From Defluviitaleaceae bacterium (GTDB lineage Bacteria; Bacillota; Clostridia; Lachnospirales; WQUN01): a stretch of DNA of 49,930 bases. The position numbers and the translations under genes were made by a program. The notes beneath the pieces were generated by a model. It saw only the letters and a program-made list of their open reading frames with translations, ran no database searches and was not told the DNA's origin. Shown piece by piece: positions 1 through 49,930 of this stretch. Location of the stretch: the NCBI GenBank assembly GCA_009781765.1, contig WQVC01000006.1:1-49930 (forward strand), written 5' to 3'. How positions within the stretch are numbered: the first letter of the stretch is position 1; every line of letters starts with the position of its first letter.

Positions 1-120
1 AAACGACTAAAAACTTTGAAGGGGATGACACCTTATCAATTCATTGTCAAATCTTGGGGCGATAATCCCGACGTTTTTTTAGATGAACCGTGCCACCTCA
101 ATCTGGGACTTTACACCTAG
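1..120 (+). CDS. IS481-type transposase, C-terminal fragment (cut by window edge)
   Basis: Frame 1 is open from the first base to a TAG at 118-120, giving 39 residues. They contain LKGMTPYQFIVKSWG and end HLNLGLYT. This matches the extreme C-terminus of DDE integrase-core transposases of the IS481 type, in which a TPYE(F/Y) block is followed by a Trp and a final H..LG.YT. Everything upstream, including the catalytic DDE residues, lies outside the window, so I cannot say whether the element is intact. A hairpin terminator follows at about 206. The call rests on a short tail and is by family resemblance only. Confidence 0.6.
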   Translation, partial: KRLKTLKGMTPYQFIVKSWGDNPDVFLDEPCHLNLGLYT

Positions 121-205
121 CACGGTATTTTAAAAACTGCAAACATTTGTATATTTAAATCCATCTACTTTGCGCCTACCGAAAAATATACACCAAAAAA
201 TGATG

Positions 206-238
206 AAAGACGCTTCCCGTTTCGGGAGCGTCTTTTTC
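206..238 (+). terminator. Rho-independent terminator, probably bidirectional
   Basis: AAAGACGCT pairs with AGCGTCTTT around a short C/G-rich top, followed by TTTTT on the plus strand. It sits 85 bp after the transposase stop. It is also downstream of the minus-strand gene ending at 319, so it may stop both transcripts. Confidence 0.7.
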
Positions 239-318
239 ATGGTTAGTTCCAATCAATATCATCATTTACTGAAAAATACAAGGTTTGTACAAATGGTGCG
301 GTTTTTGCAGAAGATGCT

Positions 319-945
319 TTAAAACCTGTAAAAATATTCACCCCGCTCTTTAAGCAGGATACATTTGGCAACCATTGTTTCCAGTATTGCACCTATTTGC
401 GGCGGTGTAACCGAACACCGGTCTCCGTCTTTGTATTTGCAACCACTTATATGATTATTGATGCATTCACAGTTGCCGTTGGCGAAAAAACTACTATCGA
501 ATCCGTGTTGTAACTTGCGCCTCTTCAGCCAAATTTCATTCGCCATACACATTTCGCCTTCGTATTCATCCAGCCGCACAACTGCTTTTCCCATTACGTC
601 AACTTGTTTGATGGCTAAAACTAATGCAATGAAAGCCGGTGGCACGAAAACACCGGCCAAAGACAATGCTATCACTATAGTAGACGCTTTCACGCTGATG
701 TGGTAGCTTCCGCCGGCGAAACCCCGCCTGCCTGATTTCACTTTTTCAAAACGCTCGTCACCTTCTGAAGGGAACTCCGGCTTGCTCAGCTCTGAGAGCA
801 GAGCCTTAATAGCAGTTTCGTCCGCATCCGGCGGCAAAAGGCTTTGAGTCGTTGCCCATTTCAGAAGCTCAGATTTCAGCTTCGACACATTTCCTTCAAA
901 AGAGAAGCAAAGTTCTTCTTCGGGTGGGGTATTGAGTTGTTGCAT
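319..945 (-). CDS. Hypothetical single-span membrane protein (208 aa)
   Basis: I do not recognise a family. The start ATG at 945 has an AAGGGAG ribosome site about 10 bases upstream. Residues 1-80 are polar and acidic, about 86-113 form one hydrophobic membrane span, and the C-terminal 95 residues carry a Cys cluster (C159, C161, C169, C177) that could bind metal or form disulfides. There is no cleavable signal peptide, so it is probably a bitopic membrane protein. It lies 20 bp downstream of the Sel1/HEXXH protease gene on the same strand and is almost certainly co-transcribed, which suggests a partner, target or immunity-like role for that protease. That role is inference only. Confidence 0.6.
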   Translation of the reverse strand: MQQLNTPPEEELCFSFEGNVSKLKSELLKWATTQSLLPPDADETAIKALLSELSKPEFPSEGDERFEKVKSGRRGFAGGSYHISVKASTIVIALSLAGVFVPPAFIALVLAIKQVDVMGKAVVRLDEYEGEMCMANEIWLKRRKLQHGFDSSFFANGNCECINNHISGCKYKDGDRCSVTPPQIGAILETMVAKCILLKERGEYFYRF

Positions 946-965
946 CTCTGTTCAACTCCCTTGCT

Positions 966-2615
966 TTATTTTTCTTGCGGTGATTTCATTCGTGTTATGA
1001 CCTTCGAAACTATTGCATCCGATATTTGCCGAAAGCGTTCCGTATTTCTTTTTATGAGATTTTCTTCGAATTCCAATTCTGCCTTTGTTGAATCGTCCGC
1101 AATAGCCTGTAAATAGCCTCTGAAAAGCTCGGCATTGTACGAATCAGATTCCCAATTGTTCAAAATGCCTGTTGCCAGTTCAACCGAATTTTTTTGAAAC
1201 ATGTCAATTTCGGAAGGTGTTATTTCAGAATCTCCTCCTTTTTTAAAGTGCTGTTGCGGGAGGTGTAACAATACGCGGAAAAAATCTCCGATTATGTCAA
1301 AAATGTTCTCATTGAAATGAAAATTTGCTTTTTTCATCAATTCCCTGCAAATATCATCAATTGCGACCAAAATGCAGTGTATTCGTTGGATATGCTCCGG
1401 ATAGTCGGCTTCACCCTGCGCATATTGTTCGGGTTGCGGTATTGTTATAAAAGCCAGAATTGCGCCCATCGCAAAGGCTAAAATATCCAACTCTTTTTCT
1501 TCATCGGAATCATCGGAAAACAATATAGGCGTTAAGATGCTTTCTGTTGCGAACAAATCCGCAGCCAGTTCTTGTGTTATGTTTTTTTCCACTGAAACAC
1601 GCTTTCCGGAGCTGTCATTAAATTCGTGCAAAAGATAGTGATGCATATGCTCGTGCAGCACCAAAAATTGAGCTGCAAAAATCATTGAATGAACAGAGAA
1701 TATTTGCAGCAAATCAGCATTAAATGTTCCGGACAACACTCTTTCGATTTGCACAGCAAGCAACTCTGTTGCATGACAAATTGCTTGTATGTTTTCAGCA
1801 TAGAGTACAAGTGCAACATCATTGTCATTGATTTTACAGAAGGCGGGGACGGGTTCGTCACCTTCTGTTCCCGTTGCACAGAATAAATGAACATCCAGAT
1901 AGCTTCTGTCTTTGTATGCCGATTCGGGAAATAATGTTTCTTCAGTGGTTGTTACAATGGTTGTTATGATATTGTTGACGTAGAAGGGATATGGTGATTT
2001 ATATGCTTGGAAAAGCGTTAATTCCACCCCGAATTCTTCCTTGTACTTTTTTATCAAGGCTTCCGCCAGTTTTGGTTTTTCAGTTGCCAACCTCGCCAAT
2101 ATGCCGCATCGAAATTCAGCTTCACCGGAAAGTTCGCCTATTTTTCGAGCAAGACTCCAAAAATTTTTTAACGCTAAAGTATCGCCTTGTCGTGCCGCGC
2201 GAGAATACAGTTGCAATGCCGCAAAAAAGTTTTGCGGTAACCCTCCGTGTCCACCCTCGTACATAAGCCCCAAGTTGATTTGTGCTTGGTCTAATCCCTG
2301 CATTGCCGCTTCATTGTACAATTGTGCGGCATATCCCCTGTCAAGCGGCGCACCGTCCCCGTCCTCATGGAGTGTGCCAAAATGAAACATGGCAACAGTA
2401 TTCTTTTTTTTGACGGCTGAAATGAGCCAATATATAGCCTTTTCTTCGTTTCTCGGAACACCGCTGTCATACAGCAGATACAGTTCAAACATTGAGCATG
2501 ATACACCCTGTTCTGCCGCTTTCAGAAAATTTTCTTCTGCTAAAGCATAATTTTTGTCCACGCCGCGTCCGTAGAAGTAATCCAGTCCCTTTTCGTGATA
2601 CTGTAACTTATCCAT
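966..2615 (-). CDS. Sel1-repeat protein with C-terminal HEXXH metallopeptidase domain (549 aa)
   Basis: The N-terminal ~155 residues hold about four Sel1-like repeats (motifs such as YFYGRGVDKNYALAEENFLKAAEQG and LGLMYEGGHGG recur at ~36-residue spacing), a helical scaffold for protein-protein contacts. Further on, HEHMH at about residues 321-325 is an HEXXH zinc site, followed about 27 residues later by ELAAD, which could give the third ligand. The arrangement resembles Lit-like (U49) or M48-like gluzincins, but I cannot place it in a family. No signal peptide or membrane span is visible, so it is probably cytoplasmic. I chose ATG 2615 rather than 2621 because GAGGAGG abuts 2621 and lies 6 bases before 2615. 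It forms an operon with the membrane-protein gene ending at 319 and has a promoter at 2669-2697. Confidence 0.75.
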   Translation of the reverse strand: MDKLQYHEKGLDYFYGRGVDKNYALAEENFLKAAEQGVSCSMFELYLLYDSGVPRNEEKAIYWLISAVKKKNTVAMFHFGTLHEDGDGAPLDRGYAAQLYNEAAMQGLDQAQINLGLMYEGGHGGLPQNFFAALQLYSRAARQGDTLALKNFWSLARKIGELSGEAEFRCGILARLATEKPKLAEALIKKYKEEFGVELTLFQAYKSPYPFYVNNIITTIVTTTEETLFPESAYKDRSYLDVHLFCATGTEGDEPVPAFCKINDNDVALVLYAENIQAICHATELLAVQIERVLSGTFNADLLQIFSVHSMIFAAQFLVLHEHMHHYLLHEFNDSSGKRVSVEKNITQELAADLFATESILTPILFSDDSDEEKELDILAFAMGAILAFITIPQPEQYAQGEADYPEHIQRIHCILVAIDDICRELMKKANFHFNENIFDIIGDFFRVLLHLPQQHFKKGGDSEITPSEIDMFQKNSVELATGILNNWESDSYNAELFRGYLQAIADDSTKAELEFEENLIKRNTERFRQISDAIVSKVITRMKSPQEK

Positions 2616-2668
2616 TTGCATCCTCCTCAGTATTTCGCCTTCAAATTTTTTGAAAAATATGTATTGTA

Positions 2669-2697
2669 ATTATATGGCGATTTCGACAGGAAAACAA
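2669..2697 (-). promoter_or_regulatory. Sigma-A-like promoter for the Sel1/HEXXH operon
   Basis: On the minus strand, TTGTTT (2692-2697) and a perfect TATAAT (2669-2674) are separated by 17 bp. They lie about 55 bp upstream of the chosen ATG at 2615. Confidence 0.65.
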
Positions 2698-3462
2698 GAG
2701 GCACGTCAAAAAAGGCGACCGGCTCTCTCGAAAATTTCGAGAACGCGCGAACGCACTTGAAGAAGCCCGAACGCTCGCAAGGGCGTCCGCTGTATGTAAT
2801 CGGATGTTCCGATTTGGCTGCTTTGATTTTTATTTGATTGGCTTTTTTTAAGTAAGTAACCGAAGTCCCGGGAGCTTCGGCAGGTTGCCGCTTCATATAA
2901 AAGGTGTGCACGTGGGCGTCAACATTCGGTCGGCCGTGTCCGAACGGGTCTGCCCTCTTTCATATAATGCGGCGGGTGTTGCAGTTGTTGCTGTGGTACG
3001 GGTGAAGCATTGGTGGTACAGGTACTGCATGGTGGTACGGTGAAGCGTGGTGTTGCGGTGTTACAAGGCGCAACCGTTATACAGCGGCTTCGGCACGGAG
3101 CGGTGCGGTCAGTTTCAGGGCGAACCCCTTCCTGAGATGGCAAAACACGTCCTTTGGCATGAAAGCGACTGCTTTGTTTCTCGGTTGCAGGGCAAGTATA
3201 CTTCAACTCTCATGCGCAGATATCCGGAACCGTTCCGGGAAATTTTCCAGGAATTTTTCCCGGAGCGGAAGCGACTGCTTTGCCGATATCGCGGTTTGCG
3301 CTTCGGTACGTAAAACTTGCTATGCATGTACGCAAATTTTACGCACGTTTTGGCAAACCGCAATATGTTTTCTCCGCCGGCATGATTTCAGCCCCTCCCC
3401 GCATATACTGAAACAGCAATTTTGTTTTGTGCGGAATTGCTCTATTGAAGGGGCTGATTAAA
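2698..3462. other. 765 bp without a supportable gene
   Basis: Several short open frames exist on both strands but none has a good ribosome site, a recognisable domain or consistent codon use. The stretch holds small palindromes (for example ATCGGATGTTCCGAT near 2800) and a degenerate tandem repeat at 2992-3056. A short direct repeat, AGCGACTGCTTTG, occurs near 3165 and 3268. It may be decayed coding DNA. I see no clear promoter for the gene at 3463. Confidence 0.5.
2992..3056. repeat. Degenerate ~20 bp tandem repeat (about three copies)
   Basis: The unit is approximately GTGGTACGGGTGAAGCATTG, with later copies reading GTGGTACAGGTACTGCATG and GTGGTACGGTGAAGCGTG. Read on the minus strand in one frame it gives a His/Pro/Tyr-rich peptide (for example ASPYHHAVPVPP) reminiscent of spore-coat-like low-complexity proteins, but no start or complete gene is present. 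Confidence 0.45.
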
Positions 3463-6150
3463 ATGAAACAAATCATTCGCGAGAACATCGCGCAAATGGA
3501 CATTTCGGCGGGCGGCGGGATTTTCGGGCGCAAGGCGCGAATTGATACGATAAATCATCCGGTTCTTGTGCTTGGGCTCGGCGGCACGGGAATCGACGCG
3601 CTTTTGCGGTTGAAATATCAAATAAATCGGCGGTTTAAACTGCCGGATAAAAAATCCAAGCCGGACAATATCGAGTATCTCGCGCTTGAAACAAACGAGC
3701 ATGACCGCAAAAAATATCGCGGCATCTCTCTTGATGCATACACGGAAACCGTTTTGCTCTCGAACGCGGGAATCGGCGCGATTTTGAACAATCGTTCGAC
3801 GCTTCCGGAATATATCAGCACGTGGCTTAACCCCGATTTGACTATCACCGACGGCACAAAAGGTGCAAGCGGAAATCGTCAGGCGGGGCGGCTTTTGCTG
3901 TTCGAAAAAATTAACACCGCTATCGACGCAATTTCAAATAAAATTAAATCGCTGCGCTCCGACCGCGAAAATAAATTGCTTGTGTTTGTGCTTTCGGGGG
4001 TTTCCGGCGGAACGGGCGGCGGTATGTTTTTGGACGTTTCGTACATTGTGCGCGGACTTATGGAGCGCGAATACGGCGCGAAAGGCATCGACAAAGTTGA
4101 AATTACCGGCTATTTATTCACGCCGGACGTGCATCTCGCGGGCAACAACATGAGCATCCACACCGAGGAATACATACAGCGCAACGGTTATGCCGCCCTC
4201 AAAGAGTTGGATTATTTTATGAATATCGAAGAACGCGGCGAGCGTTTTCATCAAAAATACGGTACACGGCTTGAAGTTAATTCCGCGCTCGCGCCGTTCA
4301 ATTTGTGCCACCTTGTTTCCGCCTGCAATATCGACGGCGTTTTTTTGAAAAATGCCTACGACTACTGCATGAACGTAACGGCGGAAAACATCGTGAACTT
4401 TCTCGCGCTTGAGGACAAGGAAAGCGGCAGCGAATTTGCCGTGCAGGATTATCACAGCAATTTGATTTCGAATATCGCCGCAATGACGAGCAATTTGCCG
4501 CCCGGCGTCGCATCGTGCGCGAATTTTTCCTACAATATAATCGGCGCGTCGGCGGCGATTTTGCCCACCGAGGGCATCAACGCACAACTCGCACACGGCG
4601 TTTTGAACGAAATGAGCGAGATGTTCGACGCAGAACCGGACGATTTCGATTTGCAGGAATTCGCAAAGCCCCTTGAAATTTCCGCGCTCGGAGCAGAGGT
4701 TGCCCGCGCGTTGCCGCCGATTAAGCTCGACTATGCCGAAACGGATTATTTCAGCCACCGCAACGTCGTCAAAACGCGCCGCGTTGACGTTGACGAAAAA
4801 CTTGCCGAGCAATTTGCCGCCGCAAAACGCGAACTCTCCAAGGTTGGCGCGGTTGAAATTATCGAGCGCGTTAAGGCGGATTTGCGCGAAGTTTTCACCG
4901 ACCCTGCGCGCGGCGCATTTTACACGACACGAATAATTTCCGGCGAAACAAATCCCTGCTTGCTCGCGAGAATCGGCGCGTACACAACCCACTTACGCGA
5001 AAAAATCGACGCAACCGCACACGAAACCGATGCCCTCGAAGTCGCTTGCGAAACCCGTTTCGAAGAGGCGGCAAAAGCAATCTTCTCAAAAGAAAGCAAA
5101 AAAAATGCCTACATTGAGGCGAAAGTTGCGGTATATCAATCCCGCCTGCAACGGGAAATTTTCATTCGGCTCATAGACATTTACAAAGAAATTCATAACG
5201 CCCTTGAACGCGAAAACGACAGCACGTATTCTGTTTACGCCGAGGTTTTGCGCGAAGTTCGCAGAATTTTTGAGCGTAACGCGGAAATTGTCGCCAAGCC
5301 GGACACGTCGCAGCGCACATTCGACCACGCGGTTATTTCCGTTTCGGAACTTGTGCCGGAAATCGAAAATATTTTACACGAATCGGGACGAGATTATATC
5401 ACGCACGATTTTTTAAAAGCCCTTCTCAACAATCCCGACGACATAAACCAAACAATTTCGGATTTCATATTTGACAAATTCGGCACGTTTTTAACGCGCT
5501 CCATGTCGGAATTTTTCAGTCGCAACGGCGAGCGAACCGCCGAACACGTTGTTGAATCGGAAATCGCGCCCCGTTTGTATCGTGACGCAAAACCGATTTT
5601 TCATCTCGACAATACTGCCGGTATTTTTCATTTTCCGAGTTACGGCATGGTCAGCGTGCCGAAAAATACGCAGGAAATTTTGCGCGGAATCGAAGCATAT
5701 CAAGGTCACGCGCTTGCAAATTTGCGCTTTAACATCCGCAAAAGTTCCATCGCCGACCGAATTTTTTGGCTTAACACGCAAAACGGCATCCCGCTTTTCG
5801 CATACGCGCCGATTCGCGTTTACGAGGAACTCTACGAGCGCACAATCGAAACCCGCGAGGGGGTCGGGCGACATTTAGTAATGAACGAGCGCGAAAATTG
5901 GATGAACTTGCCGTCGCCGTTGCCGGAAAAATTTTGGGGCGATACGTATTCAAACGCCCGGCAAAAAGCCGCCAACGACGAAGCCCGAAAAGTTTTTCGC
6001 CAAGGGATGCAGTACGAAACCCTCAAAAAGAACACCGACGAAAATTTTTTCATCCGCTATCCCAATTTAATCGAGCGAACCCGCCGCGAAAACGAAAAGC
6101 ACATCGAGCTTTCAAAAGTTACGTGGATGGCCAAGGGTGCGTCGGGTTAA
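3463..6150 (+). CDS. Large tubulin/FtsZ-fold protein (Tubulin_2-like, 895 aa)
   Basis: GLGGTG at about residues 38-43 and SGGTGGG at about 181-187, preceded by LLVFVLSGV, are the N-terminal glycine loop and the tubulin/FtsZ GGGTG(S/G)G nucleotide-binding signature. The rest, some 700 residues, is much longer than FtsZ (~350-400) and looks mostly helical and charged, as in the bacterial tubulin-like family of Pfam Tubulin_2. It probably binds GTP and may form filaments, but its cell function is unknown. I chose ATG 3463 because a GAAGGGG site lies about 9 bases upstream; an in-frame non-ATG start at 3427 has no such site. In other genomes such genes often adjoin VWA-domain genes; none is near here. 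A hairpin cassette follows the stop. Confidence 0.8.
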   Translation: MKQIIRENIAQMDISAGGGIFGRKARIDTINHPVLVLGLGGTGIDALLRLKYQINRRFKLPDKKSKPDNIEYLALETNEHDRKKYRGISLDAYTETVLLSNAGIGAILNNRSTLPEYISTWLNPDLTITDGTKGASGNRQAGRLLLFEKINTAIDAISNKIKSLRSDRENKLLVFVLSGVSGGTGGGMFLDVSYIVRGLMEREYGAKGIDKVEITGYLFTPDVHLAGNNMSIHTEEYIQRNGYAALKELDYFMNIEERGERFHQKYGTRLEVNSALAPFNLCHLVSACNIDGVFLKNAYDYCMNVTAENIVNFLALEDKESGSEFAVQDYHSNLISNIAAMTSNLPPGVASCANFSYNIIGASAAILPTEGINAQLAHGVLNEMSEMFDAEPDDFDLQEFAKPLEISALGAEVARALPPIKLDYAETDYFSHRNVVKTRRVDVDEKLAEQFAAAKRELSKVGAVEIIERVKADLREVFTDPARGAFYTTRIISGETNPCLLARIGAYTTHLREKIDATAHETDALEVACETRFEEAAKAIFSKESKKNAYIEAKVAVYQSRLQREIFIRLIDIYKEIHNALERENDSTYSVYAEVLREVRRIFERNAEIVAKPDTSQRTFDHAVISVSELVPEIENILHESGRDYITHDFLKALLNNPDDINQTISDFIFDKFGTFLTRSMSEFFSRNGERTAEHVVESEIAPRLYRDAKPIFHLDNTAGIFHFPSYGMVSVPKNTQEILRGIEAYQGHALANLRFNIRKSSIADRIFWLNTQNGIPLFAYAPIRVYEELYERTIETREGVGRHLVMNERENWMNLPSPLPEKFWGDTYSNARQKAANDEARKVFRQGMQYETLKKNTDENFFIRYPNLIERTRRENEKHIELSKVTWMAKGASG

Positions 6151-6161
6151 AATTGTAAAAT

Positions 6162-6350
6162 TCTCGGGGGCTTCGCCCCCGAACCCTCACGAACTTTTTT
6201 AGAAAAAAGTTCGACAAAAAATCCAAAAATCGCGCATTTGCGCGATTTTATGATGGGGTCAAGGGGACATTGTCCCCTTGCAGGGGTTTGGGGACGGAGT
6301 CCCCAAGGTCTTTAGTAAGTGCATACGAGGCGGAGTCCCCGAGGTCTTAA
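6162..6350 (+). repeat. Hairpin cassette A (multi-palindrome intergenic repeat)
   Basis: Five consecutive perfect or near-perfect hairpins: CGGGGG/CCCCCG around CTTCG (6165-6181), CGAACTTTTTT/AAAAAAGTTCG (6190-6213), AAAATCGCGC/GCGCGATTTT (6226-6249), CAAGGGGAC/GTCCCCTTG (6260-6280) and TTGGGGAC/GTCCCCAA (6288-6306). It ends in GAGGTCTTAA, like the edges of other copies. The third hairpin probably terminates the tubulin-like transcript. Confidence 0.85.
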
Positions 6351-6377
6351 AAATTGATTATCATTTCGGTGTAAACT

Positions 6378-6406
6378 TGCGCATCGGAATAACTTTCCGT
6401 TATAAT
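6378..6406 (+). promoter_or_regulatory. Sigma-A-like promoter for the CNNM/CorC gene
   Basis: TTGCGC (6378-6383), a 17 bp spacer and a perfect TATAAT (6401-6406), 42 bp before the GTG start at 6449. It lies just outside the right end of cassette A. Confidence 0.6.
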
Positions 6407-6448
6407 GCATATTGTGAAATATATTTTATTAAAAGGATTGGATTCAAC

Positions 6449-7789
6449 GTGAGTCCCGGTTTCGTAACAGTATCAGCAGTATCACTTATCGGGTTGATGG
6501 CATCTTCGGCGTTTTTGAGCGCGGCGGAAATGTCGTTTGCGTCGATTTCGCGCGCTCGCCTGAACAATCTGGCGGAAGGTGGCGGAAGACGCGGCAAACG
6601 TGCGCGTCTTATAGCCGACCTCTACGAAAATCGCTTCGACGAGGTAATTTCTACGTTGCTGATTTGCAATAATTTAGTGGCGATTGCGGCGGCAACAATG
6701 TCTGCGGCTTTATTTGCTGCAATTTTTGCCGTTTTCGGCGAAGAGTGGGAGTTTGTCGGCTACATCTTCTCAACAATTATTATTTCCGTGTTGATTATTA
6801 TCTTCACCGACATTTTTCCCAAAAGTTTCGCCAAAGAGAAACCGGAAAAATACGCGGTCTTTTTTTTGCCGATTCTGCGTTTGCTGATGGCAATTTTTTG
6901 GCTTGCAAACAAGGGAATTCTGCGGCTTAAAAACAGCGTGGGCGCGAAAATGGCATCAAACGAAGAGGAAGTCGAAGCCGAACCGCACACTCTTTTGGAA
7001 CAGGAACTCATTTTCATGGTGGAAGAAGCCGAAACCGACGGCATTATCAACGAAGACGACTCCGCGCTGATTACAAACGCCATTGAGTTTAACGAGGTAT
7101 TCGTGGGCGATATTTTAACGCCGCGCGTAAATATCGACAGTATTCCGAGCGGCGCAAGCGTGGATGAAATTGCCGGGTTGTTTCTCAAAAACGGATATTC
7201 GCGAATGCCGGTAATCGGCGAGTCAATCGACGAAATTCGCGGCATCGTAAACCTGCGCGACTTTTTAAAATGCATGGCAACCGGCATGAGCGACAATCCC
7301 GTCACCCTCGACGACATTATGACGTCGCCGGTTTATACTGTGACCGGTGCGCCTGTGCGAGACGTTTTGACGCTGCTGAAAAAGCAAAAAAGCCACATGG
7401 CAATCGTCACAGACGAGTACGGCGGCACAGAAGGTCTCGTAACGATGGAAGATATTTTGGAAGAACTCGTCGGCGAAATTTGGGACGAAAGCGACGAAAT
7501 AATCGAGGAATTTGTGCCGCTCGGCGACAGCAGGCACAAAATTCTCGGCACCGCCGACGTTGATAAAATGTTCGAATATTTCGACATCGAGGCAAAATCG
7601 GAATCGAATACCGTCGGCGGATGGATAGCGGACGTTTTGCGTCGTGTTCCGCAGGAAGGCGACAGCTTCGAATTTGAAAATCTCATCGTAACCGTCACAA
7701 AAACCGACGGTCGCCGCGCCGAAGAATGCGAAGTTTCCGTCGCAACCGAGGAAGAAGGCACAGCCGAGAGGAGAACAAGAGATGATTAA
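6449..7789 (+). CDS. CNNM/CorC-HlyC family membrane protein with CBS pair (446 aa)
   Basis: Domains in order: a DUF21/CNNM membrane domain with three or four spans (about residues 1-190, with the family-typical FLSAAEMSF near the start), two CBS domains (about 205-325, including GYSRMPVIGES and HMAIVTDEYGGTEGLV), and a C-terminal CorC_HlyC domain (about 340-425). The family is linked to Mg2+ or other divalent-cation efflux and, in Bacillus, to Mg2+ tolerance; the older name hemolysin C is misleading. The GTG start at 6449 has AAAAGGA upstream, and the domain begins there; a longer frame back to 6278 would read through repeat DNA. A GAGAGGAG site inside the 3' end serves the next gene, so the two are translationally coupled. 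Confidence 0.87.
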   Translation: MSPGFVTVSAVSLIGLMASSAFLSAAEMSFASISRARLNNLAEGGGRRGKRARLIADLYENRFDEVISTLLICNNLVAIAAATMSAALFAAIFAVFGEEWEFVGYIFSTIIISVLIIIFTDIFPKSFAKEKPEKYAVFFLPILRLLMAIFWLANKGILRLKNSVGAKMASNEEEVEAEPHTLLEQELIFMVEEAETDGIINEDDSALITNAIEFNEVFVGDILTPRVNIDSIPSGASVDEIAGLFLKNGYSRMPVIGESIDEIRGIVNLRDFLKCMATGMSDNPVTLDDIMTSPVYTVTGAPVRDVLTLLKKQKSHMAIVTDEYGGTEGLVTMEDILEELVGEIWDESDEIIEEFVPLGDSRHKILGTADVDKMFEYFDIEAKSESNTVGGWIADVLRRVPQEGDSFEFENLIVTVTKTDGRRAEECEVSVATEEEGTAERRTRDD

Positions 7790-10028
7790 ACGATACAGCG
7801 AGGGAGTGTGCGTCAGACGCGCAGCGAATACCGGGAGCATATGTATCGAGCCGCACATACCTTCGAAGGGTGCGGGCAAAGAACGCCCGGCAAAGCCGCC
7901 GGAAGCAAAAAACACCATGGCGTACAAAATTCTCGCCGCGCATAACGCGCCCGCCGATGACGCGCTTCTGCACATAAAATTTGACGCGCTCGCGTCTCAC
8001 GACATCACGTACGTAGGCGTCATCCAGACGGTTCGCGCCGCCGAAAAGGATTTTGAAAAATTTCCGATGCCGTACGTTTTAACGAACTGCCACAACTCGC
8101 TTTCGGCGGTTGGCGGAACAACAAACAGCGACGACCACGCTTTCGGGCTTTCCGCCGCAAAAAAATACGGTGGCATTTTTGTGCCTCCGCATGTCGCGGT
8201 AATCCATCAATACGTGCGCGAGGAAATCGCCGCAGGCGGCAAAATGGTTCTCGGTTCGGATTCGCATACGCGATACGGTGCGCTCGGAACAATGGGCTTC
8301 GGCGAAGGCGGCGGCGAGCTTGTTAAGCAAATTTTGGGCAAAACATACGATATTTCCGCGCCGGAAGTTGTGGGCGTTTTGCTTACCGGAACGCCGCGTC
8401 CGGGCGTCGGGCCGCAAGATGTTGCCCTCGCGCTTATCGGCGAAGTTTTCGAGGACGGCTTTGTCAAAAATAAAGTTTTGGAATTTTTCGGGCCGGGTGT
8501 GGCAAATTTGAGCATGGATTTCCGCATGGGCATCGACGTTATGACAACGGAAACGACATGCCTGTCGAGCATTTGGGAAACCGACGGCAAAGTTGAAGAA
8601 TTTTATGCAATTCACGGCAGGGCAGGGGATTTTGCAAAAATTTCCCCCGGCGAAACGGCGTATTACGACGGCTTAATCGAAATAAATTTATCGGAAGTTG
8701 TGCCGATGATTGCAATGCCGTTTCATCCGAGCAATGTGTTTAAAATTGAAGATGTAGGCGAAATTCGCTCCGACCAAGGCGTTATTGCGGGTTGTGCCGG
8801 CGGGCTGTACGAGTCGATTTGCGGTGCGGCGGAAATTTTGGAGGGCAGGGGAGTGGCGATGCCGCTTTCGGTTTACCCGGCAAGCCAGCCGATGTACCTG
8901 TCGTTGGTTCAAAACGGAACGGTGGCGCGGCTCATGCGCGAGGGCGCGATTTTACGCACAGCCTTCTGCGGGCCGTGTTTCGGCGCGGGCGATGTTCCGC
9001 GAAACGGCGGATTTTCGATTCGTCACGTTACGCGAAATTTTCCGAACCGCGAAGGCTCAAAGCCCGGCATGAATCAAAGCGCGAAAGTCGCGTTGGTTGA
9101 CGCTCTTTCAATTGCCGCAACGGCGGCGAACGGCGGAATTTTAACCCCCGCAACGCAGCTTATCGAATCAAACCCCAACATACCGAAATATTTTTTCGAC
9201 TCGAAAGTTTACGCGAATCAAATTTTCAAAAGTGCAGGCAAACCCGACAAAACCGTCGAGCTTGTTTACGGCCCCGGTATTCGCGATTGGCCGGAATTTA
9301 AGCCCCTCGGGGCGAATATGCTTTTGCAGGTTGCGTCGCTGATTACGGACGATGTGACAACAACGGATGAGCTTATTCCGTCGGGTGAAACATCCACGTT
9401 CCGCTCAAATCCGTACGCACTTGCGGAGCATACTCTCTCGCGCAAAGACCCGGAGTACGTCGGGCGGGCGAAGCAGTCGAATAAATGGGCGCGGGAATGG
9501 GGACGAATTGCGCAAGCGTGCAGCTCTTCGCCGTGTCCGCCGCATGACGAATGCCGGCACGATTGTCGAAATATTCCGGTTCTTTCCGATGCCGTTCGAG
9601 CGTTGCAAAATTCCGGTCGGTCTTTCTCGTTCGACTGCGCCGTCGGCAGCGTTATTTACGCGCGCAAACCCGGCGACGGTTCCGCCCGTGAGCAAGCCGC
9701 GTCCTGTCAGCGCGTTTTGGGCGGTTTGGCGAACATTGCAGTTGAATATGCCACGAAGCGTTACCGCTCAAATTTAATAAATTGGGGCATGTTGCCCTTC
9801 ATTTTTCCCGACGAACCGGCGTTCGAAGTTGAGGATTTCATCTATATTCCTGAAATTCGCGATGCCGTTGAAAATCGCCGCGAAAAAATTCCCGCATTTG
9901 TTATCGCAAAAAGCGGCGACGTGCGAAACATCACCCTCGAACTCGTACTCACTCCCGCCGAAGCCGAAATTTTGCTTGCGGGCTGCCTGATTAACCTGTA
10001 TTCGACGCAGGCAAACCGGGAAAAATAA
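7782..10028 (+). CDS. Aconitase-family hydratase (YbhJ-like), possibly with a repeat-derived N-terminal extension
   Basis: The protein has the aconitase [4Fe-4S] hydratase architecture. GSDSHTRYGALGTMGFGEGG is an aconitase signature, FCGPCFGAGD holds two candidate cluster Cys, and KRYRSNLINWGMLPF lies in a C-terminal LeuD-like swivel domain. At about 700 residues it resembles the uncharacterised hydratase YbhJ more than citrate-cycle AcnA. The substrate is unknown. Two starts are possible. ATG 7782 overlaps the preceding stop and has GAGAGGAG 8 bases upstream; ATG 7917 begins exactly where family similarity starts (MAYKILAAHNAPADD) but has only a weak site. If 7782 is used, the first 45 residues are encoded largely by a copy of the intergenic motif at 7808-7871. 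I report the longer form on the strength of the ribosome site. Confidence 0.82.
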   Translation: MIKRYSEGVCVRRAANTGSICIEPHIPSKGAGKERPAKPPEAKNTMAYKILAAHNAPADDALLHIKFDALASHDITYVGVIQTVRAAEKDFEKFPMPYVLTNCHNSLSAVGGTTNSDDHAFGLSAAKKYGGIFVPPHVAVIHQYVREEIAAGGKMVLGSDSHTRYGALGTMGFGEGGGELVKQILGKTYDISAPEVVGVLLTGTPRPGVGPQDVALALIGEVFEDGFVKNKVLEFFGPGVANLSMDFRMGIDVMTTETTCLSSIWETDGKVEEFYAIHGRAGDFAKISPGETAYYDGLIEINLSEVVPMIAMPFHPSNVFKIEDVGEIRSDQGVIAGCAGGLYESICGAAEILEGRGVAMPLSVYPASQPMYLSLVQNGTVARLMREGAILRTAFCGPCFGAGDVPRNGGFSIRHVTRNFPNREGSKPGMNQSAKVALVDALSIAATAANGGILTPATQLIESNPNIPKYFFDSKVYANQIFKSAGKPDKTVELVYGPGIRDWPEFKPLGANMLLQVASLITDDVTTTDELIPSGETSTFRSNPYALAEHTLSRKDPEYVGRAKQSNKWAREWGRIAQACSSSPCPPHDECRHDCRNIPVLSDAVRALQNSGRSFSFDCAVGSVIYARKPGDGSAREQAASCQRVLGGLANIAVEYATKRYRSNLINWGMLPFIFPDEPAFEVEDFIYIPEIRDAVENRREKIPAFVIAKSGDVRNITLELVLTPAEAEILLAGCLINLYSTQANREK
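7808..7871 (+). repeat. Structured motif, diverged copy 1
   Basis: GCGTCAGACGCGCAG, then ACCGGGAGCATATGT and CCTTCGAAGG align with the copy at 26789 (GCGTCAAACGCGCAATGG, ACCGGGAACAAGTGT, CCCTCGAAGCC). It lies between the ribosome site and the conserved start of the hydratase. Confidence 0.5.
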
Positions 10029-10029
10029 T

Positions 10030-10193
10030 TGTATATAACGCGAATCAAGAGTTCAGGATAACGCCTCGCCGAAAATGCCTTGTGGCGAGCGACCGGTCTT
10101 TTTTTCGGATGATTTTCCCGAAAAAAAGACAACGAGCGAGCCGTTTACAAGGCCGGGCGAGACGTTATTTCCTTCCCTTGATTCGCGTATACA
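10030..10193. repeat. Long imperfect palindrome (~160 bp), cruciform-capable
   Basis: Nested arms: GTATA...CGCGAATCAAG (10031-10049) with CTTGATTCGCGTATAC (10177-10192); ATAACGCCTCGCC with GGGCGAGACGTTAT (10155-10168); and a perfect 13 bp core GTCTTTTTTTCGG/CCGAAAAAAAGAC (10096-10108, 10118-10130). It fills the space between the hydratase and rseP. It could be a MITE-like element, a terminator or both. Confidence 0.75.
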
Positions 10194-10243
10194 GCGAGCG
10201 GGCTTCTCACGCGCGTTCGCCCCGGCAACGGAAAGGACTTTAC

Positions 10244-11425
10244 ATGGACATAATTATCGGAATTCTCATTTTTATTCTCATTCTCGGCGTTGTGATTTCG
10301 GTGCATGAACTCGGGCATTTTCTCGCGGCGCGACATGCAGGTATTTTTGTGGAAGAATTCGCGCTCGGCATGGGGCCGAAAATTTTTTCGTTCAAAGGAA
10401 AGAAGGAGTACGGCTTTCTTTACAGCCCCGACGAGCAGGCGCGAACCCTTTACTCGTTACGTGCGTTTCCCATCGGCGGCTTTTGCAGACTGCGCGGAAT
10501 GGACGACGAACTGAGCGATGCGGGTGTCGATGACCCGCTGGCCCTGAACAACAAATCCATTCCCGCGCGCGCGCTTGTTATGGCGGGCGGTTCGCTTATG
10601 AATTTCGCACTGGCATTTTTGCTTTTTTTCGCGCTGATGATGCTTCAGGGGTATCCCGTAATCGGCGTGTACAATGTTGAACCCGGAATGCCCGCGTATG
10701 AGGCGGGACTTCTTCCCGGCGATGTTATCACGCACATCAACGGCGACCGCGTCGGTTTCTCCGAAGGCTTGGTTGCAATTTTAGAACGCACCGGCGGGCG
10801 AGACATTAACCTTCGCGTAAATCGCGACGGAACGCGGTACGATTTCGCGCTTTCTCCCGTTCACGACGGCGAGCGGTATCGCGTTGGCGTAAGCATGTTG
10901 CAGGCGCGAACGGCAGGGCTTTTGGACAGCCGACCCGCCGACCCGGACGGCTATTTTGAACGCATCGGCATTATCGACGGTTTTCTCGGCGCGGGCGAAA
11001 TGATTGTGTTTCATATTCGCGCGCCGTTCCGCCTGATTGCCCAATTTGTCACCCGCGAACCTATGCCCGAAGAACCCGGACTTATGGGTCCCATCGGCAT
11101 CGGCAGCGTTGTTGTTGATGCGTACCAAGTGACGAGCGAGTTCGGAATTATTCCCATGGTGCTTACAATGGTGTTTTTCACGGCCTTGCTGAACGCCGCC
11201 CTGGGCATTATGAATTTGCTTCCGATTCCCGCGCTTGACGGCGCACGGCTCGTTTTTCTCGCAATTGAGGCGATACGGCGCAAGCCGATTGCTCCCGAAA
11301 AAGAAGCATATGTACACATTGCCGGTATGGTTTTGATGATAGTTTTGGCAATTTTCATCGCGTATCAGGATATTGTGCGCCTTACCGGCCGCGGCAACGA
11401 CACCGAGCAGACTACGTCGGATTGA
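10244..11425 (+). CDS. rseP: RIP zinc metalloprotease RseP/RasP (site-2 protease, 393 aa)
   Basis: An intramembrane metalloprotease that clips membrane-bound substrates such as anti-sigma factors and signal-peptide remnants. VHELGH at residues 20-25 in the first membrane span is the HEXXH zinc site. LPIPALDGARL in a late span carries the conserved LDG third-ligand motif. A PDZ domain (about residues 120-205, NVEPGMPAYEAGLLPGDVI) lies between. Further spans occur near the C-terminus. The start ATG at 10244 has GGAAAGGA 7 bases upstream; the frame extends back into the palindrome at 10030-10193 without a ribosome site. In many Firmicutes rseP lies next to dxr and ispG; here ispG is 25 kb away. 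Confidence 0.93.
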   Translation: MDIIIGILIFILILGVVISVHELGHFLAARHAGIFVEEFALGMGPKIFSFKGKKEYGFLYSPDEQARTLYSLRAFPIGGFCRLRGMDDELSDAGVDDPLALNNKSIPARALVMAGGSLMNFALAFLLFFALMMLQGYPVIGVYNVEPGMPAYEAGLLPGDVITHINGDRVGFSEGLVAILERTGGRDINLRVNRDGTRYDFALSPVHDGERYRVGVSMLQARTAGLLDSRPADPDGYFERIGIIDGFLGAGEMIVFHIRAPFRLIAQFVTREPMPEEPGLMGPIGIGSVVVDAYQVTSEFGIIPMVLTMVFFTALLNAALGIMNLLPIPALDGARLVFLAIEAIRRKPIAPEKEAYVHIAGMVLMIVLAIFIAYQDIVRLTGRGNDTEQTTSD

Positions 11426-11440
11426 TATAATGAATCTTAA

Positions 11441-11660
11441 GTTAAGACTGCGGGACTCTGCCCCGCACCCCGGAAACTTTTGAAAAAGTTTCATCAAAAC
11501 TTTATTAAAAAACCGCGCGATGCGCGGTTTTTTGGTGGGCTGAACGTTTGGCCGTTCATTGGTTCAAAAAAACGCGCGAAGCGCGTTTTTTATTCAAGTT
11601 TTTGCCCCGCTTTTTTCAAAAAGCGGGCGGGGGTGCTGGGCAGAGTCTCTCGGTTTTAAC
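11441..11660. repeat. Hairpin cassette B
   Basis: Bounded by GTTAAGAC (11441-11448) and GTTTTAAC (11653-11660), which are near-inverted copies. Inside are AAACTTTT/AAAAGTTT-type, AAAAAACCGCGC/GCGCGGTTTTTT, AAAAAACGCGC/GCGCGTTTTTT and CCCGCTTTTT/AAAAAGCGGG hairpins. This copy shows both ends of the family and sits between the convergent rseP and AraC genes. Confidence 0.85.
11507..11533. terminator. Bidirectional terminator inside cassette B
   Basis: A 12 bp perfect stem AAAAAACCGCGC/GCGCGGTTTTTT with a 3-base loop and T-tracts on both strands. It lies between convergent genes ending at 11425 (plus) and 11674 (minus). Confidence 0.75.
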
Positions 11661-11673
11661 TTCGGATTCATCA

Positions 11674-12459
11674 TCAACCATTAACCGTCGAAGGCGGAAT
11701 GCCCTTGTACTTTTTAAAAAGGCGGCTGAAATAGAAAACGTCGGAGAAGCCGCAATGTGCGGCGACTTCGGTTACGTTCCACTTTCCGGCACGAAGCATG
11801 TCTTCGGCTTGATTGATGCGAATTGTGTTTAAATAGTCACGAAAAGTCATACGGGTTTCGCGTCGAAAAAGCGTACCGAAATAAACCGGATTAAGTGAAA
11901 CGGCGGCGGCAACTTCGGAAATTTTAAGCTGTTCGGCGTAATGCTCGGTGATGAAACGAATTGCTTGTTTTACGCGAGGGTCGAAACGGTATGTGTCAAC
12001 TTCGTATACAAGCATCTCCATAAATCGTTGCAATACGAGCATTAAACGCGCCTTTGCTCGCATTGTATAGCCGGGGCTTCGTGCTAAAAAATCTTCGCTT
12101 AATTTGCTGTAATGCGAAATCAAATCGTTGTGGATGCCCACGTGAGAATGAAGGGGCAGGGGAACGGCAACGTCTTCGCCGGTTGGCGCGAACAGATTAA
12201 AATTTGCGGCAAAACATTCGAATTTTGCCGGAGCGTTGCTTACGGCAGAACGCTCCGACCCCTTTGGAATGCACAGTACGTCGCCTTCGGAGGCGAAAAT
12301 TTTTTTTCGGTTGACGGTGTAAACCGCCTGACCGGCGATTACATAAGTAAGGTCGATATAGTTTGTTGTTCGATATTCGATGAGCCATTCGGGAGTGCTT
12401 ATCCTGTGCCGAAAGTATTCCAGCGACGGTACGCAATCATTAAATGTGTCAAAATCCAT
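11674..12459 (-). CDS. AraC-family transcriptional regulator (261 aa)
   Basis: The N-terminal ~150 residues fit a cupin-like sugar-sensing domain (for example YTVNRKKIFASEGDVLCIPKG). The C-terminal ~100 residues form the two helix-turn-helix AraC DNA-binding domain: KISEVAAAVSLNPVYFGTLF, then VAAHCGFSDVFYFSRLFKK with the family-typical GF.D..YFSR.FKK. It is divergent from the GH67/esterase pair with about 110 bp between starts, so it most likely activates those genes in response to a xylan-derived oligosaccharide (inference). Its own promoter is at 12494-12523. Confidence 0.88.
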   Translation of the reverse strand: MDFDTFNDCVPSLEYFRHRISTPEWLIEYRTTNYIDLTYVIAGQAVYTVNRKKIFASEGDVLCIPKGSERSAVSNAPAKFECFAANFNLFAPTGEDVAVPLPLHSHVGIHNDLISHYSKLSEDFLARSPGYTMRAKARLMLVLQRFMEMLVYEVDTYRFDPRVKQAIRFITEHYAEQLKISEVAAAVSLNPVYFGTLFRRETRMTFRDYLNTIRINQAEDMLRAGKWNVTEVAAHCGFSDVFYFSRLFKKYKGIPPSTVNG

Positions 12460-12493
12460 TTCGAAACCCCTTTAATAAGTACAAATTTTCTTG

Positions 12494-12523
12494 ATTTTAG
12501 CTATGTCGGCACACGTATGTCAA
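12494..12523 (-). promoter_or_regulatory. Sigma-A-like promoter for the AraC gene
   Basis: On the minus strand, TTGACA (12518-12523), an 18 bp spacer and TAAAAT (12494-12499), about 35 bp upstream of the ATG. It occupies the middle of the divergent intergenic region, so regulator binding here could affect both directions. I see no equally good plus-strand promoter, which fits an activator-dependent GH67 promoter. Confidence 0.65.
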
Positions 12524-12569
12524 GACTAAACTTTTCTTTATGTGTTTTAATCATAAGGCGGTGGATTTT

Positions 12570-14489
12570 ATGAACAGTTTTTCATATCGCGCGTGGCTTC
12601 AGCCCGCAGGGGATGCGAATTCGGTTGCTGAGCATTCTCTTAAAACCGGATACTTTGCAGAAGAAGAATGCGCGCGCGGACTGCGCATGTACAAAAAAGA
12701 AGATTTGCAGGTGTCATTTTCATTGAACAATGCACTGCCGCCGGAAGGCTTTGAAATTAAATGCGACCCGGACGGCGTGAAAATCGAAGGCGGCTGCGAA
12801 AGCGGCTTGCTTTACGGCGTGTATGCGTTGCTTTCGCGAATCGGACGCGGCGAAAAAATCGAGCCCGTCAAGCAGAAGCCGGCGGTTTCCATGCGTGTGC
12901 TGAACCACTGGGATAACGGCGACGGCTCGGTTGAGCGCGGATATTCCGGCAATTCGTTGTTCTGGCGCGACGGAAAAATCGGGTACGATTTGCCGAGGTT
13001 GCGCGATTACGCGCGGCTTTTGGCAAGCGTGGGCATAAATCAAATATCTGTGAATAATGTAAATGTGCGGCGTTTGACGGCGCAGCTTCTCACCGACGAC
13101 GGGCTGAACGACCTCGTAAAGGTGGCGGAAGTGTTTCGCCCCTTCGGCATTCGCCTGATTATTGCGGTGCATTTTGATTCGCCGGTGTGGCTCGGCGGGC
13201 TTGAAACCTCCGACCCCGTCCGCGATGATGTTGCCGCGTTTTGGAAAGAAGCCGCCGCGCGCGTGTATAAACGGATTCCGGATTTGGCGGGATTTTTGGT
13301 CAAAGCGGATTCGGAATTTCAAAGCGGGCCGAATTCCTTCGGGCATACGCAGGACATCGGCGCGAACGTGATTGGAAAGGCGTTAAAGCCGCACGGCGGT
13401 ACGCTTTACTGGCGGTGCTTCATATATAATTGTATGCAGGACTGGCGCGATACCGTAACCGACCGCCCCAAGGCGGCATATGATACGTTTTTCCCCATCG
13501 ACGGAAAATTCGACGATAATATAATTTTGCAGGTGAAGCACGGGCCTTCGGATTTCCAAGTGCGCGAGCCGAACTCGCCGCTTCTCGGCGCGTTGAAGCA
13601 CACTCGCGAGGCGTTGGAGTTTCAAATTTCGCAGGAATATACCGGGCAGCAGAAGGACATGTACGCATGGGCGGTTCAGTGGGAAGAAATTTTGGATACG
13701 CCGTTTAATGAAAGTCGTTTAACGCGCGACTTAATCGGGCGCGAAGTTGAGGCGATTGTTGCCGTGGCGAATACCGGCGACGATGTGAATTGGTGCGGGC
13801 ATTTGCTTGCGCAAGCGAATTTGTACGCTTTCGGGCGCATGGCGTGGGCGCCGGCAATTACGGCCAAAACCGTCACGGAAGAATGGGTCGCGCTTACTTT
13901 CGGGCATTCATCCGAAGCCGGTCGGGATTCTTTGTGCGCCGAAATTACACGCATGTTGCTCGAATCCCGTCATGTATATGAAAAATATAACGCGCCGTTG
14001 GGAATTTGTTGGATGGTTTACGTGCATCATCATTACGGCCCCAGCCCGGACGGCTACGAGTACACGCCGTGGGGAACGTATCATCGCGCGGACACCAAAG
14101 CAATCGGCGTTGACCGCACACGAAAAGGCACGGGCTACACCGCGCAGTATCAGCCGTACATGCGTGATTTGTACGAAAGTTTGGAAACATGCCCGCAGGA
14201 AGTGCTTTTGTATTTCCATCGGCTTGCATATGATTTCCGCCTGAAAGACGGGCGCACGTTGATTCAATATATTTACGATACGCATTTCGAAGGCGTTGAG
14301 GGAGTCGAGGGCTTTATCGCAACGTGGGAGTCGCTTAAATCCGGCTTGCCCGCCGAGGCTTACGAATCCGTGCGCGAGCGGCTTGAAATGCAGCTTGCCA
14401 ACGCAAAAGAGTGGCGCGATGTTATAAATTCATATTTTTATCGCAAATCGGGCATCGCCGACGAAAAAGGAAGGACGATTTACGTATGA
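12570..14489 (+). CDS. aguA: Alpha-glucuronidase, GH67 (639 aa)
   Basis: GH67 enzymes remove 4-O-methyl-D-glucuronic acid from the non-reducing end of glucuronoxylo-oligosaccharides. The sequence shows the family's path: VSMRVLNHWDN entering the TIM barrel, GFLVKADSEFQSGP carrying the likely general-acid Glu, then VKHGPSDFQVREP and FQISQEYTGQ with the other acidic catalytic residues known from this family. The length is close to the usual ~680 but slightly short. No signal peptide is visible, so it is probably cytoplasmic and acts on imported oligosaccharides. The ATG at 12570 has AAGGCGGTGG just upstream; the open frame extends back to 12540 without a better start. It overlaps the next gene by an ATGA junction. 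Confidence 0.93.
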   Translation: MNSFSYRAWLQPAGDANSVAEHSLKTGYFAEEECARGLRMYKKEDLQVSFSLNNALPPEGFEIKCDPDGVKIEGGCESGLLYGVYALLSRIGRGEKIEPVKQKPAVSMRVLNHWDNGDGSVERGYSGNSLFWRDGKIGYDLPRLRDYARLLASVGINQISVNNVNVRRLTAQLLTDDGLNDLVKVAEVFRPFGIRLIIAVHFDSPVWLGGLETSDPVRDDVAAFWKEAAARVYKRIPDLAGFLVKADSEFQSGPNSFGHTQDIGANVIGKALKPHGGTLYWRCFIYNCMQDWRDTVTDRPKAAYDTFFPIDGKFDDNIILQVKHGPSDFQVREPNSPLLGALKHTREALEFQISQEYTGQQKDMYAWAVQWEEILDTPFNESRLTRDLIGREVEAIVAVANTGDDVNWCGHLLAQANLYAFGRMAWAPAITAKTVTEEWVALTFGHSSEAGRDSLCAEITRMLLESRHVYEKYNAPLGICWMVYVHHHYGPSPDGYEYTPWGTYHRADTKAIGVDRTRKGTGYTAQYQPYMRDLYESLETCPQEVLLYFHRLAYDFRLKDGRTLIQYIYDTHFEGVEGVEGFIATWESLKSGLPAEAYESVRERLEMQLANAKEWRDVINSYFYRKSGIADEKGRTIYV

Positions 14490-16291
14490 TTACATTGCCG
14501 GCATTTTTCGACGACGGCATGGTTTTGGCGAAAAACGCCCGCGTGTGGGGGTGGGCGTCGCCGAACGAAATTGTGTCGGCGGAGTTTTCGGGCAACGAAT
14601 ATGAAGCGACGGCCGACGAAAACGGAAAATTTATTTTCCAATTCGACAGCGAGAATTTCGGCGGACCGTTTACGTTGCGAATCGGAGAAATAAATATTCG
14701 TGACGTATATGTCGGGCGGGTGTGGTTTTGCGGCGGGCAATCAAATATGGAAGGCCCGCTTTCGCGTTCGCGCGTAAAATTCGGCGAATTTATCGAGGAC
14801 GACGAACGAATCCGAATTTTTCAGGTCGAAAAGGGATTAAATTTTATTGAGCCGCAAAAGAATGCGGTCGGCAAGTGGAATGCGGCTTGCGGCGAATTTT
14901 TGAATCACATGTACGCCGTGCCGTATTTTTTTGCGCGGAAATTACTCTCACATCTTAACGATGACGTGAAAATCGGATTGGTTTGCGCGCCGGCGGGAGG
15001 CACACCGATTGAAGGTTGGTTGCCGGAAGAAATTATTCGTGAGAAATTTCCGCATTACATGGAAGCGTTGGCGGAAGTGAAGCAACCCGGTTTTATTGAA
15101 CGTCAAACCGAGGACGCGGAAACCGCCAAGCAAGCATGGGTGTTGGAGCTTAACGAAAACGACGAGGGCTTGAAAAAGCGATGGTTCGATAAAAATTATG
15201 ACGATTCCGAGTGGGAGCGGCGTCCGCTTTCGGACAATACCGCCGATTACGGCGCGGTGTGGTTTCGCAAAATTTTTTTTGCCGGTCGCAATGAACATTC
15301 GGAAAATTCGGTGCTTTTGAATTTCGGTCGTGCGCAGGACTCCGTAACCGTGTACATAAACGGTGTGGAAATCATGTATGTTCCGTATCAGTATCCGCCA
15401 TGCACATGTGTTTTGCCGAAAAATTTGCTCGTTTCGGGCGAAAATGTGATTACCGTTCGTGTCGTCGGCGAAACGCAACGTCCGCTGATGATTCCGGGCA
15501 AAGAATACTATTTGGACACACCCGCCGGACGCATCCCCTTGGACGAGGGCGAATGGTCGTACCGCGTCGGCGCGACAATGCCGGCTTGCCCGCCGGGCGT
15601 GTGGTTTTATTCTCGTGCCTGCGGATTGTACAATCACATGCTTGCGCCGCTGACCGGGCTTTCAATTGAAGGCGCGCTGTGGTATCAGGGCGAATCAAAC
15701 ACCTACGCCCCCGAAAGATACGAGCCGATGTTTACCGAATTTATAAAATTTTTTCGCGAAAAATTCACCGATTTGCCTTTCATTTTCACGCAGCTCGCAA
15801 ATTATATCGACCCGAACGGCGACGGCGAAAATTGGGCAGCGTTGCGAGAACAGCAGCGCAAGTGCCTGAAAATTCCCAATACGGCGATGGCCGTAACAAT
15901 CGACTGCGGCGAGTATAACGACCTTCATCCGACGGATAAAAAAACCGTCGGCGAACGCCTTGCCCTTCACGCGCTTCGGATGGTTTACGGAAAAAATGCG
16001 GCGGCTGACGGCCCGACGGTTTCGAGCGTTACGCAAGCGAACGGCGAAGTCACGATATTTTTCCGAAACGCCTCCGGGTTGTGGTCAAAGAACGGCAGGC
16101 CGCAACTTGAGCTCATCGACGAACACGGAAACATCGAAACAGTTTTCGCCCGAATACATGAAAATACTTTGGTTGTTCGTTCGGAAAAAATTTTTGAAAA
16201 AATAAGGTTCGGCTATACGGATTGTCCCGCCGTGACCTTGTATAATGCCGCTTATTTGCCCGCATCGCCCTTCGAAATCGAGGGAAATTGA
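14486..16291 (+). CDS. SGNH-type carbohydrate esterase (sialate/acetylxylan O-acetylesterase-like, 601 aa)
   Basis: WFCGGQSNMEG (Ser86 as nucleophile) and WYQGESNT are the SASA/DUF303 SGNH esterase blocks, and DLHPTDKKTVGERLA supplies the Asp and His. Between them, about residues 255-330 look like an inserted beta-sandwich (VLLNFGRAQDSVTVYINGVE), the galactose-binding-like domain often inserted in this family. Such enzymes remove acetyl groups from sialic acid or xylan. Next to GH67 the likely substrate is acetylated xylo-oligosaccharide (inference). There is no signal peptide. The start overlaps the GH67 stop (ATGA), so the two are translationally coupled. Confidence 0.85.
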   Translation: MITLPAFFDDGMVLAKNARVWGWASPNEIVSAEFSGNEYEATADENGKFIFQFDSENFGGPFTLRIGEINIRDVYVGRVWFCGGQSNMEGPLSRSRVKFGEFIEDDERIRIFQVEKGLNFIEPQKNAVGKWNAACGEFLNHMYAVPYFFARKLLSHLNDDVKIGLVCAPAGGTPIEGWLPEEIIREKFPHYMEALAEVKQPGFIERQTEDAETAKQAWVLELNENDEGLKKRWFDKNYDDSEWERRPLSDNTADYGAVWFRKIFFAGRNEHSENSVLLNFGRAQDSVTVYINGVEIMYVPYQYPPCTCVLPKNLLVSGENVITVRVVGETQRPLMIPGKEYYLDTPAGRIPLDEGEWSYRVGATMPACPPGVWFYSRACGLYNHMLAPLTGLSIEGALWYQGESNTYAPERYEPMFTEFIKFFREKFTDLPFIFTQLANYIDPNGDGENWAALREQQRKCLKIPNTAMAVTIDCGEYNDLHPTDKKTVGERLALHALRMVYGKNAAADGPTVSSVTQANGEVTIFFRNASGLWSKNGRPQLELIDEHGNIETVFARIHENTLVVRSEKIFEKIRFGYTDCPAVTLYNAAYLPASPFEIEGN

Positions 16292-16361
16292 GGGAATCGC
16301 TTAAAAACGTTGCAAAAAAGTTTACTTTGTTTTATACTTTCCCGGAAGCGAGCGTGAGCAG

Positions 16362-16391
16362 TTGACAGTTCGCCGTACGCTTTGCTAATAT
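16362..16391 (+). promoter_or_regulatory. Sigma-A-like promoter of the flagellar (fla/che) operon
   Basis: Consensus TTGACA (16362-16367), an 18 bp spacer and TAATAT (16386-16391), 33 bp upstream of the flgB ATG. It resembles the vegetative promoter that drives the fla/che operon in Bacillus more than a sigma-D site. Confidence 0.75.
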
Positions 16392-16423
16392 GTAGGGACT
16401 TAGTGGTGGGGGGTTGTTTTTTC

Positions 16424-16801
16424 ATGTTAAGCCAATCGATTCACAATCAAAATTCTGTGCTCGGCGCAGCATTACAAGGTCAAAACGCGCGAATCGACGC
16501 AATTATGAACAATATCGCAAATTCTGAAACGCCTCGTTTCACGGCACGCCGAGTGGAGTTTGAATCCGCATTAAGCGATGCTATCGACGATTGGCGTTCT
16601 TCCGGCGTTTTAAACTTGTCGCGCGCCCGGCCCGTAACTCGCTATCAAGACCCCGGTACGCGCTTCAGAATGGACGGAAACAACGTAGACATCGAACGGG
16701 AAATGGTTGCGCTTTACACGCAACTCGTTCGTTCGGACGTAATGATAAACAACGTGTTGGCAAATTCACGTATGCTGAACAGCGTTCTTCAGGGGAGGTA
16801 A
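16424..16801 (+). CDS. flgB: Flagellar basal-body rod protein FlgB (125 aa)
   Basis: Proximal rod subunit of the flagellar basal body, exported by the flagellar type III apparatus. The N-terminus has the rod/hook signature MNNIANSETPRFTARRVEFE, and the C-terminus the amphipathic helix typical of the axial family. The ATG at 16424 has GGTGGGGGGTT 8-10 bases upstream; the frame extends back to 16382 but that part overlaps the promoter region. First gene of the operon, 4 bp before flgC. Confidence 0.93.
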   Translation: MLSQSIHNQNSVLGAALQGQNARIDAIMNNIANSETPRFTARRVEFESALSDAIDDWRSSGVLNLSRARPVTRYQDPGTRFRMDGNNVDIEREMVALYTQLVRSDVMINNVLANSRMLNSVLQGR

Positions 16802-16805
16802 TTAA

Positions 16806-17270
16806 ATGGCTTTCTTCAGTACATTAAACATCGCGGCAACAGGTCTTACGGCAAACCGCCTGCGCATGGACACAATCGCTGAAAACATCGCAAACGTAAA
16901 CACAACCCGCACGGCTGACGGCGGGCCTTACCAACGCAAAACGGTTCTCTTTGAAGAAATTCGCGACAACGACCGTTTTTCGCAAGTCTTCGACGGCTTG
17001 TTCGGCACGCGGGCAAGTGTTCCCGCGCCGCAGGGGATGGGCGTTCGCGTAACAAACATTGTTGAGGATGAATCCCTCGGGCCTCTCGTTTACGACCCGA
17101 GTCATCCCGACGCCAACGAAGACGGCTATGTAAGAATGCCGAACATAAACATCGTAATGGAAATGGTAAACATGCTTGCCGCTCAGCGTTCATACGAAGC
17201 AAACATCACGGCAATGACGGCGGCTCGCTCGCTTACGCAACGTACACTCGAAATCGGTCAAGGGAGGTAG
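16806..17270 (+). CDS. flgC: Flagellar basal-body rod protein FlgC (154 aa)
   Basis: Second proximal rod subunit. The start MAFFSTLNIAATGLTANRLR, then ENIANVNTTRTADGGPYQRK, matches FlgC, and the C-terminal MNIVMEMVNMLAAQRSYEAN-type helix (here NINIVMEMVNMLAAQRSYEA) is diagnostic of rod and hook proteins. GGGGAGG lies just upstream of the ATG. Confidence 0.95.
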   Translation: MAFFSTLNIAATGLTANRLRMDTIAENIANVNTTRTADGGPYQRKTVLFEEIRDNDRFSQVFDGLFGTRASVPAPQGMGVRVTNIVEDESLGPLVYDPSHPDANEDGYVRMPNINIVMEMVNMLAAQRSYEANITAMTAARSLTQRTLEIGQGR

Positions 17271-17277
17271 TTAAAAA

Positions 17278-17610
17278 ATGTCACCGATAACCGCGTTAAT
17301 TGATACCGCCCCGGCTATGGCTCCGATACAAGCCTTTCCGCAAAACTTGCAGATGATTCAAATGCCGCAAGGGGCGCAGGACACACCGTTTTCTTCGTTT
17401 TTTAACGCCGCGCTCAATGTTGTCAACGACACGAACAGCATGGTGTCCGAATTTGAGCATCTCCAGTTCGAATTTGCCACAGGTCGCTTAGACGACATTC
17501 TTGCCGTCCAAATGGCGCAAGACCGCGCAAACAACGCAATAAATTTTACATCCCAAATCACGTCAAGAATCATCGAATCCTATCGTGAAATTATGAGAAT
17601 GCAAATTTAA
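17278..17610 (+). CDS. fliE: Flagellar hook-basal body protein FliE (110 aa)
   Basis: FliE joins the MS ring to the rod. The length is normal for the family (~100-110). The conserved C-terminal half is visible: LDDILAVQMAQDRANNAINF then RIIESYREIMRMQI. It is preceded by GGGAGG and sits 8 bp after flgC, in the standard flgB-flgC-fliE order. Confidence 0.92.
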   Translation: MSPITALIDTAPAMAPIQAFPQNLQMIQMPQGAQDTPFSSFFNAALNVVNDTNSMVSEFEHLQFEFATGRLDDILAVQMAQDRANNAINFTSQITSRIIESYREIMRMQI

Positions 17611-17621
17611 TGAGGTGACCC

Positions 17622-19283
17622 ATGCCTGACCAAGTTAAAAGATATACCGACCCGGTAAAAGCGCGTTGGGATTTATTGACGCCGCCCCAGCGATACAAGC
17701 TGCTTGCTGTAATCGCCGTAGTTTTGATTGCAATAGCCGTAACCCTCTTCTTCGCGTTCAGAACGCCGTGGACGGTTTTGGCAACAAGGCAGGACATGAC
17801 AGCCATCGGCCCCATGCGCGCTGCCTTGGACGATGCCGGCATCCGAAATGAAGTAATCGACAACGGACGCGGAATACGAGTAGATTCTCGGCGCATTGAT
17901 GACGCACAAGTGGTGCTTCATATGCAGGGCGCAATTCCCCACGATGAAAACTTTACGTGGGCAAACGCTCTTGATACCGGTCTCGGTACAACCGACGACG
18001 AACGTCGTTTGCGTTACGTTCGTGCGACCGAGGGCGCGATTGAACGCCAACTTTATTCGATTAACGGAATCACCGGTGCGCAGGTTGGCTTGGCAATTCC
18101 GCAACAGCGGCCTTTCGATTTAAATGCACCGCAACCGTCTGCTTCCGTTACATTAACGACTTCGCAAGAATTCAGCCGTCAACAGGGGCGCGATATTGCT
18201 CTTCTTGTTGCGCGCCGCGTGAGTCAGTTGCCAATCGAGAACATAATGATAATAGACCAACACGCCCGCACAATTTGGAACGGTGCGGACGATGTAAATG
18301 ATGACCCTATGGGAACGGCATTTGAACTGCGTGAACGCCATCGCGATGTTGCCATTATGGGCGCGAAGCAGGTTCTTTCCCATGCATTCAACGATGTTTC
18401 CGTAGCATTTATCCCTGTCTTCGATGAGCAAATCACTCGAGAGGAAGTTCGGACTGAGCGCAGAGTACCTGATGGCATGGACGGCGGCGGAATCCCCATT
18501 CGTGATACCGGTGAGCGTTCCGAAATGCGAGGCGGCGGCACAGGTTTCGAGCCTGGCTTAGCGTCGAGTACCGCAACTTTTCCGAACTATGCGATGCCCG
18601 GAAGCGGAGATATGGAAGCAAGTCAGCGCATTTGGGATACACATTTTGCCGTGGATGAAATTGTCACCGCCACCCTTACCGGTCCCGGCGGGATTGATTT
18701 GGACGCCTCGCGCGCATCCGTTTTAGTGGTAAGAGACCGTATGGTTTACCAAGACATATGGATGAATCAAACCCCGGAAGGCGAAGACGCCCGCAATCAG
18801 CTCGACTGGGAGATTTTCAAAAATGAAAACGCAGTTCCTATGATGATGAACGGCGACTATTTCGCGCATTTCCATTCACTTGCCGCAAATGCAATCGGGC
18901 TTCCGATGGAGCGCGTGGATTTCCTTGTAATAGAAAGACTTGTACCCGTTGATACAGCCGTAAGGGCGTGGGGCAACTATATCCCCACAATTTTCATGGT
19001 TGCCGTGTTCCTCTTGTTGCTTGCCATGCTTCTCTACAGCTTGCTCCGCAGACACGGTGCCGATGGTGAAGACGAAGATGCTCTTGAGCCGCAACTTGCG
19101 GTTGAGGATTTGCTTGTTTCCACACAGCTCGAAGAGGCTAAAGAAGAGGCTTCGCAAGAGCTTGAGGAAATCGACTACTTCAAAGAAAATGAAATTAAGA
19201 AGCATATTGAAAAGTTTGTTAATGAGAAACCGGAAGCGGTTGCGGCACTTTTACGCAACTGGATAAATGTCGAGGAGTGGTAA
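17622..19283 (+). CDS. fliF: Flagellar MS-ring protein FliF (553 aa)
   Basis: FliF forms the membrane-embedded MS ring that anchors the rotor and the export gate. Two membrane spans are visible (about residues 24-46 and 450-472), flanking a large periplasmic-side region of ring-building motifs (for example YSINGITGAQVGLAIP and RVSQLPIENIMIIDQ). The cytoplasmic C-terminal tail ends AVAALLRNWINVEEW, the FliG-binding segment. Length is normal. It is 3 bp before fliG. Confidence 0.96.
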   Translation: MPDQVKRYTDPVKARWDLLTPPQRYKLLAVIAVVLIAIAVTLFFAFRTPWTVLATRQDMTAIGPMRAALDDAGIRNEVIDNGRGIRVDSRRIDDAQVVLHMQGAIPHDENFTWANALDTGLGTTDDERRLRYVRATEGAIERQLYSINGITGAQVGLAIPQQRPFDLNAPQPSASVTLTTSQEFSRQQGRDIALLVARRVSQLPIENIMIIDQHARTIWNGADDVNDDPMGTAFELRERHRDVAIMGAKQVLSHAFNDVSVAFIPVFDEQITREEVRTERRVPDGMDGGGIPIRDTGERSEMRGGGTGFEPGLASSTATFPNYAMPGSGDMEASQRIWDTHFAVDEIVTATLTGPGGIDLDASRASVLVVRDRMVYQDIWMNQTPEGEDARNQLDWEIFKNENAVPMMMNGDYFAHFHSLAANAIGLPMERVDFLVIERLVPVDTAVRAWGNYIPTIFMVAVFLLLLAMLLYSLLRRHGADGEDEDALEPQLAVEDLLVSTQLEEAKEEASQELEEIDYFKENEIKKHIEKFVNEKPEAVAALLRNWINVEEW

Positions 19284-19286
19284 ACA

Positions 19287-20312
19287 ATGCCCGTTACCGC
19301 CGCATCTAATATTGCTGACCTTACCGGCCGCGAGAAAGCCGCAATATTGCTGATTACGCTCGGGCCGGAAAAATCCGCGCAGATATTCAAGCATTTGAAA
19401 GAGTCGGAAATTGAATCTCTTACGTTGGAAATTGCCAACACGCAAACCGTTCTGCCGGAAGTTAAGGACGAGGTGTTGGAGGAGTTTTATCAAATATGTA
19501 TCGCCCAGCAATATATCACAGAGGGCGGCATTGCTTACGCAAAGAGTATTTTGGAAAAAGCCTTGGGCGAAAACAAGGCATTCGAGATATTGTCGAAGCT
19601 CACTGTTTCGTTGCAGGTGCGACCTTTCGACTTCATTCGAAAAACCGACGCCGCGCAAATTACAAACTTCCTTCAAAACGAGCATCCGCAAACAATCGCG
19701 CTTATTTTGTCGTACTTGCGACCTAAGCAGGCGGCTGAAGTTATCGGAGGGCTTGTTCCCGACAAACAAGCCGAAGTTGCTCGTCGCATAGCTATTATGG
19801 AAGGCACATCGCCGGAGGTTATCAAGGAAGTTGAAAAGGTCTTCGAGAAAAAATTGAGCGCGCTTATGACGGAAGACTACACACAAGCCGGCGGCGTAGA
19901 TGCAATTGTCGAAATTTTGAACGCTGTAGACCGCTCAACAGAGAAACATATCATCGAAACTCTCGAAGTCGAGGACATCGAACTTGCTGAAGAAATCCGT
20001 CGCAAGATGTTCGTATTCGAAGATATACTCATGCTTTCGAATCGCGACGTACAGCAGGTTTTGAAAGAAGTGGACCAGAAAGAGCTTGGTATCGCGCTCA
20101 AAGGTTGCTCGGAAGAACTCAAGGGTCATATTTTTGCGAACCTTTCGAAGCGTCTTGCTGCAATGATACAAGAAGATATGGACTATATGGGGCCGATTCG
20201 TCGTTCCGATATGGAAGAATCACAACAAAAAATTGTAAACATTGTGCGCAGATTACAAGAATCCGGCGAAATTATAGTAGCCCGCGGTGGTCAAGATGAT
20301 GTTGTCCTCTAG
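19287..20312 (+). CDS. fliG: Flagellar motor switch protein FliG (341 aa)
   Basis: The C-ring rotor protein that takes torque from MotA. Full length with three domains: the N-terminal FliF-binding domain (LTGREKAAILLITLGPEKSA), the middle domain with EHPQTIALILSYL (the EHPQT motif), and the C-terminal torque helix region (VFEDILMLSNRDVQQVLKEV) bearing charged residues. It overlaps fliH by 17 bases. Confidence 0.97.
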   Translation: MPVTAASNIADLTGREKAAILLITLGPEKSAQIFKHLKESEIESLTLEIANTQTVLPEVKDEVLEEFYQICIAQQYITEGGIAYAKSILEKALGENKAFEILSKLTVSLQVRPFDFIRKTDAAQITNFLQNEHPQTIALILSYLRPKQAAEVIGGLVPDKQAEVARRIAIMEGTSPEVIKEVEKVFEKKLSALMTEDYTQAGGVDAIVEILNAVDRSTEKHIIETLEVEDIELAEEIRRKMFVFEDILMLSNRDVQQVLKEVDQKELGIALKGCSEELKGHIFANLSKRLAAMIQEDMDYMGPIRRSDMEESQQKIVNIVRRLQESGEIIVARGGQDDVVL

Positions 20313-21063
20313 GCGAATTTTAAAGCACAATACAGTAACACTCGACCCTGATAACAAGGTCGTAATCGCCATCGGCGAAAATGGTGACACCGATAGTGAT
20401 GAAGAGTCCGTTGCGCCGCAAAAAATTGAGGAAAGTGCGCAGAGTAAAGCCGCAAAAATTCTTCGCCGGGCCGAGCGTCAAGCCGAGGAGATTTTATCGG
20501 ATGCAAGCAGAGCTGCAACCGAAGAGCGGGAAACAATCGTGCAAAGTGCTAAGTCCGAAGCAGAAAAAATCGTTTCGGAGGCGCGTGAAGTCGGCTATAA
20601 CGAAGGACTTGAACAGGCGTCCGCCGAAGCGAATACAATTCGCGCCGACGCAAAAAAAGTTATGGACGATTCAATTTTCGAGTACAAGCAAAAGCAAAAG
20701 GATTTGGAACCGGAAATTGTAACCATGATAATAGGCATTGTCGAGAAACTTTTAGGCAATGTCCGTGACTTGAACCCGGATATTGTACTTAATGTAATAC
20801 GACAGGGATTTGATGCGGCGGCGATGTCCGGCGAAGTAACGGTTTACGTTTCCGCCGACGATTACGACCTTGTCGAAGCAAAAAAGGAAGAACTTATGGC
20901 TCATACGGACGGTTCGGTTAAGCTGACAGTCACGAAAGATTTGAGCCTTTCGCCGATGGACTGCGTAATCGAAACACCTTACGGGAACATTGATTGCAGC
21001 TTGGGTCAACAGTTTGATTCGCTTCGGGCAAATCTTACTTATATTCTGAACACACAGGGGTAG
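20296..21063 (+). CDS. fliH: Flagellar assembly protein FliH (255 aa)
   Basis: Regulator and stator of the export ATPase FliI. The N-terminal half is a charged coiled coil (AAKILRRAERQAEEILSDAS), and the C-terminal half is the FliH/HrpE domain ending in DCVIETPYGNIDCSLGQQF. The start is inside fliG. ATG 20296 has GGTGG about 6 bases upstream; GTG 20287 and ATG 20299 are alternatives. Translational coupling to fliG is likely. Confidence 0.9.
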   Translation: MMLSSRRILKHNTVTLDPDNKVVIAIGENGDTDSDEESVAPQKIEESAQSKAAKILRRAERQAEEILSDASRAATEERETIVQSAKSEAEKIVSEAREVGYNEGLEQASAEANTIRADAKKVMDDSIFEYKQKQKDLEPEIVTMIIGIVEKLLGNVRDLNPDIVLNVIRQGFDAAAMSGEVTVYVSADDYDLVEAKKEELMAHTDGSVKLTVTKDLSLSPMDCVIETPYGNIDCSLGQQFDSLRANLTYILNTQG

Positions 21064-21065
21064 CT

Positions 21066-22367
21066 GTGAGTATCTTAGCCAAATACAAATCGGTGCTTGA
21101 CAAGAACTATATTCGCAAGTTGGGAAAAGTTTCACAGGTTGTGGGCTTAACGATTGAGTCCGTCGGTCCCGATGTGAACATAGGTCAAACATGCTTAATC
21201 AAAGCGGGTAAGTACGGCGATGCCGTTCTTTCGGAAGTCGTCGGTTTTAAAAATAACAATATTTTGCTGATGCCGCTCGGAAATATGCAGGGCGTCGGTC
21301 CCGGAAACTTGGTTGAGGCGCAAGAGAATCCGATAACCGTTGATGTTTCCGATTCGCTTTTGGGGCGCGTGTTGGATGGTTTGGGTCGCCCGATGGACGG
21401 CAAGCCGCCGATTGACGACGGCGTATCGTTTAATGTAACGAACCCCGCGCCGAACCCGCTCACCCGCGACAGAATTGATACGCCGCTTATGCTCGGAGTT
21501 AAGGCGATTGACGGACTTTTGACAATCGGCAAAGGGCAGCGCGTCGGCATATTTTCAGGCAGCGGTGTGGGAAAAAGTACACTTATGGGCATGATTGCTC
21601 GTAACACTAAGGCCGACATTAACGTAATCGCGCTTGTAGGTGAACGCGGTCGCGAAGTCCGTGAGTTTATCGAAAAAGACTTGGGCGAGGAAGGGCTTAA
21701 ACGTTCGGTTCTCGTTATTGCCACGTCGGATATGCCGGCACTTGTGCGCTTGAAAGCGGCGGAGGTTGCAACAAGTATCGCGGAATATTTCCGCGAACAA
21801 GGCAGAGATGTCATGCTTCTTATGGACTCGCTGACACGCTACGCAATGGCGCAACGGGAGGTTGGGCTTGCAATAGGAGAGCCGCCTGTATCGCGGGGTT
21901 ATACTCCTTCGGTTTTCGCCACAATTCCGAAACTTCTCGAACGCGCCGGAAATTCCGACAAAGGCTCGATTACCGGGCTTTATACGGTTCTTGTTGACGG
22001 CGACGATTTAACCGAACCCGTAACCGACACGGCTCGCAGTGTTTTGGATGGTCACATAGTTCTTTCGCGTAAAATTGCAAACCGAAATCACTTTCCGGCA
22101 ATTGATGTTTTGGCAAGCGTTTCGCGTTGCATGAGCGACATTGTTAATAAAGAGCATAAAACTGCGGCAAATCTTTTCAAAAAATCAATGGCGGTTTACG
22201 CAAACTCCGAGGATTTGATAAATATCGGCGCGTATGTAAAGGGTTCGAGCGAAGAAATCGACGACGCAATTTCAAAACACGGCGCGGTAAATGATTTTCT
22301 CACGCAAGATGTCGGCGAAAAGTTTGAAATCGAAGATTCAATAAACATGCTCAAAGGGATGGTTTAG
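21066..22367 (+). CDS. fliI: Flagellum-specific export ATPase FliI (433 aa)
   Basis: Cytoplasmic ATPase of the flagellar type III export system. The Walker A GSGVGKST is at residues 165-172; LLMDSLTRYAMAQREVGLA is the Walker B and catalytic region typical of FliI. Length is normal. It starts with GTG 2 bases after the fliH stop, with GGGG overlapping the fliH end as ribosome site. Confidence 0.97.
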   Translation: MSILAKYKSVLDKNYIRKLGKVSQVVGLTIESVGPDVNIGQTCLIKAGKYGDAVLSEVVGFKNNNILLMPLGNMQGVGPGNLVEAQENPITVDVSDSLLGRVLDGLGRPMDGKPPIDDGVSFNVTNPAPNPLTRDRIDTPLMLGVKAIDGLLTIGKGQRVGIFSGSGVGKSTLMGMIARNTKADINVIALVGERGREVREFIEKDLGEEGLKRSVLVIATSDMPALVRLKAAEVATSIAEYFREQGRDVMLLMDSLTRYAMAQREVGLAIGEPPVSRGYTPSVFATIPKLLERAGNSDKGSITGLYTVLVDGDDLTEPVTDTARSVLDGHIVLSRKIANRNHFPAIDVLASVSRCMSDIVNKEHKTAANLFKKSMAVYANSEDLINIGAYVKGSSEEIDDAISKHGAVNDFLTQDVGEKFEIEDSINMLKGMV

Positions 22368-22394
22368 GCATACCCCGGCGGACGGTGAAAAATA

Positions 22395-22853
22395 ATGGCT
22401 CGATTTCAGTTTCGATTGGAAAAATATTTGAGCGTTAAAGAGCAAATCGAAGACCAAAAAGAACTTGAATATGCAAACGCGCTTCGCATACTTGAAGAAG
22501 AAAAGCAAAAGTTGGCGGAGTTTGTAAAAAGGAAGGAAGAGTCGGTTGAACGACTGCGCGTATCGGTTGCAAAGTCGATTGAGCCGTTTGAAATTCGGCG
22601 ATTTAATAACAATATAGAACGCCTTAAGCATCAAATAACCGTTCAAAAAGAGCGCGTTATTGCCGCAGAAGAATTTGCGGAACAAAAAAGGTCTGAACTT
22701 GTTCAGGCGATGAAAGAACGCAAGGCTCTGGAAATTGTTAAAGAAAACGCACGTGAGGAATTTTTAATTGAGCAAGACCGCACGGAACGAAAACAGGTTG
22801 ACGAATTAACCAGCTTCAAACACGCCGTTGGCGAAGGGCGAAGCGAATTTTAA
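22395..22853 (+). CDS. fliJ: Flagellar export chaperone FliJ (152 aa)
   Basis: A small, highly charged protein predicted to be an all-helical antiparallel coiled coil (YANALRILEEEKQKLAEFVKR), as expected for FliJ, which links the FliI hexamer to FlhA and recycles chaperones. The start MARFQFRLEKYLSVKEQ is typical of Firmicutes FliJ (F.F.LE..L). Position after fliI supports the call. Confidence 0.9.
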   Translation: MARFQFRLEKYLSVKEQIEDQKELEYANALRILEEEKQKLAEFVKRKEESVERLRVSVAKSIEPFEIRRFNNNIERLKHQITVQKERVIAAEEFAEQKRSELVQAMKERKALEIVKENAREEFLIEQDRTERKQVDELTSFKHAVGEGRSEF

Positions 22854-22867
22854 CAAGAGGTGAACAT

Positions 22868-23743
22868 ATGCCCCCCGAAACCATGGAAAGTTACGGAACT
22901 CCCGCAAAAAAGAAGGGCAAAGGATGTTTTATCGTTCTTGTTATTTTTTTGCTGCTTTTTCTTGTGGGAATTTTATTGATTGTGCTTGACGTCGGCGGAA
23001 TCCGCACGAACGTTATCGGACGTTGGTTGCGAAGCGCGCCGCTTGTCGGTACATTTTTTGAGCGCGATGAGTACGCGGACTCCGTTCAGGACATGACCGA
23101 AGATGAAATGCGTATCGCAATTGCTGTTTATCGCAATCAGGTTGCCGCGCTTGAATTTGAGCGCGCCGAACGCGAAGCACAGCTTAACGCTGCAAACGCA
23201 CGGATTGCGCACCTTTCGCGCTTTGAGGCGCGTTGGCAGGAGTATCGTTCGGCGAGTGCGGCGTTCACACAAATGCTTGCGCATAACGAACCGATTGAAT
23301 TTGTAGAATTTTTCGAACATATTGTTGACCACGATTTAGTTCCGCAGGATATTTTGGCGATGGCGTTTGCCGAGGCGTATGCCATTAACGCATCCGATGT
23401 CGAGCTTATGATGCTTGTGCGTACGTACAACGCAATGGAAGCAACACGCGCAGCGGAAGACCTCGGGCGTCTTCTTACGGTAAACACGACCCTTGCCGTT
23501 CGGCTTTTACGGGCGATGAGCGGTTCGCGACGCGCGGAAATTTTTGACGAAATGAGCTACACGACGTCGTCAATGTTTACGATGCTTCTTGCGACAGAGC
23601 CGCCTACATTTACACCGCTTGTTCCGCCGCCGTATTTGCCCGAAGTTATCGCGCCGACCGTTCTGCCGCCCGCTGTTGTGCCGGTGGAAGAGCTTGACGA
23701 CGAGGAAGAAATCGAGGCAATCGAAGAAGAAATTGAGGATTGA
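22868..23743 (+). CDS. YlxF/MotE-like membrane protein (291 aa)
   Basis: It occupies the fliJ-fliK position of Bacillus ylxF. One membrane span (about residues 19-42, GCFIVLVIFLLLFLVGILLI) is followed by a coiled coil (about 80-115) and a helical domain resembling the MgtE N-terminal/MotE fold (about 130-235, FEHIVDHDLVPQDILAMAF). The C-terminus is Pro-rich then acidic (EELDDEEEIEAIEEEIED). The family is linked to flagellar stator or assembly function and its exact role is not settled. The acidic tail is an unusual detail. Confidence 0.75.
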   Translation: MPPETMESYGTPAKKKGKGCFIVLVIFLLLFLVGILLIVLDVGGIRTNVIGRWLRSAPLVGTFFERDEYADSVQDMTEDEMRIAIAVYRNQVAALEFERAEREAQLNAANARIAHLSRFEARWQEYRSASAAFTQMLAHNEPIEFVEFFEHIVDHDLVPQDILAMAFAEAYAINASDVELMMLVRTYNAMEATRAAEDLGRLLTVNTTLAVRLLRAMSGSRRAEIFDEMSYTTSSMFTMLLATEPPTFTPLVPPPYLPEVIAPTVLPPAVVPVEELDDEEEIEAIEEEIED

Positions 23744-23769
23744 TATGAACGCTGATGCGTTTATATATA

Positions 23770-23832
23770 AGACCTGTACTGTATGTTTTGCCGCGAACCT
23801 CGAAACGGAAATTACAGTTTCAGGACAGGTCT
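23770..23832 (+). promoter_or_regulatory. Intra-operon hairpin upstream of fliK
   Basis: AGACCTGT (23770-23777) pairs with ACAGGTCT (23825-23832), and the inner ACTGTA pairs with TACAGT (23813-23818), leaving a loop of about 30 bases. It lies 35 bp before the fliK ATG. Its right arm recurs on the opposite strand at 48181-48203 (22 of 23 bases), so it is part of a repeat family rather than a fliK-specific signal. Confidence 0.55.
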
Positions 23833-23866
23833 GAAGTAAAAGAATTTTGCAGAAAGGAGGAAACCC

Positions 23867-25195
23867 ATGAAAATTATTGACCAAGTGAACATCGGGTTTC
23901 GCAATGCAAATGCACCGGTAAAACCCGCACAATCGGAGAACAACGGATTCAATGTGTTTCTTGCAGATGCGGGACGGCGACATGCGGAACGCACGGAAAG
24001 TCGTTCGGACTCGCGCCCCGACCACCGTACTGACGGTCGCGAAAGAAATCGCAGCGAATCTCGCGGTTTTGAAGCGCAGGCTCAAAATGAATCAACACGC
24101 CCGGTATGCGCACCGCAAGCTGACGAAGTGTCGGTCGAGTACGCTCCGGTCGCGGTTGTCGAGCCGTATTACGAAGCTGAGGTCATCGTTGAAATTGACG
24201 AGACGGCTGTAATCGAAAAAGTAGCTGAAATTATGCAGTTGCCGGTGGAAGTTGTTGCTGAATTGCTTGGGGAGCTTGACATTTCGGCGAAAGATTTAAC
24301 CGACCCGAAAGCCGTTGTAAAAATGCTTCAGCACGCACTTGACGCGGAAAATCCTGCGGAGCTTCTCACAAATCCGGAGTTTCCGGAGTATTACAAAGCA
24401 GTAAATGAAGCTGTGGCGGAAATGCAAGCCAAAGCCGCACCCGCGAAGCCGATTGTTACAAACGAAAACACCGTCACCGTGAATGCGGAAGGGCTTGAAA
24501 ACCTCGAAGCGGTGATTAAGGACGGCGAAGTGGTAATTTCGGAAAAATCCGGCGAAAACACTTCGAACTCCGACGGACGGCAAGCACAAACGTCGGAAAA
24601 AGCAGCACCGGCTGAATCGCAACCGACTGCATCCGCTGACGCTCACGTTGTGAACACGGCAGCACCGGAAGAAGTCGCAGCTCCGGAAGCACAGGTGGTA
24701 ACGCCCGGCGTCGCGATTGAATCCGCAACGACTGCTGTGCCGACGGAAACAACTGCAACTGTCGCATCTTCGGCAACGCCGCAATCATCAGCTACGGCAA
24801 CCGATGTTATCGAGCAAATTATGACTCAGGTCAAACTTACATCCTCGGGGGGACAATTTAATGAAATTCGCATGACCCTGCGACCGGAAAGTTTGGGCGA
24901 CATCGTGCTTAGGGTTATTACGCAAAACGGCATCGTAACGGCGCAGTTTGAGGCGGAAAGTCAGCGTGTGAAAGAGCTTCTTGAGTCCGACTTCAATCAA
25001 CTTCGTGACGCGCTTCAAGAGCAAGGCATCGCGTTTTCGGAGCTTTCGGTATCGGTGCGTCAGGATGGCGGCGAGCAGTTGAGCCAATTTGAACGCGCAC
25101 GTCAAGCCGCCCGTCATCGTGCGGAAAGCGTTGAAGACGTGTCCGAGCCGGAAGAAATTTCGTATCACAACGGCGTAATCGACGTAACAGCCTAG
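23867..25195 (+). CDS. fliK: Flagellar hook-length control protein FliK (442 aa)
   Basis: FliK measures the hook and switches export specificity through FlhB. The C-terminal Flg_hook domain is clear (about residues 325-410): EIRMTLRPESLGDIVLRVI, then LLESDFNQLRDALQEQGI with the family LRP..LG.V motif. The N-terminal ~300 residues are Ala/Glu/Thr-rich low complexity, as usual for the ruler region. A strong AAAGGAGG precedes the ATG. Confidence 0.92.
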   Translation: MKIIDQVNIGFRNANAPVKPAQSENNGFNVFLADAGRRHAERTESRSDSRPDHRTDGRERNRSESRGFEAQAQNESTRPVCAPQADEVSVEYAPVAVVEPYYEAEVIVEIDETAVIEKVAEIMQLPVEVVAELLGELDISAKDLTDPKAVVKMLQHALDAENPAELLTNPEFPEYYKAVNEAVAEMQAKAAPAKPIVTNENTVTVNAEGLENLEAVIKDGEVVISEKSGENTSNSDGRQAQTSEKAAPAESQPTASADAHVVNTAAPEEVAAPEAQVVTPGVAIESATTAVPTETTATVASSATPQSSATATDVIEQIMTQVKLTSSGGQFNEIRMTLRPESLGDIVLRVITQNGIVTAQFEAESQRVKELLESDFNQLRDALQEQGIAFSELSVSVRQDGGEQLSQFERARQAARHRAESVEDVSEPEEISYHNGVIDVTA

Positions 25196-25264
25196 CGACG
25201 CGCCAAGCGAACGCCGGGGACAAATGCCGGCGGCGGCACGTTCTCTCGAAGCCGGTACGGTTTC
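25196..25264 (+). repeat. Structured motif copy 2 (fliK-flgD spacer)
   Basis: Begins directly after the fliK stop with GCGACGCGCCAAGCGAACG, then CCGGGGACAAATGCCGGCGG, CGGCACGTTCTCTCGAAGCC and GGTACGGTTTC. GGGGAC can pair with GTTCTC (with wobbles) and TGCCG with CGGCA. It lies about 40 bp before the flgD ATG. Confidence 0.65.
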
Positions 25265-25305
25265 GAAAAATATTTCAAAAAATATTTTCAGAAAGGAGCA
25301 AAATA

Positions 25306-26346
25306 ATGTCTGATTCACATTGGGGCAATATCGGACACGTTCCGCAACAGCAAATGAACTGGGTTGCACCCCGCGAGCCCAGCCAAGACCTCGACCGTCA
25401 AGCGTTTTTGAACCTGCTCATTACGCAGTTGCGCTATCAAGACCCGTTAAATCCGATGGACGACCGGGATTTTATCGCGCAAATGGCGCAGTTCTCCGCG
25501 CTTGAACAAATGATGAACCTTAACGCAACCTTTGAGCGCACGCAGGCTTTCGGCATGATTGGAAAACTTGTTGACGCAACATTCACCTGCCCGACAACAA
25601 GCGAAAGAATTGAAATCGAAGCAGGGCTTGTAACGTCGGTTGTGCGTAAGGGTCAACGGGTTTATCTCGGTGTTGCGGGTGAAGGCGGTCGTCAGGTTGA
25701 CGTTCCCTTCGATGCTGTAACCGAAGTTTCCGAGGACTTCTTCCTCTCGCTTCAATTGAGCGAAATTCACAACCATGTTCAGGGGCAACGCGCCAACGAG
25801 TTAATCGGCAGGTATGTTATGGGCTTTGCCAGATTCGGCGAAGACCGCGAGTTTGTCGAAGGTCGTGTGGATTCTGTTTCTATGCAGGACGGCATGGCGG
25901 TTCTTGTTGTGGGCAACAGGCAGCTTTTCTTCCCCCACGACGTATTCTCTGCGGCAGATGCTTCCGTTGGTATGCGCTTAATCGGCTCTTCCGATTTCCA
26001 AAACGTGGCGGGTGATTGGCTTACGGTTTCCGGCGTTGATATTGTGACGCGCGGCGATGCACATCATGTGTACCTGCAATTTGAAAACGGAAGTCGCAAT
26101 CGCGTTCAACTTATTAACCATGTTACCGACGCGCTTACTTATATCGGTCACAGAATTACATTCGGCAACGCAGATAACGGCGTGGTTCAGTCCATCACAT
26201 TAAGAAGCGGCACCACCGGCAGCGGCGGCATTCCCTTCCTTAATGTACTTAACGACGGCGCAACCGACCCTGTAGAAATTGACTTCCTCGCGTATCTTGC
26301 GCATCGCCACGGCGTTGAAAACGATTCGGACGGTGGTACTGCATGA
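25306..26346 (+). CDS. flgD: Flagellar hook assembly (cap) protein FlgD (346 aa, long form)
   Basis: FlgD forms the cap that directs hook polymerisation. The conserved N-terminal region is clear: DRQAFLNLLITQLRYQDPLN then DRDFIAQMAQFSALEQMMNL. Many Firmicutes FlgD proteins are 140-230 residues, so this one carries roughly 120-200 extra residues, probably beta-rich (several Gly-Arg-Val-type strands, GRVDSVSMQDGMAVLVVGNR). AGAAAGGAG precedes the ATG. It overlaps the next gene at ATGA. Confidence 0.9.
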   Translation: MSDSHWGNIGHVPQQQMNWVAPREPSQDLDRQAFLNLLITQLRYQDPLNPMDDRDFIAQMAQFSALEQMMNLNATFERTQAFGMIGKLVDATFTCPTTSERIEIEAGLVTSVVRKGQRVYLGVAGEGGRQVDVPFDAVTEVSEDFFLSLQLSEIHNHVQGQRANELIGRYVMGFARFGEDREFVEGRVDSVSMQDGMAVLVVGNRQLFFPHDVFSAADASVGMRLIGSSDFQNVAGDWLTVSGVDIVTRGDAHHVYLQFENGSRNRVQLINHVTDALTYIGHRITFGNADNGVVQSITLRSGTTGSGGIPFLNVLNDGATDPVEIDFLAYLAHRHGVENDSDGGTA

Positions 26347-26729
26347 TTAACAACATGCACCGGACACCGGGAACATGTGTCGATGGCGACGCTTTTTCTC
26401 GAAGCCGGGTACAATTTCCGGTTGCGCAGGAAAGCACTCCGCGAACCGATTTCCGCGAAATTTTGGGAACGCGCATGGAAACGCCCGTTCATTTTTCAAA
26501 ACATGCGGCACTTCGCCTCGAAGACAGAAACATCAATCTTACCGGCGAACAAATCGACCGCGTTGCGGACGGAATCGGCAGGGCGAATGAAAAGGGTATT
26601 CGCGACTCTTTGGTGTTGGTTGACGATTTGGCACTTATCGTAAACGTAAAAAGCCGCACCGTAATTACCGCGATAAATCAAGTGCAGGAAAATATTTTTT
26701 CTAACATAGACGGAGCTGTTATCGTTTAA
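26343..26729 (+). CDS. TIGR02530-type flagellar operon protein (128 aa)
   Basis: The conserved core HFSKHAALRLEDRNINLT...RDSLVLVDDLALIVNVKSRTVITA (from about residue 47) matches the small uncharacterised protein commonly encoded between flgD and flgE in Firmicutes. Its function is unknown; the position implies hook assembly. Translation probably starts at 26343 by ATGA coupling with flgD; ATG 26475 is an internal alternative. The variable N-terminal residues 8-25 are encoded by a copy of the structured motif (26364-26418). Confidence 0.8.
   Translation: MINNMHRTPGTCVDGDAFSRSRVQFPVAQESTPRTDFREILGTRMETPVHFSKHAALRLEDRNINLTGEQIDRVADGIGRANEKGIRDSLVLVDDLALIVNVKSRTVITAINQVQENIFSNIDGAVIV
26364..26418 (+). 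repeat. Structured motif copy 3, within coding sequence
   Basis: ACACCGGGAACATGTGTCGA, CGACGC and TCTCGAAGCCGGGTACAATT align with the copies at 25196 and 26789. GTGTCG can pair with CGACGC. It is translated as part of the N-terminus of the TIGR02530-type protein. Confidence 0.6.
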
Positions 26730-26788
26730 AAGCCGGACCCTCAAGGGGGGCTTTACACTTCCGAACGACAGACGAAGTAACGCCGGAG

Positions 26789-26887
26789 CGCGTCAAACGC
26801 GCAATGGAAACCGGGAACAAGTGTCAACAGCGACACATTCCCTCGAAGCCGGATTGGCTTAAAAAGAATCCGGCACGGCTTCCCGGT
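26789..26887 (+). repeat. Structured motif copy 4 (upstream of flgE), fullest plus-strand copy
   Basis: GCGCGTCAAACGCGC forms a small hairpin, followed by ACCGGGAACAAGTGTC and GACACATTCCCTCGAAGCC; GGGAA pairs with TTCCC and GTGTC with GACAC. A second hairpin, GAAGCCGGATT/AATCCGGC...GGCTTC, follows. The flgE ribosome site begins about 28 bp further on. Confidence 0.7.
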
Positions 26888-26928
26888 AAAAAACAGTTCT
26901 TTCTGCCTAATTTAAGGAGGAAATAATT

Positions 26929-28608
26929 ATGATGCGTTCCATGTTTTCGGGTGTATCTTCTTTGCGAGTACATCAAACAAGAATGGACGTAATTGCGAAC
27001 AATATCGCAAACGTAAATACGGAAGGGTTTAAAGCGCAACGCGCGCTTTTCACCGACGCTCTTTATCAAAATCTTCAAGGCGCGACCATGCCCGACGACC
27101 GTTTCGGTCGCACGGGTATCAACCCCATGCAAGTAGGTTTGGGGCTTAACCTCGCGTCGATTGATAACCTGATGCACCAAGGTATCGCACGTCGTACCGA
27201 CCAGCCCCTCGACGTTGCAATCGAAGGGCGCGGTTTTCTGATTGTGCGCGACCGCGGAACAAACGAAAATCTTTTCACACGTGCCGGCAATATTCGCCGC
27301 GACTCGCAGTGGAATTTGCACATCAACGGTAACGCGCTTATGGGTTGGAGCACCGTACCCTGCGCCGACACGGCAGGCGGTCACGCGGTAAATCGCGGTA
27401 TGTTGCGTCCTTTGTCATTCCAGGGCGAAAAGCAAAACATGCCCGCCGAACCGACAACACGCATTGATATTTTGGGCAACATGAACATCAATTATCTTTC
27501 TCGCGACCATGCAACCGGCATGGATTATCTCGTGCGCCCGAAAAGATTTTTCGACAGCCTCGGTAATGAGTACGAAACAATGGTGCGCTTTACCTTCCAC
27601 AGGCATTTCGACGACGGTTCATCGGCAGCGGCAAATTCACCCCACGGTTACTGGGTAATGGAATTTAACGAGATGAATGCTGACGGCGGCGTTGTTGCGT
27701 ATCTTGACGGCAATCGCAGAAACCCTGTTTCGCTTGCAATGTGCTTCTTCGGTGCGGTTGACGCGCCTCGCGTGGGCGACTATATCGACGCAAACGACCC
27801 CACTTTCTTAGACAGTATGCATACTTCCGCAACGCTTTCCTTCGACTCGAACGGTAACTTAATCGGTATGGGTCGCACAACACAGGGTCGCATGGGTCCC
27901 CTTGCTCCCGGCGTTACAGCAGGAAGCCCCGATGACTTGCGCCCGGAAGGAACGATTCCCTACGCATTCCTTCCCGGAGCTACAATCACCGGCGGCACAG
28001 ACCCGAGATGGACTCGCGGAACGCGCTTCGACATGATGGTTATTCCCCATGAAGATGTTGCACCGTCCGCAACTTTCGGCGACACGGGTCTTCGTCCCAA
28101 CGCAACAACCGGGCAAATGGAGCGTCCGTTCTCTCGCTATGCGACAGGCGCAGGCGGCACAAACATCCCCATCGGTGCGATTACGCTTGATTTCTCGCGC
28201 TTGATGCAAATGGGCGAAATGATGACAACCCTCGGCGTTGAAACAATAAACGGCGGCGGCCCCGGCGAACTTGACGATATTTCCGTAGGGCGCGACGGCA
28301 TAATCACCGGTCGTTTCACAAACGGTCGTCAAAGAATTTTGGGGCAAATTCCCCTCGCTTTCTTTGCAAACCCGGAAGGTCTTGACCGCGTGGGCAACAG
28401 CATGTGGCGCGAGTCCGCAAACTCCGGACGTTTCGACGGAACGGGTCAAGTCGGCAGAATGATTGGCGGCGCACTTGAAGGGTCAAACGTTGACCTCGGT
28501 GAAGAATTTACGAACATGATTGTAACGCAACGCGGTTTCCAAGCTGCTTCGCGCACAATTACCGTTTCCGACGAAATGCTGCAAGAACTTGTAAACCTCA
28601 GACGCTAA
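26929..28608 (+). CDS. flgE: Flagellar hook protein FlgE (559 aa)
   Basis: Major subunit of the universal-joint hook. The N-terminal axial motif MDVIANNIANVNTEGFKAQ and the C-terminal NVDLGEEFTNMIVTQRGFQA with SDEMLQELVNL are diagnostic. The middle contains the variable surface domains. The size is normal for long Firmicutes hooks. A strong AAGGAGG is 7-8 bases before the ATG. Confidence 0.96.
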   Translation: MMRSMFSGVSSLRVHQTRMDVIANNIANVNTEGFKAQRALFTDALYQNLQGATMPDDRFGRTGINPMQVGLGLNLASIDNLMHQGIARRTDQPLDVAIEGRGFLIVRDRGTNENLFTRAGNIRRDSQWNLHINGNALMGWSTVPCADTAGGHAVNRGMLRPLSFQGEKQNMPAEPTTRIDILGNMNINYLSRDHATGMDYLVRPKRFFDSLGNEYETMVRFTFHRHFDDGSSAAANSPHGYWVMEFNEMNADGGVVAYLDGNRRNPVSLAMCFFGAVDAPRVGDYIDANDPTFLDSMHTSATLSFDSNGNLIGMGRTTQGRMGPLAPGVTAGSPDDLRPEGTIPYAFLPGATITGGTDPRWTRGTRFDMMVIPHEDVAPSATFGDTGLRPNATTGQMERPFSRYATGAGGTNIPIGAITLDFSRLMQMGEMMTTLGVETINGGGPGELDDISVGRDGIITGRFTNGRQRILGQIPLAFFANPEGLDRVGNSMWRESANSGRFDGTGQVGRMIGGALEGSNVDLGEEFTNMIVTQRGFQAASRTITVSDEMLQELVNLRR

Positions 28609-28622
28609 TCGCGTGATAAACA

Positions 28623-28650
28623 GCAGTAAGTAACGAATTTTTCTTACTGC
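28623..28650 (+). terminator. Hairpin after flgE (possible attenuator or processing site)
   Basis: GCAGTAAG (28623-28630) pairs perfectly with CTTACTGC (28643-28650). The T-tract lies in the loop rather than after the stem, so it is not a classic terminator; it may tune readthrough. Confidence 0.35.
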
Positions 28651-28698
28651 ACCGGAATATGTGCCGGCTGTGACACGTTCTTGCAGCCGGCACGGTTT
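28651..28698 (+). repeat. Structured motif copy 5 (flgE-flbD spacer)
   Basis: ACCGGAATATGTGCCGGCTG, then TGACACGTTCTTG and CAGCCGGCACGGTTT. In this copy GTGCCGGCTG (28661-28670) pairs perfectly with CAGCCGGCAC (28684-28693), a different fold from copy 4 although the flanking consensus is kept. Confidence 0.6.
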
Positions 28699-28775
28699 CC
28701 GCGTTTTGAAAAACATGTAAAAAATGAAAAAAAAATGAATTTAAGCCGTTTTCGAACTTTTTATCAAAAAAAATA

Positions 28776-28804
28776 TTGTGTCTGACATTGTCTTGTGATA
28801 TGCT
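28776..28804 (+). promoter_or_regulatory. Possible internal promoter before flbD
   Basis: TTGTGT (28776-28781), a 17 bp spacer and TATGCT (28799-28804), 42 bp before the flbD ATG. The region around it is A/T-rich, unlike the rest of the operon. It would give flbD-mot-fli genes separate transcription. Confidence 0.5.
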
Positions 28805-28845
28805 ACGCAAGGATGTGATTCTGCAAACCTCAGGAGGGGTCTGAC

Positions 28846-29040
28846 ATGATAACCGTAACAAAAATTAACGACCGCGACATAGTCGTAAATTGCGACTTAA
28901 TTGAGATGATTGAATCCACGCCCGACACTACTCTCACTACAACAACAGGGCGGAAAATCATCGTTCTCGACACAGTGGACGAAATTATACAAAAAGCAGT
29001 TGAGTATAAAGGAAGAATAAGCAGGGTGAAAAGCGAGTAA
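28846..29040 (+). CDS. FlbD/SwrD family flagellar protein (64 aa)
   Basis: A small protein starting MITVTKINDRDIVVNCDLIE, with TPDTTLTTTTGRKIIV, matching the FlbD family (Bacillus SwrD/YlzI). In Bacillus SwrD raises flagellar power for swarming; I infer a similar motility role here. AGGAGGGG is 7 bases before the ATG. motA follows after 20 bp. Confidence 0.88.
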   Translation: MITVTKINDRDIVVNCDLIEMIESTPDTTLTTTTGRKIIVLDTVDEIIQKAVEYKGRISRVKSE

Positions 29041-29060
29041 CCCGGGAGGGGCTGTAAAAA

Positions 29061-29885
29061 GTGGAACTTGGTACACTGATAGGACTGATTGCAGGTGTAA
29101 TTTTTATGATTCTCTCAATACTTATCACTTCGGGGGGCGACATTTCGCGGGTTGGAGAGTTTTTGCACGCTCCGTCCGGCATGATAGTGCTCGGAGGAAC
29201 GCTTGCGTCCGGACTGATAGGCGTAAAATTGAGAAACTTCGTAAGGTCATTTAAGGCAACGGGAGTTACTCTCAGGCCTCCTGTTTTAGACCCCGCCGCC
29301 GCGATTGATACAATTGTGCAACTTGCAAACACAGCACGTAAAGAGGGCGTTCTTGCCCTTGAGGAATCTGCATCAAATATGGGAGACCAGTTTCTCAAAA
29401 AAGGGATTATGCTGATTGTTGACGGAACCGACCCCGAGCTTGTTAAGGGCATCATGGAAACGGAACTCGGCTACACCGACGAACGTCACGGCAGCATCTC
29501 AACTTTCTTCGAAAACTTGGCAACATACGCACCGTCATGGGGTATGATTGGTACGATGATAGGACTTATACTTATGCTTCAAGAGCTCGATGACCCCGAT
29601 GCTATCGGTCCGATGATGGCAATTGCTCTTGTTACAACCTTCTACGGTTGTATTGTGGCAAACTTCTTGTTCAATCCCATTGCTTCCAAGCTCCGGGATA
29701 TAAGTAAAGAAGAAATTCTTTTCAGAACGGTTATGGTTGAGGGTATGCTTTCGATTCAAGCGGGTGAAAACCCTCGTATTATAGAAGAAAAGCTCAAATC
29801 GTTCCTTGCTCCGGCACTTCGCAGCGCAGTTGGTTCATCGCGAAATGCACAGGGAGGAATGGTTCCGGGAGGAGCTGAGGGATAA
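29061..29885 (+). CDS. motA: Flagellar motor stator protein MotA (274 aa)
   Basis: Proton- or sodium-conducting stator subunit. Four membrane spans: two near the N-terminus (about 2-25 and 34-52) and two later (about 150-172 and 185-205, with the conserved APSWGMIGTMIGLI). The cytoplasmic loop that touches FliG lies between. GTG start with GGGAGGGG upstream. The stop overlaps the motB start (TAATG). Confidence 0.95.
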   Translation: MELGTLIGLIAGVIFMILSILITSGGDISRVGEFLHAPSGMIVLGGTLASGLIGVKLRNFVRSFKATGVTLRPPVLDPAAAIDTIVQLANTARKEGVLALEESASNMGDQFLKKGIMLIVDGTDPELVKGIMETELGYTDERHGSISTFFENLATYAPSWGMIGTMIGLILMLQELDDPDAIGPMMAIALVTTFYGCIVANFLFNPIASKLRDISKEEILFRTVMVEGMLSIQAGENPRIIEEKLKSFLAPALRSAVGSSRNAQGGMVPGGAEG

Positions 29886-30787
29886 TGAAGAAAAAAAGAG
29901 GAAGTTCCCCTTCCGGTGCGAAAATGGTTTTGCCCGGTTGGATGGCGAGTTACGCCGATATGTTCACCATATTGATGGTATTCTTTGTACTGCTCTTCTC
30001 CATGTCGCAAATTGACCAAGATTTGTTTGACCGAGTGATGGCTGGTTTGCAGACACGCCCTGTCACAGATGTGAATCCCATGCCTGCTGACGGAGGCAAT
30101 ATCTTGGCTAATGCCGGGCAGGGGATTTTGCCGAACGTTATACCGCCGCCGCCCGCAGGTGCTGCCGGCGAAGAGGGCGGAATCGGCGATACCCCCCCGA
30201 CAGACCGTGGTGGGTTTGAACCGGTCGGCGATACTGTGGGCGACTTGATGAATACTTTCAGAATGTACATGGCGGACGACGACCCGACACAACCCGGTGA
30301 CCCTGCTGAGAATATCGGAGAAGGTATCGGTGACATTGTGGTAACAGCAGGCGAAGGTTACATTCGTATAAATATTGATGATGCCGGCGGTGTTTTGTTT
30401 GGCTCCGGTGTCGCAAATTTAACTCCTGCCGCAATGAGTACTCTGCACTACCTCGGTCCTTTGCTTCACACGTTTACCGAAAACGGTAACGGCATAATTG
30501 TCGAAGGTCACACAGACAATCGTCCTATAAACACCCTTCATTTTCCGAGCAATTGGGAGTTGTCAGGTGCTCGTGCTGCATCTGTGGTGAGATTTTTTGT
30601 GGATAATTACGACATTGATGTGCATATGATTGCGGGACTCGGCAGGGGCGAATTTTTTCCTGCAAACCCGGCTAATAACTCCGAGGCATGGGCGCAAAAC
30701 CGCCGCGTTGAAATTAAGATTTTTTCACTTGAATCAATGGAGCGCGGGCCTGTGGGCGGATGGTTTTCAATACCCGGAACAGTTTAG
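29885..30787 (+). CDS. motB: Flagellar motor stator protein MotB (300 aa)
   Basis: Stator subunit that binds peptidoglycan. One N-terminal span (about residues 19-43, ADMFTILMVFFVLLFSM) with Asp25, the ion-binding aspartate. The C-terminal OmpA domain shows VEGHTDNRPI and NWELSGARAASVVRFFV. A Gly/Pro-rich linker of about 80 residues (ADGGNILANAGQGILPNVIP) between them is longer than usual. The ion used, proton or sodium, cannot be told from this sequence alone. Confidence 0.95.
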   Translation: MKKKRGSSPSGAKMVLPGWMASYADMFTILMVFFVLLFSMSQIDQDLFDRVMAGLQTRPVTDVNPMPADGGNILANAGQGILPNVIPPPPAGAAGEEGGIGDTPPTDRGGFEPVGDTVGDLMNTFRMYMADDDPTQPGDPAENIGEGIGDIVVTAGEGYIRINIDDAGGVLFGSGVANLTPAAMSTLHYLGPLLHTFTENGNGIIVEGHTDNRPINTLHFPSNWELSGARAASVVRFFVDNYDIDVHMIAGLGRGEFFPANPANNSEAWAQNRRVEIKIFSLESMERGPVGGWFSIPGTV

Positions 30788-30821
30788 ATTTTTTTCATAA
30801 AATGCAATGGGAGGTTCACGT

Positions 30822-31328
30822 ATGGATAAAAGCAAGATGATGATGGTAGTAATAATTCTTCTCTTAGTATTGTTACTTGTAACGGTCGGCGCGGTTTCGT
30901 TCTTTTTATTGCGCAATTTTCCGCGACCTCAAGACGTACAGGTCAACGGAGCAAGAAGCGGTGAATCAATAATCGTCCTCACCCCCGCTGATATGCGCCT
31001 TGTATCTCTCGGGCAACAAACTGCAAATTTAGCGGCAGGTCCCGGCGGCAGAAACGACAATATCGTTTTGTCTGTAGATGTCGGCTTAAACGCTACCGTT
31101 TCAGATTCCGAGCTTGACGAATTTTACGCAACTTTCACCAGAAGTATATCCGCTGCGCGTTCGATTGTGCTTGACGTGCTTGTCGCGCGTACTTTTGACG
31201 AGGTGCGAACTCTTGAAGGCAGAGCCGAAACCGCCGAAATCATTAAGTATGCCTTGCAGGAGGCGTTTGGTTCTAATTTGATTGTTGACGTTTTCTTTGA
31301 CGAGTGGAACGTAGTGAGAGGATGGTGA
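30822..31328 (+). CDS. fliL: Flagellar basal body-associated protein FliL (168 aa)
   Basis: One N-terminal membrane span (about residues 6-28, VVIILLLVLLLVTVGAVSFF) and a periplasmic-side domain whose end LIVDVFFDEWNVV is typical of FliL, a stator-supporting ring protein. I chose ATG 30822 because GGGAGG lies 7 bases upstream; ATG 30807 is inside that site. Confidence 0.88.
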   Translation: MDKSKMMMVVIILLLVLLLVTVGAVSFFLLRNFPRPQDVQVNGARSGESIIVLTPADMRLVSLGQQTANLAAGPGGRNDNIVLSVDVGLNATVSDSELDEFYATFTRSISAARSIVLDVLVARTFDEVRTLEGRAETAEIIKYALQEAFGSNLIVDVFFDEWNVVRGW

Positions 31329-31334
31329 GTCTGA

Positions 31335-32333
31335 GTGGGTGACGTACTTTCACAATCCGAGATAGACGCGCTGTTAAATCAGATGATGTCCGGCGATGCG
31401 GATGTTGCAAACGACCCGCCGCCGTTGATGAAATCCAAAGAGGCGCGTCCGTATGACTTCTCCAATCCGTCGAAATTTAACAGGGAGCAGCTTCGTACCC
31501 TTGAAAGCATTTTTGATAACTTTGCGCGAAGTACGTCTTCTTTCCTTACGGGATACTTGCGTACTGCGGCGCACTTGGAAGTTTCAAGCTCCGAGGAAAT
31601 CATGTACCGTGATTTCAACGTTGCGCTTGCAAATCCCGTCATACTGTCCATGGTGGAGCTTTCGCCCTTAAAAGGAACGGTTATTGCCGATATGTCAAGC
31701 AATATCGGTTATGCGATAATCGACCGTATTTTGGGCGGACCCGGTTTCGGAATAAGCAAAATGCGTGATTTTTCCGAAATCGAAAAAATTCTGCTTGAGC
31801 GCGTTATGTTGCAAATTTTGAGCTTCTTGCCTGAACCGTGGGAAGGCGTTCTGCCGCTTCGCCCTCGTTTGGAAAAAATCGAAACGAATGCGCAATTTGC
31901 GCAAATTATTGCGCCTACAGATAAGGTTGCACTTGTTGTGCTTACAATAAAAATAGGCTCGTCGGAGGGTAATATTTCTTTCTGCTTGCCGCACCGTGTG
32001 CTTGAGCCGATTGTTGACAGGTTATACACGCGCTTCTGGTACGCGCAGAAAGAAGAGGAAAACAAGGAGCTTTATCGCGAGCGGCTTGAGCTTGAGCTTG
32101 AACGCGCAAAAATTCCGGTCTCCGTACAGGTCGGCAAGTCAAAAATTATGGTAAGCGACTTTATTAACATGCAAGTCGGGGATATAATCCCGTTAGATTC
32201 ATATGTAACGTCCGATGTGAATGTTTTGGTCGGTTCAATGCATAAATTCCACGCAAAGCCGGGAACAAGCCGAGGCAAGTTTGCGGTTCAAATCACGGAC
32301 TTGATTGAGAGGGAGGAACTTAAAAATGGGTGA
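31335..32333 (+). CDS. fliM: Flagellar motor switch protein FliM (332 aa)
   Basis: C-ring protein that binds phospho-CheY. The N-terminal LSQSEIDALLNQ is the CheY-binding peptide. The CheC-like middle domain includes LSMVELSPLKGTVIADMSSN, and the C-terminal SpoA domain includes PVSVQVGKSKIMVSDFINMQ. GTG start. It overlaps fliY by 8 bases, with the GGGAGG for fliY inside it. Confidence 0.95.
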   Translation: MGDVLSQSEIDALLNQMMSGDADVANDPPPLMKSKEARPYDFSNPSKFNREQLRTLESIFDNFARSTSSFLTGYLRTAAHLEVSSSEEIMYRDFNVALANPVILSMVELSPLKGTVIADMSSNIGYAIIDRILGGPGFGISKMRDFSEIEKILLERVMLQILSFLPEPWEGVLPLRPRLEKIETNAQFAQIIAPTDKVALVVLTIKIGSSEGNISFCLPHRVLEPIVDRLYTRFWYAQKEEENKELYRERLELELERAKIPVSVQVGKSKIMVSDFINMQVGDIIPLDSYVTSDVNVLVGSMHKFHAKPGTSRGKFAVQITDLIEREELKNG

Positions 32334-33501
32334 AATGCTTTCTCAAGCCGAACTTGACGCTTTGCTCGGTAATGTGGCAGAGGATTTTGGTGATTTTGAA
32401 GACGAATCAAGCACCGACGTCGGAAGTTCTGATGCAGACGAACTCTCGCCGGATGACCAGGATGTTCTCGGTGAGGTCGGAAATATCAACATGGGTACGG
32501 CTGCGACAACGCTTTTTACTTTGCTGTCGCACAAGGTACTCATTACAACGCCTCGCGTAAACGTCAGGACGTGGTCGGAACTTTCTGCCGGCTACGACAG
32601 GCCGGCGGTTGGTATTCGAGTCGGATATAAAATGGGACTTCGCGGTTCTAACATATTGATTTTGAAAGACCGAGATGTTAAAATCATCGCTGATTTGATG
32701 ATGGGCGGAACGGGCGACGTTGCGCCTGATGCCGAAGTTGAACTGAATGATTTGGACATGAGCGCGATTGGCGAGGCGATGAACCAAATGGTCGGCTCCG
32801 CATCAACATCGCTTTCCTCCATGATAAAGCAAAAAGTTGACATCGACACACCCTATCCTTTCATGTTGGATTTCAGTACGGGCGGCATGGCACTTGAAGC
32901 GTCGGGATTTGCTCCCGAGGAGCTTATTGTGAGCGTTGCCTTCCGTATGGAAGTCGGGGATTTGATTGACAGCGAAATTATGCAAATTTACCCGATGGAT
33001 TTTGCCAAAGAGTTAGTTAAAATATTAAAAGTCAACATGATGGGAGAAGAGGACGAAATTATGGCTGCTGTTCAACCTACACCCGCACCGGCGGCACAGG
33101 CAGCACCGGCGGTTGCGCCGCCGCCTGCACCTGCGCCCGCAGCACCACAAGGAGTGTCTGCACCTGCGCCCGTTTATGCTGCCGCACCGTTGCCTCAAAA
33201 TGTTCAAGCGGCACAGTTTGTGCCTTTCGACGCGCAAGACGTTTATCGCCAGAAGGAAAACATGGACATTATCATGGATGTTCCTTTGGAAATCAGCGTG
33301 GAGCTCGGTCGTACACATAAGCGAATTTCCGAAATTTTGGAATTCTCGCCGGGTACAGTGCTTGAACTTGATAAACTTGCAGGAGAGCCGATTGACATAA
33401 TTGTAAACGGCAAATTTGTTGCTAAGGGCGACGTTGTTGTAATCGACGAAAACTTTGGCATCCGTATCACAGAAATAATCAGCGCGGATAAGAGAATTTA
33501 G
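32326..33501 (+). CDS. fliY: Flagellar motor switch phosphatase FliY (391 aa)
   Basis: In Firmicutes FliY is FliN fused to a CheC-type phosphatase that dephosphorylates CheY-P at the switch. The N-terminal LSQAELDALLG is a CheY-binding peptide. Two intact phosphatase helices are seen: LGEVGNINMGTAAT (E..N) and IGEAMNQMVGSAST (E..N), each followed by a Pro. After a ~45-residue Ala/Pro linker comes the FliN SpoA domain (LDKLAGEPIDIIVNGKFVAK). ATG 32326 has GGGAGG upstream. Confidence 0.95.
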   Translation: MGEMLSQAELDALLGNVAEDFGDFEDESSTDVGSSDADELSPDDQDVLGEVGNINMGTAATTLFTLLSHKVLITTPRVNVRTWSELSAGYDRPAVGIRVGYKMGLRGSNILILKDRDVKIIADLMMGGTGDVAPDAEVELNDLDMSAIGEAMNQMVGSASTSLSSMIKQKVDIDTPYPFMLDFSTGGMALEASGFAPEELIVSVAFRMEVGDLIDSEIMQIYPMDFAKELVKILKVNMMGEEDEIMAAVQPTPAPAAQAAPAVAPPPAPAPAAPQGVSAPAPVYAAAPLPQNVQAAQFVPFDAQDVYRQKENMDIIMDVPLEISVELGRTHKRISEILEFSPGTVLELDKLAGEPIDIIVNGKFVAKGDVVVIDENFGIRITEIISADKRI

Positions 33502-33534
33502 TCCGCTTAAAAAAGCTAAGGAGTGGAAAAAAAA

Positions 33535-33900
33535 ATGGCCGACAAAACAATTCTTTTAGTAGATGATGCTGCTTTCATGCGTATGATGCTGAAGGATATT
33601 CTCACCAAAAACGGATATACCGTTGTTGGTGAGGCGGAAAACGGTGTCAAGGCAATTGAAAAGTTCAAGGAACTCAAGCCTGATTTATGCATTTTGGACA
33701 TTACTATGCCTGAAATGGACGGAATTCAGGCAGCTAAGGGCATCAAAGCTGCGGACAGCGGAGCTTTGATTATCATGTGTTCCGCTATGGGGCAGCAAGC
33801 GATGGTTATCGAGTCGATTCAAGCCGGCGCGAGGGATTTCATCGTCAAGCCTTTCCAAGCGGACAGGGTTATTGAAGCCGTAAAGAAAGTTATCGGTTAG
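33535..33900 (+). CDS. cheY: Chemotaxis response regulator CheY (121 aa)
   Basis: A single receiver domain. Acidic pocket Asp10-Asp11, phospho-acceptor Asp55 (LCILDITMPEMDG), Ser83 as switch residue and Lys105 in FIVKPF. When phosphorylated it binds FliM/FliY and changes motor rotation. It sits right after fliY as in other Firmicutes. ATG 33535 is preceded by AAGGAG; an upstream in-frame ATG at 33523 overlaps that site. Confidence 0.95.
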   Translation: MADKTILLVDDAAFMRMMLKDILTKNGYTVVGEAENGVKAIEKFKELKPDLCILDITMPEMDGIQAAKGIKAADSGALIIMCSAMGQQAMVIESIQAGARDFIVKPFQADRVIEAVKKVIG

Positions 33901-33910
33901 CCCGAGGCAT

Positions 33911-34378
33911 ATGGAAAATTTAATTTTTCTTCTTAGCGAAAGCTGGTCTTCCTTGGCGGCAGACCGGCTTTTTAGTATGTTTGCCGCCTCCGCTACACCT
34001 GCAACAGACACGTTCGGTGTGATTTTTACTTGGGCGCGCTTCATATTGGCGACGGTTTTGGTTGCGGTATTGTGTTGGTTTGTTTTGAGAAAAATGGCGG
34101 GGGCAAACAGGCTCGGCAGGCGAGCGGGTAATTTATCCGTTGTTGAGTCGGTAAATTTAGGGGGACAAACCGCTGTTCAGCTTATAAAAGCCGGGGAAAA
34201 ATATTTGGTTGTCGGGGTGACGAGGGAGCGCGTGACTTTTCTTGCCGAAGTTGACAAGGATGATATTACCGAGCCTGCAACCTCCGATTTTGTGAATCTG
34301 AACACCCCCTTTGGTAAAGTTCTTTCGCGGTTTGTTAAGCCGCAGAACACGCCGGGAGATGATGAAAATGACCAATAA
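33911..34378 (+). CDS. fliO: Flagellar biosynthesis protein FliO/FliZ (155 aa)
   Basis: A small membrane protein that stabilises FliP during assembly of the export gate. It has one main membrane span (about residues 36-60, GVIFTWARFILATVLVAVLC) followed by a cytoplasmic domain (LSVVESVNLGGQTAVQLIKA) characteristic of FliO. The ribosome site is weak. It overlaps fliP by 11 bases. Confidence 0.85.
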   Translation: MENLIFLLSESWSSLAADRLFSMFAASATPATDTFGVIFTWARFILATVLVAVLCWFVLRKMAGANRLGRRAGNLSVVESVNLGGQTAVQLIKAGEKYLVVGVTRERVTFLAEVDKDDITEPATSDFVNLNTPFGKVLSRFVKPQNTPGDDENDQ

Positions 34379-35168
34379 GCGAATAGTTTTTGTTTTTGCG
34401 GCCTTAATTCTGGGTCTTTTTTTCGTGCCGCAGAGTGTTTACGCTCAAGGACTCTTAAATGAGGAAGGCTCGCTTCTGCCGGAAATTACCTTCTCTGTAG
34501 GTGCGACCGACGACCCCGAGGCCGTTGTTGCTACGCTTCAAGTTCTTTTTTTGGTAAGCATTATTGCGCTTGCGCCGTCGCTTCTCATTCTGCTTACGTC
34601 GTTTTTGCGCATCATTATTGTGCTTTCGTTTACGCGGCAGGCAATGGCAACGCAGCAAATGCCGCCAAACCAAGTGCTTATCGGCATCGCGCTGTTTTTG
34701 ACGCTTTTTGTTATGGCTCCGCAGTTTAACGCCATTAACGAAAACGCCATTCAGCCTCTCGGTGCCGGCGACATTAACATTGAGCAGGCCATTGATGCAG
34801 GTTGGGAGCCGTTGCGAGATTTTATGGTGCATCAGCTTAACAACAACGCTTTCGGACACGATGCCGTCACGCTTTTTATGGATTTGGGCAACGTTACCAT
34901 CGACATGGAGGCCGGCGAACACATCCCTGCAAACGTGCTGATTCCTGCGTTCATTGTGAACGAGTTGATGATGGGCTTTATGATGGGCTTTATGATTTAC
35001 CTGCCGTTTATCGTCATTGATATGGTTGTTGCCAGTGTTTTGATGTCGATGGGTATGATGATGCTTCCGCCCGCTATGATTTCTATGCCGTTTAAAATTA
35101 TGGTGTTTTTGCTTGCCGGAGGTTGGGAAGTCGTCATTGTTTCGATGTTGCGAACGTTCGGGCTTTAG
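34368..35168 (+). CDS. fliP: Flagellar export gate protein FliP (266 aa)
   Basis: Core of the type III export gate. A signal peptide (residues 1-25, ending VYAQG) is followed by several membrane spans. SFLRIIIVLSFTRQAMATQQ and PPNQVLIGIALFLTLFVM are FliP signatures, as is MGMMMLPPAMISMPFKIMVF near the C-terminus. ATG 34368 was chosen because GGGAG lies 9 bases upstream. It is the last flagellar gene here; fliQ does not follow. Confidence 0.95.
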   Translation: MTNKRIVFVFAALILGLFFVPQSVYAQGLLNEEGSLLPEITFSVGATDDPEAVVATLQVLFLVSIIALAPSLLILLTSFLRIIIVLSFTRQAMATQQMPPNQVLIGIALFLTLFVMAPQFNAINENAIQPLGAGDINIEQAIDAGWEPLRDFMVHQLNNNAFGHDAVTLFMDLGNVTIDMEAGEHIPANVLIPAFIVNELMMGFMMGFMIYLPFIVIDMVVASVLMSMGMMMLPPAMISMPFKIMVFLLAGGWEVVIVSMLRTFGL

Positions 35169-35188
35169 CTCGGGAAGACGGGGCGAAA

Positions 35189-36028
35189 ATGGCAATAATA
35201 ATAATCACCCTGCTGATTATGGTATTATTTGCGGGGTGTACAGCCGCGCAGCAAGATTTTTACATCCGAAACGAGTCGGACTTCGTTTTGCGTGACATAC
35301 TTGAAACTCAAAATCCCGCTTTTGAAGGGGATTATTTACATACTAATGATGTGCAATGTGAAGCAGAGTTGCTGTATCAAACGTTTTTGGAATCGGATTA
35401 TTGGTTGCGAGTGCGTTGCTTTCAATGCTGCGGAAATTTGATGCAAATTCCTGATTGCGGCAATTGGAGAGTCACTGATAAAAAGATATTTGATTTTGAT
35501 GGTGTGCCGAATCTTTGGTTCAGAGCTGTGTGGAGCGAAGAGGATTTTATTTCGCCGAGGTGGTCCGGTTCAATAACCGGGTTTGCGACAGTTGAAGCCG
35601 GCGAAGTGGTGCTGTTGTTAAGCGGCTATACCTCCGGCGGAAGCATAGGCGGGGATTTTGTTGCGTTCGGATATTACGCGGAAACATCTGAATATGTAAT
35701 CGTACTTCGTAGTTTTTCGGGCGGCTTTGGGGGCAATTATATCGGCGCAAGTATTTATTCTGTGCGAGCCGGCGGGCTGACAAGATTGCATCAGATTGCG
35801 TACACATATTTTTGGGCATCTCACCATGGCGGAGAAGGAGAACATATATTCGAAGTGAATGGTGAAAGGGTTTGTTATGATGTTTACGCTCAAATTGCAA
35901 ACCGCGTTGAAGCTCGTGACTTTCCGCCTTACCGTCGCAATTTCCAAGGGCGTTCGTTAGAAACGCACGACAAACAGCATGAACAAGATTTGGGGGGCTT
36001 CGCCCCCAAGCCCCCACCCGCTTTTTAA
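35189..36028 (+). CDS. Hypothetical lipoprotein (279 aa) with repeat-derived C-terminus
   Basis: MAIIIITLLIMVLFAGC is a lipoprotein signal with lipobox FAGC. The mature part contains two CC/C.C-type Cys pairs and Gly-rich strands, but I recognise no family. The ATG at 35189 has GGGGCG upstream and starts 20 bp after fliP, so it is transcribed with the flagellar operon without being a known flagellar gene. The last ~40 codons look borrowed: 35903-35929 resembles a hairpin-element arm, and the final LGGFAPKPPPAF is encoded by cassette C. The original stop was probably upstream. Confidence 0.65.
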   Translation: MAIIIITLLIMVLFAGCTAAQQDFYIRNESDFVLRDILETQNPAFEGDYLHTNDVQCEAELLYQTFLESDYWLRVRCFQCCGNLMQIPDCGNWRVTDKKIFDFDGVPNLWFRAVWSEEDFISPRWSGSITGFATVEAGEVVLLLSGYTSGGSIGGDFVAFGYYAETSEYVIVLRSFSGGFGGNYIGASIYSVRAGGLTRLHQIAYTYFWASHHGGEGEHIFEVNGERVCYDVYAQIANRVEARDFPPYRRNFQGRSLETHDKQHEQDLGGFAPKPPPAF

Positions 36029-36116
36029 AAAAAGCGGGGCAAAAATTATCAAAAATCGCGCGAAGCGCGATTTTTAAGAAAGTTTGTGGGGTGCGGGCGA
36101 AGCCCTGTGGTTTTAG
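35989..36116 (+). repeat. Hairpin cassette C
   Basis: TTGGGGG/CCCCCAA around a CTTCG top, CCCGCTTTTT/AAAAAGCGGG, AAAAATCGCGC/GCGCGATTTTT and a right edge GTGGTTTTAG. It is flanked by a perfect 10 bp inverted repeat: CACGACAAAC (35966-35975) and GTTTGTCGTG (36120-36129). Confidence 0.8.
36051..36075. terminator. Bidirectional terminator inside cassette C
   Basis: An 11 bp perfect stem AAAAATCGCGC/GCGCGATTTTT with loop GAA, placed between the convergent lipoprotein (plus) and ispG (minus) genes. Confidence 0.65.
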
Positions 36117-36130
36117 TGTGTTTGTCGTGA

Positions 36131-37231
36131 TTATAAACGCCCTATTTCCTCCATCACGACCTCTTCGATTTCATCCTCGGATATGTTTCGCACGATTTCG
36201 CCTTTTTTGAACAGCACAGCCCCGCCTCGCGCCCCTGCAACGCCGATGTCGGCTTCGCGGGCTTCGCCGGGGCCGTTCACCGCGCAACCCATCACCGCAA
36301 TAATGATGGGTTTTTTTAATGTTTTCGGCTCTCGGAATATATCTTCGGTGTTCGTTTCAGCTTCTTTTTGCCTGATTCGCTCTTCGATTCGTGTTGCAAT
36401 TCCCGCGACGTCAATGTTTGCGCGGGCGCAGGTCGGGCAGGCGATTACCGTTACGCCGAAATGGCGCAAGCCCATCGCGGAAAGAATTTCGCGGGCGGCA
36501 TGAATTTCCGCCACAGGGTCGCCGGAAAGGGACACGCGCAATGTGTCTCCGATGCCGAGCGACAAAAGCGCACCAAGCCCCGCCGCAGAACGAATCGCAC
36601 CGGTATGCTGTGTGCCGGCCTCCGTCAGGCCGATATGCAGGGGATATTCAAGCTCCCGCGCGAGCAATTTATGCGCGGCAAGCATCAGCGGAACGTTGCT
36701 CGCCTTCACGGACACAACGATGTCACGAAACGCAAACTTTTCAAGCATTGCAACGTTTCGCAACGCGCTTTCCGCTAACCCTTCCGCCGTCACGCCGCCA
36801 TATTTCTGCAAAATTTCCTTTTCCAACGAGCCGCCGTTTACGCCCACCCGAATCGGCAAGCCGTTCGCTTTTGCCGCTTCGGCGACCTCGCGAACGCGCC
36901 CCTCGCCGCCGATATTGCCGGGGTTTATGCGCAGCTTGTCTGCACCGTTTTTCACGGATTCCAGTGCCAATTTGTAATCAAAATGAATGTCCGCCACAAG
37001 CGGAATCGAAATTTGCTTCTTTATGTCGCGAATTGCCGCCGCCGCTTCGATGTTCGGCACGGCGACGCGAGCGATTTCGCACCCCGCCGCATGAAGCGCA
37101 TTGATTTGCGCCACGGTTGCCGCAACGTCGCGCGTGTCCGTATTTGTCATCGACTGCACAACAATCGGATGTCCGCCGCCCACGCGCACCCCGCCGATAT
37201 TTACGATTTTTGTTTTTTCGCGAGTTATCAT
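36131..37231 (-). CDS. ispG: 4-hydroxy-3-methylbut-2-enyl diphosphate synthase IspG/GcpE (366 aa)
   Basis: Iron-sulfur enzyme of the MEP isoprenoid pathway that converts MEcPP to HMBPP. TKIVNIGGVRVGGGHPIVVQ starts the TIM barrel. The [4Fe-4S] Cys ligands are C265 and C268 (ACPTCAR) and C316 (GCAVNGPGEA). Length is normal for the short bacterial form. The ATG at 37231 has AAGGAGA 7 bases upstream; the frame extends into cassette D (MGAWGRSP...) but that is repeat-derived. No promoter is visible between the cassette edge and the gene, so transcription must come from or through the repeats. Confidence 0.95.
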   Translation of the reverse strand: MITREKTKIVNIGGVRVGGGHPIVVQSMTNTDTRDVAATVAQINALHAAGCEIARVAVPNIEAAAAIRDIKKQISIPLVADIHFDYKLALESVKNGADKLRINPGNIGGEGRVREVAEAAKANGLPIRVGVNGGSLEKEILQKYGGVTAEGLAESALRNVAMLEKFAFRDIVVSVKASNVPLMLAAHKLLARELEYPLHIGLTEAGTQHTGAIRSAAGLGALLSLGIGDTLRVSLSGDPVAEIHAAREILSAMGLRHFGVTVIACPTCARANIDVAGIATRIEERIRQKEAETNTEDIFREPKTLKKPIIIAVMGCAVNGPGEAREADIGVAGARGGAVLFKKGEIVRNISEDEIEEVVMEEIGRL

Positions 37232-37250
37232 AGTGTCTCCTTTTCTGAAA

Positions 37251-37465
37251 CCGTGTGGGCTTCGCCCCCACGCCCCCACGAACTTTTTGGAAAAAGTTCG
37301 ACAAAAACTTATAAAATCGCGCTAACGCGCGATTTTGGGTTGCGAATGGGGAACACTTGCCACACGACTCAAAGAAACCGCGCGAAGCGCGGTTTCTGAT
37401 AAAGTTTTTGCCCCGCTTTTTTCAAAAAGCGGGTGGGGTGCGGGGTGAAGCCCCGCGGTCTTAAC
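37251..37465. repeat. Hairpin cassette D
   Basis: GTGGG/CCCAC around CTTCG, CGAACTTTTT/AAAAAGTTCG (37279-37300), AAAATCGCGC/GCGCGATTTT (37313-37336), GAAACCGCGC/GCGCGGTTTC (37374-37396), CCCCGCTTTTT/AAAAAGCGGG (37411-37433) and GCGGGG/CCCCGC, ending GGTCTTAAC at 37465. Together with the element at 37474 it fills the entire ispG-reductase spacer. Confidence 0.85.
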
Positions 37466-37473
37466 CATGGCCG

Positions 37474-37612
37474 GACTTCTTGCGCAACTGTAATTTTCGT
37501 TTCAGGGTGCGCGGAAGAACGCCTCGCTTTTTGTCATTTTGCTTCGCAAAACGACTGCCGCTCGGCAATCCGCGAACCCATCACCGAAAATTTTGAAGTT
37601 ATGCAAGAAGTC
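37474..37612. repeat. MITE-like element with GACTTCTTGC ends, copy 1
   Basis: Begins GACTTCTTGCGCAACTGTAA and ends AAGTTATGCAAGAAGTC, giving imperfect terminal inverted repeats of about 16 bp. Length 139 bp. The copy at 42484 aligns along its whole length. It ends 5 bp before the aldo/keto reductase stop codon. Confidence 0.85.
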
Positions 37613-37616
37613 TGTT

Positions 37617-38447
37617 TTAAAAAAAGTTGTGAAAACTTTCGGGGTCGGGGCCGGTGCGATGGTCTTGGTTGAGGGCGTCGATTGCGGATACTTCTTCCGG
37701 GGTGAGGGCAAAGTCGAAAAGGTCGAAGTTTTCGTGGATTCGGGCGGGCGTGACGGATTTCGGAATCGCCACAATGCCGAGGTCGATGTTCCAACGCAAA
37801 ATTATTTGCGCGGTCGTTTTGTTGTATTTTTTCGCAAGCGACACCAAAACGTCGTCGGTTAAAAGCTGCTCTTTGAAGCTGAAATCTTTGCCGCCGCCGA
37901 GGGGACTCCAACTTTGCGGCGCAATTGTTTCCGTGCGACAAAGTTCGATAAGCGGCTTTTGCGTGAGGCGCGGATGCATTTCGAATTGGTTCATTGCGGG
38001 AATGACGCTCCAATGCTTTTTGATTTCGGCAATGTGGCGCGGCAGAAAATTTGACACTCCAATTGCTTTCGCCTTGCCGCTTTTGAAGTGCCGCTCCATC
38101 GTAAGCCACGTTTGTACATATGTTTCCGGCACGGGCCAATGCATCAGATAGAGGTCAACGCAGTCGAGTCCGAGTTTTTCGAGGCTTTCGTCGAGTTCGG
38201 TTTCGGCGCGACCTTCGCGTTGCGCGGTGTTCGACAGCTTTGTTGTGATGAAAAGTTCGTCGCGGGGAATTCCGCACGAGCTGATTGCCTTGCCGACAAT
38301 CTCTTCGTTTGCGTACGCGGCGGCGGTGTCGATGCTTCTGTAGCCGACCTCAAGCGCGACGTCGATGGAGGACGTGTCCTCAATTTTAAATACTCCGAAG
38401 CCCAGCAGCGGCATTTTTGCCCCTGTGTTTAATGTAATTGTTTTCAT
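37617..38447 (-). CDS. Aldo/keto reductase (276 aa)
   Basis: NADPH-dependent TIM-barrel oxidoreductase of the AKR5-like group. The catalytic tetrad is complete: Asp40, Tyr45 (DTAAAYANEE), Lys70 and His103 (LYLMHWPVP). ILRWNIDLGIVAIPKSVTPA is the cofactor-binding region. Length is normal (~275). The physiological substrate cannot be told. The ATG at 38447 has GGAAAGGA upstream. It has its own promoter (38484-38512) so it need not depend on ligA transcription. Confidence 0.92.
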   Translation of the reverse strand: MKTITLNTGAKMPLLGFGVFKIEDTSSIDVALEVGYRSIDTAAAYANEEIVGKAISSCGIPRDELFITTKLSNTAQREGRAETELDESLEKLGLDCVDLYLMHWPVPETYVQTWLTMERHFKSGKAKAIGVSNFLPRHIAEIKKHWSVIPAMNQFEMHPRLTQKPLIELCRTETIAPQSWSPLGGGKDFSFKEQLLTDDVLVSLAKKYNKTTAQIILRWNIDLGIVAIPKSVTPARIHENFDLFDFALTPEEVSAIDALNQDHRTGPDPESFHNFF

Positions 38448-38483
38448 TTTTTCAAATCCTTTCCGAGTGTATGTTCCGGAAAT

Positions 38484-38512
38484 ATTATCCGGTTGCACGT
38501 TCGTAATGTCAA
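38484..38512 (-). promoter_or_regulatory. Sigma-A-like promoter for the aldo/keto reductase
   Basis: On the minus strand, consensus TTGACA (38507-38512), a 17 bp spacer and GATAAT (38484-38489). It lies between the ligA stop and the reductase start. Confidence 0.72.
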
Positions 38513-38513
38513 G

Positions 38514-40610
38514 TCATGCGAACCGCGCCGCAAATTCGTCTTCATCAATAACGGGAACGTCAAGCGCGGCGGCTTTTTTATTTTTCGCCGACGCCGATTT
38601 TGCATCATTATTTATCAAAAACGACGTTTTCGCCGTGACGCTTCCGGTTACGCGCCCGCCCGCGTTTTCGATGAAACCCTGCAATTCTTTGCGATTTTTA
38701 AATCGCGTAACGTCGCCGGTAATAACAAAAGTAAGCCCGGCAAGAGGGCGATTTTCGCCCGCCGCCGCAGTAGGGGAGGGGATGCGCAGAATTTCCGAAA
38801 CGCGGTCGAATTGCCGGCGATTCTCCGGATGCGAAAAGTATTCGTGCAAGCTGCGCGAAATCGCTTCGCCGAAGCCCTTTATTTCCGCCAATTCAGAATC
38901 TTCGCCCGCGCAAACGTCGGCGATTTTTTTTGCGTCATGCCCGAAATGCGCACACAACAACTTTGCGTTCGCAAGCCCAACATGTCGAATGCCGAGCGCG
39001 TAAATGAAATTCGGCAGCCGAACGTCTTTCGCCGCTTCAATGCTGCGGAGCAGCTTCTCGTATGATTTTTCCCCGAAACCCTCCGTTTGCAGAATTTCGT
39101 CCCGATGCCTCTCAAGCTCAAACAGGTCCAAAAAATTCGTAACGAACCCGCGCGATGCAAATTTTTCAAGCGTCTGCTCGCTCAATCCGGCGATATTCAT
39201 TGCGTCGCGACTCACAAAGTGCGCCAGCCCGCCAACAAGCTGCGCGGGGCAACCGGCATTTGTGCAATAAAGAACCTCGGGGCTTGCCGCGCGTTTATCG
39301 GGTTCGCTCCCGGTAATTTCCGTCGCGCCGCCGCAAACGGGGCAAACCTCCGGCGGTTCGTCGGCCGCGCCGCCGCTTAAATTTTCCGCCACTTGCGGAA
39401 TAATCATGTTTGCCTTGTACACGCTGATTCTGTCGCCTTTTTTCAGCCCGAGTCCGCGCAAAATACTGACATTATGCAAGCTCGCGCGACTCACAACCGT
39501 TCCTTCAATTTCGACCGGCTCGAACACCGCAACGGGATTCACAAGCCCCGTTCGCGACGTACTCCATTCGATGTCCGCGAGCGTTGTTTCCGCGATTTCA
39601 TCCGCCCACTTGAACGCCAAGCTGTCGCGCGGAAATTTCGACGTCGCTCCGAGCGACCGGCTGTACGAAACATCATCATACGTAAGAACAAGCCCGTCAG
39701 ACATCAGCTCCGCGCTCGAAATTTTCGATTTAAACCGCGCAACCGCCTCAACGACATTCTCCGCCGTAACCTGTTCATACTCCGCAACCTCAAAGCCCTG
39801 CGCGGCAAGCCACTTCAATTGCTCAGATTTTTTTCCGAGGCTTTCGGGGGAAACTTTTTTTAAAAAAAAAGTTTCCCCCGAACCCCCTTCAAAAAAATTA
39901 TCATCGGAAACCGCGTGAAACGCGGTTTCCTGTGTTTTTGTCGAACTTTTTTCAAAAAGTTCGTGGGGTTCGGGGCGAAGCCCCGAAAACTCATCCTTAA
40001 TCGAAAAAGCAAAAAATTTTACGCGCCTCTGAGCGGTGACTTCGTTGTTGAGTTGGCGAACAGCCCCGCTGCATAAATTGCGCGGATTTTTGTATTCGCC
40101 GGATTTGTTGATTTCATTGAAGTCGGCGATAGAAATGACGGCTTCGCCGCGAATGTCGAATCGCCCCTTGTGCGGAACGGTTAGGGGGATGTTTGTGAAA
40201 ACGCGGGCATTGTGCGTGACGTCTTCGCCGATACTGCCGTTTCCGCGTGTGAGGGCGCGAACGAGTTCGCCGTTGTTGTAGCGCAAAACAATCGTCAAGC
40301 CGTCCAACTTCCACGATAATAAGCCCTCATGCTCTCCGAGGAAAGCGATAAGGGCGGCCGGGTCTTTTGTTTTGTCGAGGGAAAGCATCGGCGTGTCGTG
40401 GGGGGCTTTTTGCAGGCTGCCCACAACTTCGTAGCCGACTTTGCGCGTGGGGCTTCCGGCAAGTTGAATGCCGGTTTCGGCTTCGAGCCGAACAAGCTCG
40501 TCGTATAAATTGTCGTATTCGAGATTCGAAATAATTTCGCGATTTTCATGGTAATATGCGCGGTTTGCGGCGTTGAGTTGCGCCGAAAGTTCTTTTATGC
40601 GACCAATCAT
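38514..40610 (-). CDS. ligA: NAD+-dependent DNA ligase LigA with an in-frame repeat insertion (698 aa)
   Basis: Seals nicks in replication and repair. Domains: Ia (residues 1-60), adenylation with active-site Lys101 in SWKLDGLT (KLDG rather than the common KIDG), KNPRNLCSGAVRQLN, OB fold, a four-Cys zinc finger (CPVCGG ... YCTNAGCPAQ), helix-hairpin-helix repeats and a C-terminal BRCT domain (LAGLTFVITGDVTRFKNR). Residues about 205-259 interrupt the usual link between FFAFSI and KKSEQLKWLAAQGFEV and are encoded by hairpin cassette E (39836-39990). The frame stays open through it. The ATG at 40610 overlaps the upstream gene's stop. The excess length over a typical ~650 aa matches the insertion. 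Confidence 0.95.
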   Translation of the reverse strand: MIGRIKELSAQLNAANRAYYHENREIISNLEYDNLYDELVRLEAETGIQLAGSPTRKVGYEVVGSLQKAPHDTPMLSLDKTKDPAALIAFLGEHEGLLSWKLDGLTIVLRYNNGELVRALTRGNGSIGEDVTHNARVFTNIPLTVPHKGRFDIRGEAVISIADFNEINKSGEYKNPRNLCSGAVRQLNNEVTAQRRVKFFAFSIKDEFSGLRPEPHELFEKSSTKTQETAFHAVSDDNFFEGGSGETFFLKKVSPESLGKKSEQLKWLAAQGFEVAEYEQVTAENVVEAVARFKSKISSAELMSDGLVLTYDDVSYSRSLGATSKFPRDSLAFKWADEIAETTLADIEWSTSRTGLVNPVAVFEPVEIEGTVVSRASLHNVSILRGLGLKKGDRISVYKANMIIPQVAENLSGGAADEPPEVCPVCGGATEITGSEPDKRAASPEVLYCTNAGCPAQLVGGLAHFVSRDAMNIAGLSEQTLEKFASRGFVTNFLDLFELERHRDEILQTEGFGEKSYEKLLRSIEAAKDVRLPNFIYALGIRHVGLANAKLLCAHFGHDAKKIADVCAGEDSELAEIKGFGEAISRSLHEYFSHPENRRQFDRVSEILRIPSPTAAAGENRPLAGLTFVITGDVTRFKNRKELQGFIENAGGRVTGSVTAKTSFLINNDAKSASAKNKKAAALDVPVIDEDEFAARFA
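39836..39990. repeat. Hairpin cassette E, inside ligA
   Basis: CGGGGGAAACTTTTTTT/AAAAAAGTTTCCCCCG (39845-39880), GGAAACCGCG/CGCGGTTTCC (39906-39930), GAACTTTTTT/AAAAAGTTC (39943-39963) and TTCGGGGC/GCCCCGAA (39970-39988). These are the same hairpin types as in the intergenic cassettes A, B, C, D and F. Its length keeps the ligA frame. Confidence 0.9.
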
Positions 40611-41365
40611 CAGTTCCACTCCCAGGAGTCGGCAAAATTGTTCATTACCGTATTGTGGTCTTTGGGGAAATCGTAGGACGTCCACGATTCGTATGCGGAA
40701 ACCAATGCGCCGCAATCGTTGTCGTCCAAAGTTTGCAGGAGCTTTTGCGCAAGTTCGACGACGCCGGCGGGTTTGTTCGGAGCGGAAATAACGGCGTCTT
40801 CCAACTTGCGAACCGACGGAAAAAGAATTTCGTTTTCAATCAGAATCAGGCGATACAGATTAAAAACCATGCCGTCGGCAACGTGGTGGCGAAAAAATCC
40901 CGTCGGTTTGCACGCGCACCAAAAATATCCGTAGTATTGCTTGAACGTGCAATAAAATCGGAGCTGTTTTTTCGCGGCCTCGATTTTGGGATAAACGGGA
41001 ATTTTCGCGGCGAGTTCGGCGAGGTCCGGCTCGTCGCAAAAAAGAACCCGCGCGTTTGAAAACATATTGCGCATGGGTTCCGAGCCGTTTTGAGCTAAAT
41101 GCTCCAAGCATTCGCGGGTGTGATAATGAATGTCAAAGTATCCGCCGGGATAGGTGCATTTTCCGTGAACAACTTCGAGTGTGCCTTCGTTTTGCCGGCG
41201 GCGTTGGTATTCCTCCTGCGAAATAATCGCAACGCCGTCAACGTCGGAATCGTCACGCGCTGTTTCCGTTGCAATCGAACCGATTAAAAATAATGCCCGG
41301 ACTCGTTCGTCCGCACGAAAATGCGCGGTCATGTTTTTTACAGAATCCGCATGATGTTGTCGCAT
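40610..41365 (-). CDS. Nucleotidyltransferase-fold protein (251 aa)
   Basis: LFLIGSIATETARDDSDVDG is the NTase GS...D.D signature, with the two metal-binding Asp residues. The rest is helical and resembles aminoglycoside-adenylyltransferase-like or MNT-type proteins of unknown target. The ATG at 41365 has GGAGGG upstream, and that site lies in a fragment of the GACTTCTTGC element (41371-41406). It overlaps ligA (ATGA-type), so the two are translationally coupled. The substrate cannot be told. Confidence 0.8.
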   Translation of the reverse strand: MRQHHADSVKNMTAHFRADERVRALFLIGSIATETARDDSDVDGVAIISQEEYQRRRQNEGTLEVVHGKCTYPGGYFDIHYHTRECLEHLAQNGSEPMRNMFSNARVLFCDEPDLAELAAKIPVYPKIEAAKKQLRFYCTFKQYYGYFWCACKPTGFFRHHVADGMVFNLYRLILIENEILFPSVRKLEDAVISAPNKPAGVVELAQKLLQTLDDNDCGALVSAYESWTSYDFPKDHNTVMNNFADSWEWN

Positions 41366-41370
41366 GTTAT

Positions 41371-41406
41371 CCCTCCGAAACGAAAATTACAGTTGCGCAA
41401 GAAGTC
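41371..41406 (-). repeat. GACTTCTTGC element, left-end fragment (copy 3)
   Basis: On the minus strand it reads GACTTCTTGCGCAACTGTAA then TTTTCGTTTCGGAGGG, identical to the left end of the copy at 42484. It begins at the LCP stop codon and supplies the GGAGGG ribosome site of the nucleotidyltransferase. Confidence 0.75.
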
Positions 41407-42389
41407 TATTGCTCTGCAATGCGCAGCATTCCCGCTGTGATTTCTATTGTAAACGGATTGACGGTACGGTTTACGAGTTCCAAAATTGCGTCTTTGTCGG
41501 GCAGTTCGTACCAACCGGGCGGGCCGCTTGTGCCGGTTGTAGGCAAGGTGTAGGCCGAAAATTCCGCGCCGACCAAATCATCCAGCCGCGATGCGAACCA
41601 AAGCATCTCGCGATATGTGAGGTCTGTGTTGACGTATTCGCGATAAATGCTGACCAGTTCCGGCACGCGAGTGATTGTCTGCGGCGACAAAAGCTCGTCG
41701 AACAGCGCGAGAATAACCTGCTGCTGATTTTCCATGCGAGCGTAATCGGTAATTGCGCGATGTCCGGGGTTTGCCATGCGAAACCGCGCAAACTGCAAAG
41801 CGCGTTCGCCGTCGAGAACCTGCACTCCCGCCGGAATGTTAATGCGCAAATTATCGGTGGGGTCGTCGTATCGCATGTGAAACGGCACGTTTATTTCCAC
41901 GCCGCCGACGGAATCAACCACCCGCACAAAACTGCGATAATTCACGCTTACATAAAAATCCGGCGCGAAGCCGAAAAGCGTTTGCATGTCGGCGTTCATT
42001 TGCGCAACGCCGCCGTCGTGTCCGCCGCCGTCGCGTCGCCCGAAAGAATATGCCGCAACCGGCTTCCGAAGCCGTCGCGGAGCGTCAACGAGAGTGTCAC
42101 GCGGAACACTTATTGTATACACGCGACCGTTTTCAATGTCAACGCCGGCAACGATAATCGCGTCGGCATTGTTGCCCCGGTCGAGTCCGAAAATAAGAAA
42201 TGTGAAAAATAACGGCTTGCGTTCCGCCACCGTGAGAATTTCCGGTAACGCAGAATCTTCGGCGACGGGGCGCGGTATTTCAACATGCGTCGGAACAACC
42301 GGCGGCGCATCAAAATAACTGCACCCGATTAAAATCAAAGCGGACATGAGTATAAGAGAGTATTGAAAAATAGTTTGAGAATTTTTCAT
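41406..42389 (-). CDS. LytR-CpsA-Psr (LCP) family protein, lipoprotein form (327 aa)
   Basis: LCP enzymes ligate teichoic acid or capsule polymers to peptidoglycan. The LCP domain is clear: FLIFGLDRGNNADAIIVAGV, TISVPRDTLVDAP, and GERALQFARFR, carrying the conserved Arg and Asp residues. Instead of the usual uncleaved N-terminal span, the protein starts with LILMSALILIGCSYF, a lipoprotein signal with lipobox LIGC. The stop TAG is adjacent to the repeat fragment at 41371. Promoter at 42426-42455. Confidence 0.88.
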   Translation of the reverse strand: MKNSQTIFQYSLILMSALILIGCSYFDAPPVVPTHVEIPRPVAEDSALPEILTVAERKPLFFTFLIFGLDRGNNADAIIVAGVDIENGRVYTISVPRDTLVDAPRRLRKPVAAYSFGRRDGGGHDGGVAQMNADMQTLFGFAPDFYVSVNYRSFVRVVDSVGGVEINVPFHMRYDDPTDNLRINIPAGVQVLDGERALQFARFRMANPGHRAITDYARMENQQQVILALFDELLSPQTITRVPELVSIYREYVNTDLTYREMLWFASRLDDLVGAEFSAYTLPTTGTSGPPGWYELPDKDAILELVNRTVNPFTIEITAGMLRIAEQ

Positions 42390-42425
42390 AATTTTTTAAC
42401 GCCTTTCGGTGAGAATCCGATTTGC

Positions 42426-42455
42426 ATTATGACATGCGCGCAAGCACCTTGTAAA
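42426..42455 (-). promoter_or_regulatory. Sigma-A-like promoter for the LCP gene
   Basis: On the minus strand, TTTACA (42450-42455), an 18 bp spacer and CATAAT (42426-42431), 37 bp upstream of the ATG. It may drive the LCP-nucleotidyltransferase-ligA unit. Confidence 0.55.
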
Positions 42456-42483
42456 GATTTAACCAAACCGGTAGGATTTAGTG

Positions 42484-42625
42484 GACTTCTTGCGCAACTG
42501 TAATTTTCGTTTCGGAGGGGCGCGGCAAAACGCCTCGCTTGATGTCGTTTTGCTTCGCAAAACAACCGGTCGCTCGGCAAGCCGCGCCGCCCCTCACCGA
42601 AAAATTTGAAGTTATGCAAGAAGTC
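42484..42625. repeat. MITE-like element with GACTTCTTGC ends, copy 2
   Basis: 142 bp, starting GACTTCTTGCGCAACTGTAA and ending GAAGTTATGCAAGAAGTC. It aligns with the 37474 copy throughout, including GCAAAACG/CGTTTTGC-type internal palindromes. It separates the divergent LCP and AI-2E-type genes and ends 25 bp before the transporter ATG. Confidence 0.87.
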
Positions 42626-42649
42626 GAGTGCATAAAGGAGGAGTTTAAC

Positions 42650-43843
42650 ATGTCAAAATTTTTTAAATCGCGTCTTGTGCGTTCGATTATGCCGTATTTT
42701 ATTTTGGGTATCTTTTTGATAGTGGCTTTTCGGGTAATCATGGGCATTGAATTTTTATCCGAACATTCGAAACATTTCCGGCATTTTTGGGGAGTTATAA
42801 CGCCGTTTTTAGCGGGCGGAATTATTGCCTATATTTTAAATTTGCCGTGCAGTGCGATTCAAAAATTGCTTTTGAAAATAGATAATCGTTTTGTTCAAAA
42901 GCGCAGCCGCGGGTTAAGCGTTTTGGCGACGGTTATAATCGTTGTCGTACTGATTATTTTTTCGGTGAACATGATTGCGCCGCGAGTTACCGAGAGCATA
43001 ACGGCCATTGTCACCGCGTTTGATGAGTACGAAGATACGGTTCGCGGATGGATTGAAACGGTTGACGGTTGGGATTTGCCCGACTTTATACCGGAAATCG
43101 ACGAGGATATGCTTATCGGAATTGCCACGGATTTTATCACCGACATCGACGTGGACAGCATTACCGCTTCAATTATGGCGGGAATCGGCGCGACGCTTCG
43201 AGGGGTTTTTAACACTATTTTGGCGATTATCGCCTCGATTTACTTCCTCATCGAAAAAGACCGCCTGAAGGAATATTTAAAACGCGGCATTTCCGCCCTT
43301 GTAACAGACAAAACAAATGACCTTGTTTTAAAATATTCCCGCAAATTGCATCATAACTTCCATATGTACATTTACACGCAAACCATCGACGGAATTATTC
43401 TCGGTTCGCTGATGATAGGGCTTTTGCTTATTTTCCGTTCGCCGCACGCATTGCTTTTGGGGCTGATTTTGGGCGTTGTGAATTATATTCCGTACTTCGG
43501 CTCGATTTTCGGCACAATTTTTGCGGTAATTGTGGTTGCATTTACGCAAAGCATACCGACCGCCGCGCTTGCCGCCGTTTTCATGTTCATCCTCCAACAA
43601 GTTGACGGAAACTTTATTCAGCCGAGGCTCATGGGAGGGTCGTTTTCGCTGAGTCCGCTGCTTGTAATAATATCCGTGACAATCGGTATGGCATACGGCG
43701 GAATGATGGGAATGCTTGTTGCCATCCCCATTGTCGCGATTTTGAAAGATATTTTAGATGAATATATCGAGCATCGCGAATATAAAAAATTAAACCCCGA
43801 GCCGTCGCTTACGGAAGATATTATGAACCGCGAAATCTATTAG
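42650..43843 (+). CDS. AI-2E family transporter (PerM-like, 397 aa)
   Basis: A multispan membrane protein of the AI-2E/PerM/YdiK family, some members of which export autoinducer-2 or act as Na+/H+ antiporters. Hydrophobic spans occur near residues 15-37, 42-63, 80-105 and, after a soluble loop (about 120-190), in a C-terminal group of four or five (for example LLLGLILGVVNYIPYFGSIF, a family signature). The ATG at 42650 has AAAGGAGGAG upstream; the frame extends back into the repeat element. Substrate not determinable. Confidence 0.88.
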   Translation: MSKFFKSRLVRSIMPYFILGIFLIVAFRVIMGIEFLSEHSKHFRHFWGVITPFLAGGIIAYILNLPCSAIQKLLLKIDNRFVQKRSRGLSVLATVIIVVVLIIFSVNMIAPRVTESITAIVTAFDEYEDTVRGWIETVDGWDLPDFIPEIDEDMLIGIATDFITDIDVDSITASIMAGIGATLRGVFNTILAIIASIYFLIEKDRLKEYLKRGISALVTDKTNDLVLKYSRKLHHNFHMYIYTQTIDGIILGSLMIGLLLIFRSPHALLLGLILGVVNYIPYFGSIFGTIFAVIVVAFTQSIPTAALAAVFMFILQQVDGNFIQPRLMGGSFSLSPLLVIISVTIGMAYGGMMGMLVAIPIVAILKDILDEYIEHREYKKLNPEPSLTEDIMNREIY

Positions 43844-43940
43844 AGCAATTTGATTTTGCGTTGTCCGAAAACGAGGCGGAAAATCGCGGGCTTCAGCGCG
43901 TTTTCCGACGAAGTTTGAGGCTACGCAAAACCAAGTTGCT
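43844..43940. repeat. AGCAA.TT-ended hairpin element, copy 1 (97 bp)
   Basis: Starts AGCAATTTGATTTTGCG and ends CGCAAAACCAAGTTGCT, imperfect inverted ends of about 18 bp. The central hairpin pairs GGAAAA(T)CGCG with CGCGTTTTCC around loop GGCTTCAG. It directly abuts the transporter's TAG stop. Confidence 0.87.
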
Positions 43941-43945
43941 ATAAC

Positions 43946-43986
43946 CGGAACGCCGGGGACATATATTTGCCGGCGACACGTTCCCT
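43946..43986 (+). repeat. Structured motif copy 6 (partial)
   Basis: GAACGCCGGGGACATATATT then GCGACACGTTCCC. It faces copy 7 in opposite orientation, forming a larger inverted repeat. Confidence 0.55.
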
Positions 43987-43993
43987 TCTTTTT

Positions 43994-44075
43994 TGAGCCG
44001 AAGCAATGCTTCACGGCTTCGAGGGAACGTGTCGCAATCGACACTTGCCCCCGGCGTTCATTGTGCGCTTGGCGC
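43994..44075 (-). repeat. Structured motif copy 7
   Basis: Read on the minus strand: GCGCCAAGCGCACAATGAAC, GCCGGGGGCAAGTGTCGATT, GCGACACGTTCCCTCGAAGC and then a second hairpin GAAGC/GCTTC. It matches the flagellar copies 2 and 4. Confidence 0.7.
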
Positions 44076-44080
44076 ACACA

Positions 44081-44110
44081 AAAAAATCGCGCGAATGTGC
44101 GCGATTTTTT
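44081..44110. terminator. Bidirectional terminator between the AI-2E-type gene and tsf
   Basis: A 12 bp stem AAAAAATCGCGC/GCGCGATTTTTT with a 6-base loop and T-tracts on both strands, placed between the convergent transporter and tsf genes. Confidence 0.8.
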
Positions 44111-44111
44111 T

Positions 44112-44172
44112 TGAGCCGAAACATGTTTCACGACTTCGAGGGAATGTGTCGCAATCGACACTTGCCCCGGCG
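44112..44172 (-). repeat. Structured motif copy 8
   Basis: Minus strand: AACGCCGGGGCAAGTGTCGA, TTGCGACACATTCCCTCGAA, GTCGTGAAACATGTTTCGGC. It abuts the tsf stop codon. Confidence 0.7.
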
Positions 44173-45105
44173 TTAGCCTTTCATGGCTTCTGCAACTTCT
44201 GCCGCGAAGTCCACTTCTTTTTTCTCGATGCCTTCGCCTTTTTCGTAGCGAGTGAAGTCGGCGATTTTCACATCTGCGCCGACGGATTTTAAATATGATG
44301 CGACGGTGTGTTCCGCATCTTTTACATATTCCTGGTCGAGCAGGCAAACTTCCTTGAGTCCTTTCGCAAGGCGACCTTCAACCATTTTTTCAATTACTTG
44401 GGCAGGTTTGGGTTTGTCAGCGGCTTCGTTTTCCTGCATGGCTTGTTTTGTGAGAATTTCTTTTTCGTTGGCGATATGCTCGGCGGGAACGTCGTCGCGT
44501 GAAACAAATTGCGGCGACATTGCGGCAATTTGCATACATACGTTACGTCCGGCCTCAAGCACCGCGTCGTTAATTTCGGGCGCGGAAACGAGAAGCATTG
44601 CGCCTACACGACCGCCGCCGTGGATATATTCGATAACAGCTTCGTTCGCGCCGTTTGCCGCGAAACGCGCAAAGCGACGAATGCCGATATTTTCGCCGAT
44701 TGTAGCAACTTTATTTGCCAAGGCTTCTTTAACGGTTTGCGTTGTGTCCGCAATCCATTTTTCTTCGACAAGTTCTTCGGGGGTTTTCGCGCCGGATGCA
44801 AGTACGTGATTTGCAACTTGCTGCACGAAGGTTACAAAATCTTCGTTTTTCGCAACGAAGTCGGTTTCGCTGTTTACTTCAACGAGTGCGCCGTTTTTGC
44901 GGTCGGACGTGACAGCCGCCGCAACAAGACCCTCTGCTGCAACACGTCCGGCTTTTTTCGCCGCCGCTGCAAGACCTTTTTCGCGCAAAATTTCGGATGC
45001 GCGTTTAACATCGCCGTTTGCTTCAACAAGGGCGTTTTTACACGCCGCCATGCCCGCACCGGTGAGTTCGCGCAATTCTTTTACCATTGATGCTGTAACT
45101 TGCAT
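44173..45105 (-). CDS. tsf: Translation elongation factor Ts (310 aa)
   Basis: Guanine-nucleotide exchange factor for EF-Tu. ASMVKELRELTGAGMAACKN opens the UBA-like domain; SETDFVAKNEDF is the family signature. The C-terminal ~50 residues (LLDQEYVKDAEHTVASYLK) close the protein. Length is usual. It starts in a TAATG overlap with rpsB and is co-transcribed with it. Confidence 0.97.
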   Translation of the reverse strand: MQVTASMVKELRELTGAGMAACKNALVEANGDVKRASEILREKGLAAAAKKAGRVAAEGLVAAAVTSDRKNGALVEVNSETDFVAKNEDFVTFVQQVANHVLASGAKTPEELVEEKWIADTTQTVKEALANKVATIGENIGIRRFARFAANGANEAVIEYIHGGGRVGAMLLVSAPEINDAVLEAGRNVCMQIAAMSPQFVSRDDVPAEHIANEKEILTKQAMQENEAADKPKPAQVIEKMVEGRLAKGLKEVCLLDQEYVKDAEHTVASYLKSVGADVKIADFTRYEKGEGIEKKEVDFAAEVAEAMKG

Positions 45106-45914
45106 TATGCGTTCACCTCGTTTTCTACGACTTCTTCAATTGATTGGGGTGCTTGCGGCGCGGATGCTGCCGCCGCTTGTGCCGGGGCTTCGAGGGCTTG
45201 CGCTGATGCTTCGAGGTCGTCGCCGGTTTGTTCGCCCTGACGCGCTTCGAGAACCGCGTCGGCAAGTTTGCCCGCGATGAGTTTAATCGCGCGGATTGCG
45301 TCGTCGTTGCCGGGGATTACGAAGTCGGCGTCGTCGGGGTCGCAGTTTGTGTCAACGATTGCAACAATGGGGATACCCAATGTGCGCGCTTCCTGAATTG
45401 CGATGCGCTCTTTGCGGGCGTCAACAATAAATAATACGTCCGGTACGCGCTTCATGTACTTTACGCCGCCGAGGTTGCGCTGAAGTTTTTCCATTTCGTG
45501 CTCAAGTTTTGCGACTTCTTTTTTCGGAAGCAATGCCATGCGTCCGTCTTCTTTCATGCGTTCGAGGTCTTTGAGACGCTGTACGCGAAGCTGCATCGTT
45601 TTGAAGTTTGTAAGCATTCCGCCGAGCCAACGCTCGTTTACGTAGTACATTCCGCAGCGAGTCGCTTCCTCTTTAATGGACTCTTGCGCCTGCTTTTTTG
45701 TGCCGACAAAAAGCATTTCGCCGCCGTCGGCGATGATTTCGCTCACGGCGCGGTATGCGTCGTCGATTTTACGCACGGTTTTTTGCAGGTCGATGATGTA
45801 AATTCCGTTACGTTCGGCGAAGATATATTCCGCCATTTTGGGATTCCAGCGTCTTGTTTGGTGACCGAAGTGTACACCCGCTTCAAGAAGCTGTTTCATT
45901 GAAATTACTGCCAT
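45105..45914 (-). CDS. rpsB: 30S ribosomal protein S2 (269 aa)
   Basis: [20 protein letters not shown] and [20 protein letters not shown] are characteristic of S2. The C-terminus is extended by a ~30-residue Ala/Glu/Gln-rich tail. The ATG at 45914 has AGGAGG 7 bases upstream; the frame extends back to 46100 but that part overlaps the leader. The promoter is at 45985-46013. Ends in the TAATG overlap with tsf. Confidence 0.97.
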
Positions 45915-45984
45915 TTTGGCACCTCCTGTTGTTTTCCTCCGCAGCGAGGGTTTCGCCGCGTGTGTTGTTGTCTGCAACCTTGAA

Positions 45985-46013
45985 ATGGTAGCGTTTTTTG
46001 CAAGGGTTGTCAA
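45985..46013 (-). promoter_or_regulatory. Sigma-A-like promoter for rpsB-tsf
   Basis: On the minus strand, consensus TTGACA (46008-46013), a 17 bp spacer and TACCAT (45985-45990), with about 70 bp of leader. The TGA stop of the upstream WG-repeat gene lies inside the TTGACA box. The leader could carry S2 autoregulation, but I see no clear known structure. Confidence 0.7.
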
Positions 46014-48079
46014 GGAAGTTTCTCCAAATCCAACTGTATAAACCCCAACCTGCGATTGTGTTCTGTCATAAGAATGCCGAGGTCGCAGTGTTCCCGCCAA
46101 TCAACCCAATCGAACGGGATTTCCGGCGGAATTGCCCATGTGCCGTCGGGATTCAGAAATCCCCATCTGCCGCCGATTATTTCGATGTACGCGCCTTCCT
46201 GCATTCCGAGAGCCCAATCCCATCGCCCGCCGATATTTACGCGCCGGAGTTCGTTGCTGCCCCAAGTGTTGATATAATCATGTTCGAGGGGAAGAATTAT
46301 TTCGCCGTGTCGGTTCATCAGCCCCCACTGCGCACGAAACGGCGGTCGCCAACGATGTCCGAAGGGAGGACCGCCAAACGCTACGGCGGCTATACCCGGC
46401 GAAAAAGACGAAACGCCGTCATATATCGGCGGGGCAATTTCGCGCCCCCGCATATCGACGATTTTCCATTTTCCGTACAGGTATTCGCCGCCGTCGTCGC
46501 ATTCTCGCCACTCACCCTCCGGCATTACCGCAACCAAGTATTCACAAAGAATATTCACCCAAGTATGTACAGGCTCTAAAATAATCCGTCCCGTTTCGGA
46601 ATCAGCCAAGCCGAAACGCCTGTTGTCGCCTTCGTTTTCACCGATAACGCGCACCGGGGAAGCGGGACGTTCAGCACGTTGTTGCAGAAAGAACTCTCCC
46701 GTCGGAGGAAATTCCGCAAGGATTCGCTCTCTTGCGCGACTGTAATCGTATTCAAAAGGGACGAGAATATTTCCGGCCAAGTCAATTGCGTCCCACTGCC
46801 GATTTTCCCAATCGTAATCATCGCCTATTCTCGCGAGGATTCTATCGTTACCAACGCGAGAGGCATGATTAAAAATCGGTTCGATTATCAAACGCCAATT
46901 TGTTCCGTAAGCGGGAATATCCGCAGTGCGGGTTGAAAGCCCCGAAAACTCCGACGCCGCATTGCGTGTAAAAACATCAAGAATACCGTACCTGCCGTTG
47001 TAACGGGCAAAAACGGTGTTGTCGTCTATGTTGAGTATGCGGTCGAAGGCAAACGGGATAACGATTTCGCCGCTGTGGTCAATTATGCCGTATTTGCCGT
47101 CGTAAAGCGCGATTGCAATGCTGTTGTTCAGAATATGAATGCGGTCGAAAATAAACGGCGCAGAAGTATCGCCGGATTTGTCGATAAGCCCCCATTTGCC
47201 GTTTTGCCGCATTGCGATTGTGTTGAAATTTTCGTGAGTCACGCCCCAATTTTCCAACGGTACAAATCCGCCGTCGAAAATAAAATCCGTGACAAATTCG
47301 CCGTTGTACATAACGGCAAATTCATCCGAGAATGCTTCCGGGGTCAGACGCCACGGATAATGCCCGTATATTTCTCTGAATCCGGTATCCCAATACGAAT
47401 ACCGGCGCAGGCTTGAGTCCACGCGCCGAATGTAATGCAGGTTATCGGTAATGTTCCACCCGAATCGCTCGAATCTTTTGTCAAACGGATGAACGCCGGA
47501 TATATAATCCATCCCGAAATAATGCGCGGGTTCTCCGAATAAATTGCGCTCGCGGTCGTATACGAACCGAACTGTCGGCGGCCCGCAATGCCCGGCGTGA
47601 GAATTTTCCGTTAAGTGTCCCGTTTCACGGTCGATTTCCCGTCCGCTGAGGTCGCCGTCAAGGAACATGCCGCAGATGCAAAGATGAATATGCTCGAACT
47701 CCAATGTCGGCGGTACGCGCCAAACAAACCCCGCTTCGCACAAATGAAGAACCTGCGCGTATGGGGTGTTGTCGGTTGGTGCGTTGCCGTCAGATTCGGG
47801 GTTTTCATCCGGTGCTGATGTCGAATCTGATTCGGACGGTAACTCGTCGTCGGATATTGAATCGGGTTCGGGCGGCTCTCCGGCAGATGCAGATTCATAC
47901 GACGATTCGACGGCAGGTGTCGATTCGGTCGATGGCTCTCCCGCAAACCCCGACTCCGGCGACTCTTCCGAGATACCGGGGATTTCCGGCGGGGCGTCCG
48001 ATTCAATTTCGACGCGGCTTCCGCAAGCCATGAGAAAAATTGCAATCGCTGCGATTGTCGCGGCAAATATTTTTTTCAT
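46010..48079 (-). CDS. WG-repeat lipoprotein (689 aa)
   Basis: [20 protein letters not shown] is a lipoprotein signal with lipobox LMAC. Residues about 22-105 form a Ser/Glu/Pro/Asp-rich linker suited to crossing the wall. The rest contains many WG-type beta repeats with K(W/Y)G(L/I)(I/L)D motifs: [54 protein letters not shown] and [11 protein letters not shown]. Such proteins are usually surface exposed and of unknown binding function. Extended -10 at 48118-48126. Confidence 0.85.
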
Positions 48080-48117
48080 TTCACCAATCCCCGATACAAT
48101 AATATTTACACACAGAC

Positions 48118-48126
48118 ATTATAGCA
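48118..48126 (-). promoter_or_regulatory. Extended -10 promoter for the WG-repeat gene
   Basis: Minus-strand TGCTATAAT, an extended -10 with perfect TATAAT, 39 bp upstream of the ATG. No good -35 is seen, as is common for extended -10 promoters. Confidence 0.5.
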
Positions 48127-48180
48127 CTTGCGACCTCTGAAAACCTGACTTTTCGCATATGTTGCTTCTCAGAAACCGAC

Positions 48181-48245
48181 AGACCTGTCCTGAACCTGTA
48201 ATTCGGCAAGCCGCGCCACCCCTCGCCGAAAATTTTGAAGTTATC
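48181..48245. repeat. Chimeric repeat: fliK-leader arm joined to GACTTCTTGC element tail (copy 4)
   Basis: 48181-48203 reads AGACCTGTCCTGAACCTGTA ATT, the reverse complement of 23809-23832. It runs directly into TCGGCAAGCCGCGCC...GAAGTTAT, the right part of the 42484 element, without its terminal GCAAGAAGTC. Confidence 0.65.
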
Positions 48246-48318
48246 GCGAACGCACTGCTCGTCCGGGCTTCGTCGGAAGACGCGCGGAAGCCCGCGATTT
48301 CCTGACTCGCCTTCATGG
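48246..48318. repeat. Hairpin element related to the AGCAA.TT family, copy L1
   Basis: On the minus strand it contains AAATCGCGGGCTTCCGCGCG then CTTCCGACGAAG, the same loop GGCTTCNG and flank CCGACGAAG as the elements at 43844 and 49681. Outer arms differ (GCGAACGCACT at one edge, GCGAGTC at the other). A second copy starts at 49852. Confidence 0.65.
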
Positions 48319-48372
48319 TTCTCAAAGGCGTTCCGGCTACCGATAGGTTTCGGACGTCCCGCCGATTGACAG

Positions 48373-48496
48373 CAAAAATCGCGCATTCGCGCGATTTTCG
48401 TTAAAGTTTTTGCCCCGCTTTTAAAGGTCGAAGCGAGCGTTTCCCGCGCCACCCTTCAAAAAGCGGAATGGGGGCGTGGGGGGCAAAGCCCCCACA
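48373..48496. repeat. Hairpin cassette F, with a split last hairpin
   Basis: AAAATCGCGC/GCGCGATTTT (48375-48398) is intact and GTGGGGG/CCCCCAC (48476-48495) closes the cassette. The CCCCGCTTTT/AAAAAGCGG pair is split by about 35 bp of foreign sequence (AAAGGTCGAAGCGAGCGTTT and on). Confidence 0.75.
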
Positions 48497-48514
48497 ATAC
48501 ATTACATATTTATT

Positions 48515-49333
48515 CTATCTCGCGCATTCACGGGTGAGAGCCGCCCATGTGAGCGGGCCGACAGCACCGTCGGGGTTGAGGCGTTGAAGGCGTTGGAACG
48601 TTGTTACGGCGCAGAATGTTGCAGGGCCGAAAGAGCCGTCTTCGACAAGCTGCCCGAGAGCAATTTCTCGTGTTGCAACGCGGTTTAAGCAGCGTTGGAA
48701 TTGACGTACGGATTCGCCGCGCATTCCTTGGCGCAAAACGATGCCCGGGTACGCCGGCATTGTTACGCTGCCGCCGCCTCCGCCGCCGCCCGAAAGCGGA
48801 AATGCCTGCCGAATGCTTTCGGCAATTGCGTTTGACACGGTGTTTACATTGAATCGTGCCATGTCTTGCGGGTTGTTTAAAAATGCGACTTCGAGAAGAA
48901 CGGCGGGCATTTGCGTAAGGCGCAAAATTCCGAAGGTGTCTTGCCCGTTTGCGTTTACGCTTGTGAAAACGCCGCGATTTCTGAATCCCAGCGCGGCAAG
49001 TCGCGTCAACATTGACGATGCGAGATTTCGTGCGGGGCCGTTGTCGCGAATGCTTACAAATGCTTCAGAGCCGGTAGCGGGAGTGCCTTCGTTGCTGTTA
49101 AAGTGTATTTCAACAAGCGCGTTTGCGCGTTGTTCGTTAGCGAGGTTTGCATCTTGTGTGATACTGCGGTTTACGTCGGTTGTACGGTTGTTGATAACAG
49201 TGTATCCCCACCCGCGCAATAAGGATGAAACGGCATTTGATACGCTCAAGTTGAAATCTTTTTCACGCAAACCGTTTGCCGTTGCACCCGAATCGCTGCC
49301 GCCGTGACCTGCATAAACGGCGATTGTTGCCAT
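48515..49333 (-). CDS. N-acetylmuramoyl-L-alanine amidase with peptidoglycan-binding domain (272 aa)
   Basis: Amidase_3 zinc hydrolase that cuts the muramoyl-L-alanine bond. Ligands and catalytic residues: His10 (YAGHGG), Glu24, His77 (VEIHFNS) and Glu148 (LLEVAFLNN). A Gly-rich linker (about 180-190) leads to a C-terminal PG_binding_1 domain (about 200-270, LRQGMRGESVRQFQRCLNR and DGSFGPATFCAVTTFQR). There is no signal peptide, as in prophage endolysins or mother-cell and spore lytic amidases. GAAAGGG precedes the ATG, 3 bp after the rhodanese stop. Confidence 0.92.
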   Translation of the reverse strand: MATIAVYAGHGGSDSGATANGLREKDFNLSVSNAVSSLLRGWGYTVINNRTTDVNRSITQDANLANEQRANALVEIHFNSNEGTPATGSEAFVSIRDNGPARNLASSMLTRLAALGFRNRGVFTSVNANGQDTFGILRLTQMPAVLLEVAFLNNPQDMARFNVNTVSNAIAESIRQAFPLSGGGGGGGSVTMPAYPGIVLRQGMRGESVRQFQRCLNRVATREIALGQLVEDGSFGPATFCAVTTFQRLQRLNPDGAVGPLTWAALTRECAR

Positions 49334-49336
49334 TAA

Positions 49337-49648
49337 CTACACCCTTTCATAAGGCCAAGCGTTTATTCCTCCAAAGTCCCAAACATTTGTGTATCCCAAA
49401 GATGCGAGTTCGTATGCGGCCTCGCGGCTTCGTATGCCGCTGTGACAGTACACCAAAATTTCCGCATCCTTGTTCGGGAGTATTTTTTCCGCCCGTTGAT
49501 TTACAAGATAATCGGGCAACAAAAGCGCGCCGGGAATTTTACCTGCGGCAAATTCTTCGGCGGTGCGCACGTCGAGGATTATTACATCGGGGACGGATTG
49601 CATTTTTTCATATGCTTCGAATGCAGTAATTCGCTTAAATCGGTTCAT
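49337..49648 (-). CDS. Single-domain rhodanese-like protein (103 aa)
   Basis: A rhodanese domain with active-site Cys68 in YCHSGIRS and ILDVRTAEEFAAGKIPGA. Such proteins transfer sulfane sulfur or bind related groups; the substrate is not determinable. I chose ATG 49648 (MNRFKRITAF) because GGGGGA lies about 8 bases upstream. It is followed after 3 bp by the amidase gene and is likely co-transcribed. Confidence 0.9.
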   Translation of the reverse strand: MNRFKRITAFEAYEKMQSVPDVIILDVRTAEEFAAGKIPGALLLPDYLVNQRAEKILPNKDAEILVYCHSGIRSREAAYELASLGYTNVWDFGGINAWPYERV

Positions 49649-49680
49649 AATTTTTCCCCCGTTTGACAAGTGAGCAATAG

Positions 49681-49776
49681 AGCAATTTGATTTTGCGTTG
49701 TCCGAAAACGAGGCGGGGAATGGGGGCTTCAGCCCATTTCCCGACGAAGTTTGAGGCTACGCAAAACCAAGTTGCT
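49681..49776. repeat. AGCAA.TT-ended hairpin element, copy 2 (96 bp)
   Basis: Same ends as the 43844 copy. The central hairpin pairs GGGGAATGGG (49715-49724) with CCCATTTCCC (49733-49742), one wobble, around the identical loop GGCTTCAG. An extra AGAGCAATTT/AAATTGCTCT inverted pair flanks it. Confidence 0.87.
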
Positions 49777-49851
49777 ACAAGAAATTGCTCTGTTATAGTG
49801 AAACAATACAAAAACGCTCTTGTTTCACCCCCAACCACTCGCACTTTTGTA

Positions 49852-49930
49852 GCGAACGCACTTGAGAAATCCGTTCAGGTTTCGTCGGAAAACGCGCAGA
49901 AGCCCGCGATTTCCCGACTCGCCTTCACGG
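49852..49930. repeat. Hairpin element related to the AGCAA.TT family, copy L2 (runs to window edge)
   Basis: GCGAACGCACTTGAGAAATC then TTTCGTCGGAAAACGCGCAG and AAGCCCGCGATTTCCCGACT, aligning with 48246-48318 including the GGCTTCNG loop on the minus strand. Confidence 0.65.

Follow-up and report, generated by a model that had tools for sequence, protein, structure and literature searches.

A shortened FtsZl1-type tubulin homologue in a termite-gut Defluviitaleaceae bacterium, likely derived from a dispersed DO-GTPase/GAP1-N2 system

The window, i.e., the whole stretch of 49,930 nucleotides that was analyzed, belongs to the draft genome of a Defluviitaleaceae bacterium (G000; other G-numbers denote draft genomes of the termite-gut family, and C-numbers contigs) and carries a gene for a large tubulin-like protein. 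We regard it as likely, if far from certain, that this gene encodes the nucleotide-binding subunit of a tubulin-type DO-GTPase/GAP1-N2 system, the operon of which came apart in a family of Defluviitaleaceae-like termite-gut bacteria. The best reading of the sequence data would be that of a GTP-dependent scaffold subunit, dispersed and vertically inherited, and the tubulin is probably still part of a GTP-driven, membrane-linked assembly. The gene and its translation signal are located as follows:

3463-6150, + strand: FtsZl1/Tubulin_2 gene, 895 amino acids plus stop codon (ORF calling, Pfam, orthologue comparison)
3447-3453, + strand: ribosome-binding site GAAGGGG, 9 nucleotides before the ATG (sequence)

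The ATG at 3463 opens a frame of 895 codons without internal stop, and the mechanically called open reading frame opens further upstream, with a TTG at 3427. Residues 35-383 of the protein matched positions 1-353 of the 356 of the Pfam Tubulin_2 profile (PF13809) with 222 bits (cut-off 27, E = 1.7e-65), which is far above chance level and, together with structural matches to CetZ and FtsZ, bears out the tubulin/FtsZ fold claimed in the original prediction. Searches of PDB sequences, with the protein alone and with alignment A2, gave zero matches, and PADLOC, PHROGs and NCBIfam returned no meaningful match for the tubulin-like protein. At another place the same genome has an open frame of 406 residues for the canonical FtsZ, and the protein is therefore rightly said to be more than twice the size of FtsZ; as a special trait, its size loses weight, the protein being a shortened member of a family described by PMC2875224 and PMC7159879.

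FtsZl1 proteins belong to the most strongly diverged relatives of tubulin. They were presented as combining an FtsZ-like domain, a coiled coil and a mostly helical C-terminal domain, the first example having 1051 residues and the genes standing in operons with vWA and GTPase genes (Makarova and Koonin, 2010, PMC2875224). In that paper, the C-terminal part is reported to lack similarity to known C-terminal domains, and GTP-dependent polymerization, assumed for the superfamily, is doubted for FtsZl1 by its authors. Following PMC9871819, the family is equated here with Pfam Tubulin_2 and set apart from canonical FtsZ and tubulin. According to Kaur et al. (2020, PMC7159879), tubulin genes of Firmicutes belong to DO-GTPase systems of the GAP1-N2 type, which include two tubulin-domain and two vWA proteins and for which a role in conflict is predicted; a further candidate paper (PMC10067837) was set aside, being unrelated to tubulins of the FtsZl1 kind. 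In the literature searched, most subscription papers lying outside it, we found neither an experimental study of the FtsZl1 family nor polymerization, GTPase or interaction data for it, in agreement with the earlier view that the group is largely uncharacterized; the known family to which the protein belongs is a described one. With this family the protein shares the N-terminal FtsZ-like domain with T1 and T4 loops, the long coiled coil, the large size and, in relatives, the vWA and GTPase partners, and its architecture and partners fit FtsZl1; the window member differs in being short, without adjacent partners, and devoid of the domain with which its orthologues end.

The nucleotide-binding residues are the following:

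3574-3597, + strand: T1 loop, residues 38-45, GLGGTGID (alignments A1, A2)
3997-4023, + strand: T4 loop, residues 179-187, GVSGGTGGG (alignments A1, A2)
4396-4413, + strand: candidate T7 Asn/Glu, N-x4-E, residues 312-317 (alignments; place from the AlphaFold model)

Both loops had been recognized from the start, and their glycines and threonines (G38, G40, G41, T42 and G43 in T1; G179, G182, G183, T184, G185 and G187 in T4) did not vary in any of the 37 rows of alignment A2 or the 20 rows of A1; a loss of GTP-binding residues, which would have spoken against the prediction, was not observed. The T7 loop carries the catalytic glutamate of alpha-tubulin, and a structure prediction had been proposed to check it. 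An N-x4-E motif, which we take to be comparable to N249/E254 of alpha-tubulin, was indeed placed after core helix H7, with N in 36 and E in 37 of the 37 rows of A2 (17 and 19 of 20 in A1); since model confidence is low from residue 317, this candidate T7 catalytic motif is suggestive only.

The partners appear in the relatives. Among the best 80 of 336 confirmed loci, the nearest belong to termite-gut Defluviitaleaceae and Clostridiales MAGs and the next to Paenibacillus, Brevibacillus, Saccharibacillus and Cytobacillus, with 46-48% identity; 65 of these 80 are non-termite loci, and 62 of the latter are Bacillales loci longer than 16 kb. The order vWA1 - FtsZl1 - second tubulin - vWA2 was found in all 62, c2 and the GTPase were also present in 59, and the start of GAP1 was visible in 42, the 7 kb flank often cutting this gene. 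The ancestral operon would accordingly have read vWA1 - FtsZl1 - second tubulin-fold protein - vWA2 - small protein c2 - DO-GTPase - GAP1. Its parts, named by Pfam as VWA, DO-GTPase2 and GAP1-N2, fit the tubulin-type GAP1-N2 system of Kaur et al. (PMC7159879). One of the 15 termite-family loci (five of them shorter than 9 kb) retained the whole operon, namely L061, which length and match position identify with contig G011:C178. This survey relied on Brevibacillus queries, which are insensitive in the termite family and were therefore used only for the question of whether the whole operon was kept; queries from G011, more sensitive there, recovered what the former had missed, i.e., in the g11 genomes the second tubulin that adjoins FtsZl1 and in G005 the nearby vWA1.

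In G000 the genes of the system are spread over five contigs and do not form one neighborhood, whereas they are linked in the Bacillales loci and in G011. The tubulin lies on C6, c2 (158 amino acids) and the DO-GTPase (423 amino acids; DO-GTPase2, 34.7 bits vs. a cut-off of 27) on C63, the GAP1 homologue (398 amino acids; E = 8.3e-61 to the Pfam-confirmed GAP1-N2 protein of G015) on C10, vWA1 (439 amino acids, with a signal peptide and a membrane helix recognized by eye) on C45 and the second tubulin (425 amino acids) on C25. A DO-GTPase and a GAP1-N2 homologue, as expected of the system, are present in the genome of the tubulin; as the genes are unlinked, we claim descent from the system and not textbook membership. 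Partner searches of the whole draft matched solely contigs other than that of the window, so that the absence of partner genes next to the gene, as originally stated, is right for the window. The word "solitary" holds locally and fails genome-wide, where a DO-GTPase, a GAP1-N2 protein, a vWA protein and a loop-less second tubulin were encountered, and the advice to look for VWA genes elsewhere in the genome was rewarded with the vWA1 homologue on C45.

Like the Bacillales relatives, which possess two coiled-coil tubulins, two vWA proteins, a DO-GTPase and a GAP1-N2 protein, the window's genome has homologues of four partner types; unlike them, its genes lie on several contigs, most of the proteins are shortened and vWA2 was not found. 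Compared with G011 or Brevibacillus, vWA1, the second tubulin, GAP1 and c2 are shorter in G000, while the GTPase is unshortened (423 amino acids vs. 421 and 416). A full-length vWA2 of the operon type was found only in G011 among 23 genomes, and not in the G000 draft, the remaining matches to the vWA2 query covering just the vWA domain of other proteins. Judged from gene order, the fragmentation of the operon looks stepwise: the second tubulin still adjoins FtsZl1 in five g11 genomes (G019, G031, G034, G036, G061), GAP1 and the GTPase have remained neighbors in G003-G007, G011, G015, G019, G021, G029, G031, G034, G036 and G061 and lie on separate contigs in G000 and G002, and in G005 a vWA1 homologue shares the contig of the tubulin, about 4 kb away from it on the opposite strand. 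Of the 11 draft genomes examined, only G015, G021, G034 and G036 have tubulin and GTPase separated for certain by 35 kb or more, the certain distance in G019 being 18 kb; should contigs abut in the draft assemblies, the minimum distance is 6.7 kb in G000 and 0.5 kb in G002. A Spo0A-type gene immediately precedes the c2-GTPase pair in G000 (Pfam; L141, 1812-4460) and likewise in G002 (sequence cluster; L142, 225-2852), a neighbor hinting at developmental regulation of this pair.

The protein was further divided with the aid of an AlphaFold model, from which the names of the secondary elements were read by their order:

3553-4611, + strand: nucleotide-binding half through core helix H7, S7 and H9, residues 31-383 (Pfam, AlphaFold, PDB alignment)
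4615-5607, + strand: helical and coiled-coil insertion, residues 385-715 (AlphaFold model)
5620-5880, + strand: strands and helix (S8, H10, S9, S10) finishing the tubulin fold, residues 720-806 (model, PDB alignment)
5881-6147, + strand: helical tail, residues 807-895 (model, orthologue comparison)

The window protein was modeled with moderate confidence (pLDDT 72, pTM 0.58, 37 sequences), pLDDT falling below 50 in the T7 region and in parts of 712-829, and the second tubulin of Brevibacillus with better confidence (pLDDT 84, pTM 0.71, 28 sequences). With alignment candidates drawn only from the Foldseek list, the former superposed on CetZ (3zid_A) with Z 19.4 and rmsd 4.8 over 318 aligned residues, model residues 31-798 falling on chain residues 1-349, and the latter with Z 21.4 and rmsd 3.5 over 294 (35-771 on 1-343); the best Foldseek match of the window model was FtsZ (1w5f_A, E = 3.4e-5). 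An extended coiled coil after the FtsZ-like domain, as expected of FtsZl1, is predicted to be present, with long helices at residues 500-538 and 543-611, and in both proteins S7 and H9 are followed by helices and coiled coil and then by S8-H10-S9-S10, which places the coiled coil within the C-terminal half of the fold. These two models, one for the window protein and one for the second tubulin of Brevibacillus, suggest that the tubulin fold is interrupted by the coiled coil, contrary to the published C-terminal placement of the latter, and the appearance of more tubulin fold after the coiled coil sets the window models apart from the family as described. The long C-terminal region, for which a membrane- or partner-binding role had been considered, is in the model not a simple tail, since the tubulin fold resumes after the insertion, and such a role may fall to the coiled coil. 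The chains of CetZ, TubZ and FtsZ that were matched share the tubulin fold and measure about 290-415 residues, the coiled coil of the window protein being extra. In the second tubulin, G-rich T1 and T4 loops are absent, and the protein matched FtsZl1 at profile level (E = 7e-7, probability 92), which makes it a loop-less paralogue of FtsZl1.

That the protein acts by itself, as a cytoskeletal or cell-shape tubulin comparable to CetZ, with a GTPase and GAP1 unrelated to it in role, would be in line with CetZ heading the structural matches, though other tubulins follow within about 1-2 Z. Across 38 family genomes (presence being set at ≥50% identity for the orthologue and ≥55% for the cognate GTPase), the orthologue was present in 18 and the GTPase in 20, with both in 16 and neither in 16 (Fisher p = 2.4e-5, kinship ignored). 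The tubulin occurred without the GTPase in G001 (96% complete) and G009 (71% complete), and the GTPase without the tubulin in G007 (80% complete), G024, G033 and G035. A GAP1 match was obtained in 16 of the 18 orthologue genomes (a fragment in G009; none in G001 and G008) and a second-tubulin match in 15 (none in G001, G009 and G021), some of the latter being weak (G034, E = 8e-6; G004, 6e-7); vWA1 was searched for in 15 family genomes, with the shortened form in ten, a weaker match in G001, the full form in G011 and none in G002, G008 and G034. A strict partnership is weakened because G001 keeps the tubulin while its cognate GTPase, GAP1 and second tubulin were not found, and because G024, G033 and G035 have the GTPase alone, all of which favors a tubulin acting by itself. 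The recurrence of the cognate GTPase and of GAP1 with the tubulin and the common ancestry in one operon nevertheless make such independence quite unlikely in our view. The cognate-type DO-GTPase of tubulin-less genomes was located, for instance, at 4671-5927 of L184 (G033) and at 4289-5656 of L185 (G024).

The descent of the genes was followed in trees of FtsZl1 (20 rows) and of the GTPase (19 rows), and their main supported clades agree. Both contain G000 with G002 (plus G009 in the tubulin tree), G004 with G006, G015 with G029 (92/88 in the GTPase tree), G031 with G036, and the group of G019, G031, G034 and G036, and in both G011 stands next to the Bacillales; the trees differ in the Bacillales pairings, several nodes are unresolved and G034 has a long branch. 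Between G000 and G002 the tubulin had a dN/dS of 0.11 (dS about 1.0, 891 codons), with 0.06-0.22 in each segment tested, and the GTPase one of 0.055 (dS about 1.4); these values are rough because dS is near 1, and they show the tubulin to be under purifying selection.

The shortened C-terminus might invite the view of a gene in decay, a remnant about to become a pseudogene. Full-length orthologues of the family, 13 in number, measure 1021-1125 residues, and open frames of more than 1000 amino acids were seen for 13 of 16 orthologues in other genomes, the exceptions being G002, G008 and G009, where the contig end cuts the orthologue. The proteins of G000 (895 residues) and G002 (913) end right after a common motif, and that of G008 (941) slightly later; the window protein keeps a helical tail (832-892 in the model) and is without a C-terminal domain of about 170 residues, a loss common to the sister species G002. 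Used as query, this domain found nothing in G000, was placed in G001, G003, G005, G006, G015 and G029, and matched short stubs in G002 and G008, the latter with one weak further match. The remainder of the window protein aligns at 52-73% identity with members having the last domain, and the loss therefore took place within the family. A frameshift or assembly error was rejected as its cause, as G002 ends after the same motif and the domain was not found elsewhere in G000; a link between this loss and the departure of GAP1 from the GTPase, both in G000 and G002 only, is not claimed, being a single event. Decay could draw on these truncations, on the shortening of three partner proteins and c2 and on the failure to find vWA2 in this genome, but the open frame is intact, the loops are invariant, the GTPase is unshortened and the dN/dS was obtained between two species with the common truncation, so that we hold this outcome to be very improbable.

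A second FtsZl1 type, a paralogue of about 31% identity, is encoded in the termite-gut family within an operon vWA - tubulin - cl4 - cl3 - GTPase (L045-L050), of which five of the six loci fetched have all five genes, the sixth starting at a contig end; as these operons are mostly intact, fragmentation is not the fate of every such operon in the family. G000 and G001 are without cl4, which may be the second tubulin of that operon. In line with the proposal of Kaur et al., the system might still be active against phages or in conflict, its scattered gene order being without functional meaning, and its component types are the same as those of the published conflict-system class (PMC7159879). Scattered, vertically inherited genes would be unlike mobile defense cassettes, the paralogue operon has stayed together in the same family, and PADLOC, run on the tubulin and its two upstream neighbors, was silent for the tubulin; we deem ongoing defense unlikely. 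The data suggest that the system has become a resident function of the cell in the termite-gut clade and has ceased to be a mobile defense cassette, a reading that we prefer because the genes are scattered and vertically descended.

As a resident function, the assembly may work as follows. FtsZl1 would bind GTP and assemble into filaments or a scaffold, with the loop-less tubulin probably as a non-catalytic co-subunit in a pair of the alpha/beta type; the coiled coil would project from the filament and reach the membrane vWA protein, and the DO-GTPase with GAP1 would be the switch governing assembly upon an envelope or invader signal. BtubA/B and AtubA/B heterodimers, both among the structural matches, offer a working analogy, having two different tubulin-fold subunits, although here one subunit is without nucleotide loops and co-assembly is a proposal. 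More tentatively, and as a possibility that we rate doubtful, the protein would represent a distinct kind of tubulin, in which a coiled coil of ~330 residues splits both a GTP-binding and a nucleotide-dead subunit, the arms of their hetero-filament reach the membrane vWA protein under control of a second GTPase, and termite-gut bacteria took the cassette apart, slimmed it down and established it as a resident cytoskeletal function. With homologues of the ancestral partners on other contigs, the apparently lone gene offers a naturally trimmed protein set for reconstitution, the models give a testable fold in which the tubulin is split by a coiled coil, and a dispersed clade beside a mostly linked paralogue operon makes it possible to ask whether such systems serve defense or cell biology.

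The surroundings of the gene contain one further element of note:

6163-6255, strand not assigned: interspersed stem-loop repeat just past the shortened 3' end (BLAST)

Diverged copies were located by BLAST at 35993-36074, 37257-37336, 39935-39984 and 48373-48398 of the window, and others lie beside vWA1 (L167) and the second tubulin (L166) and 1.4 kb from GAP1 (L168); a tight repeat pattern matched one palindrome only (6191-6212), the diverged copies resting on BLAST. The repeat could have helped rearrangement, yet it is widespread between genes. Upstream, on the - strand, are a Sel1-repeat protein with an HExxH-like stretch recognized by eye (966-2621), weakly similar to the phage-exclusion protein Lit (NCBIfam E = 2.2e-6, below cut-off; PHROG 8741, E = 2.5e-34), and, following it, a small unknown protein (319-945). 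These divergent Sel1/Lit-like genes were dismissed as partners, having no counterpart in 20 stretches around relatives when genes were clustered at 40% length cover, a setting that may miss diverged genes. Another tubulin-superfamily gene, with a GGGTGSG loop, occupies about 2339-3037 of C146 (L002), a contig of 3.3 kb; it matched Tubulin_2 and the FtsZ profile weakly, and was rejected as a second FtsZl1 given the latter match and its TubZ- or FtsZ-like appearance by eye. With the HTH-like ORF seen by eye upstream of it, this gene perhaps forms a plasmid or phage segregation pair.
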